Origin: Alphaproteobacteria bacterium
Lineage (GTDB): Bacteria; Pseudomonadota; Alphaproteobacteria; UBA8366; Aestuariispiraceae
Direction: 5' to 3'
NCBI GenBank assembly: GCA_024743195.1
Contig: JANSXE010000006.1
Span: forward strand, 1-64,000
DNA length: 64,000 nt
The translations under genes and the position numbers were made by a program. Under the pieces are notes generated by a model. That model was given only the letters and a program-made list of their open reading frames with translations, did no database searches and was not told the origin of the DNA. Of the stretch, positions 1 to 64,000 are shown piece by piece. How positions within the stretch are numbered: the stretch's first letter is position 1; every line of letters starts with the position of its first letter.

Positions 1-182
1 CCGCCTCCGGCGGCGGCGCGGCTCGCGCGGGGTTAATTTTTTCGGCCGCCTCCGGCGGCGGCGCGGCTCGCGCGGGGTTAATTTTTTCGGCCGCCTCCGG
101 CGGCGGCGCGGTTCGCGCGGGGCCAGCTCTTTCCCAGCCGCCTGCGGCGGCGGCGCGGCTCGCGCGGGGTTAATTTTTTCGG
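1..182. repeat. 45-bp GC-rich tandem repeat array, four copies
   Basis: Copies lie at 1-45, 46-90, 91-137 (diverged, 47 bp) and 138-182. Copies 1 and 2 are identical and copy 4 differs at about one base. Read on the plus strand, each regular unit holds a short hairpin (GCGCG-GCT-CGCGC) followed by GGGGTTAATTTTTT, so each looks like a small intrinsic terminator for transcription arriving from the left. The last copy carries the TAA stop (170-172) of the LysR gene on the minus strand. The array touches the window edge, so the true copy number is unknown. Confidence 0.9.
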
Positions 183-1135
183 CCGCCGTCGCAGGCGGCC
201 GCGGGCATCGGCTGCGGGCCGGCCTCCGGGCTCTCCCAGGGGGGGATCGGCTGGAACTTCTCCAGCAGGAAGTCGACGAAGGCGCGGACCTTCGGGCTCA
301 AGTGCCGGCGCGTCGGGTAGACCGCGTTGATCGGCACTTCGAGATCCCGGTAGAAGGGCTGCAGCACGCGCATCAGCTTGCCCTCGCGCACCTCAGGCCC
401 GACCAGGAACTCCGCCAGGCGCGCGACGCCGAGCCCCGCCAGCACCATCTCGTGGATCGTCTCCCCGTTGCTGGCGGAGAAGTTGCCGGCGGCGCGCAGC
501 TTGAAGTCCTCCCCCTCCGGCATGCGGAAAATCCAGTCGTTCAGATGCGGCATGTTGGAGAAGGTAAGGCAGTTATGCTCCGCCAGATCGGCGGGGTGCT
601 TCGGAATCCCGTGCCGTTCGAAATAGGCCGGCGCGGCGCAGATCGCCCGGCGGCTGACCGCGAGTTGACGCGCCACCATACTGGAATCCTGCAAGGGGCC
701 GAAGCGCACGGCGACGTCGTGCCCCTCCTCGACCAGATCGGAGAGCGCGTCGGTCAGCGTCATCTCCACCGTCAGTTCGGGATAGCGGCCCAGGAATTCC
801 GGGATCAGCGGGCCGATCTGATGCTTGCCGAAGGCGATGCCGCAATTGATGCGCAGCGTGCCGCGCGGCGCCGCATGGAGCTGGGTCACCGCCGCCTCGG
901 CCTCGTCGATGTCGGCCAGGATTCGCGCCGCGCGCTGGTAGAAGGCCGAGCCCTCCTCCGTCGTCGACAGCCGGCGCGTGGTGCGGTTGAGAAGACGGAC
1001 GGCGAGCCGATCCTCGAGCCGCGCGATCTGCTTGCTCACCGCCGACGGCGTCAGCTTCAGAACCCGCGCGGCGGCGGAAAAGCTGCCCTCCTCCACCACC
1101 TTGGCGAAGACCGTCATCTCGGTCGATCGATCCAT
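170..1135 (-). CDS. LysR-family transcriptional regulator
   Basis: A 321-residue LysR-type regulator. The N-terminal winged helix-turn-helix is at about residues 5-65 (SFSAAARVLKLTPSAVSKQI, followed by RLEDRL and LLNRTTRRLSTTEEG). The effector-binding domain fills about residues 90-295. The family binds DNA as a tetramer and usually controls a neighbouring or divergent gene in response to a small ligand. The C-terminus is about 20 residues longer than usual and proline/alanine rich, and its last codons run into the fourth copy of the 45-bp repeat, so this tail may be repeat-derived. The nearest divergent gene is the small ORF at 1371. The ligand and target cannot be read from the sequence. 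Confidence 0.9.
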   Translation of the reverse strand: MDRSTEMTVFAKVVEEGSFSAAARVLKLTPSAVSKQIARLEDRLAVRLLNRTTRRLSTTEEGSAFYQRAARILADIDEAEAAVTQLHAAPRGTLRINCGIAFGKHQIGPLIPEFLGRYPELTVEMTLTDALSDLVEEGHDVAVRFGPLQDSSMVARQLAVSRRAICAAPAYFERHGIPKHPADLAEHNCLTFSNMPHLNDWIFRMPEGEDFKLRAAGNFSASNGETIHEMVLAGLGVARLAEFLVGPEVREGKLMRVLQPFYRDLEVPINAVYPTRRHLSPKVRAFVDFLLEKFQPIPPWESPEAGPQPMPAAACDGGRKN

Positions 1136-1370
1136 CCCGCCTCCTCCGACAGCCGGTCGCCCGGGACGCCAGCCTCATCCATTCATTCCCACGCTTCAAA
1201 AGTAATTGGATCATTCTGCGGATTATAACGCAAGAGGGGAGAGTTTACCTTTTCCCCATCGAAAGAGACCAACCGCTGGCGCCGCAGGGCAGGAGGCGAC
1301 GCCTCAGACGGTATCCGTAATCGGTCCGACGATGGAAACGCTGCGGATACCGACCTTGAGGAGAGACGCG

Positions 1371-1592
1371 ATGAGCATGACGACCCTGAACACCGCCCCG
1401 ATCCTGACCGAAGACGCCGTGCGCGCGGGCCTTGAGGCCGGACGCCAAGCGCGCGCCGAAGCCTTTCGCACCGCGCTCGACGGGGCCGCGCGCTCGATGA
1501 GCCGCTGGGTGACGGAGGGCGTCAGCCTGCATCGCCACGACGCCCCGCGCTTCGGCCTGATCGGCCGCCCGGCGCCCTGCGCCCAGGCGTAA
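1371..1592 (+). CDS. Small hypothetical protein, 73 residues
   Basis: An open frame starting MSMTTLNTAPILTEDAV. The ATG at 1371 follows a good ribosome site (GAGGAG, about 8 bases upstream). The same frame is open back to 1206, but that part is low in coding character and has no ribosome site, so the short form is preferred. The middle (residues about 18-45) is predicted helical with regularly spaced Arg and Ala, and the end is basic with His and Pro. There is no signal peptide, membrane segment or recognised domain. It is divergent from the LysR gene and upstream of a heavily structured stretch that ends in a terminator. It resembles the short helical proteins of unknown function common in alphaproteobacteria. 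Confidence 0.5.
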   Translation: MSMTTLNTAPILTEDAVRAGLEAGRQARAEAFRTALDGAARSMSRWVTEGVSLHRHDAPRFGLIGRPAPCAQA

Positions 1593-1650
1593 GGAACACA
1601 CGGTAAGGAGACCGACCGAGACACCGAGACACCATCGCGGCGAATCGCCC

Positions 1651-1861
1651 CCTAGCCTGACCCCTGGACGGCCTGCCCCCCTAGATCGGCCGTCCTCTCG
1701 AAGCCCCAGGCCGCCGCGATGGTCCCTACCCCGCCCCGATGCGAACCCTGCGCATCCGGGGCGGGCCCTGACCCCTGGAGCCATATAGGCCTCCCCCCCT
1801 GGAGGTCCTCCCTATGGCCCTTCTCGACCCCGCCGCCACTCCCGCGGCGGGGTCTTTTTTT
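1651..1861 (+). ncRNA. Candidate structured RNA or structured 3' UTR
   Basis: This roughly 210-base stretch between the small ORF and ilvA holds successive stem-loops: 1667-1694 (7-bp stem, GACGGCC/GGCCGTC), 1730-1765 (14 paired bases with one bulged C), 1781-1817 (CCATA and CCTCC arms pairing with GGAGG and TATGG) and the terminator at 1826-1861. A 13-base direct repeat, CCTGACCCCTGGA, precedes or overlaps the first stem (1656-1668) and directly precedes the third (1767-1779). No convincing ORF is present. It could be a free small RNA, the 3' UTR of the 73-residue gene, or part of a repeat family. It does not match SRP RNA, 6S or tmRNA features that I know. Confidence 0.35.
1826..1861 (+). 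terminator. Strong intrinsic terminator
   Basis: A perfect 11-bp stem (GACCCCGCCGC, 1826-1836, with its complement 1844-1854) has a 7-base loop and is followed by seven T residues (1855-1861). The T run is only on the plus strand, so it ends transcripts from the small ORF or the structured stretch upstream. It also protects against readthrough into the 3' end of ilvA on the other strand. Confidence 0.88.
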
Positions 1862-1877
1862 ATCGGTAGGCGGTCGG

Positions 1878-3110
1878 TCAATCCGCGGCCAGGCGGGTGA
1901 CGGCGTAGCCGGCGCGGTCCAGACTGTCGATGACGGCGGCGAGTTGGGCGTCGTCGCGCGTCTCGACCGCCACCTCGATCAGCGCGTCCTTGGCCGGCAG
2001 GTGGCTGAAGACGCGCTGGTGGGCGACGTCGACGATGTTGCCGCCGGCTTCCCCGATCAGGCCCGCCACGCGGGCGAGCTCGCCCGCCGTGTCGCCCAGC
2101 CGGATGCGCAGCCGCGCGAGGCGGCCCTGGCGCACCAGATCGCGCAGCAGCACGGAGGCCAGCAGCCGCTGGTCGATATTGCCGCCGCACAGCGGTGTGG
2201 CGACGCAGCGCCCGCGGAAGCGCTCCGAATTCGCCAGCACGGCGGCGACGCCGGCCGCGCCCGCGCCTTCCACCACCGTCTTCTCCACCGTGATCAGAAG
2301 CGCAATCGCCTCCTCAAGCGCCGCCTCGTCGACCAGCAGGATCTCGTCCACCAGCCGGCGGACGATCTCGCGCGTGATGCGGCCCGGCTGCTTGACGGCG
2401 ATGCCCTCCGCGATGGTGGCACCGCCGACCGCGGCCTCCTGGCCGGCCAGGGCCTGCTTCATGGCGGGGTAGAGCGCGCTCTGCACGCCGACGATCTCGA
2501 TCTCGGGCTTCAGCGCCTTGGCGGCGGTCGCGATCCCGGAGATCAGCCCGCCCCCGCCGATCGGGACGACCAGCACGTCGATCTCCGGATAGGCGCCGAG
2601 CAGCTCCAGCGCGATGGTCCCCTGCCCTGCGATCACATGCGGGTCGTCATAGGGGTGGACGAAGACCAGGCCCTTCTCCTCCGCCTCGCGGTGGGCGAAG
2701 GCGGCGGCCTCGGCCAGCGTGTCGCCTTCCAGCACGACGCGGGCGCCATGCTGTTCGGTGAACTTCACCTTCACGTTGGGCGTCGTCTTCGGCATGACGA
2801 TGGTCGCCGGCGCGCCCAGCCGATGCGCGTGATAGGCGACGCCCTGCGCATGATTGCCGGCCGACATGGCGATGACGCCGCGGGCCCGCTCCTCCGGGCT
2901 CAGATGCAGGAGCTTGTTGAGCGCGCCGCGTTCCTTGAAGGAGGCGGTGAACTGCCGATTCTCGAACTTCAGGATCAACTGGCAGCCGAACAGCTCGCTG
3001 AGGGTGCGGCTCGGCCGTTGGCGCGTCTCGACGACGGCGCCGGCGATGCGCTCCGCCGCCTCGCGGATGTCGGCGAGCGCGACCGGCGGGGGTCCGTCCT
3101 GCGGCGCCAT
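1878..3110 (-). CDS. ilvA: Threonine ammonia-lyase (threonine dehydratase)
   Basis: A 410-residue PLP enzyme that deaminates L-threonine to 2-oxobutanoate, the first step toward isoleucine. The catalytic lysine lies in FTASFKERGA (Lys59), the substrate loop in SAGNHAQG (about 83-90) and the glycine-rich phosphate loop in GGGGL (185-189). The C-terminal part (about 330-405) has the spacing and hydrophobic pattern of one ACT domain (RIRLGDTAGELARVAGLI), which suggests allosteric control. One ACT module and about 410 residues place it in the short TdcB-like class seen in many alphaproteobacteria rather than the longer two-module E. coli IlvA. It is monocistronic as far as can be seen. The ATG at 3110 lies 89 bp from the end of the K+ channel gene. 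Confidence 0.93.
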   Translation of the reverse strand: MAPQDGPPPVALADIREAAERIAGAVVETRQRPSRTLSELFGCQLILKFENRQFTASFKERGALNKLLHLSPEERARGVIAMSAGNHAQGVAYHAHRLGAPATIVMPKTTPNVKVKFTEQHGARVVLEGDTLAEAAAFAHREAEEKGLVFVHPYDDPHVIAGQGTIALELLGAYPEIDVLVVPIGGGGLISGIATAAKALKPEIEIVGVQSALYPAMKQALAGQEAAVGGATIAEGIAVKQPGRITREIVRRLVDEILLVDEAALEEAIALLITVEKTVVEGAGAAGVAAVLANSERFRGRCVATPLCGGNIDQRLLASVLLRDLVRQGRLARLRIRLGDTAGELARVAGLIGEAGGNIVDVAHQRVFSHLPAKDALIEVAVETRDDAQLAAVIDSLDRAGYAVTRLAAD

Positions 3111-3199
3111 CGGATAAACTCCATGTCGATGCTGTAAAACCCGAATCCGCTCTTACCCAATCCGTCGGACGCCGTCCAGGCGCATGGCGCGGTCCGGCC

Positions 3200-4378
3200 T
3201 CATTCGAGCGCGTTCAAGAGCCCGGTCCACTCTCGCCGCTGCTTCGCGGTCTCGGTGATGATCCGATTCAAGGCCGGATGGTGCGCCATCAGACGGTGGA
3301 AACTGTCATGGTCGAGCACGAGCAGACGCGTCTCCTCCAGCGCCACGACGGTGGCGTCGCGCGTCGGCCCGTTCAGCAGCCCGACCTCGCCGAAGAAATC
3401 GCCCGGCCCCAGGCGCGTCGGCTTCGGGTGCAGTTCGACCTCCACCTCGCCGGAGACGATGAAGTACATGTTCTCCGCCCGCTCCCCGGCGCGCACGATC
3501 ATGTGCCGGGCGGGCACGACGAGCGGCTGCAGCAGCCGCGCGATCTCGCCGATATGCACCGCGTCCAGCTTGGCGAAGGCGGGCGCCTGGCTCACCATCT
3601 GCCAGCTCACCTTGAAGTCGCGGCGGCGCAGTTCCTCGACGAAGCTGGACGCGAACAGCCCGGTCCACAGCACGAAGATGCCGATTCCGATCAGCATCAC
3701 CGCGGCGCCGATCACCCGGCCCCAGGCCGTCACCGGCACCACGTCACCGTAGCCGACAGTGGTCAGCGTCGCCAGCGCCCACCACATGGAATCGGGGATC
3801 GAGCCGAACTTGTCCGGCTGCACCGGATGCTCGACCAGATAGATCGCCGTCGCCGACAGGTGCAGCGCGATCACCACGATGATGAGCCCGGCCAGCATGG
3901 TCCGCCGCTCATTGTGGAAGACGGCCGCGATCGACTGCATGGCGGCCGAATACCGCGTCAGCTTCAGCACCCGCAGCATCCGGACCGCACGCAGCGCGCG
4001 CGCGTCGGTCGGCGGGATCCACCCCGCAAGCGCCAGATAGAAAGGCAGGATCGCCGCCAGGTCGATCAGCGCGATCGGCCGAACCAAATAGCGCAGCCGG
4101 CGCCGCCAGGCCCCCTGCGCCGGTCCGTGGTCCGGATCCTCCGCCGCCGCCCAGATGCGCGCGGCGTACTCGATCGTGAAGACGGCGACGGAGAAGATCT
4201 CGAACCCGTCGAACAAGAGCCCGTAGGCCTCGCGCCAGCCGGACAGCGTCTCCAGCGTCACCGCCAGGACATTGAGCACGATGAGCGCGATCAGCGCGCC
4301 GTCGACCGCCCGGCCGAAACCGTCCGCCCGCCCCCACCCTTCCAGGACGGAGAAAACCTGTTTGCGCAAATGGCTCAT
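3200..4378 (-). CDS. Six-TM voltage-type K+ channel with cyclic-nucleotide-binding domain
   Basis: A 392-residue inner-membrane channel of the MloK1-like cyclic-nucleotide-gated family. Six hydrophobic segments run from about residue 27 to 245. A positively charged S4 helix is visible (RALRAVRMLRVLKLTR, about 127-142), and the pore carries the potassium selectivity filter TTVGYGD (206-212). A cyclic-nucleotide-binding domain fills about 268-385. Its phosphate cassette reads FGEVGLLNGPTRDATV and keeps the Glu and Arg that normally contact the cyclic nucleotide, so ligand gating is plausible. The gene is divergent from the DUF1330 gene, with 52 bp between starts. A second cyclic-nucleotide domain is found in the ABC-like protein at 45770. 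Confidence 0.93.
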   Translation of the reverse strand: MSHLRKQVFSVLEGWGRADGFGRAVDGALIALIVLNVLAVTLETLSGWREAYGLLFDGFEIFSVAVFTIEYAARIWAAAEDPDHGPAQGAWRRRLRYLVRPIALIDLAAILPFYLALAGWIPPTDARALRAVRMLRVLKLTRYSAAMQSIAAVFHNERRTMLAGLIIVVIALHLSATAIYLVEHPVQPDKFGSIPDSMWWALATLTTVGYGDVVPVTAWGRVIGAAVMLIGIGIFVLWTGLFASSFVEELRRRDFKVSWQMVSQAPAFAKLDAVHIGEIARLLQPLVVPARHMIVRAGERAENMYFIVSGEVEVELHPKPTRLGPGDFFGEVGLLNGPTRDATVVALEETRLLVLDHDSFHRLMAHHPALNRIITETAKQRREWTGLLNALE

Positions 4379-4430
4379 CGAGGAGAGCTTAGGGCGAGTC
4401 CCGTCCGCGCTCTAGAGGAGGTTTCACCCG

Positions 4431-4718
4431 ATGCCCGGCTATCTGATCGCCCGCGTGCAGGTGCACGATATGGAGCAATACAAGCAGTACATGGCGCTGA
4501 GCCCCGGCGCGCTGGAAGCCTATGGCGGCCGCTTCATCGTGCGCGGCGGCGCGCACGAGACCTTGGAGGGGCCGGAGGAGACGGGCCGCCTCGTCGTCGT
4601 CGAGTTCCCGAGCGTCGAGCAGGCGCGCGCCTGCTACGATTCCGCCCGCTACCGGGAGGCCAAGGCGAAGCGCGCCGGCGCTGCGGACATGCAGATGGTG
4701 GTCGTGGAGGGCGTGTGA
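4431..4718 (+). CDS. DUF1330 family protein
   Basis: A 95-residue protein with the typical DUF1330 layout: MPGYLIARVQVHD at the start, YGGRFIVRGG in the centre and FPSVEQARACYDSARYREAKAKR before a final beta strand (DMQMVVVEGV). The fold is a dimeric ferredoxin-like alpha/beta barrel, and the biochemical role of the family is not established. The start has a GAGGAGG site 9-10 bases upstream. It is divergent from the K+ channel and followed by an intergenic palindromic repeat. Confidence 0.92.
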   Translation: MPGYLIARVQVHDMEQYKQYMALSPGALEAYGGRFIVRGGAHETLEGPEETGRLVVVEFPSVEQARACYDSARYREAKAKRAGAADMQMVVVEGV

Positions 4719-4802
4719 CGCACGCGCGCCACCCCGGCCCTCCCGCATGACGGGGCAGAGAGAGGCGGCGCCGGCGGCGCGCGTCCGACATCCCAACTGC
4801 GC

Positions 4803-4907
4803 CCTTCGAGACGGGCGCCGCGGCGCCCTCCGGGTGAGGTCTGAGTTCTTGGGCTCAAGCGCATAGCCCTCATCTTGAGGAGCCGCCGACAGGCGACGTC
4901 TCGAAGG
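4803..4907. repeat. Intergenic mosaic palindromic element, 105 bp
   Basis: It is bounded by an 11-bp perfect inverted repeat, CCTTCGAGACG (4803-4813) and CGTCTCGAAGG (4897-4907). Inside are nested imperfect palindromes, including CCTCATCTTGAGGAG and GGGTGAGGTCTGAG. The pattern CTTCGAGACG ... CCTCATCNTGAGGAG ... CGTCTCGAAG is one I recognise as a widespread non-coding repeat in alphaproteobacterial genomes. It lies between the convergent DUF1330 and alaS genes, where it could fold on either transcript. Confidence 0.8.
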
Positions 4908-4952
4908 AAGGGGGCGGCGCCGGCCTCGCTCGCCGGACCCGCAACCAGGACG

Positions 4953-7655
<2,703 letters not shown>

Positions 7656-7825
7656 CGGCTCGCAAGTCCTTCTAACCGGCGTAAGAGCTGGGAGCGCATG
7701 ATGTAGCGAGCGCAAGCCCCGCTGTCCAGCGGGGGGCGGACCCGGACGGCCGCGACGGTTCTCGCAGCGCGCCGATCCGGCGCCGCCCATCCCGTCGCAC
7801 GGCCGGATATGCTATCTATGGGCGC

Positions 7826-8818
7826 ATGACGAACCCGATCGCCCCCTCCCCCCTTTACTTTGGCTTGCTGCGGCTGACGGCGCCGCTTGCCGCGTCGGTC
7901 CTCGCCGTTGCGCTGGCGGGAGCGCCAGCGCCGGCCGCCGAAGCGCCCAGCCCGGCCGCGGCCTGCGCCGCCTTCCGGGACGCGGTGCGCGACTCGAAGG
8001 CCCCGATGGCCCCGCTGCTCGAGCGGCCGGACGTCGCCCGGCAGGCCGTGATCGGCTGCCGGCGCCACGACGGCGCGCCCGAGGACGCGGCGGCGCTGGG
8101 CTTCGCGCTGATCGCCGCAGGCGAAGCCGGCGGCGTCCCCTTGGTCCGCGCCGCCGCGGAGGCGGGCGTCGGCGAGGCCCAATACTGGCTCGCTCTCTGG
8201 TCGAAGGACGGCCTCGCCCTCGACGGCCGCGCGGTGCTGGCCCCGAACACGGTCGATCGCATGCGCTTGCTGCGCGCGGCCGCGGAGCGCGGCCACCCGC
8301 TGGCGCAAGCGGCGCTCGGCGCGGCGTTCCTGGTGGGCGAGGAGATCGCGCAGGATGTCGAGCAAGCGCTTTACTGGCACCGAAAGGCCGCTGCGCAGGA
8401 TGTCCCGCATGCGCTACTCGCCTTGGGCATGATGCACAGAAATGGCGCGGCCGGGCTTGCGCCCGACCGAGAGAAGAGCATGGACCTGATCCGACGCGCC
8501 GCCGACCTCGGCGATGCGACGGCGCAATGGCTGTTGGCCCTCTGGACCACCTCCGGGAGCCCGCATACGGGGCAGACGATCCCGGAAGCCCTCGACGCCC
8601 TGGAACGCCTCAGCAAGGCCGGCGACATGCGCGCCGTCGCAACCCTCGGCGGCCTCTACTGGTACGGGCATGACGTCCCCCAGGATCGCGCCTACGCCCG
8701 GGAAATCTTCTGCCGCGGCGGCAAGGAAGGGGGCGTCGCGTTCGAGGCCCTCGGCGCCGGCCCCCTCACCTGCCCCGACCCCATCGCCCCAGCCCTCAAG
8801 AAAGGAGACGAACTGTGA
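7826..8818 (+). CDS. Secreted Sel1-repeat protein
   Basis: A 330-residue protein with an N-terminal signal peptide or anchor (hydrophobic at about residues 15-33, then an Ala/Pro-rich stretch APAPAAEA as likely cleavage region). The body has Sel1-like repeats, for example GHPLAQAALGAAFLVGEEIAQD, VPHALLALGMMHRNGAAG and MRAVATLGGLYWYGHDVPQD. These short helical hairpins usually mediate protein-protein contacts in the periplasm. Several Cys residues (about 48, 72, 304 and 319) could form disulfides. The TGA overlaps the GTG start of the next gene (GTGA, 8815-8818), so the two are translationally coupled. It is divergent from alaS and part of an insertion between alaS and recA. Confidence 0.85.
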   Translation: MTNPIAPSPLYFGLLRLTAPLAASVLAVALAGAPAPAAEAPSPAAACAAFRDAVRDSKAPMAPLLERPDVARQAVIGCRRHDGAPEDAAALGFALIAAGEAGGVPLVRAAAEAGVGEAQYWLALWSKDGLALDGRAVLAPNTVDRMRLLRAAAERGHPLAQAALGAAFLVGEEIAQDVEQALYWHRKAAAQDVPHALLALGMMHRNGAAGLAPDREKSMDLIRRAADLGDATAQWLLALWTTSGSPHTGQTIPEALDALERLSKAGDMRAVATLGGLYWYGHDVPQDRAYAREIFCRGGKEGGVAFEALGAGPLTCPDPIAPALKKGDEL

Positions 8819-10206
8819 CGAAAGACAGGACGCGGTCCCGCCGCGTCGACGCGTTGATCGAGGACTTCCTCAAACGCCAAGCGCGCAACGGCCGCGCGCT
8901 TCAGATGCAGAAAGACCCGCAAACAGGGCATCCCGTCTTGGACTCGTTGAAGGACCTGGGAGACGGCGTGCTCCCCAGCGACCCCAAGCTGGAAGCCGTC
9001 GCTGACGCGGCGGCGCATTGGGGATTGCAGGAAGCCATCGGAATTCAAGACAGCGCCGCCATTGCGGGAATCGAAAAGGCGATAGGCCGGCCCCTCATTC
9101 CCGAGGAGATCGAAGCCCTGAAACGGGCCGGTCTCTCAGCTTTCGAAAACGCGACGCACGACGACCGGTCGGACGCGGAGTCGATAGAGGCGGGCAGGAG
9201 CCGACTGGAGGGCCTCAGTTTCCCGGCGAAGCAGCCCGGAGAAGGAAAGGCCCGGGACGATGGATTGCGTGAGAAAGCCTCTCTCTTCGATCAGCTTCGA
9301 AGCGGTGTGCGCGACGTCTTCGAGACCCGCGACCCGCCGGCCCCGTCAGATCCCGTTCCACCGTCCCCCGAGACTTCGAGCCAAGACGCTGACGACGGCG
9401 CGCGGGACGCGCCGCGCGGGGCGCCGGACACGCCCGCCGAGGGGCGCGGCGAGGAACGCGGGTCCGCGGCGCAGAGCGACGCGGGCGGGCTCGACCGCGA
9501 GTCGGCGGCCTTCGCGCGGACGGCCGAGGCGACGCTCGGCGCGGTCGACGAGACGGAGGAGATCCTGCTGACGCCGCTGGACCGTTGGCCGGAGGCGGAC
9601 ATGCGCCGCCTGCTCAGCGACCCCGGCTATTGGGGCGCCGACCGGGCGCTGCGCGACGGCTATCGCGACCGGGTCGCGCTCTGGCATGGGCTAACCTACG
9701 GAACCGATCCCGTGCGCCGCGACGCGACCGGCAGGATGGTCGAGCCGGCGCCGAAGCGTCCGCCGCCGGCCGCGCGGCCGGCGCTCGCCGGCGCCGACGG
9801 GGAGCCGTTCGGTCACCCCGGCCGGGCGCTGTCGCAGTTCCTCGGCGCCCGGAGCCGGCGCGCCGGGCCGACCCAGGCGGTGCAGTCCCTGCAGCGCGGG
9901 CTCAACCGGCTGTCGTCGGCGGAGGCGCGGCCCGCCCGCGCGCGCGATCCCTACAAGGCGTCCGACGCGCCGGACGCGCTCGCGCCCGGCGGGGCCGTCG
10001 GCGCCGACCGGCCGCTGAAGGAGGACGGCGTCCTCGGCCCCAAGACGGCGGCCGCGACCCGGCGCGCCATCGCCCGGCGGGGCCGACCCGCGGTGGAGGC
10101 GGCGGCGCGTGCGGCGGCGGGCTCTTCACCGCCCCTTTCCGCGTCCGCTTCCGCGCAAGGCCGGGCGCCGCGCGACCGGTTCGGCCGGCCCAAGCTGCTG
10201 GCGTAA
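8815..10206 (+). CDS. Hypothetical protein with C-terminal peptidoglycan-binding-like domain
   Basis: A 463-residue protein, GTG start at 8815 with AAAGGAG at 8801-8807. There is no signal peptide. Residues about 1-140 are helical and of unknown type, and 160-245 are acidic, Pro/Ser-rich and probably disordered. A module near 255-300 reads WPEADMRRLLSDPGYWGADRAL; I recall similar Met-Arg ... Asp-Pro-x-Tyr-Trp motifs in alphaproteobacterial phage-like proteins, but this is from memory. Residues about 350-425 resemble a peptidoglycan-binding (PG_binding_1) fold: VQSLQRGLNRL, then EDGVLGPKTAAATRRAIA. The lower-GC, less biased codons at about 8830-9300 hint at acquisition. It is coupled to the Sel1 gene, so the two products probably act together, possibly at the envelope. 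Confidence 0.6.
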   Translation: MTKDRTRSRRVDALIEDFLKRQARNGRALQMQKDPQTGHPVLDSLKDLGDGVLPSDPKLEAVADAAAHWGLQEAIGIQDSAAIAGIEKAIGRPLIPEEIEALKRAGLSAFENATHDDRSDAESIEAGRSRLEGLSFPAKQPGEGKARDDGLREKASLFDQLRSGVRDVFETRDPPAPSDPVPPSPETSSQDADDGARDAPRGAPDTPAEGRGEERGSAAQSDAGGLDRESAAFARTAEATLGAVDETEEILLTPLDRWPEADMRRLLSDPGYWGADRALRDGYRDRVALWHGLTYGTDPVRRDATGRMVEPAPKRPPPAARPALAGADGEPFGHPGRALSQFLGARSRRAGPTQAVQSLQRGLNRLSSAEARPARARDPYKASDAPDALAPGGAVGADRPLKEDGVLGPKTAAATRRAIARRGRPAVEAAARAAAGSSPPLSASASAQGRAPRDRFGRPKLLA

Positions 10207-10270
10207 GACGCCGGGCCGGCCCTAAGCACGCGGATCGGGCCGCTCCGTCCGGGACGACGGCCGCACACAT

Positions 10271-10736
10271 AGCCTCCTCCCTTCATGCAGGGCCATCGCA
10301 TATGGGCGCGCGGACGGATCGCATCGACCCTGTCCGGAGAGACGCGTTCCAAGCGGCTGTATCGCAGAATAAGCCTCCCCCCTTCATGGGGGGAGGTTGG
10401 AGGGGGGCTTACGGCGCGCGACGGCGCCCCCGGCGACGGGGCAACCGCGCTTCCCGGGCCGCCCGCCCCCTCCCCGACCCTCCCCCATGAAGGGGGAGGG
10501 GGAAGAGGAGCCTCCCCCCTTCATGCAGGGCCATCGCATATGGGCGCGGACGGATCGCATCGACCCTGTCCGGAGAGACGCGTTCCAAGCGGCTGTATCG
10601 CAGAATAAGCCTCCCCCCTTCATGGGGGGAGGTTGGAGGGGGGCTTACGGCGCGCGACGGCGCCCCCGGCGGCGGGCCAACCGCGCTTCCCGGGCCGCCC
10701 GCCCCCTCCCCGACCCTCCCCCATGAAGGGGGAGGG
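10271..10736. repeat. Tandem duplication (2 x about 229 bp) of a palindromic intergenic element
   Basis: Copy A (10271-10500) and copy B (10509-10736) are almost identical, differing by a 2-bp deletion and a few substitutions. Each holds a palindrome of the type CCTCCCCCCTTCAT/GGGGGGAGG, a second one at CCTCCCCCATGAAGGGGGAGG, and a unique segment with GCCATCGCATATGGGCGCG and GTCCGGAGAGACGCG. The open frames across it come from strand-symmetric base composition and are not genes. It fills most of the 724-bp non-coding space between the 463-residue gene and recA. Near identity suggests recent duplication. Confidence 0.9.
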
Positions 10737-10794
10737 AGAAGCGATGCCGGCTCCCAAAATGCGTCCTTTGCCCTGCGCGCCGGTCCGAGAAGCT

Positions 10795-10829
10795 CCCGGC
10801 CCGCCCTTCGTGCGGAAGGGCGGGCCGGG
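10795..10829 (-). terminator. Perfect 15-bp hairpin downstream of recA
   Basis: CCCGGCCCGCCCTTC (10795-10809) pairs perfectly with 10815-10829 around a 5-base loop. It lies about 100 bp beyond the recA stop on the recA transcript. Neither side has a T run, so it is either a U-poor terminator or an RNA-stabilising hairpin. Confidence 0.55.
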
Positions 10830-10930
10830 TCTGCCGGCGCTCCCCGGCGGACGCCGACCGCCCGCGTCCGGGGTTGATCCACGGATCGCGGGCGGACGGG
10901 TGTTCGAAAATCAGACGGTCTGACGGACGG

Positions 10931-12028
<1,098 letters not shown>

Positions 12029-12075
12029 CCGTCCGTTCCTTTTCCCATAGCCCCGAGGGCGATGCAATTGAAGGA

Positions 12076-12103
12076 AGCGTACAGGATTTGTTCTTTTTCG
12101 CAA
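12076..12103 (-). promoter_or_regulatory. Candidate recA promoter (-35/-10)
   Basis: On the minus strand, TTGCGA (12103-12098) and TACGCT (12081-12076) are separated by 16 bases, a reasonable housekeeping sigma pattern. The LexA box abuts the -35 element, as expected for an SOS-repressed promoter. Confidence 0.5.
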
Positions 12104-12118
12104 GTTCTTTTTAAGTTC
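12104..12118 (-). promoter_or_regulatory. LexA (SOS) box, GTTC-N7-GTTC
   Basis: GTTC at 12104-12107 and GTTC at 12115-12118 are separated by exactly seven bases, the direct-repeat LexA motif established for alphaproteobacteria. A further GTTC sits at 12090-12093 with a 10-base gap, so it does not form a second canonical site. The box lies just upstream of the candidate recA promoter, which makes LexA repression and DNA-damage induction of recA likely. Confidence 0.85.
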
Positions 12119-12253
12119 TCTATAGTTTGCTTGATTTTCGAGAGGCAGAACAAGCGGTTGGCTTTGCCCCGCTTCTGTGCCGCGCCTGTTCTCCCGCCGC
12201 TCTGGACGCCGCCCTGGACGCATCGCCGGGCCGGCGCGCGCCGAGCGGGCGGG

Positions 12254-14494
12254 TCAGTCTTCGCCCCGCGGCGCCGATTCGATGGAGGCCTTCACCTTGG
12301 TGGCGAGTTGCTTGAGCGAGAAGGGCTTGGGCAGGAAGGCAACCTTGGGGAGCGCCTCAACCTCCTGCGCCACGCTCTCCTGGGTGTAGCCGGAGATGCA
12401 GATGACCGGCAGGTCCGGCATCGCCTTGCGCGCTTCGCGGATCAGGGTGGCGCCGTCGACCTTGGGCATGACCATGTCGGTGACCAACAGGTCGATCGGC
12501 GGGCGCTCCGCCAGGATTTCGAGCGCCGCTTCGCCGGTGCGCGCTTCGGTCACGTCATAGCCCTTGGCGCGCAGGGCGCGGGCGGCGAACAGGCGCACCG
12601 CGTCCTCGTCCTCGACCAGCAGGATCTGGCCGCCGCCGGTGGTGTCGGCCGGCGCGCCCTCGCCAGCGTCGGCGTCCTGGGCGGCGACCGGCTGACCGTC
12701 GCTGCGCGGCAGGTAGAGGGTGAAGCTCGCCCCCTTCCCCGGCCCGTCCGAATGGGCGTGGACGAAGCCGCCGAGCTGGCGCAGCGAGCCGTAGACCATG
12801 GCGAGGCCCAACCCGGTGCCCATCCCCACCTCCTTGGTGGTGAAGAAGGGCTCGAAGACGTGCTGCAGCACCTCGCGGCTCATTCCCATCCCGGTGTCGG
12901 ACACGGTGATCGCCACATAGTCGCCCGGCGCCATCACCTCGTCGCCCATCGCATAGGACTGCTCGGCGGTGAAGTTGCCGGTCTGGATGGTCAGCCGGCC
13001 GCCGTCGGGCATCGCGTCGCGGGCGTTGACGGCGAGGTTGATCACCACCTGCTCGATCTGCCCCGGATCGGCCTTCACCGGCCACAGGTCGCGGGCGTGG
13101 ACCACGGACAGTTCGACTCGCTCGCCCAACAGCCGCCGCAGCAGGTTCGAGAGTTCGGCCAGAACCTCGCTCATATCGATGACGCGCGGCGTCAGCGCCT
13201 GTTGCCGCGAGAAGGCGAGAAGCTGGCGCACGAGACCGGCCGCTCGGTTGGCGTTCTGCTTGATCTGCATGGCGTCGGCGAAACTGGGCTCGCCCACCGG
13301 ATGGCGCTGCAGCATCAGGTCGCAGAAGCCGATGATCGCGGTCAGCATATTGTTGAAATCATGCGCGATGCCGCCAGCGAGCTGCCCGACCGCCTGCATC
13401 TTCTGAGACTGCGCGAACTGCGCCTCGAGCCGCTTGCGCTCGGTGGCGTCGACCGCATGCAGCACGAAGCCGCGTCCACCGTCATGCGGCAGCGCGGCCT
13501 GGTTGGCGTAGAGCGCGATGGTGCGCTCCTCGCCCGCCGCCGCCCCTCCTGCGCCGCTCCCGTCGGCCGCCGGAGCGAGCCGCACGTCCACCGGGCTCGC
13601 CGGCTGCCCGCTCTCCACCGCCCGGTCGAGCGCGGCCTGCATCAGATCGCGGTCCGCCGGCGCGATCAGATCGAGAAGCCGCCGCCCGGCGGCGGAGCGG
13701 CCGCCTAGGAAGCGGCGGAAGGCGCTGTTCGCCTCCTGCACCCGTCCCTGCTCATCCACCACCAGGATTCCGAAAGGCGCCCGGTCCAGCGCTCGGGACA
13801 GCAGCGCCAACCGCTCGATCGCGCGGTCGATCTCCGCCTTCCGCTCGCTCACGTCCTCAAGCGTGATCAGCACCCCGCCGGCGAAGGGCGCCGCCGTCGC
13901 CTGCAGGCAGCGCGGCGCGCCCCGCTGCGCGGCCGCCTCCGGCTCCGCGAGCGTGAAATCCCGCACCGCGCGCTCGCCCTGCAAGGCGCGGGTCGCCATC
14001 GCCGCGATGCTGGCGGGCAGCGTCTCGTCCGACGGATCGACGGCGGCGGCAACCCGGTCGGCTGCGTTCAGCTTCTCGCCCGGGGCGCGGGGCGAGGCCC
14101 CCGCCGCCGACGCCCCGGCCAGGGCGTCGAGTCCGACTGCATAGCGCAACCCGCCTTCCGCGTCGGCCACCACGGCGGCCAGCCGCCGGCCGTCGGCCAT
14201 GGCCTCGAGCGCAGCCGCCCGCGCCTCCGCCTGGCGCACGGCGCGCCCGGCCCGCGCGAGGCGCAACGCGGCGATCACCGCGACCATCCCCGCCGCGCCG
14301 CCGGCGGCCGCCGCGGCGGCGTAGACCGCCGCCTGCGGCGCGCCAGGTTGGGCGGCGAACAGCACCGCGAGCGCCGCCGCGCCCGCCCCGGCGGCGCCGG
14401 CGAGCGCCAGAGCCGCCGTCCCGGACAGAGCGCCGCGCGGCCCTTTGTCCGCACGCTCCTCAAGGCCCGGACGAAGCTCCGCCCCGGCGCTCAC
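12254..14494 (-). CDS. cckA: Hybrid sensor histidine kinase CckA
   Basis: A 746-residue membrane kinase. Two N-terminal hydrophobic segments lie at about 28-48 and 55-78, with PAS-like regions near 100-215 and 232-350. The dimerisation/phospho-acceptor helix carries GGIAHDFNNMLTAIIGF (His378) followed by the CckA-typical MQIKQNANRAAGLVRQLLAFSRQQ. The HATPase domain has NLAVNARDAMPDGG and GTGLGLAMVYG, and a receiver domain has VTDMVMPKVDG (Asp673). In other alphaproteobacteria CckA feeds phosphate through ChpT to CtrA and controls cell cycle and flagellar genes. The start is a GTG at 14494 whose GTGA overlaps the flhB stop, so it is translationally coupled to the flagellar operon. It precedes recA. 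Confidence 0.93.
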   Translation of the reverse strand: MSAGAELRPGLEERADKGPRGALSGTAALALAGAAGAGAAALAVLFAAQPGAPQAAVYAAAAAAGGAAGMVAVIAALRLARAGRAVRQAEARAAALEAMADGRRLAAVVADAEGGLRYAVGLDALAGASAAGASPRAPGEKLNAADRVAAAVDPSDETLPASIAAMATRALQGERAVRDFTLAEPEAAAQRGAPRCLQATAAPFAGGVLITLEDVSERKAEIDRAIERLALLSRALDRAPFGILVVDEQGRVQEANSAFRRFLGGRSAAGRRLLDLIAPADRDLMQAALDRAVESGQPASPVDVRLAPAADGSGAGGAAAGEERTIALYANQAALPHDGGRGFVLHAVDATERKRLEAQFAQSQKMQAVGQLAGGIAHDFNNMLTAIIGFCDLMLQRHPVGEPSFADAMQIKQNANRAAGLVRQLLAFSRQQALTPRVIDMSEVLAELSNLLRRLLGERVELSVVHARDLWPVKADPGQIEQVVINLAVNARDAMPDGGRLTIQTGNFTAEQSYAMGDEVMAPGDYVAITVSDTGMGMSREVLQHVFEPFFTTKEVGMGTGLGLAMVYGSLRQLGGFVHAHSDGPGKGASFTLYLPRSDGQPVAAQDADAGEGAPADTTGGGQILLVEDEDAVRLFAARALRAKGYDVTEARTGEAALEILAERPPIDLLVTDMVMPKVDGATLIREARKAMPDLPVICISGYTQESVAQEVEALPKVAFLPKPFSLKQLATKVKASIESAPRGED

Positions 14495-15567
14495 GCCGGC
14501 ATCCTCCGCCCCTTCAGGTCGAACACGTAGGAGATGATCTTCGCCACCGCCTCATAGTGCTCCGGCGGCACCGTTTCATTCAGCTCGACGCCGGCGTAGA
14601 GCGCCCGGGCGAGCGGCGGATTCTCCACCAGCGGCACGTCGTTCTCCTCGGCCAGTTCGCGAATGCGCTGGGCGAGCAGGTCCTGTCCCTTGGCCACCAG
14701 GGTCGGCGCCTCCATCTCGTCGGGATCGTACTTCAACGCGACCGCGTAATGGGTCGGGTTGGTGACCACCACATCGGCCTGGGGGACCGCCTGCATCATG
14801 CGCTGGCGGGCGCGCTCATTGCGAATCTGGCGCAGGCGGGCCTTGATCTGCGGGTCGCCTTCGGCGTTCTTGAACTCCTCCTTCACCTCCTGCTTGGTCA
14901 TGCGCAACTGCTTGCGGTGCTGGTAGCGTTGGAAGAAGACGTCGGCGATCGCGATCGCGAGCATGATCGCCAGCACCGCCGCCATCAGCCGCAGCGTCAG
15001 CGCCAGCACCTCTTGCAGCAGTTCCGACATCGGCAGGCTGGGCAGGATGTCGAGGCGATCCAACTCGGGCGCCAGCAGGATCAGTCCGACAGCGCCGACG
15101 AGCGTGATCTTCAACAACCCCTTCAGGAACTCCGCGAACTGCTTGGCGGAGAACATGCGCTGCACGCCCTTGATCAGCGAGACCTTCTCCGGCTTCGGTT
15201 TCATTGGTTCGGCCGTGAACAGAAAGCCGTTCTGGCCGATCGATCCGGCCAGCGCGAAGACGACGAAAATCCCCATCGGGATGGTCATCCAGACGATGAC
15301 GTCGAGCACGAAGTCGGACAGGACCGAGCCCAGCCCGCCGCCGTCGATCGACACCTGATGCGGCGCGCGCAGGAACGTGGTCAGCATGAAGCTGAGATCC
15401 GCCAACAGCGCCGACCCGCCGAAGGCCAACAGGGCCCCGAAGGCGAACAGCAAGAGCCAGGTGTTGATCTCCCGGCTGGTCGCGATCTGACCCTTCTGGC
15501 GCGCGTCGCGCAGCCTTTTACTGGTCGGCTCTTCTGTCTTCTGGCTTTCGTCCGGTTGTTCGGACAT
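14491..15567 (-). CDS. flhB: Flagellar export apparatus switch protein FlhB
   Basis: A 358-residue inner-membrane protein of the flagellar type III export gate, with four membrane helices at about 35-57, 85-110, 148-167 and 185-212. The C-terminal cytoplasmic domain holds the self-cleaving NPTH motif (270-273), whose cleavage switches export specificity from rod/hook to filament substrates. The N-terminus (KTEEPTSKRLRDARQKGQI) is typical. It is downstream of fliR (59-bp gap), and its stop overlaps the cckA start. A free copy of its cleaved C-terminal domain is encoded at 19128. Confidence 0.97.
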   Translation of the reverse strand: MSEQPDESQKTEEPTSKRLRDARQKGQIATSREINTWLLLFAFGALLAFGGSALLADLSFMLTTFLRAPHQVSIDGGGLGSVLSDFVLDVIVWMTIPMGIFVVFALAGSIGQNGFLFTAEPMKPKPEKVSLIKGVQRMFSAKQFAEFLKGLLKITLVGAVGLILLAPELDRLDILPSLPMSELLQEVLALTLRLMAAVLAIMLAIAIADVFFQRYQHRKQLRMTKQEVKEEFKNAEGDPQIKARLRQIRNERARQRMMQAVPQADVVVTNPTHYAVALKYDPDEMEAPTLVAKGQDLLAQRIRELAEENDVPLVENPPLARALYAGVELNETVPPEHYEAVAKIISYVFDLKGRRMPA

Positions 15568-15626
15568 GCCGCCTCGCCTCGTTCAGCGCTCCGTCCCGCC
15601 CCTTTGGCCGGCGCGCAGGTGGGTCT

Positions 15627-16391
15627 TCAGCCGGTCGCCAGGAACATGCCCAGCATGTCCCGATACTGCTGCAGGAACCAGAGCATCATGCCGCCCAGGG
15701 ACACCATCATGACGAACGTGCCGAGCAGAATTTGCAGCGGCATCGCGACGAAGAAGACCTGCATCTGAGGCATCAGCCGCGCCAGCAGGCCCAACAGCGT
15801 ATAGAACATCAGCGCCACGACGATCAGCGGCGCCGTGAGCTGCACGCCCAACAGAAAACTGTCCGCCACCGTGCGCGCGATCGCGTGCGCCATGTCGCCT
15901 ATCATCGGAACCGTCCCGGGCTCGAAGATCATATAGCTTTCTATCACGGCGCGGATTAACAGATGGTGCATGTCGGTCGCGAACATCAAGGCGAGCCCCA
16001 GAAGCGTGAAGAAGACCGACTGCAGCGCGCCCTGATCCGACAGCAGCGGGTTGAACAGAAGCGCGCTCGCCAAGCCGCTGAGAAACGACCAAATGACGCC
16101 GGCGATGGCGAGCGCGTTGAACAGGATGCGCGCCGTCGCGCCGATGAAGACGCCATAGACCACCTCGCCCAGCATCAGCAGCGCCAGATCGCCGAGGCGC
16201 GGCGGGGGCGGCGGCAGCAGCGGCGCCACCACCGGGGCCGCGATCACGCTCAACAGCACGGCGAACATCAACCGCGCGCGCGGGCTCAGAAACGTCTCCC
16301 CGATCGTCGGCAGGGTGATGAAGGCCGCCCCCACCCGTACGAACACCAGGAAGGTCGCAAACAGCTCCGCCTGCAGGAATTGCGTCCACAT
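15627..16391 (-). CDS. fliR: Flagellar biosynthetic protein FliR
   Basis: A 254-residue polytopic component of the FliPQR export gate. Hydrophobic helices include FLVFVRVGAAFITLPTIGE near the N-terminus (the family's FxRxxxxxxxxP-type motif), LMFAVLLSVIAAPVVAPLL, and a C-terminal LGTFVMMVSLGGMMLWFL. Length and order are normal for FliR. In related genomes fliR directly follows fliQ, but here a plus-strand transglutaminase-like gene separates them. FliR must therefore be read from a transcript crossing that gene in antisense or from a local promoter in the 35-bp divergent gap. Confidence 0.95.
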   Translation of the reverse strand: MWTQFLQAELFATFLVFVRVGAAFITLPTIGETFLSPRARLMFAVLLSVIAAPVVAPLLPPPPPRLGDLALLMLGEVVYGVFIGATARILFNALAIAGVIWSFLSGLASALLFNPLLSDQGALQSVFFTLLGLALMFATDMHHLLIRAVIESYMIFEPGTVPMIGDMAHAIARTVADSFLLGVQLTAPLIVVALMFYTLLGLLARLMPQMQVFFVAMPLQILLGTFVMMVSLGGMMLWFLQQYRDMLGMFLATG

Positions 16392-16426
16392 GCCGGGGAA
16401 AGTCGCGCGATTCCCGACTTTCGTCT

Positions 16427-17281
16427 ATGCTCCCGCGCATGATGGACGACGCGTTTGCGGCCTATGGCCGCCACAGCCCGGCGAGCGACCCCGGTCCGTT
16501 CGCCGACCGGCTCCCCGACCGCGCCACAGGCGATCCGGCGACGCTTTGCCGGCTCGTTCAGAACCTGCTGTTGCACGATTGGGGCGGCCGGCGCCTGTAC
16601 GGACGACCGCCGCCGGGGCTCGACTTCAGCGCCCGCACGACCGCCCCGGCCGCCGAGCGGCTGCAGCGCATCCTGGCGGCCGATCCGCGCCCGCTGGACG
16701 CGCCGCGCCCGCCCTTCGAGCGCTCGGTCGGAACCTGCCGCGACTTCGCGCTGCTGCTCGCTTGCTTCTGCCGGCAGGCGGGCCGGGCGGCGCGGCTGCG
16801 CTGCGGTTTCGCCGACTATCTGAGCCCCGGACGGCGGGAGGATCATTGGATCTGCGAGATCGCGGCGCCGGAATCCGGCGGCTGGCGTCGCGCCGACGCC
16901 CAGTTCGACCCCGCCCATTGCGCGGCCTACGCGGTCGATTTCGACCCCAGCGACCTGCCCGCCGGCCGCTTTCTCGCGGCGGACGAGGCCTGGCGCGCCT
17001 GGCGGGCCGGCGAGGCGCCGGCCGAACGCTTCGGCCATGGCGACGAAGGACGGGGGAGTTGGTTCCTGTTCGTCAATCTGGCGCGGGACAGACTGGCGCT
17101 GGCCGACCGGTTGACCTCGCCCTGGGACCGCTGGCGCGAGGTCGAGGCCGCCGACCGCACGCTCTCGGCGCCGCAAATCGAGGCCGCCGATCGATGGGCC
17201 GCCACCGCGATCGAGGCGCCGGAGCAGGCGCCGGAACCGGGACCGCCGCCTTGGTCGAGCGCTACCCCCCGGAGGCGATGA
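16427..17281 (+). CDS. Transglutaminase-like domain protein
   Basis: A 284-residue soluble protein with the papain-like transglutaminase triad in order: Cys in ERSVGTCRDFALLLACFCR (about residue 104), His in REDHWICEIA (about 141) and Asp in GWRRADAQFDP (about 159). Such proteins are peptidases or amide-forming enzymes. Starts at 16427, 16439 and 16442 are all possible, and none has a strong ribosome site. It is transcribed against the flagellar operon, begins 35-50 bp from the divergent fliR start, and its last 20 bp overlap the 3' end of fliQ tail to tail. This position suggests insertion into an ancestral fliQ-fliR junction. Confidence 0.82.
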   Translation: MLPRMMDDAFAAYGRHSPASDPGPFADRLPDRATGDPATLCRLVQNLLLHDWGGRRLYGRPPPGLDFSARTTAPAAERLQRILAADPRPLDAPRPPFERSVGTCRDFALLLACFCRQAGRAARLRCGFADYLSPGRREDHWICEIAAPESGGWRRADAQFDPAHCAAYAVDFDPSDLPAGRFLAADEAWRAWRAGEAPAERFGHGDEGRGSWFLFVNLARDRLALADRLTSPWDRWREVEAADRTLSAPQIEAADRWAATAIEAPEQAPEPGPPPWSSATPRRR

Positions 17282-17531
17282 TCAGGTCGGCGACCCGCTG
17301 CATCAGGTTTTCCATCTGCCCCAGCATGAAGGGCAGCAGCGGCAGCATGGCGAGGAAGACGACGATGATCTTCGGCACGAAGGTCAGCGTGATTTCCTGA
17401 ATTTGCGTCAGCGCCTGGAACACGGCGACGGTCAGCCCCACCGCGAGCCCGACGAGCATGATCGGGCTGGAGACCAGCAGCAGGATGTAGATCGCCTCGC
17501 GGGCGAAATCGAGCGCTTGTTCGGCGTTCAT
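17262..17531 (-). CDS. fliQ: Flagellar biosynthetic protein FliQ
   Basis: An 89-residue protein with two membrane helices (about 13-38 and 50-74), the usual size and pattern for the FliQ subunit of the FliPQR export gate: AREAIYILLLVSSPIMLVGL, then FVPKIIVVFLAMLPLLPFML. It follows fliE (73-bp gap) in the flgB-flgC-fliE-fliQ order. Its stop lies inside the 3' end of the convergent transglutaminase-like gene. Confidence 0.95.
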   Translation of the reverse strand: MNAEQALDFAREAIYILLLVSSPIMLVGLAVGLTVAVFQALTQIQEITLTFVPKIIVVFLAMLPLLPFMLGQMENLMQRVADLIIASGG

Positions 17532-17604
17532 GACCTGATGGGCCTCTTGCGCTGCGCATCCGGCGCGGCGCCGATCGGCTCGTGCGGCGCGCCGGCGGCG
17601 GCCT

Positions 17605-17940
17605 TCAGATCGGCATGCGCAGGATTTCCTGGTAAGCGGATATGATTCGGTCGCGGACCGCCACCACCGTCTGCAAGGTCGCCTCTGCTTCGCTGATGGC
17701 GGTCACAACCTCGGCGACGCTCGCCTTGCCGGCGACGGCGTCCATCGAGAGCTGTTCGGCGTTGCGGTTGGCGTCGATCGCGTCCTGCGCCGCCGTGCGC
17801 ACCAGATCGACGAAGCGCGAGCCGGGCTCCAACGCCTCCGCGCCGGCGCCGGACAGCGCCTCGCCCGGCGACAGGCCGAGCGGCTTGCCGATCGAGGCGT
17901 TCTGGTAAGCCGCCGCAGCGTTTGCAGGATTGACGGCCAT
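17605..17940 (-). CDS. fliE: Flagellar hook-basal body protein FliE
   Basis: A 111-residue FliE, which joins the MS ring to the proximal rod and is an early export substrate. The conserved C-terminal helix is clear (SVAEVVTAISEAEATLQTVVAVRDRIISAYQEILRMPI). The N-terminal half is Ala/Gly rich, as usual. It lies between flgC and fliQ. A 107-bp gap separates it from flgC and contains an AT-rich patch (TTATATACTTAAATAG, about 17992-18007) and a small GGCGCC-based hairpin. Confidence 0.94.
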   Translation of the reverse strand: MAVNPANAAAAYQNASIGKPLGLSPGEALSGAGAEALEPGSRFVDLVRTAAQDAIDANRNAEQLSMDAVAGKASVAEVVTAISEAEATLQTVVAVRDRIISAYQEILRMPI

Positions 17941-18047
17941 GGCGCTGTCTCGCTCTCTCCCGTTTCGGCGCCGGCGAAAGACGCGCGGCGCTTATATACT
18001 TAAATAGGCGATTCCCGCATCCGGCGCCAGGGGGCGCCGAGACCGGC

Positions 18048-18458
18048 TCAACGCAGGATGTTGACGGTCTGCGAGAGCATCGACTTACTGGTCTCGATCA
18101 CCTGCAGGTTGGCGCGATAGGAGCGGTTGGCCTCGCGCATGTCGGTCATCTCGATCAGCGAGTTGACGTTGGGCGTCTTCACATAGCCCGTCTCGTCGGC
18201 CGCCGGATGGGCGGGGTCGTAGCGCAATCCGAAGGCGCCGGGGTCCTCGCCGATCTCGCGCACCCGCACCACGTCCGCGTTGAGACCGCGGTCCATCTGG
18301 TTCTCGAAGGTCACGGTCTGGCGGCGGTAGGGGTCGCCGCCGGCGACGTCGGCGGTCGAATCGCGGTTGGCGATGTTCTGCGAGATCACCTTGATCCGCA
18401 CGCCCTGGGCGCGCATGCCGGATCCGGCGATGAACATGCTGGCTTTCAGATCGTCCAT
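18048..18458 (-). CDS. flgC: Flagellar basal-body rod protein FlgC
   Basis: A 136-residue proximal rod subunit. The N-terminal rod signature is SGMRAQGVRIKVISQNIANRDST, and the C-terminal coiled-coil helix is MREANRSYRANLQVIETSKSMLSQTVNILR. The two helices pack together during rod assembly in the periplasm. It lies 49 bp downstream of flgB in the sigma-54-dependent operon. Confidence 0.96.
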   Translation of the reverse strand: MDDLKASMFIAGSGMRAQGVRIKVISQNIANRDSTADVAGGDPYRRQTVTFENQMDRGLNADVVRVREIGEDPGAFGLRYDPAHPAADETGYVKTPNVNSLIEMTDMREANRSYRANLQVIETSKSMLSQTVNILR

Positions 18459-18507
18459 GGCGTCTTGTCCTCCAGAAATCGGTCAGGCGGGGCCTTCGCG
18501 CGGCGGA

Positions 18508-18915
18508 TCAGCCGCCGGAGCGGCCGAGCGCCATGCGGTAGAGGCCCATGTATTTCCGATAGAGGCCGGTGGTGAGCTCGAAATCGCCCGCCGTTTCGCT
18601 GAGCCGCATCATCTGCTCTTCGATCACCACCTGATTGCCGGCCGGCGCGACCTCGTAGGGGCTGCGGTTGCGCACCGAGCGAAAGCTCTCCTGCCCGCTC
18701 GCGCTCGTCACATGGGCGGGGCTGGTCACGGCGAGTTGCAGGGCGCCCTGCTGGCCCTTGAGCGCACGGTCGAAATCGATCGGCTCGATGTCCCGAGCGC
18801 GATAGCCCGGCGTGTCCGCGTTCGCGATGTTCTGGGCGAGGACGCGCTGACGCTGGGTCAGCCAGTCCATCTTCTGGGTCAACATGCCGACGAGCGGCGT
18901 GTCGCTGATCGCCAT
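18508..18915 (-). CDS. flgB: Flagellar basal-body rod protein FlgB
   Basis: A 135-residue proximal rod subunit, with the N-terminal rod motif QRVLAQNIANADTPGYRARD and C-terminal helix LYRKYMGLYRMALG. The frame is open further upstream to 19014, but the ATG at 18915 has a good AGAGGAG site and gives the normal N-terminus. The extended start would also lie across the sigma-54 promoter. It is the first gene of the flgB-flgC-fliE-fliQ-fliR-flhB-cckA set. Confidence 0.95.
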   Translation of the reverse strand: MAISDTPLVGMLTQKMDWLTQRQRVLAQNIANADTPGYRARDIEPIDFDRALKGQQGALQLAVTSPAHVTSASGQESFRSVRNRSPYEVAPAGNQVVIEEQMMRLSETAGDFELTTGLYRKYMGLYRMALGRSGG

Positions 18916-18998
18916 GGCGGCGGCTCCTCTCTCCGGTCTCATCCTGCGGATCGCCCTCTCCCAAAGCCGATCCGCCACTCTCCTCGCCCGGAACCAAA

Positions 18999-19013
18999 GC
19001 AACCCGCGTGCCA
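18999..19013 (-). promoter_or_regulatory. Sigma-54 promoter of the flgB operon
   Basis: On the minus strand the sequence reads TGGCACG-CGGG-TTGC, an exact match to the RpoN -24/-12 consensus with correct spacing. It lies 84 bp upstream of the flgB start. In alphaproteobacteria such flagellar promoters are typically activated by FlbD under FliX control, and fliX is in this window. Confidence 0.88.
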
Positions 19014-19047
19014 ACCCGTGAGAACGCCGTCGGCGCGCGCCTGTTGG

Positions 19048-19059
19048 TTCGTTAACGAA
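19048..19059. promoter_or_regulatory. Perfect 12-bp palindrome TTCGTTAACGAA between divergent flagellar units
   Basis: The palindrome sits between the flgB sigma-54 promoter and the plus-strand gene at 19128. Just downstream, 19061-19075 reads TGGCCC-N5-TAGC, with GG and GC ten bases apart, a weak -24/-12-like match that might serve the plus-strand unit. An operator function is inferred only from symmetry and position. Confidence 0.4.
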
Positions 19060-19127
19060 TTGGCCCTAGTCTAGCTGAAGGGCGGTGCCGGCGCGCGCGC
19101 GCGCCCCGGGCGGAGAGACCGACAACC

Positions 19128-19451
19128 ATGGTGCAGCGATCACGCGGCGGCCGAAACGCCGCCCCCGAGAAGAAGGCGGTCGCGCTCGCCTACGCGCCCG
19201 ACACCGCCGACAGCGCACCGACCGTCAGCGCCTCCGGCGAGGGCGCGCTGGCGGAGCGGATCATCGAGACCGCGCGCGAAGCCGGCGTGCCCATCCAGGA
19301 GGACGCCGATCTGGTCGAGCTGCTCGCGGCCACGGAAGTCGGCGACGAGATTCCCGTCGAGGCCTTCATCGCCGTCGCCGAAATCCTGCGCTACGTCTAT
19401 CAGGCGAACGGCCGCACAGCGCCGACGCCGACCAGTCAGAACGATAAATAG
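19128..19451 (+). CDS. FlhB C-terminal-domain paralogue (FlhX/YlqH type)
   Basis: A 107-residue protein matching the part of FlhB downstream of the self-cleavage site. AVALAYAPDTADSAPTVSA aligns with AVALKYDPDEMEAPTLVA of FlhB, and LAERIIETAREAGVPIQED with its counterpart, through ILRYVYQANG. The NPTH motif is absent and replaced by EKK, and there are no membrane helices. Similar stand-alone FlhB-C proteins in other bacteria can replace or modulate the cleaved FlhB fragment in export switching. The start has GGAGAG about 10 bases upstream. It heads a plus-strand unit leading to fliO and fliP and is divergent from flgB. Confidence 0.85.
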   Translation: MVQRSRGGRNAAPEKKAVALAYAPDTADSAPTVSASGEGALAERIIETAREAGVPIQEDADLVELLAATEVGDEIPVEAFIAVAEILRYVYQANGRTAPTPTSQNDK

Positions 19452-19455
19452 TTAC

Positions 19456-19473
19456 ATAATTTCAATAAATTAT
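19456..19473. other. AT-rich 7-bp inverted repeat after the FlhB-C paralogue
   Basis: ATAATTT (19456-19462) and AAATTAT (19467-19473) flank a 4-base loop directly after the stop codon. This AT-only hairpin is striking in DNA of this GC content. It could slow polymerase or be a binding site, but it lacks the GC stem of a normal terminator. Confidence 0.35.
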
Positions 19474-19659
19474 CCTGCCCTCTTCAAATCCTATCTGAGC
19501 CATTTCATCACGCCGCGGTCTGAATCCGCCGCACCGCGCGCCGCGCCCGATTTTCCGTTCGGCGCCCGGCGAATCGTGGCAGCGTCTGCGCTCGATCAGC
19601 GGGCGCCGGCGACGTCCGGCGCAGGCTCGAGCAAACGGTTATGTCGGGGACGCGCGGCT

Positions 19660-19965
19660 ATGGAGAAACAGGAGGTCGAAGCGGGGCTGACGGCGCTCGC
19701 CGACGAGGTGGCGGAGGCGCGCGCCGCCTTGGAGCGCGGCGACGACGAGATCGGCTTGAGCGACGTCGGCCCCAGAATTGAGCGCCTGTGCGCCGCGGCG
19801 ACCCGTCTGGCGCCGGAGGAGTCGGTCGCCTTGCAGCCGCTGATGACGCGCATCCGCGACGAGTTGCAGGAACTGTCGGACATGCTCGGCCGCGCGATCG
19901 AAGAGGCGCGGACCGAAGAGAACGGCGACGAAGGCGGCGCCGACGAGGAAGCCACCCGGCACTAG
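19660..19965 (+). CDS. Small helical protein of the fliO-fliP unit, unknown function
   Basis: A 101-residue acidic protein starting MEKQEVEAGLTALADEV. Nearly the whole length is predicted helix with heptad-like spacing of Leu, Ile and Val, ending in a Glu/Asp-rich tail (EEARTEENGDEGGADEEATRH). There is no signal peptide or membrane segment. The ATG at 19660 is preferred over the open extension to 19576 because the extension is not protein-like. Its place directly upstream of fliO and its small all-helical form fit a flagellar chaperone or FliT/FlgN-like role, but no motif proves this. Confidence 0.6.
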   Translation: MEKQEVEAGLTALADEVAEARAALERGDDEIGLSDVGPRIERLCAAATRLAPEESVALQPLMTRIRDELQELSDMLGRAIEEARTEENGDEGGADEEATRH

Positions 19966-20007
19966 CTCCCTTGCGCGGGCCATGCTTCAGGAGGCGATGC
20001 GACCCCT

Positions 20008-20424
20008 ATGGATATGGATTTCGGCGGCTATCTGCAGTTCCTGCTGGCGCTGATCTTCGTCCTGGGTCTGATCGGGCTGTGCGGGCTCGCCTTGCGGCGG
20101 CTCGGCCCCGGCATGCAGGCGATGCGCCGTCCCGGCGCCGGCCGCCGCCTTGAGGTGATCGAGGTGCTGCCGCTCGACGCGCGTCGGCGCCTGGTCATGG
20201 TGCGTCGGGACGATCGGGCGCACCTGCTGCTGCTTGGAATGCAGGACGACCGGGTGGTGGAGACCGGCTTCGACGCCGCCGATCCGACCATCGCCCATCT
20301 GGCGCCCCGCGGCGATGGAACGCCGGACGGGGGGGCGCCGACGAGCCCCCATGCGTCCGCGGGACCCGGCGCGGCCTTTCGCAAGCTCGTCACCCGCGTC
20401 GGCGGCGGGAAGGAGGCGTCGTGA
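20008..20424 (+). CDS. fliO: Flagellar biosynthesis protein FliO
   Basis: A 138-residue protein with one N-terminal membrane helix (FLLALIFVLGLIGLCGLAL, about 11-29). The FliO cytoplasmic core follows: RRLEVIEVLPLDARRRLVMVRRDDRAHLLLLG. The tail is Gly/Pro rich. FliO assists assembly and stability of the FliP ring in the export gate. The stop overlaps the GTG start of fliP (GTGA, 20421-20424). Confidence 0.88.
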   Translation: MDMDFGGYLQFLLALIFVLGLIGLCGLALRRLGPGMQAMRRPGAGRRLEVIEVLPLDARRRLVMVRRDDRAHLLLLGMQDDRVVETGFDAADPTIAHLAPRGDGTPDGGAPTSPHASAGPGAAFRKLVTRVGGGKEAS

Positions 20425-21176
20425 CGCGTCGCGCGCGCTTCGCCCTCGTCGGCGCGCTGGCGGCCGGGGTCGCCGGTCTGCTCGTCGGCGCCGCGCCGGC
20501 CTGGGCCCAGGCGATCACCATCGATCTTGGCGAAGGCGGCACGATCACGGGCCGCGTGGTCCAACTCGTCGCCCTGATCACGGTCCTGTCGCTGGCCCCG
20601 TCGCTGCTGGTGATGGTGACGAGCTTCACCCGCCTCGTCGTCGTCTTCTCGATCCTGCGCACGGCGCTCGGCGCGCAGCAGACGCCGCCGAACGCGGTGC
20701 TGATCTCGCTGGCGCTGTTCCTGACGCTCTTCATCATGCAACCGACCCTGGAGCAGGTCTACGCCGACGGGATCGAACCGCTGATCGCCGAGGAGATCAC
20801 GGAAGCCGAGGCCTATGAGCGCTCCATCGGCCCGATCCGGGAGTTCATGCTGCGTCATGTGCGCGAGCAGGACCTCGCGCTCTTCATGGACATCGGCGGG
20901 ATCGAGGCGGTCGAATCGCCGAGCGAGACCCCGATGCGCGCGCTGATCCCGGCCTTCATGATTTCGGAACTGAAGCGCGCCTTCGAGATCGGCTTCCTGA
21001 TCTTCGTGCCCTTCCTGGTAATCGACCTCGTGGTGGCCTCTGTGCTGATGTCGATGGGCATGATGATGCTGCCGCCGGTGATGATCTCGCTGCCCTTCAA
21101 GCTGATCTTCTTCGTCCTGGTCGACGGCTGGTACATGGTGGTCGGCTCGCTGGTGCAGAGCTTCAATCCCGTCTGA
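20421..21176 (+). CDS. fliP: Flagellar biosynthetic protein FliP
   Basis: A 251-residue export-gate protein with a cleavable signal peptide (to about AWAQA, residue 31) and four membrane helices. Family signatures are present: SFTRLVVVFSILRTALG, TPPNAVLISLALFLTLFIM, TPMRALIPAFMISELKRAFEIGFLIFVPFLVIDLVVAS, and the C-terminal VDGWYMVVGSLVQSF. FliP forms the pentameric core of the FliPQR gate. The GTG start overlaps fliO, indicating coupling. Confidence 0.97.
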   Translation: MTRRARFALVGALAAGVAGLLVGAAPAWAQAITIDLGEGGTITGRVVQLVALITVLSLAPSLLVMVTSFTRLVVVFSILRTALGAQQTPPNAVLISLALFLTLFIMQPTLEQVYADGIEPLIAEEITEAEAYERSIGPIREFMLRHVREQDLALFMDIGGIEAVESPSETPMRALIPAFMISELKRAFEIGFLIFVPFLVIDLVVASVLMSMGMMMLPPVMISLPFKLIFFVLVDGWYMVVGSLVQSFNPV

Positions 21177-21194
21177 GTCGCCGCCCGAGGGGCG

Positions 21195-21210
21195 GACTCC
21201 GTCCGGAGTC
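21195..21210. terminator. Small hairpin between convergent fliP and TPR gene
   Basis: GACTCC (21195-21200) pairs with GGAGTC (21205-21210) around GTCC, and a neighbouring CGCCC/GGGCG pair adds structure. It sits in the 33-bp gap between two converging genes and has no T run, so termination activity is uncertain. Confidence 0.3.
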
Positions 21211-24200
21211 TACCCCTGCGGTTGCCCGGCGGCTTCTTGCGCCGCCTCGGCGCCAGCGTCCGGGTCGGCGTCAGCGTCCGGGTCCGCGCCCAGGGCGGCG
21301 TCCGGGGCGGCGTCCGGGTCGGCGTCCGGCTCGGCGAGGAGCTTGCCGCGGTACTCCTCCAAGAAGGCGTTGAAGCCGTTGGCGGAGGCGAGGCGCGCGA
21401 CCGTGTCGCTGAGATCCGCCGACGAGCCGACCTCCGGCTCGCTGGTGATGAAGTCGAAGACGCCGGCCAGTTCGCTGTTGGCCATCGCCGCGCCGAAGAT
21501 CTCGCGGATGTCCTCGAGCCCGCGGCGGTCGCCGTCGAAGAACAGCGCCACCGCCCAGTTCACCACATGGCGCGCCCGGTCGAGCGGCACGCCCTGCCCC
21601 GGATTGTCCGGCGGGTCGCCCGCGAGGCGTTGGAGAACCTTGGCGACCTCGGCCCAGTCCTCCGCGTCCCAGAAGATGTCGCGGCGCAGCAGGTCGGCGG
21701 CGCGGCTCACGTCGCCGGCGAGCAGCTTGATCGCCTCCGCCTCGTCGCCGAGTTCGAAATTGGCCTTGGCGCGGATCCGCCGCCGGTCCGCCTGCAACGC
21801 CTCCGACAGGCCGATGATCGCGGTGCGGTTCAACGCGTCGATCGCCTGGGTCGGCCGCCCGTCGAGCAGCCGGATAAGGGCGAGCTTGGCGCCGACGCGC
21901 GCCCGCTCCTCCCCTTCGAGGCGGAACTCCACCTGTTGGTCGAGCACGCGCGCCGCGCGCTCCAGCAAATCGACGGCGACCAGACGGTCCGCCAGATTCT
22001 CGATCATCCGGTCGCCCTCGGGGCCCGAAGGCGTGAGTTCCCGGAACTCGTCATAGAGCGCCAACGCGCGCAGCGGCGGCAGCTTGTCCGCCTCCCCGTC
22101 GAGATAGAGCCGCCGGAAGATGTCCGTCATGATCTGCGCCAGCTCCTCCGAGACCGGGTCCTCCGGGAAGTAGGACACGGCGGTGCGGTAGGCCCCCAGA
22201 CCGCGGAAATAGTCCCGATCCTCCAGATAGAGCTCGCCCAGCCGCCGCAGCACCATCAGTTCGAAGCGGTCGCCGCGCCACTGGTAGCGCAGGTCCTCCA
22301 GCCGCTCGAGCGCCTCCTCGCGGCTGACGTCGCCCTGCTGCAGACCCAGATTGATCAAGGCCTGCTCCGAGCGCACCGCGTTCTTCAGATCGGGCCCCTG
22401 CGTCAAGTCGCGCCACAGGCCCTCCGCCTCCTCGAAATCCGTGCGCGCCGCCGCGACGCGCGCCTGATGGAAGCGCAGGTCGCCCAGCAGCCCGCGGGGA
22501 AGCTGATCGGCCTCCTCATCCAGCGCGTCGAGCCAGCTCGTCGCGGTGCGCAGATCCCGGTTGGCCAGCGCCGCCTCGATCCGCAGCAGCGCAAGCTCGC
22601 CCTTGAGCGGCTGCGGATAGCGGCGCAACAGAGATTCGCCGCCGCGGAACTGCTCGTGCGCCTGCCGGTACATCCCAAGCCGCGCGAGCGTCGCCCCGCG
22701 CCAGATGGCGCTTTCCGCAAAGCCGTCGAGCCGCGGATCGCTCCAGTCCGAGCGCGCCGCCTCCGCATCCCGCGCGAGCAGGGCCGCCGCGCCGCGCAGC
22801 GCCCGGAAGTCGGGCGCCTCCGCCCGCTCCGGCGTATCGGCGGCGACCACGTTCAAAACGCCGAGCGCCTCCGGCCCGTAGTCCCGCGCCAGATAGAAAC
22901 GCGCGACGTCGAGCCGGGCCTCCGTCTTGTTGGCGTCCGGCACCTCGGTGACGGCGCGATACAGGGTCTGGCGCGCCTCCAGGAAGTCCCCGGGCTCGCC
23001 GCGCTTCCATTGCTCGAAGTTGAACAGGCGGTTGGCGCTCAACGCCGGTCCGGCGGAGACCGGCGTCTCCGGGGAGACGGCGGAGATATGGAGTCCGTCC
23101 GGCGCGAAGATCTGATAGCCGTCGAAATGCCGGTCGAGCAGCACCCGCTCGCTTCGGGTCGTCATCGCCACGCCCTGCGCCGTCGGCAACAGCTCGAATT
23201 CGGGATAGCGGCGCAGCCCGTCCATGCCGTGACCCGATCCGTGGTAGGTCGCGATTCGGACCGTATCGCCCACATCCGGGTCCGGAAAGCTGACGATGCG
23301 GCCCGGCTCGTCGGTCGGAAAGACAAGCACGGGGCCCGTGTCGGCGGTGGCCTCCGCACGGATCTCCACCTGTCGGCGCGGGCCCATCGGCGTCTTGCGC
23401 AGATCGACCACCCAGTCGAAGCCTTCGCGCCGGGCGGTCGGATTGACGCTCGTGTCCGGCACGCGCAGGCGCAACACGGTGGCGCCCGTCACGGGCAGTT
23501 GCTCGATGCGATCGACCAGCGGCTCGCCCTGGGCGCGCAGCGGGGCCAAATCGACCGGAACCCGCAGGTCGAACACGATCCAGACATCGTCGGCCCGGCG
23601 GAACACCGCCGCGCCCACCGGCTCCGGCCATTGAAAGCCGTAGGAGACGAGCGCGGGACCGCGCTCCTCGCGTTGCCGGTCGGCCTGATTGCGCCGCAGG
23701 ACCAACTCGCCGCTTTCGACCGCTTCAGCGGCGGCGGCGTCTTCGGCGGCGATGCGGGCGCGCTCGGCCTCGGCCTCGGCCGCCTCGTCGTCGCCGTCGC
23801 TCTCGGCGACGTCGGCGGCGTCGGCGGCGTCCGGCGCCGGCTGCGCGTCCTGGGGCTCCTCCGAGGTTGGCGTCGCCTCATCGGCGGACGCCGCGTCGGC
23901 CGCCGGGGGCGCCTCGTCCACTGGCGCGTCGGGCTCGGGCGTCGCCTCGGCCGTCTCCGTCGTCGGCTCGGGGGCAGGCGCCGCTGCCGGTTCGGCCGCG
24001 GAGTCAGGGGTCGCCGAGTCTGGGGTCGCCGAGTCAGGGATCGCGGAGTCAGGGATCGCGGAGTCAGGGACCGCGGAGTCAGGGGCCGCGTCGGCGGTCG
24101 CCTCCGCCGGGGCGAGATCGAGCGCCACATCGCCGTCGATCACGGAATCGCGCGCCGTGACGCCTTCGGCCAGGATCAGACGCACCGTCGTCTCGCCGCC

Positions 24201-24905
24201 CACGGCGCGGACGCTCTCAAGCTCGGCGCGCGCCGCGGGCAGGCTGCGCCCCAGCGCCCGGCCGTCGATCGCCGCCGGCCGATCGAAGATCAGCGCCAGC
24301 CGGCGTCCGTCGCGCTCGATCCGGTAGCCGACCGGGCCCGACCACTCGAAGACCAGGCGCGTCGCCTCCCCCGTGTCGCTCAGCGCGACAGGCACCAAGG
24401 CGGTCGGCGCCGGCGGTCCGCCGTCCGCGTCGGCGACGGGCGCAGGCGGGGGCGCGGGCGGGGCCTCTTGAGCCGGGGGGGGCGGGGCGGTTGGCGCCGG
24501 GACGGCGGCGGCGTCCGCCGGCCGCAAATCGAGGACCACCGCCGCGCCGTTGCGGAAGGTCGTGAGCTGCACCGGCTGCGCCAGATCGAAACGCAGGACT
24601 TGCCCGTCCGCACCGATCGACGCCCCGGAGAGATAGGCGGGAAGGCGCGCCGCAACGGTCTCCAGGTCGGTCGTGATCGGACGGTCGAAGCGGACGGTCA
24701 GCACGCCGTCGGACTGTTCGGCGGTAAACTCCACGCGCTCCGGCCAGTCGAACACCATCCGCCCGAAATCGGAATGCTGCCAGGCGCGCGTGCGCACCGT
24801 CTCCTGCGCGGCCGCCTGCACGGCGAAGGCGGCCGCCGCAGCCGTCAGAAGCAGCAGGATCGCCGCGGCGCGGCCGGCCGCGCGCAGATTACTGGCCGTC
24901 CGCAT
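21210..24905 (-). CDS. Giant secreted TPR-like protein of the flagellar/motility cluster
   Basis: A 1231-residue protein with a signal peptide (hydrophobic about 12-31, then VQAAAQETV). Residues 40-130 form a beta-rich, AMIN-like segment (HSDFGRMVFDWP, LTVRFDRP) that seems repeated near 165-270 and 425-520. Between them lies a Pro/Ala/Glu-rich linker with six PDSA-type repeats. From about 640 to 1150 the sequence is helical repeats of tetratricopeptide type. The C-terminus is a low-complexity Asp/Ala/Pro tail. Similar large TPR proteins sit beside flagellar motor genes in other Rhodospirillales, and their role is not known to me. Its start overlaps the upstream MotB-like gene by 17 bp, so it is probably a periplasmic partner of those proteins. 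Confidence 0.75.
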   Translation of the reverse strand: MRTASNLRAAGRAAAILLLLTAAAAAFAVQAAAQETVRTRAWQHSDFGRMVFDWPERVEFTAEQSDGVLTVRFDRPITTDLETVAARLPAYLSGASIGADGQVLRFDLAQPVQLTTFRNGAAVVLDLRPADAAAVPAPTAPPPPAQEAPPAPPPAPVADADGGPPAPTALVPVALSDTGEATRLVFEWSGPVGYRIERDGRRLALIFDRPAAIDGRALGRSLPAARAELESVRAVGGETTVRLILAEGVTARDSVIDGDVALDLAPAEATADAAPDSAVPDSAIPDSAIPDSATPDSATPDSAAEPAAAPAPEPTTETAEATPEPDAPVDEAPPAADAASADEATPTSEEPQDAQPAPDAADAADVAESDGDDEAAEAEAERARIAAEDAAAAEAVESGELVLRRNQADRQREERGPALVSYGFQWPEPVGAAVFRRADDVWIVFDLRVPVDLAPLRAQGEPLVDRIEQLPVTGATVLRLRVPDTSVNPTARREGFDWVVDLRKTPMGPRRQVEIRAEATADTGPVLVFPTDEPGRIVSFPDPDVGDTVRIATYHGSGHGMDGLRRYPEFELLPTAQGVAMTTRSERVLLDRHFDGYQIFAPDGLHISAVSPETPVSAGPALSANRLFNFEQWKRGEPGDFLEARQTLYRAVTEVPDANKTEARLDVARFYLARDYGPEALGVLNVVAADTPERAEAPDFRALRGAAALLARDAEAARSDWSDPRLDGFAESAIWRGATLARLGMYRQAHEQFRGGESLLRRYPQPLKGELALLRIEAALANRDLRTATSWLDALDEEADQLPRGLLGDLRFHQARVAAARTDFEEAEGLWRDLTQGPDLKNAVRSEQALINLGLQQGDVSREEALERLEDLRYQWRGDRFELMVLRRLGELYLEDRDYFRGLGAYRTAVSYFPEDPVSEELAQIMTDIFRRLYLDGEADKLPPLRALALYDEFRELTPSGPEGDRMIENLADRLVAVDLLERAARVLDQQVEFRLEGEERARVGAKLALIRLLDGRPTQAIDALNRTAIIGLSEALQADRRRIRAKANFELGDEAEAIKLLAGDVSRAADLLRRDIFWDAEDWAEVAKVLQRLAGDPPDNPGQGVPLDRARHVVNWAVALFFDGDRRGLEDIREIFGAAMANSELAGVFDFITSEPEVGSSADLSDTVARLASANGFNAFLEEYRGKLLAEPDADPDAAPDAALGADPDADADPDAGAEAAQEAAGQPQG
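24001..24090. repeat. 15-bp in-frame tandem repeat, six copies
   Basis: Units of the form GAGTCAGGGATCGCG or close variants run from 24001 to 24090 inside the TPR gene. On the coding strand they give repeated five-residue units (P-D-S-A plus one variable residue) in the linker between its beta-rich segments. The period is a multiple of three, so copy number changes keep the frame. Confidence 0.88.
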
Positions 24906-25614
24906 CGGGCAGGATCACCAAGTCGACGCGTCGCGACAGCGCGAAACGCTCATCCTCCGGAAGTGCGGGATCGAGATGCTTGTACTGCGAAGCCGCCAGA
25001 CCGACGGCGGTCAGACTGCCGTGATAGCCGGCCTCCTCCAAGGCGTTGGCCACGTTGAGGGCGCGGCCGAGCGACAGCGACCAATTGCTCGCAAACCGCT
25101 CCGTCGCCGGCGCCTCCGGCGCGGTGTGGCCCTGCACGTCGATCCGATTGCCGATCTGCGACAACACCCCGCCCAAACGGAAGATCGCCTCGTCCGCCTG
25201 CGGCCTCAGCGCCGCGCGGCCGGCGTCGAACAGCACGTCGCTGGGCAGCGAGATGACCACCTGCTGGTCCAATTCCGTGACGCGCGCGGCCTGCAGCACG
25301 GGGTCGCGCTCCAGCTTCTCGCGGAAGACCTTCGCCAAGTAGCCGGTCGGCAGGGCGTTGACCAGGCTGACCGTGTCGATGTTGAGCTCGCTCGTGGGCC
25401 GGGGGACGTCGGCGTCGCTCGGGTCGATGCTGGTGGAGACAAGGGCGATCACGGCGTCCCAGCGTTCCGACTGGATGTGGGACATGGAAAACAGCATGAC
25501 GAAGAAGGTGAGCATCAGCGCGGTCACGTCGCCGAAACTCACCAGCCAGGGGGCCGGCTTCTCAAGATCGTCGGCCGGCGCCGTCTCCTCCTGGGTCTCG
25601 TCGTCGAGCAGCAT
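24889..25614 (-). CDS. MotB/PomB-like stator protein with OmpA domain
   Basis: A 241-residue protein with one membrane helix preceded by PAPWLVSFGDVTALMLTFFVMLFSMS. The Asp in SFGD matches the proton/sodium-conducting Asp of MotB/PomB, and the sequence resembles the PomB/Bacillus MotB type more than the YADF type at 58149. Residues about 115-235 form an OmpA-like peptidoglycan-binding domain (LFDAGRAALRPQADEAI, VQGHTAPEAP, NWSLSLGRALNVANAL, LSRRVDLVI). The ATG at 25614 gives the standard N-terminus; the longer open frame upstream is the neighbouring gene in another frame. It is flanked by a second MotB-like gene (10-bp gap) and the TPR gene, with no motA nearby. Confidence 0.82.
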   Translation of the reverse strand: MLLDDETQEETAPADDLEKPAPWLVSFGDVTALMLTFFVMLFSMSHIQSERWDAVIALVSTSIDPSDADVPRPTSELNIDTVSLVNALPTGYLAKVFREKLERDPVLQAARVTELDQQVVISLPSDVLFDAGRAALRPQADEAIFRLGGVLSQIGNRIDVQGHTAPEAPATERFASNWSLSLGRALNVANALEEAGYHGSLTAVGLAASQYKHLDPALPEDERFALSRRVDLVILPDADGQ

Positions 25615-25624
25615 GGCGCGCCCC

Positions 25625-26581
25625 CTATCCGCCGTCCGCCGCCGGCGCGACGACGGCGTCCCGCGCCGCGCCGCCCGCGTCGGCGTCGGCGTCGTCATCG
25701 GCCGGGGCGTCCGCGCTCTGCGAGCCTTCGGGGACGAGATCGGAGAAGGACAGACGCGCCCGCGCCGCGTCGCGCACGAAGAAGCGAATGCGGATCTTGC
25801 GCGAATTGCCTTCGCGCAGCGCCACCTGCAATCCGTCCGGGGGCGCGCCTGCATCGACGAGGGCCTGTGCGAAAGCGTCCGCCCGCGCCATCGCAAGCGG
25901 CATCCCGTCCATCGTCGCCGCCGGCGAGAGCGTGGCGCGCGGATCGTCCAGGTCGACCAGAGCCTCGCCGCCCGCCTCGCCGCCCGCCTCGCCGCCCGCC
26001 TCGCCGCCCGCCTCACCGCCCGCCTCACCACCCGATGCGCCGCCAGACTCCAGAGCGCCGTCGGCGCCGGCCGCGGCCTGCGGCGGACTGAAATCCTCGC
26101 GCAGATCATCGACGTAGAAGGTGATCGCGGTGATGACGACCGAGCCTTCCAGCCGGGCGGCCAAGGCCGAGGCGGTGGCGTCGATCAGATCCCGCCGATC
26201 CTCGCGCAGCCGCGCCTCGGCGCCGACGAAGACCTGCGTGACCGGCGTCTCCAGCAACATGTCGTCGCCGGGGCTGATCATATCGACTTCGGTCAACGGC
26301 ACGGCGGTGACCCAAAGCCGCTCGACCTCGTCGATGACTTCGGTCGGCTGCGGCGTCTCACCCAGAGTGGAGACGAGAATCTCGGCCGAAATCTCCGAGA
26401 TGTCCTCCGCCTTGAAGGTCGCCGATACGCTGCTGAGCACGGCGCGCGCCCGCGTCTCTTTGAAAGTGGCGAGCGAATTCAACAAAATAAAAAAGGCCAG
26501 CAACAAAAGAAACAGGCTCAGGAAAAGAAGCGTGCCTGTGTCTTTTCTTGGCGCCGGCCTGAGATCGTCGGACTCGTTCAT
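25625..26581 (-). CDS. MotB-like membrane-anchored protein lacking the channel Asp
   Basis: A 318-residue protein with a single N-terminal helix (TLLFLSLFLLLLAFFILLNS, about 17-36) in the position of a MotB anchor. By alignment to the next gene, the place of the channel Asp is taken by Ser or another uncharged residue. The periplasmic part has an alpha/beta region (about 60-165), a run of six Gly-Gly-Glu-Ala repeats (about 184-207) and a degenerate OmpA-like end (MPLAMARADAFAQALVDAG, SRKIRIRFFVRD). The tail is Asp/Ala rich. With the next gene it may form a heteromeric pair in which only one member conducts ions. The exact role is unknown. Confidence 0.65.
   Translation of the reverse strand: MNESDDLRPAPRKDTGTLLFLSLFLLLLAFFILLNSLATFKETRARAVLSSVSATFKAEDISEISAEILVSTLGETPQPTEVIDEVERLWVTAVPLTEVDMISPGDDMLLETPVTQVFVGAEARLREDRRDLIDATASALAARLEGSVVITAITFYVDDLREDFSPPQAAAGADGALESGGASGGEAGGEAGGEAGGEAGGEAGGEALVDLDDPRATLSPAATMDGMPLAMARADAFAQALVDAGAPPDGLQVALREGNSRKIRIRFFVRDAARARLSFSDLVPEGSQSADAPADDDADADAGGAARDAVVAPAADGG
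25962..26033. repeat. 12-bp in-frame tandem repeat, six copies
   Basis: Six units of GCCTCGCCGCCC (the last two with A substitutions) run head to tail inside the MotB-like gene. On the coding strand they give six Gly-Gly-Glu-Ala units, a flexible acidic linker between membrane anchor and C-terminal domain. Confidence 0.92.
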
Positions 26582-26702
26582 GAGCGCATCATGCCGGATT
26601 CTCCCGCGTCTGGCAAAGCGTGCGCGGCCCCGGCGAACGGGGCCGCGACGCAGCCGAGGCGCCCCCGCCGACGCCGATACGGGCGATCCGTGACGACGGG
26701 CC

Positions 26703-26772
26703 GATCAGAGCCGGTCGATCAGAACTGGCCGATCAGAACTGGCCGATCAGAGCCGGTCGATCAAAATTGGCC
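26703..26772. repeat. 14-bp tandem repeat overlapping the 3' end of cheY
   Basis: Five units of GATCAGARCYGGYC type start at 26703, 26717, 26731, 26745 and 26759. Two variants alternate in the order A-B-B-A, followed by the diverged unit (GATCAAAATTGGCC) that encodes the last codons and stop of cheY. Each unit contains a GATC, spaced every 14 bp, and on the cheY strand each contains a TGA. The array looks as if it grew from the gene's 3' end. Confidence 0.9.
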
Positions 26773-27147
26773 GATGACGCTGGTCAGCTTCTGCTTGAGG
26801 GTCTGCGCGTTGAACGGCTTGACGATGTAGTTGCTGACGCCGGCCTCTTTCGCCGCGATCACGTTCTCGGTCTTGCTCTCGGCCGTGATCATGATGAAGG
26901 GGAGGTCCCGCGTCTTTTCGTCGGCGCGCACTTCGCGCAGCAACTGGATGCCGGTCATCGGCTCCATGTTCCAGTCCGAGATGACGAGCCCGTATTCCTT
27001 CGCGCGAAGCTTCGACAACGCCTCGCTGCCGTCGGAGGCCTCGTCCACATTGTTGAAGCCGAGCTGCTTCAGCAGGTTCCGGATAATGCGCAGCATCGTC
27101 TTGTAGTCGTCGACGATCAGCACCGGCATGTTCATATCGACCGCCAT
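26761..27147 (-). CDS. cheY: Chemotaxis response regulator CheY
   Basis: A 128-residue single-domain receiver. The acidic pair is in VLIVDDYKTM, the phospho-acceptor Asp in LVISDWNMEPMTG (about residue 58), the Thr/Ser in FIMITAES and the Lys in NYIVKPFNAQTL, which is the full phosphorylation set. Phospho-CheY binds the FliM N-terminus to change motor rotation. fliM lies 1.7 kb upstream in the same orientation, with DUF6468 and MotE genes between. The last codons are part of a 14-bp repeat array. Confidence 0.95.
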   Translation of the reverse strand: MAVDMNMPVLIVDDYKTMLRIIRNLLKQLGFNNVDEASDGSEALSKLRAKEYGLVISDWNMEPMTGIQLLREVRADEKTRDLPFIMITAESKTENVIAAKEAGVSNYIVKPFNAQTLKQKLTSVIGQF

Positions 27148-27312
27148 GGAGCGCCCTCACTCTTTTCACTCGCCCCGCACCGCCCCCTCGGCGACCCGGC
27201 GGGGCGTGGTTCATCCCCTAGGACCCGCAATCGGGCGTCGGCGCACCGCGCCTAAACCCACCGCGTCAAGCGACGGCCAACCGGTATTCCAATACCCGCC
27301 CCGTCGCCTCCG

Positions 27313-27339
27313 GTTATAGGATCGCATTGGTTTATTCAA
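27313..27339 (-). promoter_or_regulatory. Possible promoter upstream of cheY
   Basis: On the minus strand, TTGAAT (27339-27334) and TATAAC (27318-27313) are 15 bases apart in the only AT-rich patch of the 239-bp gap between motE and cheY. The short spacer and about 165-base leader make this tentative. Confidence 0.3.
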
Positions 27340-27386
27340 AGTTAATGGGGAACGAAAGCGCGATTCTTCGGTCCGCCGGCGGCCGG

Positions 27387-28154
27387 TCACTGCGGAACGG
27401 TCGGAAGCTCTTCGTGCAGGGCCAACTCCTGGGTCACGAGCCGCGCCTTCTCGGGATTCATCGCCGACAGGATCGGCGCCAGACGGCGCGCGGGCATGCC
27501 CCGCACGACCCCCATCAGGGTGTCCATGTCGAGGTCGTCGAAGATCGCGGCGGCCGCCTTCGGCTTCATCGTCTGGTAGGTCTGGCGCAACACGCTGACC
27601 TCGGTCTCCTGCGCGGTGTCGTAGCGCGCGACCAGGTCCTCGATGTCCTGCCGGAGCTGTTCGAGCTGCTGCTGCTTGGAGACGAGGCGCTGTTCCGCCG
27701 CCTCGAGGATCGCTTCGCGCTCGTCCAACGTGCGCGCGCGGGCGTCCAGACGCTCGCGCCGCTTCGCCAGATCGTGCATGAGGCGCATTTCTCCCGGCAG
27801 CAAGTCGCGATCGCCCTGGAAGTCCGGCGCGGCCTCGTCCACGGTCTCGATGGGCTCCATGCCGGGCGGCGCGGCCTGCCCGGCCTCGTCGGACGGCTCG
27901 CCGGGCGCGCCCTCTTCGGGCGCGGCTTCCGGCTCGTCGCTCTGCGCAAAGGCCTGGCCGCTGACGGCGCGGGCGGCGGGTTGGTCCTCAGCGGTGACGG
28001 CGATCCATATGTCGCCGACCCGGACGGTCAGCATGAGCACCGCGACGATGATGATGACGGGTATCAATCGCACCGCTCTACGCCTCGCTTCCATCCGCCC
28101 GGTCGGCCCGCTCGGTCGGCCCGCTAGGCCAACCCGCTCGGGGCCGCTTCTCAC
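27387..28154 (-). CDS. MotE-family flagellar motor chaperone-like protein
   Basis: A 255-residue protein: an N-terminal membrane segment (IPVIIIVAVLMLTV, about 31-44), an acidic Pro/Ala linker, a coiled coil (about 130-190, MHDLAKRRERLDARARTLDEREAIL), then an MgtE-N-like domain (QTMKPKAAAAIFDDLDMDTLMGVVRGMPARRLAPILSAMNPEKA). MotE in other alphaproteobacteria supports stator (MotC) folding in the periplasm. The GTG at 28154 overlaps the stop of the upstream gene (GTGA), a junction type repeated in this window. An ATG at 28094 is the alternative and would remove an odd 20-residue basic extension. Confidence 0.82.
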   Translation of the reverse strand: MRSGPERVGLAGRPSGPTGRMEARRRAVRLIPVIIIVAVLMLTVRVGDIWIAVTAEDQPAARAVSGQAFAQSDEPEAAPEEGAPGEPSDEAGQAAPPGMEPIETVDEAAPDFQGDRDLLPGEMRLMHDLAKRRERLDARARTLDEREAILEAAEQRLVSKQQQLEQLRQDIEDLVARYDTAQETEVSVLRQTYQTMKPKAAAAIFDDLDMDTLMGVVRGMPARRLAPILSAMNPEKARLVTQELALHEELPTVPQ

Positions 28155-28630
28155 CGCATGCCCTGCAGCGCCCTCAGCAGATCCGACTTCTTGCGCGCCT
28201 TGGCGCCCTCGCCGCGGCGGGCGGGCGCCGGGTCGCCCGGATCGGGCGCGCTCTCCGCGCGGCCGCGCGCCCCGCGCGGTTCCGACGGGCCGTCGAGCTT
28301 GCGCGCCCCGCTGACGCCGGCCTCCAGCCGGTCCGCCACCTCCTCGCCGCGCTTGGCGAGGAAGGTCAGATCGTCCTTCAGCGCTTCCGCCTGATCCACG
28401 GTCTTCCGGACCGCCGCGATGTTCTCATGCGCGCCGCGCTTCAGCCCGTCCAGCGCCGCCTCGGCCCGATCGGTCGAGCGGGCGAATTCCTCGAGCAGCC
28501 CTTTCAACTCCTCGCGCGAGCGGCGCAGCGCCGCAAGATGCCGGTTGAGCCGCAGGCCGAACAGGATCACCGCGGCCAGCAGACCGACCAGCACGATGTC
28601 GAGCGCCAGGGTCAGAATCTGCGACTCCAT
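28151..28630 (-). CDS. DUF6468-type flagellar cluster protein
   Basis: A 159-residue protein with an N-terminal membrane helix (LTLALDIVLVGLLAAVILFGLRL), a long helical coiled-coil stretch (about 30-100, HLAALRRSREELKGLLEEF) and a basic, Pro-rich tail ending KKSDLLRALQGMR. I recognise the layout from DUF6468 proteins found between fliM and motE in Rhodospirillales; the function is unknown. The start is taken at 28630 because GAGAGG lies about 9 bases upstream; an ATG at 28639 is possible but its ribosome site would be too close. It is coupled to motE by GTGA. Confidence 0.78.
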   Translation of the reverse strand: MESQILTLALDIVLVGLLAAVILFGLRLNRHLAALRRSREELKGLLEEFARSTDRAEAALDGLKRGAHENIAAVRKTVDQAEALKDDLTFLAKRGEEVADRLEAGVSGARKLDGPSEPRGARGRAESAPDPGDPAPARRGEGAKARKKSDLLRALQGMR

Positions 28631-28841
28631 CGACGCCATCCTCTCCCGGAACCGGTTTCGGGCCGCCTCGGCGCCCGCGCCCCGGCGTCCCGTGATGAAC
28701 GAATCGGCCGCCGGTCTTTAAGGCGGGGCCCCGCGGGCGAACGTCCACGCCGAAAATAAGCTCGGGGCCGCATACATACAACCGACCGCCGGCCACCTGT
28801 TCGCGCGACCGACGCGATCGGGCGCCGCTCGCCAGATAAGG

Positions 28842-29939
28842 CTATTGCTCGGATTCGGCCCGTTTGTCGATGCGAACCGCAATCCGATTTCCCTTGCGCC
28901 CCATCGAGCCGGTGAACATCGGAATATTGCCGCATCGGAGTTCGACCGGGCTCTCCGGCGTCGCCTGGAGCGGCAGGAAGGTGCCCTTCTTCCAATCCAG
29001 CACCTCGCCGAGCGATCCCGTCACCTCGTCGAGCACCACCTCGATGTCGACGTCCGTGAACCAGAGTTCGGTCGCCAGGTGATTTTCCCAAATGCTGTCG
29101 CGGCCGAACTTCTCGCCCATGAACATCTGCAACAGCAGTTCGCGCACCGGCTCCAGCGTTGCGTAGGGCAGCAGCAACTCCAGCCGGCCGCCGCGATCCT
29201 CCATGTCTATGCGCAGGCGCGCCAGGATCGCCGCGTTGGCGGGCCGCGCGATCGTGGCGAAGCGCGGATTGGTCTCCAGCCGGTCGAAGCGCATGGTGAC
29301 GGACGAGAGCGGATCGAAGGCCGCCGACAGGTCCGCCAGCACGACGTTGATCATCCGCTCGACCAGATTGCGCTCGATCGTGGTGTAGGGACGGCCCTCG
29401 ATGCGCATCGCCGCCGTGCCGCGCCGACCGCCGAGGAGCACGTCGACGATCGAATAGATCAGCGAGCTGTCGATCGTCACCAGGCCGTAATTATCCCATT
29501 CCTCCGCCTTGAAGACGGTCAGCATCGCGGGCAGCGGGATGGAGTTCAGATAGTCGCCGAACCGGATCGAGGTGATGTTGTCGAGGCTGACCTCGACATT
29601 GTCCGAGGTGAAGTTGCGCAGGCTGGTCGACATCATTCGCACGAGGCGGTCATAGACCACCTCCAGCATCGGCAGGCGCTCGTAGGAGACCATGCCGGAA
29701 TCGATGATCGCCTCGATGCCCGAGCGCTGCTCGTCTCCCTCCCCGCCTTCCTGGAAGCCGAGCAGGCTGTCGATTTCGTCCTGATTGAGGATGCGCGCCG
29801 CGCCGCCGCCGCCGCCGCCGTCCTCCGCCATGGCCGCCCATTCGGCGGCCAGATCGTCGGCCGCGTCCGCGCCTTCGCCGACGTCTTCGTCAGCCATCGC
29901 GGCCCACTCTTCGGCCATCTGGTCCTGATCGTCCGCCAT
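28842..29939 (-). CDS. fliM: Flagellar motor switch protein FliM
   Basis: A 365-residue rotor C-ring protein that binds phospho-CheY. The CheY-binding helix ILNQDEIDSLLGF is at about 50-62. The middle domain includes LEVVYDRLVRMMSTSLRNFTSDNVEV and FVDI-type switch surfaces, and the C-terminal SPOA domain ends SMGRKGNRIAVRIDKR. Unusually, about 45 residues precede the CheY helix, with a duplicated motif (EEWAAMADE near residue 10, AEWAAMAED near 32) and a Gly run. FliM normally begins close to the CheY helix, so this extension may be an extra docking site. It is downstream of fliL. Confidence 0.95.
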   Translation of the reverse strand: MADDQDQMAEEWAAMADEDVGEGADAADDLAAEWAAMAEDGGGGGGAARILNQDEIDSLLGFQEGGEGDEQRSGIEAIIDSGMVSYERLPMLEVVYDRLVRMMSTSLRNFTSDNVEVSLDNITSIRFGDYLNSIPLPAMLTVFKAEEWDNYGLVTIDSSLIYSIVDVLLGGRRGTAAMRIEGRPYTTIERNLVERMINVVLADLSAAFDPLSSVTMRFDRLETNPRFATIARPANAAILARLRIDMEDRGGRLELLLPYATLEPVRELLLQMFMGEKFGRDSIWENHLATELWFTDVDIEVVLDEVTGSLGEVLDWKKGTFLPLQATPESPVELRCGNIPMFTGSMGRKGNRIAVRIDKRAESEQ

Positions 29940-30068
29940 CGCTTCCGCGTCCGTTTCTTCAATTCCTCGGGCCGCCGCGCCCCGCGCAGGCGGCCGGCGG
30001 GCGTCGGCTGCGGGATCGCGCCCGCACCACGCCGGTCAACCGCCATGCAAGAGAAAGGCCAACGCGCC

Positions 30069-30602
30069 CTATTGGATCAGCATGTCCGTGAAGAGCACTT
30101 CGCGGACCTTCACCGGATCGGCGGCCTGGTTGACCCGTTCAAGCAACTCCTCGCGAATCCGGTAGATGCCCGCGCTGCCCTCCAGCTCCTCCACGCGCAG
30201 TTCCCGCAGGAAGACCTGAAAATTGTCCACGATGCGGGGCATCACCGCCTGCACGCGCGGTTCGTCCTCGGGCGTTTCCAGTTCGAGCGTGAGCTGCAGC
30301 TTGAGGAAGCGCGCCCGGCCGCCGTTGGAGCGCAGCGAGACCGTCATCTCGTCGAGCGGCAGAAAGTGCCCAGGCGCCGCGACCTCCGGCTCCGCCGGCT
30401 CCTCCTCCGCGGTCTCTTCCGTCTCCTCGCTCTCGACGCCGAGCAGCGGATCCAACAAACCGCTCATGAAAACGCCCGCGCCCGCGCCGGCCAGGAGCAG
30501 GATCGGCAGCACGATGAAGAGAACCAGCTTCTTGCCGCTGACCTTCTTCTTCTTGCCGCCCTCTTCGCCGTCCGCTTCGTCGTCGCCGTTCTCGTCCGCC
30601 AT
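30069..30602 (-). CDS. fliL: Flagellar basal body-associated protein FliL
   Basis: A 177-residue single-pass protein that encircles and stabilises stator units. The N-terminus is charged (EEGGKKKKVSGKK), followed by a membrane helix (LVLFIVLPILLLAGAGAGVFM, about 27-47), an acidic linker and the FliL periplasmic domain (FLKLQLTLELETPEDEPRVQ, MPRIVDNFQVFLRELRVEEL), ending VREVLFTDMLIQ. The ATG at 30602 is preferred over 30620 because GGTGAGG lies 5-7 bases upstream. It is followed by fliM after 129 bp. Confidence 0.94.
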   Translation of the reverse strand: MADENGDDEADGEEGGKKKKVSGKKLVLFIVLPILLLAGAGAGVFMSGLLDPLLGVESEETEETAEEEPAEPEVAAPGHFLPLDEMTVSLRSNGGRARFLKLQLTLELETPEDEPRVQAVMPRIVDNFQVFLRELRVEELEGSAGIYRIREELLERVNQAADPVKVREVLFTDMLIQ

Positions 30603-30962
30603 GCAGGCCTCACCAATCACTCCGCGCGGGCAGGAGCCCCAGCTCCGCCGCCCACTCTAGCGCCGCCCGGTTGACGAGAGATTAAGCGCGCCCGCCAGGA
30701 GGCGGATCAGTATAGAGCCGCGCCCGGGGCCTGGGAACCGTCGTCCCGACATGGCCCGTCCTGACGCCCGCCGCCCCTCAAAATCTGCCGGCGCCCCTGG
30801 GCGCCGCGACGTCGCGACCGGAGACGGAAACACTCAACCCTTTGATTGAAAACGATATGGAGAACTGGCACGCCCCTTGCTGAGTTGCGTTCGAGGAGAG
30901 ACCGCCCACCCGCCGCGACGACGGCGATCGGGCGGACAAAGAGAGAGGATGCGACGCAAGCC
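30603..30962. other. Divergent flagellar promoter region, 360 bp
   Basis: This gap separates fliL (minus) from flgF (plus). It contains the sigma-54 promoter at 30866-30880 and a GGCGCC-based hairpin at about 30789-30807. I found no matching -24/-12 element facing fliL, so the fliL promoter is unassigned. No ORF here looks real. Confidence 0.6.
30866..30880 (+). promoter_or_regulatory. Sigma-54 promoter of the flgF operon
   Basis: TGGCACG-CCCC-TTGC is an exact RpoN -24/-12 match on the plus strand, 82 bp upstream of the flgF ATG. It would drive flgF-flgG-flgA-flgH. Confidence 0.92.
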
Positions 30963-31688
30963 ATGGAGAATTCGGTCTATGTCGGCTTGTCCCGACAGAT
31001 GGCGCTCCGCCGTGAGATGGACGTGATCGCCAACAACATCGCCAATATGAACACCCCCGCCTACAAGGCGGAACAGATGGTGTTTCGGGAATATGTGACG
31101 CAGCCGGAACGCGGCGAGCGCGTGTCCTTGGTGCAGGACGTCGGACTGTCCCGGGATCTGTCGGACGGGCCGCTTCAAACCACCGGCAACCCGTTCGACG
31201 TGGCGATCAACGGCCCCGGCTTCTTCACGGTCGAGACGCCGCTTGGCGAGCGCTACACGCGCCACGGCCGCTTCCAGCTCGACGCCGAAAACCGCCTCGT
31301 CACCGGCGAGGGCCATGCGGTGCAGGGTCAGGCCGGCCCGATCACCGTGCCGATCGAAGGCGGCCCCGTCACGATCTCGCCGGACGGCGTGATCTCGAAC
31401 GAGCAAGGCGTCGTGGGCGTGCTTCAGGTCGTGCGGTTCGACGAGCCGCAGACCCTGCGCCGGGCCGCGAACGGGCTTTACACCGCGGAGGACCAGCAGC
31501 CGCAACCGGTCGCGATCCCGTCCGTGGCGCAGGGCATGCTGGAAGGCTCGAACGTCAAGGGCATCCTCGAGATGACCCGGATGATCACGGTCTCGCGCCA
31601 GTACCAGAGCGTGGGCCGGATGCTCAACAATGAAGACGAGCGGCTCAAGCAGATGATCACGACCCTCGGCAAGGCGCCGGGCGCCTAA
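30963..31688 (+). CDS. flgF: Flagellar basal-body rod protein FlgF
   Basis: A 241-residue proximal rod subunit starting MENSVYVGLSRQMAL, with the rod motif MDVIANNIANMNTPAYKAEQM, the central GNPFDVAINGPGFFTVETP segment, and C-terminal LEGSNVKGILEMTRMITVSRQYQSV. An in-frame extension to 30846 crosses the promoter and is rejected. GAGAGG lies about 14 bases upstream of the ATG, which is rather far. First gene of the unit with flgG. Confidence 0.96.
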   Translation: MENSVYVGLSRQMALRREMDVIANNIANMNTPAYKAEQMVFREYVTQPERGERVSLVQDVGLSRDLSDGPLQTTGNPFDVAINGPGFFTVETPLGERYTRHGRFQLDAENRLVTGEGHAVQGQAGPITVPIEGGPVTISPDGVISNEQGVVGVLQVVRFDEPQTLRRAANGLYTAEDQQPQPVAIPSVAQGMLEGSNVKGILEMTRMITVSRQYQSVGRMLNNEDERLKQMITTLGKAPGA

Positions 31689-31757
31689 TCGCGCGCCCGG
31701 CGGCGCAGCGGGCCTTTCCGCGCGCGGCAAACCAGCGAGGGTGAAAGGAGACGAACC

Positions 31758-32543
31758 ATGCGATCCTTGAGTATCGGCGCGACCGGCATGCTGGCGCAGC
31801 AGCTCAATGTCGAGGTGATCTCGAACAACATCGCCAACATGAACACCACCGCCTACCAGCGCCGGCGGGCGGAGTTCCAGGACCTCTTGTACCAGAACCA
31901 ACGGCGCGTCGGGGCGGAGAGCTCGGCGGCCAACACGATCGTCCCCGCCGGCGTCCAGGTGGGCCTCGGCGTGAAGAGCGCCGCCGTCTACCGGATCACC
32001 GAACAGGGCAACCTGACCCTGACGGAGAACCCGCTGGATCTCGCGATCAACGGCGAAGGCTACTTCCAGATCACCCTTCCGAACGGCGACACGGCCTACA
32101 GCCGGGCCGGCGCCTTCCAGCTCGACGGCGACGGCGATTTGGTGACGGTGGACGGCTACACCGTGCAGCCCGGCATCACCGTGCCGGCCAATGCGATCGA
32201 CATCACGGTCAATGCGGTCGGTCAGGTGCTGGTCTCCATCGAAGGCCAGGTGGCGCAGCAGAATCTCGGCCAACTGGAACTGGCCCGCTTCCCGAACGAA
32301 GCCGGCCTCTTGGCCGTCGGCGACAATCTGCTCCTGGAGACCCCCGCCTCGGGCGCGCCGCAGACGGCGGTCGCCGGAACGGAAGGCTACGGCTCCATCC
32401 AGCAAGGCTTTCTCGAGACCTCGAACGTCAATGTCGTGGAGGAGATCACCAATCTCATCACCGCCCAGCGGGCCTATGAGATGAACTCCAAGGTGATCGA
32501 GACCTCCGACCAGATGATGGCGACGATGAGCAACATCCGCTGA
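31758..32543 (+). CDS. flgG: Flagellar basal-body rod protein FlgG
   Basis: A 261-residue distal rod subunit, with N-terminal LSIGATGMLAQQLNVEVISNNIANMNTTAYQ, the QVGLGVKSAAVYRI segment typical of FlgG, and C-terminal LETSNVNVVEEITNLITAQRAYEMNSKVI. It follows flgF after 69 bp with a GAAAGGAG ribosome site. It polymerises in the periplasm inside the P and L rings made by FlgI and FlgH, both encoded nearby. Confidence 0.97.
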   Translation: MRSLSIGATGMLAQQLNVEVISNNIANMNTTAYQRRRAEFQDLLYQNQRRVGAESSAANTIVPAGVQVGLGVKSAAVYRITEQGNLTLTENPLDLAINGEGYFQITLPNGDTAYSRAGAFQLDGDGDLVTVDGYTVQPGITVPANAIDITVNAVGQVLVSIEGQVAQQNLGQLELARFPNEAGLLAVGDNLLLETPASGAPQTAVAGTEGYGSIQQGFLETSNVNVVEEITNLITAQRAYEMNSKVIETSDQMMATMSNIR

Positions 32544-32573
32544 CGCGCGGCGCACGCGCGAGGAGGCGCGATC

Positions 32574-33602
32574 ATGATCCGCTTCAATCGAGTGATCCTA
32601 GTCTACGCCCTGCTGCTCGCCGGGCTTACGCTGGCCCTGACCGCCCGCGCCCTGCCCGCCTACGCGTCGGGGGACGCGCTCGGAGAGGCCCCGCCGACGC
32701 TGAACCGAACGATCGCGATCGAGCGCGACGTCGTCCAGCTCGGCGACCTGTTCACCCCGGCGGGCAAGTACGCCGACCGGCCGGTCGCCCGCGCGCCCGC
32801 GCCGGGCGAGACCATGACCCTCGACGCCATGTGGCTGTGGCGTTTGGCGCGCAGTTTCGGCGTCGACTGGCGGCCCACCACCCAATACGACGCCGCGACC
32901 GTCACCCGCCCAAGCCGCGCATACGGCCCGAAGGACCTGCGCGCCATGGTGCGCCGCGCCTATTTCGTGGAGACCGGCGAGGACGCCCTGATCGCCATCG
33001 ATCTCGACGACGAGACGGCGGAACTGCATCTGGCCGCGGACGCTGAGGGCGAGCCGCGCGTCACGCGCTTCTCGCTGGACCCGACGAGCGGACGCTTCAC
33101 GGCGGAAATCGCGGGACCGGCCGGCTCCGAAATCGCGCGACGGATCCTCGTCGCCGGACGCGCGGTGCGCCAGATCGAAGTCTACGCCCCCGCGGTTCGC
33201 CTCGGCGCCGGGCGGATCATCCGCGCCCAGGATCTGGAGGTGCTGCTGCTGCCGGAAAGCCAGGTGAGCCGAACCGCGCTGGTTCATCGGGACGACCTGA
33301 TCGGCAAGGAAATCGCCCGCACCGTAACCGCCGGCCGGCCGATCCCGGCCAGCAGCGTGCGCGCGCCGCAACTGGTCGAACGCAGCGGCCCCGTGACCAT
33401 CGAACTCGCCACCGCCAACATGCGGCTGACCGCACAAGGCCGCGCCTTGGAGCCGGGGGCGAAGGGCGATCTCGTGCGGGTGCAGAACCTGCAAAGCCGA
33501 ATCACCATCGACGCCGTCGTCATCGGCGCCAACCGCGTCCGGGTCTTCACGCCGGATCGCATGGCGGCCCGCGACGCCCTCGCCGCAGGAGGCCTGCAAT
33601 GA
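32574..33602 (+). CDS. flgA: Flagella basal body P-ring formation protein FlgA
   Basis: A 342-residue periplasmic chaperone for P-ring assembly. A signal peptide lies at about residues 8-31 (VYALLLAGLTLALTARALPAYAS). The C-terminal SAF domain is clear (VRLGAGRIIRAQDLEVLLLPES, GKEIARTVTAGRPI) and the end is typical (KGDLVRVQNLQSRITIDAVVIG). It is longer than enterobacterial FlgA because of an N-terminal domain with its own beta-rich segment (about 40-200). The stop overlaps the flgH ATG by 4 bp. Confidence 0.93.
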   Translation: MIRFNRVILVYALLLAGLTLALTARALPAYASGDALGEAPPTLNRTIAIERDVVQLGDLFTPAGKYADRPVARAPAPGETMTLDAMWLWRLARSFGVDWRPTTQYDAATVTRPSRAYGPKDLRAMVRRAYFVETGEDALIAIDLDDETAELHLAADAEGEPRVTRFSLDPTSGRFTAEIAGPAGSEIARRILVAGRAVRQIEVYAPAVRLGAGRIIRAQDLEVLLLPESQVSRTALVHRDDLIGKEIARTVTAGRPIPASSVRAPQLVERSGPVTIELATANMRLTAQGRALEPGAKGDLVRVQNLQSRITIDAVVIGANRVRVFTPDRMAARDALAAGGLQ

Positions 33603-34381
33603 CCCCCCACCGCATATCCGCGCCGCGCGCCGGCGCGCACCGCCTCATCCGCCTCGCCGCCGTCGGCGGGATCGCCCTGGCGCTCGGGGCCTGCAACACG
33701 CTCGAGCGCCTCACCCAGGTCGGCGAGGAGCCCCGCATGGGCGCGATCGAGAACCCGACCCACAAGCCGGGCTACAAACCGATCAGCATGCCGATGCCGC
33801 AGCCGGTCACCGCGAACCGCGAGCCGAATTCGCTGTGGCGCGCCGGCAGCCGGGCCTTCTTCAAGGACCTGCGCGCGAGCCAGATCGGCGACATCGTGAC
33901 CGTCGTCATCTCGATCGACGAAGAAGCGGAGATGTCGAACACCACGACCCGGACCAGAAACACCGCGGAGAACGTCGACATCGATTCCTTGCTCGGCTAC
34001 GGCGGGGCGCTGGATACGATCCTGCCGGAAGCGGTCAACCCGGCCGACATTCTCGCCTTCGACGGCCAGACGACCAATACGGGCGGCGGCACGATCGACC
34101 GCGAGGAGGAGATCGAACTGCAAATCGCCGCCGTCGTGACCCAGGTTCTGCCGAACGGCAATCTGGTGCTGCACGGCCGGCAGGAGACGCGGGTCAATTT
34201 CGAGGTCCGCGAGCTTCAGATCGCGGGCGTGATCCGCCCGCAGGACATCACCAACCAGAACACCGTCTCCTACGAGAAGATCGCTGAAGCCCGCCTCGCC
34301 TACGGTGGGCGGGGTCACATCACGGACTTCACGCAGCCGCGCTGGGGCACCCAGCTCGTCGATGTGATCTTCCCGTTCTAG
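33599..34381 (+). CDS. flgH: Flagellar L-ring protein FlgH
   Basis: A 260-residue outer-membrane lipoprotein forming the L ring. The lipobox LALGAC places the acylated Cys at about residue 31. The core reads LWRAGSRAFFKDLRASQIGDIVTVVI, then LPNGNLVLHGRQETRVNFEVRELQIAGVIRPQDI, and ends THITDFTQPRWGTQLVDVIFPF-like. It is the last gene of the flgF operon, followed by two terminator hairpins. Confidence 0.97.
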   Translation: MTPHRISAPRAGAHRLIRLAAVGGIALALGACNTLERLTQVGEEPRMGAIENPTHKPGYKPISMPMPQPVTANREPNSLWRAGSRAFFKDLRASQIGDIVTVVISIDEEAEMSNTTTRTRNTAENVDIDSLLGYGGALDTILPEAVNPADILAFDGQTTNTGGGTIDREEEIELQIAAVVTQVLPNGNLVLHGRQETRVNFEVRELQIAGVIRPQDITNQNTVSYEKIAEARLAYGGRGHITDFTQPRWGTQLVDVIFPF

Positions 34382-34470
34382 GGAAGGCGTCCCAGGAACA
34401 CGCGAGAAGGATTTACGCCCGACCCTCTCTCCTCTCCTCTCTCTCCTCTGGCGTCGGCGTAAATCGCGTG

Positions 34471-34502
34471 GGGGCCCGGCGGTCGACGGACCGCCGGGCC
34501 CC
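34471..34502 (+). terminator. Terminator hairpin after flgH
   Basis: A perfect 14-bp stem (GGGGCCCGGCGGTC with 34489-34502) around a 4-base loop is followed by ATCCCTTTCC. It is GC strong but has a weak U tail. It lies about 90 bp beyond the flgH stop. Confidence 0.7.
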
Positions 34503-34528
34503 ATCCCTTTCCGGTCAAATCGGCCAAG

Positions 34529-34558
34529 AAAAAACCCGGCGCAAGACGCCGGGCTTTT
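34529..34558. terminator. Bidirectional terminator between flgH and dksA
   Basis: CCCGGCG (34535-34541) and CGCCGGG (34547-34553) pair around CAAGA. Six A residues precede and TTTT follows, so the hairpin has a U tail on either strand and can end both the flgH and dksA transcripts. Confidence 0.85.
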
Positions 34559-34591
34559 CGTCAGACAGGCCGCCGGTGCATCCGGTCGGCG

Positions 34592-35062
34592 TCAATCGTC
34601 ACGGTGCAGGCGCTCTTCGCGCTCGTGGGCCTCCTGCGCCTCCAGGCTGAGCGTGGCGATCGGCCGCGCCTCGAGCCGTTTCAGCGAGATCGGCTCCTCC
34701 GTCACCTCGCAATAGCCGTAGGTGCCGTCGGCGATGCGCTGCAGGGCGGCGTCGATCTTCGCGATCAGCTTGCGTTCGCGATCGCGCGCCCGCAGCTCAA
34801 TCGCCCGATCCGTCTCAAGAGAGGCCCGGTCGGTCAGATCGGGTTGGGCGAGGCTCTCCTCCTGCATGCTCTCCAGCGTTTCGCTGGATTCCTGCAGCAG
34901 TTCCGCCCGCCAGCGCAGCAATTTCTGGCGGAAATACTCCACCTGCAGCGGGTTCATGAACTCTTCCTGCTCCGACGGGCGGTAATCCGGCGGAAGCAGC
35001 GTCGAGGTGGGCGTGCCCGCCACCTCGCTTCCTGAAACCTGGGAACCCTTGTTCGTTGTCAT
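34592..35062 (-). CDS. dksA: RNA polymerase-binding factor DksA
   Basis: A 156-residue DksA that binds the RNA polymerase secondary channel and works with ppGpp. The coiled-coil domain (about 40-110) carries LTDRASLETDRAIELRARDRERKLI, with the acidic tip region before it. The zinc-finger segment reads GTYGYCEVTEEPISLKRLEARPIATLSLEAQ and has only one Cys instead of four, the form known for several alphaproteobacterial DksA proteins. The ATG at 35062 has a GGAG site 8 bases upstream; the open extension to 35137 is not protein-like. It lies downstream of fliX on the same strand. Confidence 0.95.
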   Translation of the reverse strand: MTTNKGSQVSGSEVAGTPTSTLLPPDYRPSEQEEFMNPLQVEYFRQKLLRWRAELLQESSETLESMQEESLAQPDLTDRASLETDRAIELRARDRERKLIAKIDAALQRIADGTYGYCEVTEEPISLKRLEARPIATLSLEAQEAHEREERLHRDD

Positions 35063-35175
35063 TCGAAACTCCAGACAAAGCGAACGAGTGCGTGGCGTCG
35101 CGGACCGGCTTATAAGTCCAGGCCCTTCCGCACACAACAGATTTTTCCGTGAAAGCCGCTAACGCGGAGCCGATT

Positions 35176-35619
35176 TCAGCGTCGCTGAAGCTTCGCCAGC
35201 TCGACGCGGGCGCGCAGCTCAATGTCGCGCAAGACCCCGGCCAGCGCCGGGTCGTCGGCGCTCTCGCGCTCGCGCGCCAGCGCCTCGCCGAGCGCGTGCA
35301 GCCGATCGGGCGGAATGCGCCCCGCAAGCAGGGCGAGCCGGATGTCGTCGAGCCGGTCAAGCAGCGTACGGCCCCATTCGGCCGGCTGCTGGCGCTTCGG
35401 CCGTTCCTGCGTGGCGTCGTCCACCGACTGAATGGCCAACAGCATGTCGATCGAGGCGGCCGGCCCGACAGCCCCCGCGCCGCCCGACGCCGCATCGACC
35501 CGGTCGGCGTCGCCGCCGCGCAGGGAGTCCGCAAACGCCGCGCCCCCCGCGCCGCCGGCGCGTTTCGCCTTCTTTGCGGCGCCGGTCTTTCCCGGGCCGC
35601 TCGGTCCTTCGATCTTCAT
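35176..35619 (-). CDS. fliX: Flagellar assembly regulator FliX
   Basis: A 147-residue protein starting MKIEGPSGPGKTGAAKKAKR, the FliX N-terminal pattern, with a conserved central AASIDMLLAIQSVDDATQERPKRQQ and C-terminal LLDRLDDIRLALLAGRIPPDRL. In Caulobacter FliX links completion of early basal-body structures to activation of the sigma-54 regulator FlbD. It is divergent from flgI, the same arrangement as in Caulobacter. No clear ribosome site is seen; the ATG at 35631 (MVRAMKI) is an alternative. Confidence 0.9.
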   Translation of the reverse strand: MKIEGPSGPGKTGAAKKAKRAGGAGGAAFADSLRGGDADRVDAASGGAGAVGPAASIDMLLAIQSVDDATQERPKRQQPAEWGRTLLDRLDDIRLALLAGRIPPDRLHALGEALARERESADDPALAGVLRDIELRARVELAKLQRR

Positions 35620-35762
35620 GGCGCGCACCATACGCGCTTTCGCGGACCCGATAAACAGGCGCGCGCACGCCGGGCCGAAACGGCGCGGGCAATTCTTGCC
35701 GGCGACGCGCGCCTGACATCCAACCTGCACGCCTTATCAAAGCGTTATCGTGCGTTTCTCAT

Positions 35763-35777
35763 TGGCACGATCTTCGC
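35763..35777 (+). promoter_or_regulatory. Sigma-54 promoter of the flgI operon
   Basis: TGGCACG-ATCT-TCGC has a perfect -24 element and correct spacing, with one deviation in the -12 element (TCGC for TTGC). It lies 44 bp upstream of the flgI ATG, in the fliX-flgI divergent region. Confidence 0.82.
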
Positions 35778-35820
35778 ATGAAGCATGACCGGACCCCTGC
35801 GTCCGAGGGAGAGAGCGAGC

Positions 35821-36990
35821 ATGATCAGGTTCCGTTTGCGCAGAATCGACCCGGCCCGCGTCGTACGGCGCGCACTCGCCGCCGGGCTGATCGCAGCGGC
35901 CGCGCTGACCGGGCCGCTCGCGGCCGGGCTTGGCGAGGCGGCCGCGCAATCGCGAATCAAGGATATCGTCGATTTCGAAGGCGTCCGCGACAACCTGCTG
36001 ATCGGCTACGGCTTGGTCGTCGGGCTGAACGGGACGGGCGACACCCTGAACAGCGCCGTCTTCACCCAGGAAAGCCTGATCGGCATGCTGGAGCGCCTTG
36101 GCGTCAATGCGCGCGAGGACGCGCTGAACACCCAGAACGTGGCGGCCGTGATGGTGACCGCCACGCTGCCGCCCTTCTCGCGTCAGGGCTCGCGGATCGA
36201 CGTGAACGTCTCGGCGCTCGGCGACGCGGACAGCCTGTTGGGCGGGACGTTGCTTGTGACGCCGCTCCTCGGCGCGGACGGCGAGGTCTATGCGGTCGCC
36301 CAGGGCTCTCTCGCCGTCGGCGGTTTCGCCGCGCAGGGCGAGGCGGAAACCGTCGTCAAGGGCGTGCCGACCGCCGGCCGGATCGCCAACGGCGCGATCG
36401 TCGAGCGCGAGGTGCCCTTCGCGCTCGCCCAGCTCAACCGCGTGAAGCTCAGCCTGCGCAATCCCGACTTCACCACGGCCCGGCGGGTCAGCCGCGCGGT
36501 GAACGCCTTCGTCGGGGTGGAGGCCGCCAGCGTCCTCGACCCCGCCACGGTGCAGCTTGAACTGCCGCCGAGTTACGACGGGCGCGTCGTCGAGATGCTG
36601 ACCGACATCGAGCAGCTTCGCATCGAACCCGACCTGATGGCCAAAGTCGTCATCGACGAACAGTCGGGCGTCATCGTGATGGGCGAGAACGTGCGGATCA
36701 GCCGCCTCGCCATCGCGCAGGGCAACCTGACCATCCGCATCACGGAGACGCCCCAGGTCTCCCAGCCGCAGCCCTTTTCCAACACCGGCGAGACGGTCGA
36801 GGTGCCGCGCACCGAGATCGAGATCGACGAGGACGAGGACCGCCGCCTCGGCGTCCTCAACACCGGCGTCAGCCTGCAGGAGCTGGTGAACGGCCTGAAC
36901 GCGCTGGGCGTCGGTCCGCGCGACATGATCACCATCCTCCAGGCCATCAAGGCGTCCGGCGCCCTGCAGGCCGAAATCGAGGTGATGTAA
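35821..36990 (+). CDS. flgI: Flagellar P-ring protein FlgI
   Basis: A 389-residue periplasmic P-ring protein. A signal peptide is at about 13-42 (LAAGLIAAAALTGPLAAGLGEAAAQ). The mature start is SRIKDIVDFEGVRDNLLIGYGLVVGLNGTGDTL, with VNVSALGDADSLLGGTLLVTPLLGADGEVYAVAQG following and the C-terminal LQELVNGLNALGVGPRDMITILQAIKASGAL. The ATG at 35821 follows a purine-rich GGGAGAGAG ribosome site; an ATG at 35785 is upstream but without one. It starts the flgI-flgJ-flgN-like-flgK unit. Confidence 0.97.
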   Translation: MIRFRLRRIDPARVVRRALAAGLIAAAALTGPLAAGLGEAAAQSRIKDIVDFEGVRDNLLIGYGLVVGLNGTGDTLNSAVFTQESLIGMLERLGVNAREDALNTQNVAAVMVTATLPPFSRQGSRIDVNVSALGDADSLLGGTLLVTPLLGADGEVYAVAQGSLAVGGFAAQGEAETVVKGVPTAGRIANGAIVEREVPFALAQLNRVKLSLRNPDFTTARRVSRAVNAFVGVEAASVLDPATVQLELPPSYDGRVVEMLTDIEQLRIEPDLMAKVVIDEQSGVIVMGENVRISRLAIAQGNLTIRITETPQVSQPQPFSNTGETVEVPRTEIEIDEDEDRRLGVLNTGVSLQELVNGLNALGVGPRDMITILQAIKASGALQAEIEVM

Positions 36991-36994
36991 GGCC

Positions 36995-37309
36995 ATGCAG
37001 GACGCCCTGATCCAAAGCGCGCTGGTCGGACAGCCGGGACCGGCGGTCCCGAAGGCGCCGCGCGACGCCTCCCTCGAGAAGGTCCGCGCCGCAGCCGTCG
37101 AGTTCGAGGCCGTCTTCCTCGCCCAGATGCTGCGCCCGATGTTCGACGGGGTGGGAACCGACGGCCCCTTCGGCGGCGGGCAGGCCGAGGCGATCAACCG
37201 CGACATGCTGGTCGACGAGTACGGCAAGGCCCTCGCGCAACGCGGCGGGATCGGATTGGCCGACAGCGTTCTGGCCGAAATGTTGAAGATGCAGGAGGCG
37301 AGCCGATGA
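36995..37309 (+). CDS. flgJ: Rod-binding protein FlgJ, N-terminal domain only
   Basis: A 104-residue protein equal to the rod-capping domain of FlgJ: VRAAAVEFEAVFLAQMLRPMFDGVGTDGPFGGGQAEAINRDMLVDEYGKALAQRGGIGLADSVLAEML. The muramidase domain of enterobacterial FlgJ is missing, as is usual in alphaproteobacteria, where a separate lytic enzyme opens the cell wall. It begins 4 bp after flgI, and its stop overlaps the next start (ATGA). Confidence 0.92.
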   Translation: MQDALIQSALVGQPGPAVPKAPRDASLEKVRAAAVEFEAVFLAQMLRPMFDGVGTDGPFGGGQAEAINRDMLVDEYGKALAQRGGIGLADSVLAEMLKMQEASR

Positions 37310-37737
37310 ACCCCAATGTGCGCGCCCAGAATCTCATCGGCTTGATGGAGGATCTGGTGGAGTTGCTGGAGCGCGAGAATGCGCTGCTGGAGCGGCCCCG
37401 GACCCGCGAGCTCGGCCCGGTGATCGAAGAGAAACAGGCGCTGTTCAAGCTCTATGAGGAGCAGGTCCACGCCATCGCCGCAGAAGAGGGATTCGCCGCC
37501 GCGCTGGCGCCGGAGCTGCGCGAGCGGCTGCAGGCGGTCGGCGGCCGGTTCGAAGACCTCGCCCGGATCAACGAGCGCAAACTGAAACTCGTCGCGCAGG
37601 CGAGCCAGAAGATCGTCGACCACATCGCCGAGGCCGCCCGCAAGGCCTCCGGCCATATCCAGGGCTACGGCCAGGGCGGAACGAGCCGCGCGGAACCCGC
37701 GCGCTCCGCCCCCGTGGCGCTGAATCAGAACTGCTGA
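37306..37737 (+). CDS. FlgN-like export chaperone
   Basis: A 143-residue, almost wholly helical protein: NLIGLMEDLVELLERENALLERPRTRELGPVIEEKQALFKLYEEQV, typical of FlgN-family chaperones that bring FlgK and FlgL to the export gate. The tail (HIQGYGQGGTSRAEPARSAPVALN) is Gly/Ala rich. It lies between flgJ (4-bp overlap) and flgK (72-bp gap), which fits the chaperone role. Confidence 0.8.
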   Translation: MNPNVRAQNLIGLMEDLVELLERENALLERPRTRELGPVIEEKQALFKLYEEQVHAIAAEEGFAAALAPELRERLQAVGGRFEDLARINERKLKLVAQASQKIVDHIAEAARKASGHIQGYGQGGTSRAEPARSAPVALNQNC

Positions 37738-37809
37738 TCGACGCCGCCGCCGGACGCCGCCGGGCAGAAGCCCGAATGGCGCGCCGAGCCAAGAAGGAGG
37801 CAGAAGGCC

Positions 37810-39567
37810 ATGTCGCTCTTTTCCGCCCTCGGAGTCGCCGTCACCTCGATCAACGCGCTCAACACCTCGGTGCGCACGGTCTCGGACAATGTCGCGAACG
37901 CGAACAACCCGAACTACAACCGCCGGGAAGAGAGTTTCGAGAGCTTGCAGACCGGCGGCGTGCGGATCGCCGACATCCGCCGCATCGCCAATGAGGGATT
38001 GCAGCGCGATCTGTTCAGCCAGACGGCCGACGCGACCGCCGACGCGACGCGCGAGCGCCTCTATCGCGAGATCGAGCAGATCACCGGCACGGTCAATTCC
38101 GAAACTCCGCTGGGCGAAGCCTTCGAACGGTTCCGCACGGCCTGGAAAGCCTTCGAGGCGGCGCCCGAGTCCGACGCCGCCGCCGCCGAGGTGCGGATCG
38201 CCGGCGATGCGATCGTGAACGAGTTACAGCGCCTGTCGGACGGTCTCGATCTGGTGGAGAACCAGGTCCTGAGCGAGGTCGACGACGCCGTCACCCGCCT
38301 CAACGTCGCACTGGCGGAGGTCGACCGGCTGAACAATGCGATCGTCCGCGATCTGGCGGGCGGCCGACCGGTGTCGCAGCTGGAGAACCTGAGAGATCGG
38401 CAACTGGAAGCCGTCTCGAGCCTGATCGACATCCGGACCTTCAAGCGCGACGACGGCTCGGTCTCGGTCTACACGACCACGGGCCTCGACCTGACCGACC
38501 GCAACGCCAGCACCTTCACCTGGGATGCGGCGACGCGCCAACTGACCAAATCGGGATCGCCCAGCACCGATCTGGTCACCGGCGGGCAGTTGCCCGACGG
38601 GGAATTGAGCGCGCTCATCAGCTTCATCCGCACCGACCAGACGGCGCAGGACAGCACCGCCAGCGGGCTCGGCGCGCTCGAGAAGATGCGCAACCATCTG
38701 GATGAAGTCGCCTATAGCCTGGTCGACGACGCGACCCGCGCCACGACGAGCAGCAGCGTCATGCAGGCGACGAGCACGCTGGCCTCGCTCGGGATCAACG
38801 CCGGCGACGAATTCACCATCGACGTCGGCGCCGGCGCCGTCACGGTGCCGAGCGGCGGCGGCGCCTTGGGCGCGGCGATCGACGCGACCGATACGGTGCA
38901 GAACCTGCTCGACGAGTTGAACGCCATCGCCAACGTGCGCGCCCGCCTGACGGCCTACGGCACGCTGGAGATCTCGACCGTCGCCGGAACCGACCTGACG
39001 CTGAACGATACGACCGGCACGCCGCTGCAGACGCTTGGGCTCATCACCACCGATCCGCAGACCTTCGCGGCGCGCGATCCCCAGACCTTCGCAAGCGCCT
39101 ACAACAATGCGACGGGGCTCGCCGGCGAGGCCGCCAACTTCTTCGAGGTCGAGACCGGGACCACGCCCTTGAGCGCGAGCCGCACCAATCTGCGCGTCAA
39201 CGATACGATCACCAGCGGGGCCGAAGGGCTCAAGACGCTGTCCGGAAACGACGTTGTGGAGGCGCTGAACGGCTCCAACCGCGATCTCCGCGGCTCGGCG
39301 CTGCGCCTGACGAACGAGACCTACACCGGCCTCGCCAGCGGCGTGCTGGTCGACCTGGTCAAGCAGTCCGAGCGCGCGACGACGCTGGCCGGTGAAAGCG
39401 AGACCCTGCGCGCCGACCTGCAACAGACGCTGCGCGACGAGGTCGGCGTCAGCATCGACGAGGAGATGGCGCGGCTGACCGTTCTGCAGAACTCCTACGC
39501 CGCCTCAGCCCGGGTCATCGACAGCGTCAACCAGATGCTGCAGGCGTTGGAGAATGCGGTGCGCTAG
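37810..39567 (+). CDS. flgK: Flagellar hook-associated protein FlgK (HAP1)
   Basis: A 585-residue hook-filament junction protein. The N-terminus (SINALNTSVRTVSDNVANANNPNYNRREESF) and C-terminus (MARLTVLQNSYAASARVIDSVNQMLQALENAV) form the usual coiled-coil termini. The second conserved stretch, ATRERLYREIEQITGTVNSE ... FRTAWKAFEAAPES, is FlgK-specific. The middle is variable. FlgL normally follows flgK but is absent here, and sugar-nucleotide genes follow at once. Confidence 0.93.
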   Translation: MSLFSALGVAVTSINALNTSVRTVSDNVANANNPNYNRREESFESLQTGGVRIADIRRIANEGLQRDLFSQTADATADATRERLYREIEQITGTVNSETPLGEAFERFRTAWKAFEAAPESDAAAAEVRIAGDAIVNELQRLSDGLDLVENQVLSEVDDAVTRLNVALAEVDRLNNAIVRDLAGGRPVSQLENLRDRQLEAVSSLIDIRTFKRDDGSVSVYTTTGLDLTDRNASTFTWDAATRQLTKSGSPSTDLVTGGQLPDGELSALISFIRTDQTAQDSTASGLGALEKMRNHLDEVAYSLVDDATRATTSSSVMQATSTLASLGINAGDEFTIDVGAGAVTVPSGGGALGAAIDATDTVQNLLDELNAIANVRARLTAYGTLEISTVAGTDLTLNDTTGTPLQTLGLITTDPQTFAARDPQTFASAYNNATGLAGEAANFFEVETGTTPLSASRTNLRVNDTITSGAEGLKTLSGNDVVEALNGSNRDLRGSALRLTNETYTGLASGVLVDLVKQSERATTLAGESETLRADLQQTLRDEVGVSIDEEMARLTVLQNSYAASARVIDSVNQMLQALENAVR

Positions 39568-39604
39568 GCTGGCGCTTGCCAGGCTTTCCGGAGGTCCCTG
39601 CAGC

Positions 39605-40600
39605 ATGACCGACCAGCCGCTCACCGTCGGGGTCGTCGGCCTGGGGGTCGGCGAACGCCACGTCGTCGGCTACCGCGCCATTCCAGGCGTCGCGGTCAAG
39701 GCCGTGTGCGACCTCGACGCCGACCATCTGGCCGCCGTCGCGGCCCGTCAGGGCGTCCCGGAGGCCCACGCCGACTGGCGCGACCTCGTCGCCGACCCGT
39801 CGATTGACGCGGTCTCCATCTGCTCCTACGACGACGCCCATGTGGAGCAAACCGTCGCCGCCTTCGCGGCCGGCAAGCACGTCTTCTGCGAGAAGCCGGT
39901 CGCGCTCGACCGCGCGGGGCTGGAGCAGGTGGAGGACGCCTGGCGGCGCTCCGGCAAGCGGCTCTCCTCCAACCTGATCCTGCGCCAGTCGCCGCGCTTT
40001 CGCGCGGTGCACGACATGGTCCGACGAGGGGAGTTCGGCGACCTCTTCTATATGGAGGGCGACTACATCCACCAGATTCTCTGGAAGATCACGCAGGGCT
40101 GGCGGGGAAAGATGGACTTCTATTGCGTCGTCTATGGCGGCGGCGTCCATCTGATCGATCTGATGCGCTGGATCGCCGGCGAAGAGGTCGTCGAGGTGAC
40201 CGCGATGGCGACGAAGAAGCTGACCCGCGACAGCGCCTTCAAGTATCCGGACGTGATGAGCGTGCTGATGCGCTTCGAAAGCGACCTGCTGGCCAAGTCG
40301 ACCACCCTCTTCGGCCCGCAGCGCCGCAAGTTCCACAGCCTCAATCTCTACGGAACCAGGCTCAGCTTCGAAAACGCCGACGGCCCCGCACGCCTATATC
40401 GCGGCGACGCGCCCGAGGACGAGGAGGCCTTCGACGTCCCCTACCCCGCGATGGAGAAGGGCGACCTGCTGCCCGACTTCGTCGCCGCCATCCGCGGCGC
40501 ACGCGAACCCTTGGTCACCGGCGAGGACGTGATCCGGGTGATGAAAATCTGCCTCGCCGCCTGGGACAGCGCGGAGAGCGGGCGGGCCGTTCGGCTTTGA
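39605..40600 (+). CDS. Gfo/Idh/MocA-family oxidoreductase
   Basis: A 331-residue NAD(P)-dependent sugar dehydrogenase. The Rossmann motif is VGVVGLGVGERHVVGY, with GKHVFCEKPVALDRAGLEQ holding the catalytic-type Lys of EKP, and GGGVHLIDLMRWIAG later. The ATG at 39605 has GGAGG about 10 bases upstream; a longer frame to 39554 overlaps flgK and is rejected. It begins 37 bp after flgK. Together with the aminotransferase that follows it resembles WbpB/WbpE-type steps that oxidise and then aminate a nucleotide sugar. The substrate cannot be told from sequence alone. Confidence 0.9.
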   Translation: MTDQPLTVGVVGLGVGERHVVGYRAIPGVAVKAVCDLDADHLAAVAARQGVPEAHADWRDLVADPSIDAVSICSYDDAHVEQTVAAFAAGKHVFCEKPVALDRAGLEQVEDAWRRSGKRLSSNLILRQSPRFRAVHDMVRRGEFGDLFYMEGDYIHQILWKITQGWRGKMDFYCVVYGGGVHLIDLMRWIAGEEVVEVTAMATKKLTRDSAFKYPDVMSVLMRFESDLLAKSTTLFGPQRRKFHSLNLYGTRLSFENADGPARLYRGDAPEDEEAFDVPYPAMEKGDLLPDFVAAIRGAREPLVTGEDVIRVMKICLAAWDSAESGRAVRL

Positions 40601-40681
40601 TGTTGTCCTAAGTCTGCGCCCCTTCCAATCGGTGAGGAACTTGGTACCGTCGATGCGGACGGAATAAGAGATGGATCCCCT

Positions 40682-41842
40682 ATGACCGACGACCCCATTC
40701 CCTTCGGCCGGCCGATGCTGGACGGCGCCGCGCTGGACGCGGTGCGCGACGTGCTGGAGAGCGGCATCCTGGTTCACGGCCAGGTGACGCCGGCCTTCGA
40801 GGAGGCTTTCGCCCGGCGCCTCGGCGCCCGGCACGCCGTCGCGGTGGCGAGCTGTACGGCCGGGCTGCATCTCACCCTCTTCGTCAAGGACGTGGGGCCC
40901 GGCGACCGGGTGGCGGTTCCCGCCATGACGCATGTGGCGACCGCCCATTCGGTGGAGCTTCAGGGCGCGACGCCGGTCTTCGTCGACGTCGACCCGGCGA
41001 CCGGCAACATGGATCCGGAGGCGCTGGCGGCGCTCGAGGGGCCGCTCGCGGCCGTCACGCCGGTCCACTATCTGGGCCTGCCCTGCGCCATGGACCGGAT
41101 CAACGCGATCGCCGCGGAGAAAGGCGCCTTCGTGCTGGAGGACTGCGCACTCGCCGTCGATGCGGTCTATGGGCAGAAGAAGGCGGGGACGCTCGGCCTC
41201 GCCGGCGCCTTCTCCTTCTATCCGGTGAAGCACATGACCTCGATCGAAGGGGGCATGGTGACGACGGACGACGACGAACTCGCCTTCCAGCTGCGCAAGC
41301 GCCGGGCCTTCGGCTACAACCGCATGCTGGGCGAGCGCGCGCGGCCGGGGATCTACGACGTCGACGCGCTGGGCTTCAATTACCGGATGAGCGAGGTGGA
41401 GGCGGCGGTCGGCCTCGCCCAGATCGCGCGGCTCGACGCCTTCCAAGCGGCGCGCGCCGAGAACGCCGCCACGCTCCGTGCGGCGCTGTCGAAGATCGAG
41501 GGGCTGACGCTCTTCCCGCTTGAGCACGGGCCGGCGCGCTCCAGCCATTATTGCCTGAACGCCGTGCTGCCGCGAGACGGGTCGGTCCACCGCGACACGG
41601 TGGTCGACGGCCTCAAGGCGCGCGGGATCGGCAGTTCGATCCACTATCCCGGGCCGGTGCCGCTCTTTACCTATTATTCAGAGAAGTACGGCTACCGTCC
41701 CGGCCAGTTCCCCATCGCCGAATGGCTGGCCGACCAGACCATCTCGCTGCCGGTGGGGCCGCATTTGGGCGAAGACGGCGCCGGCAGAATCGCCGATGCT
41801 TTCGCCGGCGCCTATCGGGAGGGCCAGAAGGCCCGAGGATGA
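40682..41842 (+). CDS. DegT/DnrJ/EryC1/StrS-family sugar aminotransferase
   Basis: A 386-residue PLP aminotransferase that typically converts a keto nucleotide sugar to an amino sugar. The PLP lysine lies in SFYPVKHMTSIEGGMVTT (about residue 184), the Asp in EDCALAVDA, and the N-terminal GARHAVAVASCTAGLHLTL and C-terminal SSIHYPGPVPL segments are typical. It follows the oxidoreductase after 81 bp, and its stop overlaps the epimerase start (ATGA). Confidence 0.93.
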   Translation: MTDDPIPFGRPMLDGAALDAVRDVLESGILVHGQVTPAFEEAFARRLGARHAVAVASCTAGLHLTLFVKDVGPGDRVAVPAMTHVATAHSVELQGATPVFVDVDPATGNMDPEALAALEGPLAAVTPVHYLGLPCAMDRINAIAAEKGAFVLEDCALAVDAVYGQKKAGTLGLAGAFSFYPVKHMTSIEGGMVTTDDDELAFQLRKRRAFGYNRMLGERARPGIYDVDALGFNYRMSEVEAAVGLAQIARLDAFQAARAENAATLRAALSKIEGLTLFPLEHGPARSSHYCLNAVLPRDGSVHRDTVVDGLKARGIGSSIHYPGPVPLFTYYSEKYGYRPGQFPIAEWLADQTISLPVGPHLGEDGAGRIADAFAGAYREGQKARG

Positions 41843-42936
41843 GGAAGACGCGATCCATGACGGACATCCCCTATGACAGCCTGAGGGCGAAGCTGGCCGG
41901 CCAGCGCGTGCTGCTGATCGGCGGCGCGGGCTTCATCGGGCATAATCTGGCGCTGGGCCTGGCGGAGATGGGCGCGGAGGTCGCCATCGCCGACAACCTG
42001 ATGGTCAACAGCCTGATCGAGAACAGCTTCGAATCCCAGCGCAACGCCGTCCAACGCCAAGCCTATCAGCTCTTCCTGCTGTCGCGCTTCGAACTGCTGC
42101 GCGAGGCCGGGGTGCGGCTGATGAATTGCGACGCGCGCCTGCTGACCGATCTCGGCCGGGTGTTCGAGGAGGTGCGGCCGACCAAGGTCGTGCATCTGGC
42201 CGCCATCGCGTCGGCCGTCGACGCCAAGAAGGAGCCGGGGCTGACCTTCGATCTGCAGCTCATCACGCTGCGCAACGCCTTGGAGCTGGTGCGGCCCCGC
42301 GTCGATGAGATCAATCAGGTGATGTTCCTCTCCTCCTCCACCGTCTATGGCGATTTCGAGGGCGACACGGTGGACGAGACCACTTTCCCTCGGCCGGAAG
42401 GGATCTACGCCAACGCCAAGTTCATGGGCGAGCGGCTGGTCCGCACCTACCGCACGCAGTACGGCGTGGGAACGACGGTGATCCGCCCCTCCGCCCTCTA
42501 TGGCGAGCGCTGCATCAGCCGCCGGGTCAGCCAGGCCTTCATCGAGAACGCGCTGACCGGCAAGCCGCTGCTGCTCGAAGGCGGCGGCGACGGGCGGCTG
42601 GACTTCACCTATATCGAGGACCTCGTGCAGGGCATGGTGCGCGCGCTGGCGCTGCATCAGGGGCCGGACAACTCCTCCACCTTCAACATCACCTTCGGCA
42701 ACGCGCGGACCATTGCGGAGCTGGCCGCCATCGTGAAGGACGTCGTGCCCGACGCGATCTTGGAGGAGCGCCCGCGCGCGGTGGACAAGCCGATCCGCGG
42801 CACGCTGTCGATCGAGCGCGCGTCCAGCGTCCTCGGCTTCAAGCCGGACTGGCCGCTGGAGACCGGATATCGCCGCTATTGCGAGTGGTATGTCGACGCC
42901 TGGGAGCGCGCGACGCGCCAACTGGAGCGGAACTGA
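41839..42936 (+). CDS. NAD-dependent sugar-nucleotide epimerase/dehydratase (extended SDR)
   Basis: A 365-residue extended short-chain dehydrogenase. The nucleotide-binding motif is VLLIGGAGFIGHNLALGL, active-site SSSTVYGDFEG provides Ser/Thr, and the YxxxK pair is IYANAKFMGERL. The C-terminal substrate region has GRLDFTYIEDLVQGMVRAL. The ATG at 41839 overlaps the aminotransferase stop; an ATG at 41857 with GAGGAAG upstream is equally possible. The larger in-frame extension to 41551 lies inside the aminotransferase gene and is not real. Confidence 0.92.
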   Translation: MRKTRSMTDIPYDSLRAKLAGQRVLLIGGAGFIGHNLALGLAEMGAEVAIADNLMVNSLIENSFESQRNAVQRQAYQLFLLSRFELLREAGVRLMNCDARLLTDLGRVFEEVRPTKVVHLAAIASAVDAKKEPGLTFDLQLITLRNALELVRPRVDEINQVMFLSSSTVYGDFEGDTVDETTFPRPEGIYANAKFMGERLVRTYRTQYGVGTTVIRPSALYGERCISRRVSQAFIENALTGKPLLLEGGGDGRLDFTYIEDLVQGMVRALALHQGPDNSSTFNITFGNARTIAELAAIVKDVVPDAILEERPRAVDKPIRGTLSIERASSVLGFKPDWPLETGYRRYCEWYVDAWERATRQLERN

Positions 42937-42950
42937 GCGGCGCCCGCCCC

Positions 42951-43670
42951 ATGGACGCTGCGCCCGCCCCCACCTCCACCTCCCGCGGCCCCGCCGCGCT
43001 CATCCTGCTGGCCCGGCTCGACAGTCGGCGCCTCCCGGGCAAGGGGTTGATGGATTTGGGCGGGCGGCCGGTTCTCGGCCGGGCGATCGACCGGCTGCGC
43101 CGCTGCCGCACGGTCGCGAGCCTGATCGTCGCCACCTCCGACCGGCCGGTCGACGACGCGCTGGAAGCCTTCGCGGAGGCGGAGGGCGTCGGCTGCTTCC
43201 GCGGCGACGCCGCCGACGTCGCCGGACGCTGCCTCGCCGCGATGCAGGCCGCCGGGCTCGACTGGTTCGTGCGCATCTGCGGCGACAGCCCCTTCGCCGA
43301 CCCGGCGATCGTCGACGCCGTCGCCGACGCCTTCCTGGCCGACCCGGCGCTCGACCTCGCCACCAACGTCTTCCCGCGCGGCTATCCCATCGGCGCCAGC
43401 GCGGAGGCGGCGAGCCGCGACGCGATGGCGCGGATCTGCGCGGAGACGGACGACCTCGCCTACCGCGAACACGTCACCGCCTGGGCCTACGCCCACCCCG
43501 AAACCTACGCCATCCGCAACCTGCATCCGGGGCACGACCGCTTCGCCGAGCTCTCCATCGCCGTCGACACGGCCGACGACCTCGCCCGCGCCCGGCGCGC
43601 GCTCGCCGCCCTGCCCGACCCGACGACAGCGCCGCTCGACGAGATCGTCGCCGCCTATGCGACCGAATAG
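42951..43670 (+). CDS. SpsF/NeuA-like cytidylyltransferase
   Basis: A 239-residue nucleotidyltransferase. The SpsF-type N-terminus ALILLARLDSRRLPGKGLMDLGGRPVLG includes the nucleotide-binding RLPGK, followed by SLIVATSDRPVDD and WFVRICGDSPFADP. Such enzymes activate sugars as CMP or related derivatives. The ATG at 42951 follows the epimerase after 14 bp. It completes a four-gene set with the oxidoreductase, aminotransferase and epimerase. Being right after flgK, the set may supply a sugar for flagellin glycosylation, but a lipopolysaccharide role is possible. Confidence 0.85.
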   Translation: MDAAPAPTSTSRGPAALILLARLDSRRLPGKGLMDLGGRPVLGRAIDRLRRCRTVASLIVATSDRPVDDALEAFAEAEGVGCFRGDAADVAGRCLAAMQAAGLDWFVRICGDSPFADPAIVDAVADAFLADPALDLATNVFPRGYPIGASAEAASRDAMARICAETDDLAYREHVTAWAYAHPETYAIRNLHPGHDRFAELSIAVDTADDLARARRALAALPDPTTAPLDEIVAAYATE

Positions 43671-43693
43671 GCGGCCGTCGCCTCCCTGCAGCC

Positions 43694-44092
43694 TCAATTG
43701 ATCGTCGGCGGCTCGTGGGCTTGCGGGTCGGCGGGCGGCTCGGCGCGGGTGGGGCCGGCCTGGTGGTGGACCAGGCGCCAGAGGCCGCCTTCCCGGGCGA
43801 AGAGGTTGGTGGCGACCAGCGCCTGGCCTCGGATCGCCTCGAAGCAGATCACGAAGGCGGTCTCGCCGTAGTCGAAGACCCGCGGCGCGAGACAGCGCAC
43901 CGGCGGCGGGTCCTGCAGGATCGCCCGCCAGCTCGCGACGATCGCCTCGCGCTCGACCAGCGGCTCCCAGCCGGGATGCAGGCAGGCGACCGGCAGATCG
44001 ACCGCCCACAGCGCGTCCATCGCGGCGGCGTCGCCTTCGGCGAAGGCCTGATAGAAGGCCTCGTTGACGAACAGCACTTCCTCGCGGCTCAT
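43694..44092 (-). CDS. SnoaL/NTF2-like fold protein
   Basis: A 132-residue protein with the SnoaL_3/DUF4440 pattern: VLFVNEAFYQAFAEGDAAAMDALWAVDLPVACLHPGWEPLVEREAIVASWRAIL, then ETAFVICFEAIRGQALVATNLF and LWRLVHHQAGPT. The cone-shaped fold occurs in ketosteroid-isomerase-like enzymes and in ligand-binding proteins, and the substrate is unknown. It lies tail to tail with the cytidylyltransferase gene (23-bp gap) and 15 bp from the next minus-strand gene upstream. Confidence 0.85.
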   Translation of the reverse strand: MSREEVLFVNEAFYQAFAEGDAAAMDALWAVDLPVACLHPGWEPLVEREAIVASWRAILQDPPPVRCLAPRVFDYGETAFVICFEAIRGQALVATNLFAREGGLWRLVHHQAGPTRAEPPADPQAHEPPTIN

Positions 44093-44107
44093 CGGCCCGG
44101 CCTTCCG

Positions 44108-44683
44108 CTAAAGCAGTCTTATGCGGTGGGACAGCGCGCGGCCGTCGCTCACCACCAGTTCCTCGAACCCCAAGAGCTTGCACAGGTCCAGGAAGGTCAG
44201 CGCCTCCGGCGGCGCGCCGATGTCGGTGAAGACGGGCGTGGAGCGCGCCGTGGCGGTCAGCCCCGCGAGCCAGGCCCGCATCCGATAGAGCGTCGCGAAC
44301 CGCTGATCGTCGAGCCCGACCAGGATGATCGTCCGGCTGCCCGCGCCCTTGGCGAAGATCATGAAGGGCGGCGCATAGCCGTTGCCCAGCATCTGGTTCG
44401 TCAGGCCCGTCAGGAAGGCGATGCGCGTGCGCTCGGTCGCGTTCGGCAGGGTCCGCACCCGCGGGCCGTACGTCTCCTCGCTTTCGGGCGGGGGATAGTA
44501 GTAGCCGATATAGCGGTCCTCCGCCGCGGCCGCCGCGGCCGCCTCGGGCGACGCCGGCGTCGCGGGTTCAAGCCCTTCGGCCGCCGCCGCGGCCGCGAGC
44601 GCCGGGGCCACCAGCATCAACGCCGCCGCCGCGCCCGCCCTCGCCACGCCCACTCGCCGTTTCGCCATCGCTCGCCTGTCCAT
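44108..44683 (-). CDS. Exported hypothetical protein
   Basis: A 191-residue protein with a signal peptide ([35 protein letters not shown]-type, cleavage near residue 36). The mature part begins with a Glu/Ala segment, then [65 protein letters not shown] and [19 protein letters not shown] do not recognise a named domain. The ATG at 44683 has GGAGGA 7 bases upstream. It is divergent from nadK with 121 bp between starts, so the two may share a control region. Confidence 0.75.
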
Positions 44684-44804
44684 GCGTCCTCCGCCCTTTC
44701 CGGTCCGCGGATCGGCGGCTACAGTTCGCCTCCGACCGGCCCGCCCGTCTCGCGCGCTGCCGACTGTGGCGCGCGGCGGCGCCGAAAAGCAAGGATTGGA
44801 CGCC

Positions 44805-45641
44805 ATGGCCGAGGCCCCCGCCCTGGAAGAGGGCGCGAAAGAGGCGGCGCAGACCGGCCGCCGCGCCGGGCGCCACGACCTGCGCATCGCCTTCGTCGCC
44901 TCGGAGGCGGAGGAGGCGCAAAGGGCGCTGGCGACGCTGAAGCGCCGCTACAAGCACGTTCCGACGACCGAGGAGGCGGACGTCGTCGTGGCGCTGGGCG
45001 GCGACGGCTTCATGCTGCAGACCCTGCGCGCCATGATCGGCCAGGGAACGCCCGTCTACGGCATGAACCGCGGGACGGTCGGCTTCCTGATGAACGAGTA
45101 CAGCGACGACGGGCTGACGGACCGCCTGCACAAGGCGCAGTCGCTCAAGCTCTATCCGCTGCGCATGAGCGCGACCCGGGTCGACGGAACGGTGGTGGAG
45201 GCGATCGCGATCAACGAGGTCTCCGTCTTCCGCGAGACGCGTCAGGCCGCCAAGATCGACATCCGCGTCGACGGGGTCAGCCGTCTGAACGGGCTGATCT
45301 GCGACGGCGTCCTGCTGGCGACGCCGGCGGGCAGCACGGCCTACAACCTCTCCGCCCACGGGCCGATCGTGCCGGTGGGCGCCGGCGTCCTGGCCCTGAC
45401 GCCGATCAGCGCCTTCCGGCCAAGGCGGTGGCGCGGCGCGCTGTTGCCGCAATCCGCGCGGGTCGAATTCGAAATCCGCAGCACCGCCAAGCGCCCGGTC
45501 AGTGCGGTCGCGGATTCGACCGAGGTGCGCGACGTGCGCCATGTCGCGATCCACGAGGACCGCACCGTCGCGGCCACGATCATGTTCGATCCCGAGCATA
45601 ATCTGGAGGAACGCATTCTGAAGGAGCAGTTCACCGCCTGA
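44805..45641 (+). CDS. nadK: NAD kinase
   Basis: A 278-residue kinase that makes NADP+ from NAD+ using ATP. The nucleotide-binding GGDG motif is at 65-68 ([11 protein letters not shown]), the NE/substrate motif in [11 protein letters not shown], and the glycine-rich [17 protein letters not shown] follows. About 25 extra residues precede the core. The ATG at 44805 has AAGGA about 9 bases upstream; the frame is open to 44682 but without protein character. Essential cytoplasmic enzyme. Confidence 0.95.
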
Positions 45642-45769
45642 CCGCCGGGCGGGCGGCACGGCGTCCGTGACAGGGCGCGCCGACGCCGGGTACAAAGGGA
45701 CCGGATGGTGCGGGGACGGCCGCCGGCGCGGGGGGCGCGGGCGGGACGTTTTCCCTGGGGGAGCGCGCG

Positions 45770-48700
45770 ATGGACCACAGCATGTTCCGCTTCATCTGGC
45801 GCAACAGCCGGGTGCAGCAGGTGATCACGCTGCTGCTGACCCTGCTCTCCTTTCCGTTCCTCTACTACTCCTTCGATCTTCCGAAGCAGATCATCAACGA
45901 AGCCATCAATGTCGAGCAGGACATGATGGAGTTCCTGGGCGTGACCGTCACCCAGGTCGAGTATCTCTTCATCCTGTGCGGGATCTTCCTGGCGCTGGTC
46001 GTCGTGAACGGCCTCTTCAAGATGAAGATCAACACCTACAAGGGGGTGATGTCGGAGCGCCTGCTGCGCCGGCTGCGCTACATCCTTGTGGCGCGCACGC
46101 TGCGCTTCCCGTTGCCGCAGTTCCAGAAGACGTCGTCCGGGGAGATCGTCACCATGGTGACGGCCGAGGTGGAGCCGCTGGGCGGCTTCTTCGGCGACGC
46201 CTACGCGCTGCCCGCCTTCCAGGGCGGAACCTTCCTGACGATCATGGCCTTCATGTTCGTCCAGGATCCGTTCCTGGGGCTGGCCGCCTTCGCGTTGATC
46301 CCGGTGCAGGGCTACATCATCCCGAAGCTGCAGCGGAAGGTGAACCTGCTGGGCAAGGAGCGGGTCAAGCTGGTGCGCTCGCTCTCCAACCGGGTGGGCG
46401 AGGTGTCGGGCGGCGTGCCGGAAGTGCGCGCGCACGACCATACCGGCCATGTGCTGGCCGACGTGTCGCGCCGGCTGGGCAAGATCTTCGAGGTGCGCTT
46501 CGAGATCTACCAGCGCAAGTTCTTCATGAAGTTCCTCAACAACTTCATCAATCAGCTCACCCCCTTCTTCTTCTACGCCATCGGCGGCTATCTGGTGATC
46601 AAGGGCGAGCTCAGCTTCGGCGCGCTGGTCGCGGCGCTGGCGGCGTACAAGGATCTCGCGGCGCCCTGGAAGGAGTTGCTGAACTACTACCAGCGCCTCG
46701 CCGACAGCCGCATCAAGTACGAGCAGCTCATCGGCCAGTTCGAGCCCGCAGGCATGCTGTCGGAGACCCTGCAGGAGGGCCGGCCGGAGACGGACGTGCG
46801 GCTCGACGGGTCGATCGAGGCGACCGGACTCACCTGGGCGGACGAGGACGGCGTGCGGGTGATCGACACCGCCAACTTCGCCATCCGCGCGGGCGGCGTC
46901 GCCGCCATCCTGTCGCAAAGCGGCGTCGCGAAGGAGGTGCTGGCCCGGTTGCTCGCCCGGCTGCTCGCCCCGACGTCGGGCAAGATCAAGGCGGGCGGCG
47001 TCGATCTGGCCGGCCTGCACGAAGGCGTGACCGGCGCGCATATCGGCGTCGCCTCCGGCGAGCCGGCCTTCTTCAACGGGACCATCGCCGCCAACATGTT
47101 CATCGGCCTGCAGCGCAGCCCGCCCGATCCGAAGCAGGAGACGGCCGACGCCGAGCGCCGCGAGGAGATCGTGGAGGCCGAGGCCTCCGGCAACAGCCCC
47201 TTCAATCCGGAGACGGACTGGACCGACTACGCGCTCGCCGGGGTCAAGGATCGGGCCGATCTCACCGAACGCGCGATCGACCTCCTTCAGGCGGTGGAGA
47301 TGGAGGAGGACATGTACGCGATCGGCCTGCGCCAGACGGTCGATCCGGAGGCGGAGCCGGCCCTCGTCGAGGCGCTGATGAACGCGCGCCGCCGGGTGCG
47401 CGAGGCGCTGGACGCGCGCGGTTTCGACGACCTCGTCCAGACCTACGACTTCGCGCGCTACAACACCTATTCCTCGGTCGCCGGCAACATCCTCTTCGGC
47501 CGGCCGACGGTCCCGGAATGGCAGTACGACGCGCTGCACGAGAACCCGACGCTGAAGACGCTCATGGACAAGCACGAGCTGACCGAGCGTTTCCAGGAAA
47601 TCGGGATCAAGTGCGCCGAACTGATGGTCGAACTGTTCAAGGACGTCCGGCCCGGGCATCCCTTCTTCGAGCAATACAGCTTCATCGACGAGGAATTGCT
47701 GCCGGAGCTCAAGGTCATCGTTCGCAAGGCCAAGGGCGCCGGCGCGGGATCGGACCTGTCGGCCGACGAGCGCGCGCTCGTCGGCGGCCTGCCCTTCAGC
47801 CTGGTGGTGCAGCGCCATCGCCTCGGGCTGATCGACGAGGAGATGCAGGAGCGGCTCGTCGCTCTGCGCCGGGAGCTGCACGAGACCCACAAGGACGTCG
47901 TCGGGCCGGGCCGGGCGGTCGAGCCCTTCGATCCGGAGCGCTACAATCCCGGGCTCTCGATCCTGGACAACATGCTGTTCGGACGCATCGTCCACGGCCG
48001 GTCCGACGCGACGGAACGGGTGCAGGCGGTCGTCGGCGAGGTGTGCGACACACTGAACCTGCGCCGGGCCATCGTGCGCATCGCCTTCGACTTCCCGGTC
48101 GGCATCAACGGCGCGCGGCTCTCCAGCCTGCAGCGCCAGAAGCTCAATCTGGTGCGCAACACGCTGAAGCGTCCGGACCTGTTCATCCTGGTCGACGCGT
48201 TGAGCTCGATCGACGCGGCGACGCAGGCCCGCATTCTGCCGGCGCTGCGCGAGGCGCTGCCGCAGGCGACTTGGGTCTGGATCGGCGCGGGACCGCCGGA
48301 GGGCCTGACCCCCGATCAGGCGCTTGAGATCAAGAACGGCCGGGTGCTCGAGGCCGAAGGCGCGCCCTCGACCGAGCCCGAAGCGCCCGCCGAATCCGCT
48401 GAACCCGGCGTCGAGGCGACGGAGGAGGCGCTCGGCGCCGAGGCGAAGAGCCTGCAGCAGGTGCCGCTCTTCGCCAATCTCGATCCGACCCGGCTCAAGT
48501 TTCTCGCCTTCACCAGCGAGCGCAAGACCTACCAGCCGGGCGAGGTTCTGATGCGCGAAGGGGAGGAAGGGGACGCCGCCTACATCATCCTGGACGGTCT
48601 CGCCGAAGTGGTGGTCGGCGAGGAGGCCGAGGAGAAGGTGCTTTTCACCCTCGGCCGCAACAAGCTGGTCGGCGAGCTCGCGCTGCTCAACGATTCGCGG

Positions 48701-48889
48701 CGCTCGGCCACGGTGCGCGCGGTGGAGGTGACGACGGCGCTGAAGCTGACCCGCGAGGTGTTCAGCGAGATGGCGCGGCAGGACCCCTACTTCGCCTTCG
48801 AGATGACCCGCGAACTCGGCCGACGGCTGGTGCTCACCACCGACCAGCTCAACCAGACCCGCACAGCCCTGACCAGACGCGGGGGCTGA
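45770..48889 (+). CDS. Giant degenerate ABC-type membrane protein with C-terminal cyclic-nucleotide-binding domain
   Basis: 1039 residues. An exporter-type membrane domain spans about 15-310 (six hydrophobic segments; SSGEIVTMVTAEVEPLGGF is typical). The nucleotide-binding domain starts near 345 but is altered: the Walker A position reads AILSQSGVAKEV (379-390), the signature LSSLQRQ (784-790) in place of LSGGQ, and the Walker B end LFILVDALSSID (804-815) lacks the catalytic Glu. Walker A and signature are about 390 residues apart instead of about 100. The insert contains three NxLFG-like segments (near 442, 573 and 734), as if the post-Q-loop region had been repeated. A cNMP domain (about 895-1030) has GELALLNDSRRSATV with Glu and Arg kept. 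ATP hydrolysis looks doubtful. Confidence 0.85.
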   Translation: MDHSMFRFIWRNSRVQQVITLLLTLLSFPFLYYSFDLPKQIINEAINVEQDMMEFLGVTVTQVEYLFILCGIFLALVVVNGLFKMKINTYKGVMSERLLRRLRYILVARTLRFPLPQFQKTSSGEIVTMVTAEVEPLGGFFGDAYALPAFQGGTFLTIMAFMFVQDPFLGLAAFALIPVQGYIIPKLQRKVNLLGKERVKLVRSLSNRVGEVSGGVPEVRAHDHTGHVLADVSRRLGKIFEVRFEIYQRKFFMKFLNNFINQLTPFFFYAIGGYLVIKGELSFGALVAALAAYKDLAAPWKELLNYYQRLADSRIKYEQLIGQFEPAGMLSETLQEGRPETDVRLDGSIEATGLTWADEDGVRVIDTANFAIRAGGVAAILSQSGVAKEVLARLLARLLAPTSGKIKAGGVDLAGLHEGVTGAHIGVASGEPAFFNGTIAANMFIGLQRSPPDPKQETADAERREEIVEAEASGNSPFNPETDWTDYALAGVKDRADLTERAIDLLQAVEMEEDMYAIGLRQTVDPEAEPALVEALMNARRRVREALDARGFDDLVQTYDFARYNTYSSVAGNILFGRPTVPEWQYDALHENPTLKTLMDKHELTERFQEIGIKCAELMVELFKDVRPGHPFFEQYSFIDEELLPELKVIVRKAKGAGAGSDLSADERALVGGLPFSLVVQRHRLGLIDEEMQERLVALRRELHETHKDVVGPGRAVEPFDPERYNPGLSILDNMLFGRIVHGRSDATERVQAVVGEVCDTLNLRRAIVRIAFDFPVGINGARLSSLQRQKLNLVRNTLKRPDLFILVDALSSIDAATQARILPALREALPQATWVWIGAGPPEGLTPDQALEIKNGRVLEAEGAPSTEPEAPAESAEPGVEATEEALGAEAKSLQQVPLFANLDPTRLKFLAFTSERKTYQPGEVLMREGEEGDAAYIILDGLAEVVVGEEAEEKVLFTLGRNKLVGELALLNDSRRSATVRAVEVTTALKLTREVFSEMARQDPYFAFEMTRELGRRLVLTTDQLNQTRTALTRRGG

Positions 48890-48942
48890 GCGCCCGCCCG
48901 GGCCGGCCCGCGCTCACCGGGACCCGGCGGGCCCGGCCCGGT

Positions 48943-49449
48943 TCAGCCCTCCGGCGGGCGGACGAGATCCCGCAACAGCAGGTTCACCGTGTCGGCCTTC
49001 AGCATCAGGTCGGCCGCCGCCTCGTCGCCCGCGTCCAAAGCGGCGATCAGCCGATCGAGTTCGGCGCGGGCGTCGGTCGCGTAACGCGCGAACCAGGGGT
49101 TGGGCACCTCGGGAACCGGCTCGCGGGCGCCGGGCGGTTTCGCGCCCGGCTCCGCCCCTTCGCCCGGACGCAGGCCGGCCGCAGGCGGCGCGGCGACTTT
49201 GTCGTCGGCGCGGGCTTCGGTCTCTGCGATGGTGAAGCGCTTGAGCCCGTCGGCCAGCGTCACCGCCATGGCGCGCATCAGTTGCCGCCGCTCCTGGTCC
49301 GTCGGCTCCACGGCCGCCAGCGCGCTGGCCTGACGCAGCAGCGCCTCGTAGGCCCCGTCGCGCGCGGTCTGCGCGGCCGCAGGATGAACCGACGCCAGCG
49401 CCAGCGCCGCCGCGAGCGCGGGCAGGAAAGCCATGATCCAACGCCGCAT
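48943..49449 (-). CDS. Exported helical hypothetical protein
   Basis: A 168-residue protein with a signal peptide (MAFLPALAAALALASVHPAAAQT, cleavage near residue 27). The mature part is helical (YEALLRQASALAAVEPTDQERRQLMRAMAVTL; RAELDRLIAALDAGDEAAADLMLKADTVNLLLRDLV) around a Pro/Gly/Glu linker. No domain is recognised. Its ATG overlaps the stop of the hydrolase gene (ATGA), so it is cotranslated as the last gene of a three-gene minus-strand unit (decarboxylase, hydrolase, this gene). Confidence 0.75.
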   Translation of the reverse strand: MRRWIMAFLPALAAALALASVHPAAAQTARDGAYEALLRQASALAAVEPTDQERRQLMRAMAVTLADGLKRFTIAETEARADDKVAAPPAAGLRPGEGAEPGAKPPGAREPVPEVPNPWFARYATDARAELDRLIAALDAGDEAAADLMLKADTVNLLLRDLVRPPEG

Positions 49450-50375
49450 CACGCGCCGACCCTCGGCCGCGGCGTCTCGGCCAGCCAATCGCGCAACAGA
49501 TCGATCTGGTCCGGCGTCATCAGCGTCGGCGCATGCCCGACGCCCGGGATCTCGACGAGCCGGGCGCCCGGTCCGCGCTCCGTCATCCGCGCCGCGTCCT
49601 CGGCCAGCAGCAGGTCCGATTCCGCGCCGCGGATCAGCAGCGGCGGCGCCGGCAGGTCGAGCGCGTCCCACAAACCCCAGATGTCGAGATCCTGCTCCGC
49701 CAGCCCCTCGAACGGCTCCGCGATCCGCAGATCGTAGTTGTTGGTGTAGAACCCGTCCGCATCGCGCTTCAGGCTGATCTCGGCCAGCTCGCGCCAGTCT
49801 TCCTCCGCGGTCAGGCCGAAGGGCGCGTAAGCCGCCCGAACATGCGCGAGCCCCTCTTCGAAACTGGCGAAGCGCCAGGGAACGCCCACATAGTCGGCGA
49901 TCCGCCGCAGCGCCTCCTTCGGCACCAGCGGACCGACGTCGTTGAGCGCCATCCGGCGGATCGGATGGCCCGGCGTCGCGGCCAGCCCCATGCCGATCAG
50001 CCCGCCCATCGAGGTCCCGATCCAATCGACGCTGTCGACATGCGCGTGCGCCAGCATCACGGTCACGTCCGCCATGTATTGCGGCGGGCCGTAATCGGCC
50101 GCGGTCGCCAGCGGCTCGGACCGGCCGCGCCCGGCCATATCGGGGCACAGCACGCGCCAGCCCTCCACCGCCAGCGCCTGGGCGAGGCGTGCGAAGTCCC
50201 GCCCGTTCCGCGTCAGCCCATGCACGCAGACGACCGCATGCGCGCTGTCGGCGGGCCCGTACTCGTCATAGTGCAGAAGATGATGGCCGCCCCGGCCCAG
50301 GCAGCGCACCCGGCGCCCGCGCGCCGCCGCGCCCGCCTCGCCGATCGGACCCGACTGGGGCAAGGCATAGGACAT
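49449..50375 (-). CDS. Alpha/beta-fold hydrolase
   Basis: A 308-residue hydrolase. The oxyanion segment is VVCVHGLTRNGRDFARL, the nucleophile elbow GTSMGG (Ser122), an acid follows in LIRGAESDLLLA (about 263-268), and the His is in IPGVGHAPTLM (about 288). The CPDMAGRGRSEPL stretch is typical of esterases and C-C hydrolases of this superfamily. The substrate is unknown. It begins 5 bp after the decarboxylase stop and overlaps the next gene by 3 bases. Confidence 0.9.
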   Translation of the reverse strand: MSYALPQSGPIGEAGAAARGRRVRCLGRGGHHLLHYDEYGPADSAHAVVCVHGLTRNGRDFARLAQALAVEGWRVLCPDMAGRGRSEPLATAADYGPPQYMADVTVMLAHAHVDSVDWIGTSMGGLIGMGLAATPGHPIRRMALNDVGPLVPKEALRRIADYVGVPWRFASFEEGLAHVRAAYAPFGLTAEEDWRELAEISLKRDADGFYTNNYDLRIAEPFEGLAEQDLDIWGLWDALDLPAPPLLIRGAESDLLLAEDAARMTERGPGARLVEIPGVGHAPTLMTPDQIDLLRDWLAETPRPRVGA

Positions 50376-50380
50376 CGCGC

Positions 50381-51616
50381 TCAGGCCGCTCCGGCGTCCG
50401 CCGGCTCCGCATGCGCCGCCTCCCGCGCGTCGGGCGAGGCGGCGCCGTGCGCCCGCGCGACCGCCGCGGGCGTCAGCGGCGGGTCCCCGACCGTCACGAA
50501 GGTCTCCGGCGAGAAGCCGTTGAAGCGCGTCGTCATGGCGTTCGAATAGGCGCCGACCTGCCCGATCTCGATCCAGTCTCCCTCGCGCACGTCGGCGGGC
50601 AACTCGACCTGATAGGGCAGCACGTCGGTGCAGTCGCAGGTCGGGCCGTAGACGGAGAAGGACGCCAGATCGTGCGCGATCGGCGCGTTCGGCCGGATCA
50701 GGCGCATCGGCAGCTTCACGCCGGCGGTCATGGTCTCGGACAGGCTGTGATAGACGCCGTCATTGATGTAGACCGCCCCCGACTTGCGGAGTTGCACCTG
50801 AACCACCAGCGACATCGCGCCGGCGACGAGACCGCGGCCCGGCTCGCACATCACCACGCAATCGCCGCGCAGCTTGATGGCGCGGAGACCGTCGCGGATC
50901 GCGTCCATATAGGCGTCCAGCGGCTGCGGTTCGTCGCCGACATAGGCGGCCGGGAACCCGCCCCCGACGTCGAGATAATGCAGCGGCACACCCGCGCGCT
51001 CGATCACCCGCCCCACCAGCTCGATCGCGTCGCGGAAGGCGTCCGGCGTGCGGCATTGCGAGCCGACATGGAAGGCGAGCCCGGTCTGGAAGCCGGCCGC
51101 GTCGACGCGCTTCAGCAGATCGACCGCCTCGTCCGCGCCGGCGCCGAACTTCTCCGACAGCTTGTAGAGCGCGTCGTGCTGCGGCGTCACAAGGCGCACC
51201 AGACAGACCTGCCCGTCGCCGCCGCCGGTCACGTCCACCAGCTTCTCGAGCTCCGCCGCATGGTCGATCACGTAGTGGTCGACGTTGAACACCTCATGCG
51301 CCGAAAGGATGGCGCTGCGCGCCTTCACGGGATGCATGAAGTAACAGTCGGCCTGCGGGAAATTCTCGCGAATCAGGGCGATTTCGGCCAGCGAAGCGGT
51401 GTCGAAGTGACGCAGTCCCGCCCGGTAGAGCGTGCGCAGCACCTCGATATGCGGATTGCATTTCACCGCATAGAGAACCCGCCCCGGAAACAGCTCGAGA
51501 TAGGTCTTCGCCGCCCGCTCGAGCTCGTGCGGGCGCAGGCAATAGACCGGATAGCCTGGCTTCAGGCGCGCGACCATCGCGTCGACGCTTTCGAAATGGC
51601 TCAGTTTCGGGGCCAT
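50381..51616 (-). CDS. Ornithine/lysine decarboxylase, alanine-racemase fold (type III PLP)
   Basis: A 411-residue PLP decarboxylase of the eukaryotic-ODC-like family. The PLP lysine is in LYAVKCNP (Lys52), followed by HFDTASLAEIALIRE, FHVGSQCRTPDAF, the phosphate-binding LDVGGGFPA, CEPGRGLVAGA and the active-site Cys/Asp in YGPTCDCTDVLP. It removes CO2 from ornithine or lysine to give putrescine or cadaverine; the choice of substrate cannot be settled here. The ATG at 51616 is preferred (AGGAC 10 bases upstream); one at 51625 is possible. It heads a three-gene unit and is divergent from the acylase gene. Confidence 0.9.
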   Translation of the reverse strand: MAPKLSHFESVDAMVARLKPGYPVYCLRPHELERAAKTYLELFPGRVLYAVKCNPHIEVLRTLYRAGLRHFDTASLAEIALIRENFPQADCYFMHPVKARSAILSAHEVFNVDHYVIDHAAELEKLVDVTGGGDGQVCLVRLVTPQHDALYKLSEKFGAGADEAVDLLKRVDAAGFQTGLAFHVGSQCRTPDAFRDAIELVGRVIERAGVPLHYLDVGGGFPAAYVGDEPQPLDAYMDAIRDGLRAIKLRGDCVVMCEPGRGLVAGAMSLVVQVQLRKSGAVYINDGVYHSLSETMTAGVKLPMRLIRPNAPIAHDLASFSVYGPTCDCTDVLPYQVELPADVREGDWIEIGQVGAYSNAMTTRFNGFSPETFVTVGDPPLTPAAVARAHGAASPDAREAAHAEPADAGAA

Positions 51617-51776
51617 CGGCGGCATGTCCTGTGAGAGAGGGTGGGCGCTCGCGCCCGTGCGCCACCTTGCCAGAATAGGCCTTCCGGTCAAGCCGCGCGA
51701 CGGCGGCGAAAAATGCGCGCCAAAGCCCGACGTCGGGGCTTGCCGGGGGGGCTGCGGGACCCGATCTTGCCATACG

Positions 51777-54140
51777 ATGTTGCGCTGGTTGACAAGAGGT
51801 GCGCTCGCGTTGGCGCTGCTGCTCCTGGCGGGCGGCGGCGGCCTTTACCTGTGGCTGCTGCAAAGCCTGCCGCAGACCGATGGCGAACGCGCCCTGCCCG
51901 GCCTGGGCGCCGAGGTCGAGGTGCTGCGCGATCCGCACGGGATACCCACGATCCGGGCGGAGACGATGGCGGACGCCTATCGCGCGCTCGGCTTCCTGCA
52001 CGCGCAGGAGCGTCTGTGGCAGATGGAGCTGTCGCGCCGCATCATCCGCGGGCGCCTGTCGGAGATCGCGGGCGCGGCCACGGTGCGCATGGACCGCTTC
52101 ATGCTGGCGATCGACGTGGCCGGCGTGACCGAGCGGCAGTACGCCGCACTGTCGCCTGAGACGCGGGCCGCGCTCGACGCCTACGCGGCCGGCGTCAACG
52201 CCCACCTCGACGATCCGGGCGGCCCCCTGCCGCCTGAGTTCCTGCTGACCGGGATCGATCCCGCCCCCTGGACGCCGACGGACAGCCTGCTCTGGGGCAA
52301 GCTGATGTCGCTGCAGCTCTCGGGCGACTGGCGCAACGAGCTGTTGAAGAGCAAGCTCCTGCAACGGCTTCCGCCGGAGCGGGTGGCGCACCTCATCCCG
52401 AGCTATTCCGAGAGCCCCGCGACGCTGACCGCGGCGGAGGTCGCCGCCGCGGGCGACGCGCCGGCCCGCGTCGCGCGGCTGCCGGAGCCGCCGCCGCTGC
52501 TGGCGTCCGAGAGCGCATCGAACGCCTGGGCGCTGACCGGTGCGCGCACCGAAAGCGGGGCGCCGATCCTGGCCAACGACCCGCACCTGCGCCTCGGGCT
52601 GCCGAACGTCTGGTACATGGCGCGGATCGAGACCCCGGAGTTGACGCTGGCCGGGGCGACGGCGCCGGGCGTGCCGTTCCATGTCATCGGCCACAACGGG
52701 ACCGCCGCCTGGGGTCTGACGACGACGCATGCGGACACGATGGATCTGGTGGCGCTGGCCGCCGACCCGGCCGCGCCGGAGACCCGCTACCTGACGGCCG
52801 ACGGCCCGCTGGCCTATGAGACGGAGACGGTGGAGATCGCCTTGCGCGGCGGGGCGGTCGAGACCTTCGAGCGCAAGCGCACGATCTTCGGGCCCGTGCT
52901 GCCGGATCAGGAGACGGCGGTGGCGCTGCAATGGAGCGCGCTGGCCGACGTCGACCGCACGCCCGACGCGCTCTGGCGGCTGAACCGCGCCCGCACGGTG
53001 GAGGCGTTCCGCGCCGCCGCCCAACAGTTCGACGCCCCGGTCCAGAACATCTTCTGGGCCAATGAGGCCGGGCGGATCGCGCTCGCCGTGGCCGGGCGGC
53101 ATCCGCTGCGCGCGGGCGGGCGCACCGGCGCGCTGCCGCGCGTCAGCACCGCCCCCGACGCCCCCTGGGAGGGCGTCACGCGGCCGGAGGATATTCCTTT
53201 CGTGACCGACCCGCCGGGCGGGCTCCTGGCGAACGCCAACAATCGCATCGTCACGGAGGCGCTGAGCCCCTATCGGATCGCCGGAGACTGGGAGCCGCCG
53301 CAGCGCTACCACCGAGTGCGCGAACTGCTCGACGCCGAGCCCGGCGTCCCGCACACGCTGGCGCGGAGCGAGGCGATCCAGATGGATGTCGGCTCCGTCT
53401 TCGCGCGCGAGGCGACGCCCTTGCTGCTGCGCGCCGAACCCGAAACGGAGCTGGCGCGCGAGGCGCTCGCGCGGCTCGCCCAATGGGACTTCCGCATGGA
53501 GCGCGACGCGGCCGCGCCGGCGATCTTCAGCGCCGCCGCGGACGAACTGGCCCGCGCGCTGGCGGAGGACGACCTGGGCCCGCTCTTCGAGGACTGGTGG
53601 CGCGCCGATCCGGGGTTCCTCTCAGCCGCGATGACGGACCATCCCGACTGGTGCGACGACCTGCGCACGCCGGTCGAGGAGGATTGCCGCTGGGCGGCGA
53701 CGACGGCGGTGGAGCGCGCGGCGGCGCGGCTGGCCGAACGGCTTGGCGACGACGTCGACGCCTGGCGCTGGGGCGATCTGCATGTCGCCCGGTTGGGGCA
53801 TTCGCCGCTGACCTTCATCCCGGTGGTGCGCTGGATCGTCGATCGGCCGATCGAGACGCCCGGCGGCGACCACACCCCGAATCGCGGCCAGACCCGCGGC
53901 GCCGGCTCGGCCGACAGCTTCGCCCACGCCCACGGGGCCAGCATGCGGGTGGTCTATGATCTGGGCGATCTCGACGACAGCCGCTTCACCGTGGCGGGCG
54001 GGCAATCGGGCCATCCATTATCCTCGCAGTACGCCGATCGGCTCGTCGATTGGCGCGACGGTCGCTATTTCCGGATTCCCGGACGCAGCGGGGATATCAA
54101 ACAGGGCGATTTCTCCCGTCTAATCCTCCATCCCGAGTGA
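51777..54140 (+). CDS. Penicillin acylase (S45) family N-terminal-nucleophile hydrolase
   Basis: A 787-residue protein with an N-terminal signal anchor (LTRGALALALLLLAGGGGLYLWLL). The alpha chain starts with EVLRDPHGIPTIRAETMADAYRALGFLHAQERLWQMEL, typical of the family. Self-cleavage is expected before Ser248 in SASNAWALTG, which becomes the N-terminal nucleophile of the beta chain. The conserved LANDPHLRLGLPNVWYM and the C-terminal GGDHTPNR and SFAHAHGASMRVVYDL follow. Substrates include beta-lactams, acyl-homoserine lactones and other amides, so quorum-signal degradation is one possibility. Periplasmic. The ATG at 51777 is chosen; the frame extends to 51624 without protein features. Confidence 0.92.
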   Translation: MLRWLTRGALALALLLLAGGGGLYLWLLQSLPQTDGERALPGLGAEVEVLRDPHGIPTIRAETMADAYRALGFLHAQERLWQMELSRRIIRGRLSEIAGAATVRMDRFMLAIDVAGVTERQYAALSPETRAALDAYAAGVNAHLDDPGGPLPPEFLLTGIDPAPWTPTDSLLWGKLMSLQLSGDWRNELLKSKLLQRLPPERVAHLIPSYSESPATLTAAEVAAAGDAPARVARLPEPPPLLASESASNAWALTGARTESGAPILANDPHLRLGLPNVWYMARIETPELTLAGATAPGVPFHVIGHNGTAAWGLTTTHADTMDLVALAADPAAPETRYLTADGPLAYETETVEIALRGGAVETFERKRTIFGPVLPDQETAVALQWSALADVDRTPDALWRLNRARTVEAFRAAAQQFDAPVQNIFWANEAGRIALAVAGRHPLRAGGRTGALPRVSTAPDAPWEGVTRPEDIPFVTDPPGGLLANANNRIVTEALSPYRIAGDWEPPQRYHRVRELLDAEPGVPHTLARSEAIQMDVGSVFAREATPLLLRAEPETELAREALARLAQWDFRMERDAAAPAIFSAAADELARALAEDDLGPLFEDWWRADPGFLSAAMTDHPDWCDDLRTPVEEDCRWAATTAVERAAARLAERLGDDVDAWRWGDLHVARLGHSPLTFIPVVRWIVDRPIETPGGDHTPNRGQTRGAGSADSFAHAHGASMRVVYDLGDLDDSRFTVAGGQSGHPLSSQYADRLVDWRDGRYFRIPGRSGDIKQGDFSRLILHPE

Positions 54141-54226
54141 GCTCGGCCCCCGCTGCTGGCGAAGTGCGTTAGCCGTCGGTCGGTCGGGCCGCCCATTTCG
54201 GGCGGCGGATGCGAGGATGGGACGGT

Positions 54227-55636
54227 ATGTTTCTCAGCGTCTTCGACCTGTTCAAGATCGGCATCGGTCCGTCGAGTTCGCACACCGTCGGCCCCATGGT
54301 CGCGGCAGGGCGTTTCCTTGAGGTCCTCGAGGGGGCGGGCTCCATCGAGCGCACGGCGCGGGTCTCGGTGCGGCTCACCGGCTCGCTCGCCTTTACGGGC
54401 AAGGGCCATGCGACGGATTCCGCCTGCATGCTGGGCCTGATGGGCCTGCGTCCGGCCGAGACCGATCCGGACGACGCCGCCCGGCGTCTTGCGCAGGCGG
54501 ACGAGAGCGGGGAACTGGCGCTGGCCGGCCGGCGCCCCCTGCCCTTCACCCGCGCGCGCGACATCCAGTTCGATTTCGACACCGCGCTGCCCGGCCACGC
54601 CAACGGCCTGTCGATCCGGGCGGAAGACGCCGAGGGCGCCGCGCTGCTGGAGGAGACCTACTATTCGATCGGCGGCGGCTTCGTGGTGACGGCCGCTGAA
54701 CTGGAGGCGGGCGCCGACCCGGGAAGCGACGCCTCCGACGTCCCCTACCCCTTCGCCACCGCCCAGCAGATGCTCGAGATGGGCGAGGCCTCGGGAAAGT
54801 CCATCGCGCGCATGAAGTGGGAGAACGAGCGCGCCATGCGGCCGGAGGCGGAGGTGCTCGACGGCCTCGACCGGCTGTGGCGGGTGATGGGCGACTGCAT
54901 CGACCGCGGCCTCTCCCAGGACGGAATCCTGCCGGGCGGCCTCAGCGTGAAGCGCCGCGCGAAGGGCATCCATCAGAAGATGCTCGGCCCCGGCAACCAG
55001 CGCTTCCAGCATGACGTGATGGATTGGCTCAGCCTCTACGCCATGGCGGTCAACGAGGAGAACGCCGCCGGCGGCCGCGTCGTCACGGCGCCGACCAACG
55101 GCGCCGCCGGGATCATCCCCGCCGTGATCCGCTACTACGAGCAGTTCTGCAGCCTCGACGACGAGAGCCGGCGGCGCGGCGTACACGACTTCCTGCTGAC
55201 CGCCGCGGCCGTCGGCGGGATCATCAAGACCAACGCCTCGATCTCGGGCGCGGAGGTCGGCTGCCAGGGCGAGGTGGGCTCGGCCAGCGCCATGGCGGCG
55301 GCCGGCCTCGCCAGCGCGCTCGGCGCCACCAACATGCAGATCGAGAACGCCGCCGAAATCGCGCTGGAGCACCATCTGGGCATGACCTGCGATCCCGTCG
55401 GCGGCCTCGTCCAGGTGCCGTGCATCGAGCGCAACGCGATGGGCTCGGTCAAGGCGGTGAACGCCTGCTCGCTCGCCATGAAGGGGGACGGCACGCATTT
55501 CGTGCCGCTGGACACCGCCATCCAGACGATGCGCGAGACGGGGGTCGACATGCTCTCCAAATACAAGGAGACGAGCCTCGGCGGCCTCGCCGCGCGGGAC
55601 GAACTGCGGCCGACGATCAATATCGTTGAATGTTAG
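54227..55636 (+). CDS. sdaA: L-serine ammonia-lyase (iron-sulfur type)
   Basis: A 469-residue enzyme that converts L-serine to pyruvate and ammonia using a [4Fe-4S] cluster. The beta domain begins [24 protein letters not shown]. The alpha domain has cluster ligands in [16 protein letters not shown] and [12 protein letters not shown], plus [13 protein letters not shown] and TNASISGAE. It is one continuous chain, as in gammaproteobacterial SdaA rather than the split Bacillus form. The ATG at 54227 is used (two codons of an alternative ATG at 54209 differ little). It is convergent with the flavin reductase gene. Confidence 0.95.
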
Positions 55637-55661
55637 GCGGTTACGACTTGCGACTCATGTA

Positions 55662-56207
55662 TCAGATGAACTTTCCGTACCGGCCGCGGAAATAGACCAG
55701 CGGCCGGCCCGCCTCGTCGCCGAGATCGATCCGGCGGACGCGGCCGACCAGGATGATGTGGTCGCCGCCCTCGTGGCGCGCCTCGACGTCGCAGGCGATG
55801 CGGGCCAGGGCGGCGCTCAGCATCGGCAGGCCGTCCGCGTCGACATCGTGCGCGACGCCCGCGAACTTGTCGCGGACGCCCGGCTTGGCGAAGTGGGTCG
55901 AAACGTCGGCCTGATCCTCGCTCAGCACATTGACGGCGAAGCGCTCGACGGCCGCGAAGGCCTCGAAACTGCCGGCTTGCTTGTCGAGGCAGAACAGCAC
56001 CAGCGGCGGGTCGAGCGAGAGCGAGGTGAAGCTGTTGACCGTCAGCCCCTCCTTACGGCCGTCGGGCCCAAGGCCGGTGACGATCGAGACGCCCGTCGCG
56101 TAGCGCCCGCAGGCGGCCTTGAAGGCGGCTTCGGTCACGGCCGAGCCGGGCTCGACCGCCGCGGCCGCCGTCGTCGCCTCCTTGCGCAATCCACTGCTGT
56201 CGGCCAT
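55662..56207 (-). CDS. Flavin reductase family protein
   Basis: A 181-residue flavoprotein of the DIM6/NTAB (flavin reductase-like) fold. Signatures are FKAACGRYATGVSIVTGLG, LTVNSFTSLSLDPPLVLFCLDK, FAVNVLSEDQADVSTHFA and a C-terminal LVYFRGRYGKF. Such proteins supply reduced FMN or FAD to a monooxygenase partner, but none is nearby. The ATG at 56207 has GGGATGG upstream; the longer frame to 56264 is not protein-like. It is divergent from the methyltransferase gene. Confidence 0.9.
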   Translation of the reverse strand: MADSSGLRKEATTAAAAVEPGSAVTEAAFKAACGRYATGVSIVTGLGPDGRKEGLTVNSFTSLSLDPPLVLFCLDKQAGSFEAFAAVERFAVNVLSEDQADVSTHFAKPGVRDKFAGVAHDVDADGLPMLSAALARIACDVEARHEGGDHIILVGRVRRIDLGDEAGRPLVYFRGRYGKFI

Positions 56208-56350
56208 CGACCATCCCAATCCGGCGGCGGGCGTCTGCGCGCCCGTCTGAGCCCTTCGTCGCATCCGGCGCGGGCGCGCGCCGAAGCTGGCGCGCCGCGT
56301 GTTCAGCCGCTATCTAGCGCATGTGACCCCCTCTGGCGAGAGCGCACGCC

Positions 56351-57178
56351 ATGAATTCTCCCTCCAACGGCCGAACGACCCGCGCCGCGGCGCTGAGGGC
56401 GCCTGTCCTTCGCGCCGTCTTGGCGCTGGCGCTCGCCGGCGCGCTGACGGCGGGGGCGATCCAGGCCGCCTGGCGCTGGGCCGGCGTCGATCCGCCGCTG
56501 TGGGTCAAGATCGCGGGCGCCGGCGCGCTGGCCGCACTGATCGGTCTGGCGCTGCGGCTTCCCGTCTGGTGGCTCGCCCTTCTGGCCGTCGCCCCGGCGG
56601 CGATCGTGGGCGCGTTGACGCTCGACCTGCCGGCCTGGAGCTACGCCTTGGCGCTGGCGCTGACCGCGCTGGTGATGGTCAACGGCGCGCGCGAGCGGGT
56701 CCCGCTTTACCTGACCGGGGCCGCCAACCGCCGGGCCCTGGCGGCGTTGATCGACCCGGAGGCCCCGGTGCGCGCGGTCGATCTCGGCTGCGGGCTGGCG
56801 GGGCCGCTCCTGGCGCTGGCGCGGGCCAACCGCCATCCGAACAGCCGCTTTCTGGGGGTCGAGACGGCGCCGATTCCCTTCGCCCTCGCTTGGCTTCGCG
56901 TGCGATTCTCTGGCGACGCACGCATCGCGGTGCGGTTCCAGTCGCTCTGGAGGCTCGATCTGGGCGGCTTCGACCTGATCTACGCCTTCCTCAGCCCCGC
57001 CCCCATGCCGCGGCTGATGGAAAAGGCCGCGCGGGAAATGCGCGACGGGGCGCTTTTCGTTAGCAATGAATTTACCGATGCGGCATACGGTCCCGATCGT
57101 CGGTTGGAGCCCGCCGGACCCGGGGGGCGGCCGCTCAACCTTTGGCGGGCGCCGCTTGTCGCGCGGCGCGGGGCCTGA
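56351..57178 (+). CDS. Membrane-anchored class I SAM-dependent methyltransferase
   Basis: A 275-residue protein with four N-terminal hydrophobic segments (about 17-42, 50-68, 69-92, 95-110). A soluble methyltransferase-like domain follows, with motif I AVDLGCGLAGPLLALA, acidic motif II in FLGVETAP, and DLGGFDLIYAFLSPAPMP before ALFVSNEF. The family often includes proteins that modify membrane or lipid substrates. The target is unknown. It lies upstream of motA by about 100 bp, and cotranscription is possible. Confidence 0.82.
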   Translation: MNSPSNGRTTRAAALRAPVLRAVLALALAGALTAGAIQAAWRWAGVDPPLWVKIAGAGALAALIGLALRLPVWWLALLAVAPAAIVGALTLDLPAWSYALALALTALVMVNGARERVPLYLTGAANRRALAALIDPEAPVRAVDLGCGLAGPLLALARANRHPNSRFLGVETAPIPFALAWLRVRFSGDARIAVRFQSLWRLDLGGFDLIYAFLSPAPMPRLMEKAAREMRDGALFVSNEFTDAAYGPDRRLEPAGPGGRPLNLWRAPLVARRGA

Positions 57179-57281
57179 CGGTCCGCCGCCGGAGAAACGC
57201 GCCGCTTCGGCATGGACTTAGGCGGCGCTAAGCGCATATCCTGGCGCCGCGGGCCGCGGCCGGGGAGAGTTCGTAGATCTC

Positions 57282-58142
57282 ATGTTCGTTATCATTGGCA
57301 TCATCGCCGTCATCGTCTGCGTGATCGGCTCCTACATGGCCATGGGCGGAAAGCTCGGGGTGCTGTGGCAGCCGTACGAGGTGACGCTGATTTTCGGCGC
57401 CGGCCTCTCCGCCTTCGTGCTCGCCAACCCGATCCGGGTGGTGAAAGGGGGGTTCGGCCGCCTGGCCCAGATGTTCAAGGGTCCGAAATACAAAAAGGCG
57501 GACTATCTGGAGCTGCTGACCATGCAGTATCAGGTGTTCCGGCTGATGAAGCAGAAGGGCGCGCTGGCGGTCGAGCAGCATGTCGAGAATCCGCACGACA
57601 GCGCTCTGTTCCAGGCTTTCCCGAAGTTCCACGGCGACCATCACGCCCTCGATTTCTTCTGCGACTACCTGCGCCTTCTGACCATGGGGACGGACAACCC
57701 GCACGAGGTCGAGGCGCTGATCGACGGCGACCTGGAAGCGCTGCACATGCACGACCACCAGGTGAGCCACGCGCTGACCCAAATGGCCGAGAGCTTCCCG
57801 GCGCTCGGCATCGTCGCGGCCGTGTTGGGCATCATCAAGACCATGGGCTCGATCAACGAGCCGCCGGAGGTGTTGGGAAAACTGATCGGCGGCGCGCTGG
57901 TCGGCACCTTCCTCGGCATCCTGCTCTGCTACGGATTCTTCGCGCCCTTTGCGAACAACGTGAAGTCCATCATGGACGAAGAGGCCACCTACATGAACAG
58001 CATGAAGGCCGGCCTGATCGCGCACATGCAGGGTTACGCCCCGGCGATTTCGGTCGAGTTCGCGCGCAAGGTGCTGGCGGAGCATAACCGTCCCACCTTC
58101 GCCGAAGTCGAGGACGCCGTCGGCGAGCTGCCGCCGGTGTAA
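57282..58142 (+). CDS. motA: Flagellar motor stator protein MotA
   Basis: A 286-residue stator with four membrane helices (about 2-22, 34-48, 171-189, 198-221). The motor-specific FPALGIVAAVLGIIKTMGSINEPPEVLGKLIGGALVGTFLGILLCYGFFAPFA contains the Pro residues that control ion flow. The cytoplasmic loop has charged residues for FliG contact. It is the standard proton-type MotA and is followed by two motB genes in tandem (6-bp and 21-bp gaps). Confidence 0.97.
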   Translation: MFVIIGIIAVIVCVIGSYMAMGGKLGVLWQPYEVTLIFGAGLSAFVLANPIRVVKGGFGRLAQMFKGPKYKKADYLELLTMQYQVFRLMKQKGALAVEQHVENPHDSALFQAFPKFHGDHHALDFFCDYLRLLTMGTDNPHEVEALIDGDLEALHMHDHQVSHALTQMAESFPALGIVAAVLGIIKTMGSINEPPEVLGKLIGGALVGTFLGILLCYGFFAPFANNVKSIMDEEATYMNSMKAGLIAHMQGYAPAISVEFARKVLAEHNRPTFAEVEDAVGELPPV

Positions 58143-58148
58143 CCGGAC

Positions 58149-59159
58149 ATGTCGGACGCCTTCGGTCAGGAAGACGCCAAACCGCTCATCCTCGTCAAGA
58201 AGATCAAGCACGAGGGCGGGCACCATGGCGGCGCCTGGAAGGTGGCCTACGCCGACTTCGTGACCGCCATGATGGCCTTCTTCCTGCTGCTGTGGCTGCT
58301 GAACGCCACGACCGAAGAGCAGATGAACGGCATCTCGGACTTCTTCGCGCCGCCCAGCATTTCGGACTCGGACCAGGGCCTCGGCCAGGCCATGGCCGGC
58401 CTCGCGGTCGCGGCGGAGGGCGCGATGCGCTCGGATTCGGCGCGGCCCGCGGTCTCCGTCGCCATCCCCTCCTTCGGCGAGGAGGAGGCCGGCGAGCAGA
58501 CCGGCGAAGCGCGCGAGGACGCCAATCTCGACAATGTCAACGAGGGCCAGGCCAGCGCCGAATTCGAGGAGCAGCAGATGCTCGACGAGGCGATGGCGCA
58601 GTTGCGGCAGTCGGTGCTCGACTCCCCGGAGATGCAGGACCTGCAGGAGAGCCTGCTGCTCGAGAACACGGCGGAGGGTCTGCGCATCCAGATCCTCGAT
58701 CAGGCCGACCGCGGCATGTTCGAGGAAGGGACCGACCGCCTCACCCGTCGCGCGATCCGGCTGCTGGCCCTGATCGGCAGCATCGTCGCCACGCTGCCCA
58801 ACGACATCACCATCACCGGCCACACCGACGAGGCGCCGCCGCCCGGCGGGCGGCCCGACTACGGCAATTGGGAGCTGTCGGCGGACCGGGCCGCGGCCTC
58901 GCGGAAATGGCTGGTCGACGCCGGGCTCGCCGACTCGCAGGTCATCCAGGTCGAGGGGCGCGGCGACAGCCAACTGCTCAAACCGGAGGAGCCGACCGAT
59001 CCCGCGAACCGCCGCATCTCGATCCTGATCGTGCGCGACAATCCGCCCGCCGCGCCGGCGCCCGACGCCCCCGCCGCGGGGCCCGGCGGCGCGCCGAACG
59101 CCGCTCCGGCGCGGGCGCCGGACGGGGCCGCGCCGCCGGCCCTGCCGGGCGCCGGTTAG
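58149..59159 (+). CDS. motB: Flagellar motor protein MotB (first copy)
   Basis: A 336-residue stator subunit. The membrane helix AWKVAYADFVTAMMAFFLLLWLLNA holds the proton-carrying Asp (about residue 37). The plug and linker (about 55-165) are acidic and long, and the OmpA-like domain (about 165-295) reads RIQILDQADRGMFEEGTDRL, ITGHTDEAPPP and NWELSADRAAASRKWLVDAGL. The C-terminal tail (about 40 residues) is Pro/Ala rich. It begins 6 bp after motA. Confidence 0.95.
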   Translation: MSDAFGQEDAKPLILVKKIKHEGGHHGGAWKVAYADFVTAMMAFFLLLWLLNATTEEQMNGISDFFAPPSISDSDQGLGQAMAGLAVAAEGAMRSDSARPAVSVAIPSFGEEEAGEQTGEAREDANLDNVNEGQASAEFEEQQMLDEAMAQLRQSVLDSPEMQDLQESLLLENTAEGLRIQILDQADRGMFEEGTDRLTRRAIRLLALIGSIVATLPNDITITGHTDEAPPPGGRPDYGNWELSADRAAASRKWLVDAGLADSQVIQVEGRGDSQLLKPEEPTDPANRRISILIVRDNPPAAPAPDAPAAGPGGAPNAAPARAPDGAAPPALPGAG

Positions 59160-59180
59160 CGGGAACGGGGGGCGGCGAAG

Positions 59181-60083
59181 ATGGCGGGCGATCAGGAAGT
59201 CATCGTCAAGAAGAAGCACATCGTCGTGGAGGTTCCCCACGGCGGCGCCTGGAAGGTGGCGTACGCCGACTTCGTCACCGCCATGATGGCCTTCTTCCTG
59301 TTGCTCTGGCTGCTGAACGCGACGGAGCAGGAGGTGCTCGACGGGCTGTCGACCTACTTCACGCCCACCACCTTCACCAGTTCCGGCCAATCCGGATCGG
59401 GCGGCGTGTTCGGCGGCGAAACCGCGACCAATCCCGGCCCGGTCACGCAGACCCAGGACACCGCCAGCCTGGACGAGACCAATCCGAATGTCGGGACCCT
59501 CGACGCCGCCGACCCGGGCGACGGGCCGGAGCAGGAGATCAGCAGCGGCAGCGAAGGCCAGGTCGATTTCGAGGCCGAGGAGCAGACCTTCAACACCACC
59601 AAGCGCTTGATGGAGAAGTCCCTGGACGAGCTGCCGCCCGAACTGCAGCACCTTAAAGAGGCCATCAAGATCGACGTCACCGAGGAGGGGCTGCGCATCC
59701 AGATCCTGGACAACCGCCGGCGCTCGGGCTTCGTGCGCGGCACGCCGGACCTCACCGACAACGCCCGCCAGGCCTTGCAGTTCGTCATGCAATATGTCGA
59801 ACGCCTGCCGAACCAGCTCTCGATCTCGGGCCACACGGACGCGAGCGAAGCGCCCGACGACAACTGGCGCCTTTCGGCGCAGCGCGCCAACTCCGCGCGC
59901 CGGGAACTGGCCCGCCAAGGCCTGCCGCCGCAGCGCTTCGAGACCGTCGTCGGCAAGGCCGACAGCGAGTTGCTGACCCCCGAAGCGCCGACCGCGGCCC
60001 CGAACCGGCGCATCTCCATCATCATGCTGCGCCGCGCCCCCTACCCCGCCGACCGCCCCGCCCCGCCTTCGATCCTGCAATAG
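59181..60083 (+). CDS. Flagellar motor protein MotB (second copy)
   Basis: A 300-residue paralogue with the same AWKVAYADFVTAMMAFFLLLWLLNAT helix and channel Asp, a Ser/Thr/Gly-rich linker (about 60-115) and an OmpA-like domain (about 165-290: RIQILDNRRRSGFVRGTPDL, ISGHTDASEAPD, NWRLSAQRANSARRELARQGL). It follows motB after 21 bp, so one MotA could be shared by two MotB types. The linker differs strongly from the first copy, which suggests different plug behaviour or a different assembly condition. Confidence 0.92.
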   Translation: MAGDQEVIVKKKHIVVEVPHGGAWKVAYADFVTAMMAFFLLLWLLNATEQEVLDGLSTYFTPTTFTSSGQSGSGGVFGGETATNPGPVTQTQDTASLDETNPNVGTLDAADPGDGPEQEISSGSEGQVDFEAEEQTFNTTKRLMEKSLDELPPELQHLKEAIKIDVTEEGLRIQILDNRRRSGFVRGTPDLTDNARQALQFVMQYVERLPNQLSISGHTDASEAPDDNWRLSAQRANSARRELARQGLPPQRFETVVGKADSELLTPEAPTAAPNRRISIIMLRRAPYPADRPAPPSILQ

Positions 60084-60115
60084 CAGCGCAGCGACCGCGC
60101 GGCCGCTCCCCTTTG

Positions 60116-60136
60116 ACGCCGGGCGACTCCCGGCGT
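60116..60136 (+). terminator. Hairpin after the second motB
   Basis: ACGCCGGG (60116-60123) pairs with CCCGGCGT (60129-60136) around CGACT, 33 bp past the stop. There is no T run, so termination is likely to be weak. Confidence 0.4.
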
Positions 60137-60205
60137 TGCCGGCACCTGTCGTCCCGGACGGCCGAAGCGGTTGCAGAGCGCCGCTGCGCCCGCCATATGG
60201 GGGGA

Positions 60206-60724
60206 ATGAACGAGAACGGCGATCTGACGCGCGGCGGGCGCCGCGGCTTCCGGCTGGGACGGGACGAGGAGGCGTTGAGCGCCGACCGGCTGACCGACCC
60301 GGCGCTGGTCGAAGGCGCGACGGCGCGCCGCATCGTCGGCTATCTGATCGATCTGGTGATCCTGGGCGCGATCGCGATCGCCGTGCATTTCCTGGTCTTC
60401 GCGACGCTCGGGCTGCTGGCGCCGCTGCTCTATCCGCTGCTGGTGGTGCTGCCGTTGGCCTATCACAGCTTGTTCGTCGCCTCCGACGCCTCGGCGACGC
60501 CGGGTCAGCGCGTCGCGGGGGTGCAGGTGCGCCGGCTGGACGGCGGACGGCCCGGCCTGCTGCAGGCCTTCGTCATGGTCGCCCTCTTTTATCTGACGCT
60601 GACGCTGACCAGCGGGCTGCTGCTGCTCTGGTGTCTGTTCGACGACCGGGGACGCTGCCTGCACGACATCCTCTCCGGCACGCTGGTGGCGCGAACAGAC
60701 CGGTTGCGCGACGCCGGGTTCTAG
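60206..60724 (+). CDS. RDD-family membrane protein
   Basis: A 172-residue protein with the RDD pattern: ATARRIVGYLIDLVILGAIAIAVHFLVF (first helix with Arg and Asp), a second helix at APLLYPLLVVLPLAYHSLF, TPGQRVAGVQVRRLDGGRPGLLQAFVMVALFYLTLTL and the final FDDRGRCLHDILSGTLVAR. The function of the family is largely unknown, with some members linked to ion transport. The ATG at 60206 is taken with the GGGGGGA just before it as a poor ribosome site; 60197 is an alternative. Confidence 0.87.
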   Translation: MNENGDLTRGGRRGFRLGRDEEALSADRLTDPALVEGATARRIVGYLIDLVILGAIAIAVHFLVFATLGLLAPLLYPLLVVLPLAYHSLFVASDASATPGQRVAGVQVRRLDGGRPGLLQAFVMVALFYLTLTLTSGLLLLWCLFDDRGRCLHDILSGTLVARTDRLRDAGF

Positions 60725-61060
60725 AGCGCCCGCCGGGCGCCGGGCCTGACGCGCCCTTCGGGCGCCGGGCCGACGCAGCACGCCCCCTTGCGTTCCGCCA
60801 AGGGACCGCCATACTTGATCCCGGATCGAGCGCAGCGCCCGCGAGAGGCGCACGCCCCGATGAGCGGACGGCCGAGCGTTGCGACGCCCGCCCCAAGAGC
60901 CGCCATCGACCGGTCCAGCGGGGCGTCGAGCGACCCGCGCAGCGGCCGCAGCGGGCGACAGCCCCCGCCCGAGCCGCCGCGACGGTCGGGGGAGCGTGCG
61001 CCGAAGCCGCGCAAGAAGACGCGGCGGATCGGGGCGACAGGTGGTCGAATTGGGAGCGTT
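60725..61060. other. Non-coding or low-complexity spacer, 336 bp
   Basis: It holds a GCGCCC-TTC-GGGCGC hairpin (about 60752-60766) inside GGCGCCGGGCC-rich sequence. The ATP-grasp frame stays open across it as a basic, Pro/Ser/Arg-rich stretch with a possible ATG at 60860. That extension has no family counterpart, so the later start is used. No promoter was identified with confidence. Confidence 0.5.
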
Positions 61061-62518
61061 ATGACCGACACACTCGGCGCCGGCGCCGCTTTGCCCGGCT
61101 ATGACCCGAACGGGTTCTTTTGCGAGATTTTCGGCGGTCCGGGCGGCGACGCCGCCCCCTCTCCCGCCATCCAGGAACGCCTGAAGCGGCTCGACGTCGG
61201 CGACCTGACGCAGCGCGCGCAGGCGGCCTCGGACGAGCTGTTCAATCTCGGCATCACCTTCACCGTCTACACCGAGCGCGAGGCGATCGACCGGATCCTG
61301 CCGTTCGACGTCATCCCGCGCCCGATCGGCGCCGCCGAATGGGCCGTGATCGAGGCCGGCGTCAAGCAGCGGGTGCAGGCGCTGAACCTGTTCCTGCACG
61401 ACGTCTATCACGAGCAAAAGATCCTGAAGGACGGGGTGATCCCGAAGCCTCTCGTGCTCGGCAACAAGAACTACCGGCCGCAGATGCAGGGGCTCGACCT
61501 GCCGCACGGGACCTATGTCCACATCTGCGGGGTCGATCTGGTGCGCGGCGGGGACGGCGCCTTCCGGGTGCTGGAGGACAACGGCCGGACCCCCTCCGGC
61601 GTCTCCTACGTGATCGAGAACCGGCACATGATGCTGCGCGTCTTCCCGGACCTGGCGCGCGACATCGGGCTCAGGCCCGTGGACGAATACGGCGCGCGCC
61701 TTCATCAGGCGCTGCACGAGGTCGCGCCTGCGGAGATCGGCGATCCGCAGGTGGTGCTGCTGTCGCCGGGCGTCTTCAACTCCGCCTATTTCGAGCACAT
61801 CTTCCTGGCCCGCGAGATGGGCGTCCCGCTGGTGGAGGGCCGCGATCTGGAGGTCGAAGACAACCGGGTCTACATGCGCACGACGGCCGGACGCGCGCCG
61901 GTGCACGCGATCTACCGACGCATCGACGACGACTTCCTCGACCCGAAGACCTTTCGCCCGGACAGCATGTTGGGCGTGCCGGGCCTGTTCGAGGCCTACG
62001 CCAAGGGCAACGTCACGCTTGCCAACGCGGTCGGCACCGGCGTCGCCGACGACAAGGCGGTCTACGCCTACATGCCGCGGGTGATCGACTATTATCTCGG
62101 GGAAGAGCCGATCATCCAGAACGTGGAGACCCACATCTGCGGCGAGGCGGAGGGCCTGCGCTACACGCTGGACAATCTGGCGGAGCTCGTGGTCAAGCCG
62201 GTCGGCGAATCCGGCGGTTACGGGATCCTGATCGGGCCGCAGGCGAGCCGGGAGGAGTTGGAGCAGTTCCGCGCCAAACTGACCGCGGATCCCGCCAACT
62301 TCATCAGCCAGCCGGTGGTCAGCCTGTCCGTCTGCCCCACCCTGGTGGACGGGCGGATCGAACCGCGCCACGTCGATCTGCGCCCCTTCTGCCTGACCGG
62401 CCGCGACAGTTGGGTGCTGCCGGGCGGCCTGACGCGGGTCGCGATCAAGCGCGGCTCGCTGGTCGTCAATTCGAGCCAGGGCGGCGGCTCCAAGGATACG
62501 TGGGTGCTGACGGAATGA
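61061..62518 (+). CDS. Circularly permuted ATP-grasp protein
   Basis: A 485-residue member of the circularly permuted ATP-grasp family (type 2). Signatures are DPNGFFCEIFGG, GITFTVYTEREAIDRILPFDVIPR, FRVLEDNGRTPSGVSYVIENR, the PVDEYGARLHQALHEVAP segment and LVVKPVGESGGYGILIGP. The family is thought to form an amide or peptide-like bond with ATP and is nearly always beside an alpha-E gene, as here. The ATG at 61061 has GGGAG upstream. The stop overlaps the next start (ATGA). Confidence 0.93.
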   Translation: MTDTLGAGAALPGYDPNGFFCEIFGGPGGDAAPSPAIQERLKRLDVGDLTQRAQAASDELFNLGITFTVYTEREAIDRILPFDVIPRPIGAAEWAVIEAGVKQRVQALNLFLHDVYHEQKILKDGVIPKPLVLGNKNYRPQMQGLDLPHGTYVHICGVDLVRGGDGAFRVLEDNGRTPSGVSYVIENRHMMLRVFPDLARDIGLRPVDEYGARLHQALHEVAPAEIGDPQVVLLSPGVFNSAYFEHIFLAREMGVPLVEGRDLEVEDNRVYMRTTAGRAPVHAIYRRIDDDFLDPKTFRPDSMLGVPGLFEAYAKGNVTLANAVGTGVADDKAVYAYMPRVIDYYLGEEPIIQNVETHICGEAEGLRYTLDNLAELVVKPVGESGGYGILIGPQASREELEQFRAKLTADPANFISQPVVSLSVCPTLVDGRIEPRHVDLRPFCLTGRDSWVLPGGLTRVAIKRGSLVVNSSQGGGSKDTWVLTE

Positions 62519-63471
62519 GCCAGCCGCTTCTCGCCCGCTACGCCAGCTGCATCTTCTGGATGGCGCGCTACATGGAGCGGGCGGAGAATCTCGCGCGCCT
62601 GATCGAGGTCAACGAGGTCTTCGCGCGCGACCGGCGCGGCGCCCACAACTGGGAGGCCATCCTGCGCCTGAACGCCGACTGGGAGCGCTTCGAGAAGCGC
62701 TACGGCGCGCCGAGCGAGGAGACGGTGCAGTATTTCTACATGCTCGACCCCGGACACTCGGGATCGATCCTCTCCACCGTCACCATGGCGCGCGAGAACG
62801 CCCGGACGCTCAGGCCCTTCATCTCGACCGAGATGTGGACCCACCTGAACGAGATGTACAACCGGCTGCGCGCGATCGAGTCCGGGCCGGACCGGCTGCC
62901 GAACATCGCGGATTTCTGCACCAAGCTGAAGTACGGCGCCCAGGCGCATTCCGGCATTACCGAGGGCACCTTCTACCGCGATCAGGGGTGGCGCTTCTAT
63001 CGGCTTGGCAAGTATCTGGAGCGCGCCGACCAGACCACGCGGCTGATCGACGTGAAGTACCATGCGCTGCTGCCCAGCCCGGAAGACGTCGGCTCTCCGC
63101 TGGACGAAAGCCAATGGAACGCGCTGCTGCGCTCGGCCGCCGGCTATCACGCCTATCGCCGGGTGCATCCGCGCGACCTGACCCCGGCGAAGGTCGCCGG
63201 ATTCATGCTTCTGAACGCCCAGTTCCCACGCTCGGTGCGCTATTGCGTGGGCGAATGCGCGCGCAACCTGTCGGAGCTGATCCAATTGTTCGAACTGCCG
63301 CGCGGCGTCGAGGCGCGGGACCTTCTCGACGCGCTGCTTAAGCGCTTGGAAGAAACCGACATCGAGCGCATCATAGCCGAGGGTCTGCACGAGCACATGG
63401 ACGCGGTTCAACTCGAATTGATCGAGGTTGCCCGGGCGTTGGGCCGCGCCTATTTCGGGAGTGAAGAGTGA
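62515..63471 (+). CDS. Alpha-E domain protein
   Basis: A 318-residue all-helical alpha-E protein: LLARYASCIFWMARYMERAENLARLIEVNE at the start, GWRFYRLGKYLERADQTTRLIDVKY in the middle, and a C-terminal helix bundle. It contains conserved Glu/Arg pairs (YMERAEN, YLERADQT) typical of the family. It is coupled to the ATP-grasp gene by a 4-bp overlap, and the two are usually found together, sometimes with a transglutaminase and a peptidase. The product is not known. A transglutaminase-like protein occurs elsewhere in this window (16427), but not in this unit. Confidence 0.92.
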   Translation: MSQPLLARYASCIFWMARYMERAENLARLIEVNEVFARDRRGAHNWEAILRLNADWERFEKRYGAPSEETVQYFYMLDPGHSGSILSTVTMARENARTLRPFISTEMWTHLNEMYNRLRAIESGPDRLPNIADFCTKLKYGAQAHSGITEGTFYRDQGWRFYRLGKYLERADQTTRLIDVKYHALLPSPEDVGSPLDESQWNALLRSAAGYHAYRRVHPRDLTPAKVAGFMLLNAQFPRSVRYCVGECARNLSELIQLFELPRGVEARDLLDALLKRLEETDIERIIAEGLHEHMDAVQLELIEVARALGRAYFGSEE

Positions 63472-63517
63472 CCGGGGCCGCGCGCGGCCGGACCGGTCGG
63501 TTGAACGGGACTCCGCC

Positions 63518-64000
63518 ATGACGCTGCAGCGCAGCCCTTCCCTGCTGGTCTTCCATCGATCGGGCGCGATGCACTGTCCCTACCTGTCCGGCCATGTGGA
63601 GCAGCAACTCTTCGCCGAACTGAGCGGCCCCGACGCGCAGAGCCAGTTCGAGCATCTGAGCCGGCACGGCTTCCGCCGCTCGCACCACATCGTCTACCGG
63701 CCGGCCTGCCGCGGCTGCGAGCAGTGCATCCCGGTGCGCATCCGCGCGGCCGATCTGGTCTGGACCCGCTCGCTCAAGCGGATCGCGCGGCGCAACCGCG
63801 ACCTTGAGGTGACGGATGTCGGCCCGAACGCCACGGAGGAGCAGTACGCGCTCTTCGCGCGCTATGTCGGCGTGCGCCACGGCGACGGCGACATGGCCGA
63901 CATGAGCTTCCGCGACTACGCCAATCTGGTCGTAGCGAGCCCGGTGGAGACGACCCTGCTCGAGTGGCGGGACGCGGGAGGCGCGCTGCGGGCCGGCTGC
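63518..64000 (+). CDS. bpt: Aspartate/glutamate leucyltransferase, partial (cut by window end)
   Basis: The first 161 codons are visible. MHCPYLSGHVEQQLFAELSG and FRRSHHIVYRPACRGCEQCIPVRI with its Cys cluster match the N-terminal ATE domain of Bpt. YVGVRHGDGDMADMSFRDYANLV matches the start of the C-terminal domain. The enzyme transfers Leu from Leu-tRNA to proteins with N-terminal Asp or Glu, marking them for ClpS-ClpAP degradation. The ATG at 63518 is 46 bp after the alpha-E gene. The frame runs off the window without a stop. Confidence 0.9.
   Translation, partial: MTLQRSPSLLVFHRSGAMHCPYLSGHVEQQLFAELSGPDAQSQFEHLSRHGFRRSHHIVYRPACRGCEQCIPVRIRAADLVWTRSLKRIARRNRDLEVTDVGPNATEEQYALFARYVGVRHGDGDMADMSFRDYANLVVASPVETTLLEWRDAGGALRAGC

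Follow-up and report, generated by a model that had tools for sequence, protein, structure and literature searches.

The window, the whole 64,000-nucleotide stretch of an alphaproteobacterial contig analysed here, encodes a 1039-residue ABC exporter-like protein fused to a cyclic-nucleotide-binding domain (CNBD). ATP hydrolysis is the defining trait of ABC transporters. Judged from sequence, this protein and its family have probably lost it: the complete catalytic set (Walker A Lys and Ser/Thr, Walker B Asp and Glu, and His) is kept in 0/117 homologues, which supports the view of a pump-like family derived from ABC exporters with a dead ATPase. Our preferred explanation, to which we give a little less than an even chance, is that the protein is a cyclic-nucleotide-gated transporter or flippase of glycans no longer run by ATP; its ligand, cargo and energy source are those we infer. 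As the family is conserved, under selection and present across Alphaproteobacteria, S. meliloti included, it allows the rewiring of an ABC protein to another switch or energy source to be asked about directly.

The gene is a single open frame, and its organization is summarized in Table 1. Pfam detects ABC_membrane at residues 65-290 (E 2.2e-19) and ABC_tran (E 6.6e-8; profile positions 2-80 of 137), both above their curated cut-offs, followed by cNMP_binding at residues 919-1005 (E 3.8e-20, 72.1 bits for a cut-off of 27.5). The ABC_tran match is limited to residues 366-462, and the C-terminal half of the nucleotide-binding domain (NBD, ~772-862) was recovered through alignment to solved ABC exporters. 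The exporter-type membrane domain and the usual domain order, already proposed in the first-pass annotation, are thereby confirmed by Pfam, alignment and model.

Table 1. Features of the pseudo-ABC exporter gene and its upstream neighbour (window coordinates).
Feature	Coordinates	Strand	Basis
Entire gene: pseudo-ABC exporter with fused CNBD, 1039 aa	45770..48889	+	single open frame, Pfam
Transmembrane domain, exporter (ABCB/MsbA) type, residues 1-340	45770..46789	+	Pfam ABC_membrane, AF2 model, VIA-align
NBD N-terminal half, residues 346-447	46805..47110	+	Pfam ABC_tran 366-462, alignment, model
Walker A remnant SQSGVAKE, residues 382-389	46913..46936	+	alignment to solved exporters
Repeat a, Q-loop and 'TIAANMFIG' element, residues 426-446; without the Q-loop Gln	47045..47107	+	
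Insert, residues 448-722, mostly helical, conserved family-wide	47111..47935	+	boundaries as chosen here
Repeat b 'FARYNTYSSVAGNILFG', residues 561-577; Asn573 in 117/117	47450..47500	+	
Repeat c 'FDPERYNPGLSILDNMLFG', residues 720-738; Asn734 and Gly738 in 117/117	47927..47983	+	
NBD C-terminal half, residues 723-866	47936..48367	+	alignment, model
Signature remnant LSSLQ, residues 784-788	48119..48133	+	
Walker B remnant LFILVDA, residues 804-810; Val in place of Asp, Asp in place of Glu	48179..48199	+	
Linker, residues 867-884, poorly conserved; low model confidence at 867-881	48368..48421	+	
CNBD, residues 885-1035; most loci gathered encode its homologue in a gene of its own downstream	48422..48874	+	
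NAD kinase, upstream neighbour, predicted start	44682..45641	+	

Motif positions in the window protein were set by alignment to solved ABC exporters and compared with 117 homologues, 31 fused to a CNBD and 86 split. The Walker A, the signature and the Walker B glutamate are altered, as the first reading of the sequence had claimed: they read SQSGVAKE, LSSLQ and, at the catalytic position, Asp809. Furthermore, the Q-loop Gln is replaced by Gly430, the Walker B Asp position is Val808 and the H-loop His position is Ala840. The homologues are heterogeneous. GxxxxGK is found in 59/117 and GxxxxGK[ST] in 7/117, while the window protein fails GxxGxGK[ST]; Asp occupies position 808 in 13/117 and Glu position 809 in 66/117, where the window protein has Val-Asp. 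An intact LSGGQ signature is present in a single homologue (1/117). The H-loop His is retained in 27/117, all of them split (0/31 fused, 27/86 split). The idea that fusion accompanies further NBD decay is not claimed, as this distribution comprises one supported independent pair.

The frequent GxxxxGK and Walker B Glu suggest that many relatives may still bind nucleotide. The transporter could then still be driven by ATP, either at non-canonical sites or in a heterodimer with a separate canonical ABC half-transporter providing the good residues. Heterodimeric exporters commonly have one degenerate site, as described in parts of PMC7756269. In addition, an acidic residue at the Walker A Ser/Thr position is paired with a Walker B Asn in 54/80 cases, a possible moved carboxylate (Asp/Glu in Walker A with Asp to Asn in Walker B; Fisher 8e-5 on raw counts, S/T versus D). 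However, only ~1-2 independent pairs on the tree were informative (sign test p 0.5-1), too few to support covariation, and the moved carboxylate was rejected. The first P-loop Gly is lost in 13/14 members of the window protein's own clade. Since the signature is degenerate as well, a good partner would complete neither ATP site, and no canonical exporter partner was recognised among the annotated neighbour clusters inspected, although one might be encoded farther away. We regard an ATP-driven mechanism as distinctly unlikely.

The AF2 model of the window protein (pLDDT 87.9, pTM 0.76) confidently predicts an exporter whose NBD has the normal fold, the insert being looped out. The best whole-chain match in VIA-align has a Z of 25.6 over 416 residues at 4.2 Å, and the NBD of ComA matches the model over 343-867 (225 residues at 2.2 Å). 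The chain therefore contains a standard NBD fold but no complete catalytic set. The distance between Walker A and signature had been put at about four times normal, and this is correct: 396 residues separate Lys388 from the signature, for 98 in one solved exporter. Of the 390-residue split initially described, however, ~100 residues belong to an ordinary NBD and the surplus is ~300. The Walker A-signature stretch measures 380-399 residues in 115/117 homologues and belongs to the next lower bin in the other 2; this near-constant length places the split NBD far beyond chance.

The insert itself is predicted to be a folded, mostly helical block (pLDDT 90.9). Repeats b and c align across 50 columns with a probability of 99, and the insert resembles additional copies of the Q-loop/helical element present in the NBD itself. 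The earlier proposal of a new functional module is consistent with its conservation and predicted folding, but less so with this resemblance. A known unrelated domain was rejected: Foldseek returned no match below E 0.001, and the best VIA-align rows are ABC proteins, all weak (PCAT1, Z 5.2 and 5.0; WzmWzt, Z 3.6). These alignments cover ~70 residues in the insert's second half; they fit the sequence repeats but are no proof by themselves.

Similar large proteins had been suspected in related genomes. They are indeed widespread, with matches in 53 of the 98 genomes searched, own genome included, and another on S. meliloti pSymB. Purifying selection was detected in six sequence pairs (dN/dS by domain ≤0.41). 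Identity to the nearest relative reaches 86% in the membrane domain, 75% in the CNBD and 65-70% in the insert and both NBD halves. Gene decay or faulty sequencing, which the lost catalytic motifs might evoke, is refuted by the single open frame, the breadth of matches, these dN/dS values and the conserved insert length; we leave it practically no chance. TMD-only paralogues of the family occur in 4/98 genomes, the window's own among them, and show that the membrane domain can persist without an NBD in the same chain. One scan of viral contigs, with the window protein as sole query and reaching close relatives only, gave no match. Searches of the open-licence literature brought up no paper recognised as being on the pseudo-ABC/CNBD family or its gene cluster. 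SMb20813 is a named S. meliloti msbA homologue in portions of PMC10945364 and may or may not be the S. meliloti gene of the family; sections of PMC6180224 and PMC5498481 hold nothing on the latter.

Both gene position and co-occurrence link the family to a glycosyltransferase cluster. Linkage is seen in 47/52 non-fused loci that have 4 kb of sequence on each side, and in 3/10 fused ones. Across the 98 genomes, 49 have both genes, 4 the ABC protein only, 2 the glycosyltransferase only and 43 neither; with one genome per family the respective counts are 13, 1, 1 and 40. In the window genome, the pseudo-ABC gene lies beside the NAD kinase gene, a neighbour in 8 loci, all fused, and the glycosyltransferase locus is on another contig. 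Class III cyclases are located within 3 kb in 11/92 loci (1.4 expected) and absent from this range in 81/92; leaving out family genomes added after the link was seen, the count is 7/80 (1.2 expected). In four genomes from the window's family, a cyclase lies immediately upstream; in the two scanned in full it is of CHASE2 type. On the window contig, the nearest cyclase is >20 kb from the pseudo-ABC gene.

The CNBD keeps the expected Glu and Arg, as first noted (Gly968, Glu969, Arg978). Among the 31 fused homologues, the Gly is found in 31, the Glu in 27 (Asp in 4) and the Arg in 30. The 124 loci gathered, a few of which are the same genome met twice, include 35 with a fused ABC-CNBD gene; 83 of the 89 others have a same-strand CNBD ORF at the ABC stop. 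The window protein is thus a fusion of what are two genes in most loci. In 36 of the 83 split pairs the CNBD ORF is in frame with the ABC stop. Stop-codon read-through was nevertheless rejected: a ribosome-binding-like sequence, judged by eye, precedes most downstream starts among those listed, which indicates an ordinary operon. Control by a cyclic nucleotide, suggested from the start, is made plausible by the CNBD residues, the separate CNBD gene and the class III cyclases near a minority of loci. A caution comes from the HetC CNBD, which, according to PMC10986499, is protected by GTP and GDP and binds ppGpp, cAMP being without effect.

Taken together, the preferred explanation starts from a homodimer-type ABC exporter whose ATPase would have died while the machine was kept. 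A cyclic nucleotide from a cyclase, in part of CHASE2 type, would bind the CNBD. The liganded CNBD may then alter the packing of the two dead NBDs, the insert acting as a lever or a docking surface, and this change would open or close the membrane domain. The latter would move a glycan or glycolipid that the linked glycosyltransferases produce, presumably driven by a substrate or proton gradient and not by ATP turnover. Several observations count against this explanation: nucleotide-site remnants persist in many relatives, fused loci lie near glycosyltransferases much less often, the window gene itself is away from both the glycosyltransferase locus and any cyclase, most loci have no cyclase within 3 kb, and the protein occurs without the glycosyltransferase in 4 genomes, the reverse being true of 2.

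SUR is a regulator of a channel. Similarly, the protein could be a non-transporting membrane receptor or scaffold, reading a cyclic nucleotide and switching glycosyltransferases or another transporter. Such a role, which we find rather unlikely, would agree with a whole architecture kept despite lost catalytic motifs, a co-occurrence with glycosyltransferases even where unlinked and a CNBD encoded as a separate partner gene. However, conservation is highest in the membrane domain, followed by the CNBD, a pattern that suits a transport path at least equally well. A secondary proton-driven transporter with an ABC exporter as ancestor, comparable to SbmA, is likewise on the improbable side. According to PMC13316013, SbmA uses protons and likely arose from the membrane domain of an ABC transporter ancestor, and the TMD-only paralogues point in the same direction; but the NBD is kept and under selection here, unlike in SbmA, and the window protein has no SbmA-family Pfam match. 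This alternative overlaps with the preferred explanation, the energy source being the sole difference.

More tentatively, the gated glycan transporter may be extended to the whole family. A widespread group of ABC exporters would have become ATP-independent glycan transporters or flippases, with a cyclic-nucleotide switch, running from a CHASE2-type cyclase to the CNBD, in place of the ATP switch. The dead NBD would have been rebuilt as its helical subdomain duplicated in tandem. If true, the family is a surviving stage on the way from primary ABC pumps to secondary transporters lacking an NBD, a path that ends with the TMD-only paralogues. A glycan pathway possibly under cyclic-nucleotide control is also indicated.

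Type IV ABC exporters (MsbA, TAP, TM287/288, TmrAB, PglK) share the membrane-domain and NBD fold and their order with the window protein, which differs by its altered ATP-site motifs, the helical insert between Q-loop and signature (~300 surplus residues) and the C-terminal CNBD. Heterodimeric exporters with one degenerate site also lose catalytic residues in an NBD but, according to parts of PMC7756269, keep one canonical site, whereas the window chain is affected in Walker A, Walker B, signature and H-loop. HetC of Nostoc likewise combines a CNBD and an ABC exporter in one chain; in the portion of PMC10986499 concerned, its CNBD is N-terminal and accompanied by a C39 peptidase and an ATPase domain whose catalytic residue is required. 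In the window protein the CNBD is C-terminal, Pfam detects no peptidase domain and the ATPase motifs are lost. The CNBD matches TIGR03896 (cyc_nuc_ocin, bacteriocin-type transport-associated protein) with 51 bits, far under the 161-bit cut-off. It shares the Gly-Glu and Arg of the phosphate-binding cassette with CRP/FNR regulators; unlike in these, Pfam detects no helix-turn-helix DNA-binding domain, cNMP_binding being the sole match at the C-terminus of the window protein and in the single separately encoded CNBD protein that was scanned. Finally, SbmA is devoid of an NBD. SbmA and SLiPT, as presented in PMC13316013, use an ABC-type membrane domain without ATP, as the window protein possibly does; compared to them, the latter has retained an apparently dead NBD, the insert and the CNBD.

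The ORF at 45770-48889 (+) encodes a product of 1039 residues in which an exporter-type membrane domain (TMD), a nucleotide-binding domain (NBD) and a C-terminal cyclic-nucleotide-binding domain (CNBD) follow one another. The first-pass annotation had described the Walker A, the signature and the Walker B glutamate as altered and the usual Glu and Arg of the CNBD as kept, and both descriptions are confirmed for the window protein.

Domains, motifs and repeats of the window protein
Feature	Residues	Observation
ABC_membrane	65-290	Pfam, above cut-off
ABC_tran, N-terminal part	366-462	Pfam, above cut-off
Second NBD half	about 772-862	missed by Pfam
cNMP_binding	919-1005	Pfam, above cut-off
Walker A		SQSGVAKE
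Q-loop		Gln replaced by Gly
Signature		LSSLQ
Walker B		Asp replaced by Val, Glu by Asp
H-loop		His replaced by Ala
Repeat a	426-446	Q-loop/'TIAANMFIG' stretch of the NBD
Repeat b	561-577
Repeat c	720-738	runs on into the normal helical region, then the signature

The full-length model (72 sequences, pLDDT 87.9, pTM 0.76) has low confidence at residues 165-176 and 867-881. Over the whole chain, its best match among ABC exporters reaches Z 25.6 (416 residues, 4.2 Å), and the isolated ComA NBD superposes on model residues 343-867 with 225 residues at 2.2 Å. Because of these two matches a normal NBD fold is predicted, from which the insert (residues 448-722) loops out. When modelled alone, this insert is mostly helical (pLDDT 90.9), and the length from Walker A to signature is nearly constant across all 117 homologues compared.

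The Asn of repeats a, b and c is retained in 112, 117 and 117 of these 117 homologues, respectively. In profile comparisons, repeats b and c align over 50 columns with a probability of 99, and the N-terminal half of the NBD reaches 92 against the segment that has c at its end and 75 against the one that has b there; the segments were hand-picked and compared one against one, which makes the E-values optimistic. VIA-align of the insert gives ABC transporter NBDs as best matches (PCAT1 residues 566-640, Z 5.2 and 5.0), a stretch which we take to be the Q-loop to signature region. These matches of a predicted structure agree weakly in direction with repeats derived from the NBD. In our reading, the Q-loop/helical-subdomain segment of the NBD itself was copied in tandem, and the insert grew from those copies.

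Catalytic residues were compared in 117 distinct homologues longer than 800 residues, the window's own excluded. The Walker A Lys is retained in 70 and the adjacent Ser/Thr in 14, the Walker B Asp in 13 and the Glu in 66, and the H-loop His in 27; none of the 117 combines K, S/T, D, E and H. GxxxxGK occurs in 59 homologues, GxxxxGK[ST] in seven and an exact LSGGQ signature in one, and in the window's family the first P-loop Gly persists in 1 of 14 members. Given these counts, some relatives may bind nucleotide, while the window's clade probably does not do so in the usual manner. A heterodimer with a canonical ABC partner is a main rival to transport that would proceed independently of ATP, and the poor signature counts against such a pairing, although a partner encoded elsewhere in the genome may exist. 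Across six pairs, dN/dS per domain ranges from 0.005 to 0.41, with dS near saturation in part of the pairs; a short linker is highest, and the insert comes next, at 0.40 in the window pair. Three of the pairs are split forms, for which the comparison covers regions of the ABC gene, the CNBD gene lying outside it. Judged from these ratios, the regions covered are maintained.

An ABC ORF is present at 124 loci, with a few genomes counted twice; the CNBD lies in the same chain at 35 of them and is absent from it at 89. At 83 of these non-fused loci, a same-strand CNBD ORF opens no more than 400 nt ahead of, or 1000 nt beyond, the end of the ABC ORF. Among the other six, the CNBD ORF opens farther upstream in a different frame (L116) or is present but distant (L125), and at four no CNBD ORF was found within the stretch examined. 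On a quick membrane-domain tree the fused label changes 5 times, versus 28 in shuffles. Several Sinorhizobium meliloti records call the separate CNBD protein of about 150 residues (L145:11809-12273) a Crp/Fnr transcriptional regulator; Pfam found no DNA-binding domain in the one homologue scanned. In some lineages a metallo-beta-lactamase-fold hydrolase gene lies 3′ of the CNBD gene (L123:13149-13973; neighbour cluster 17, in 6 loci).

The pseudo-ABC family is widespread, and the window's gene is no local wreck. The window protein is matched in 53 of 98 genomes, its own counted (E ≤ 1e-60, a few matches partial), and searching the genomes of bacteria and archaea yielded at least 525 relatives among 589 candidates. 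The best 80 of these, a set biased to close kin, mostly carry an alphaproteobacterial label and in five cases a gammaproteobacterial one. Plasmids contribute 262 records at E ≤ 1e-60, with Rhizobium, Sinorhizobium, Azospirillum and Ruegeria represented, and the gene is present on pSymB of S. meliloti 1021. There (L144:12001-15250), the reference record is one base longer than the query strain and the ORF list is interrupted in the pseudo-ABC gene (237 + 762 aa); the sister record L145 has one annotated gene of 2712 bases. A protein of about 400 residues with the family's membrane domain is matched at E ≤ 1e-95 in 4 of the 98 genomes, including the window's, and in three such paralogues inspected the chain stops after this domain. 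Their sequences show that the membrane domain can persist without an NBD in the same chain. The paralogue on contig C10 of the window's genome (L031:6792-8111, minus strand) has an additional N-terminal stretch; its neighbours are presumably multicopper oxidase-like and outer-membrane copper protein-like genes.

Neighbour clusters were built by similarity, and linkage was counted where the locus extends 4 kb or more to each side. At least two genes of one cluster lie within -4.5/+6 kb at 47 of 52 non-fused loci versus 3 of 10 fused ones. At L068 the four genes of this cluster, interrupted by a histidine phosphatase gene, encode two GT4-type and two GT28-like glycosyltransferases; one of the latter scores slightly below the Pfam cut-off, and a further member, from L057, has no Pfam match. 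At 18 of the 52 non-fused loci the CNBD is followed by a Methyltransf_17 gene. At many loci a likely peptide-type ABC import operon (neighbour clusters 3, 6, 10, 11), recognised by eye and annotated as ABC transporter parts, lies near the glycosyltransferase cluster; in L122 and L143 it sits upstream.

The first GT28-like protein is found in 51 of the 98 genomes: 49 have both it and the pseudo-ABC protein, 4 the ABC only, 2 the glycosyltransferase only and 43 neither. With one genome per family these numbers become 13/1/1/40, and 13/1/0/12 for genomes of at least 2.5 Mb (p 2.7e-6), a cut which removes the single glycosyltransferase-only genome (2.4 Mb). Both occur in every one of the 14 genomes in the window's family. 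In the window's genome, the pseudo-ABC gene and the glycosyltransferase locus (L138, contig C29) are on separate contigs. L138 comprises Peptidase_C26, an exonuclease-type gene, four glycosyltransferases and, recognised by eye, a Methyltransf_17-like ORF; no ABC or CNBD gene was recognised where relatives carry the pair. Since this locus is on another contig and shows no recognised pair at the relatives' position, the pair apparently relocated and became fused while the glycosyltransferase association stayed.

Class III cyclases match at 12 places in the window's genome. At 11 of 92 loci a cyclase lies no farther than 3 kb from the pseudo-ABC gene, with 1.4 expected from own-genome density; farther away, there are 3 in 811 kb. 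The second cyclase profile was derived from cyclases of the window's genome. Leaving out 12 genomes of the window's family, added once the link had been noticed, gives 7 of 80 versus 1.2 expected (P 3e-4). Counting all the partly dependent loci as six or seven lineages (tree, by eye) gives P 3e-3 to 6e-4. Four genomes of the window's family have a same-strand cyclase ORF ending 99-126 nt 5′ of the ABC start; two, one per genus, were scanned in full and are CHASE2-cyclases, and the other two were identified by profile. In the window no cyclase adjoins the pseudo-ABC gene, the nearest on the same contig being C3:72347.

Architecture, catalytic loss, conservation, selection and linkage are supported by sequence or model. 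With slightly less than even confidence, we propose that the window protein is a glycan transporter or flippase gated by a cyclic nucleotide and independent of ATP. Ligand, cargo, gating and energy are steps we infer.

A dead NBD, an insert of repeated NBD elements and a CNBD partner form a new combination, of which we recognised no description in the open-licence literature. Two known systems offer partial likenesses: the CNBD of HetC, an ABC exporter, is able to bind ppGpp (PMC10986499), and SbmA provides an example of a proton-driven ABC-type membrane domain (PMC13316013). By fold, we class the window protein with its ABC exporter relatives and not with the functional ABC ATPases.
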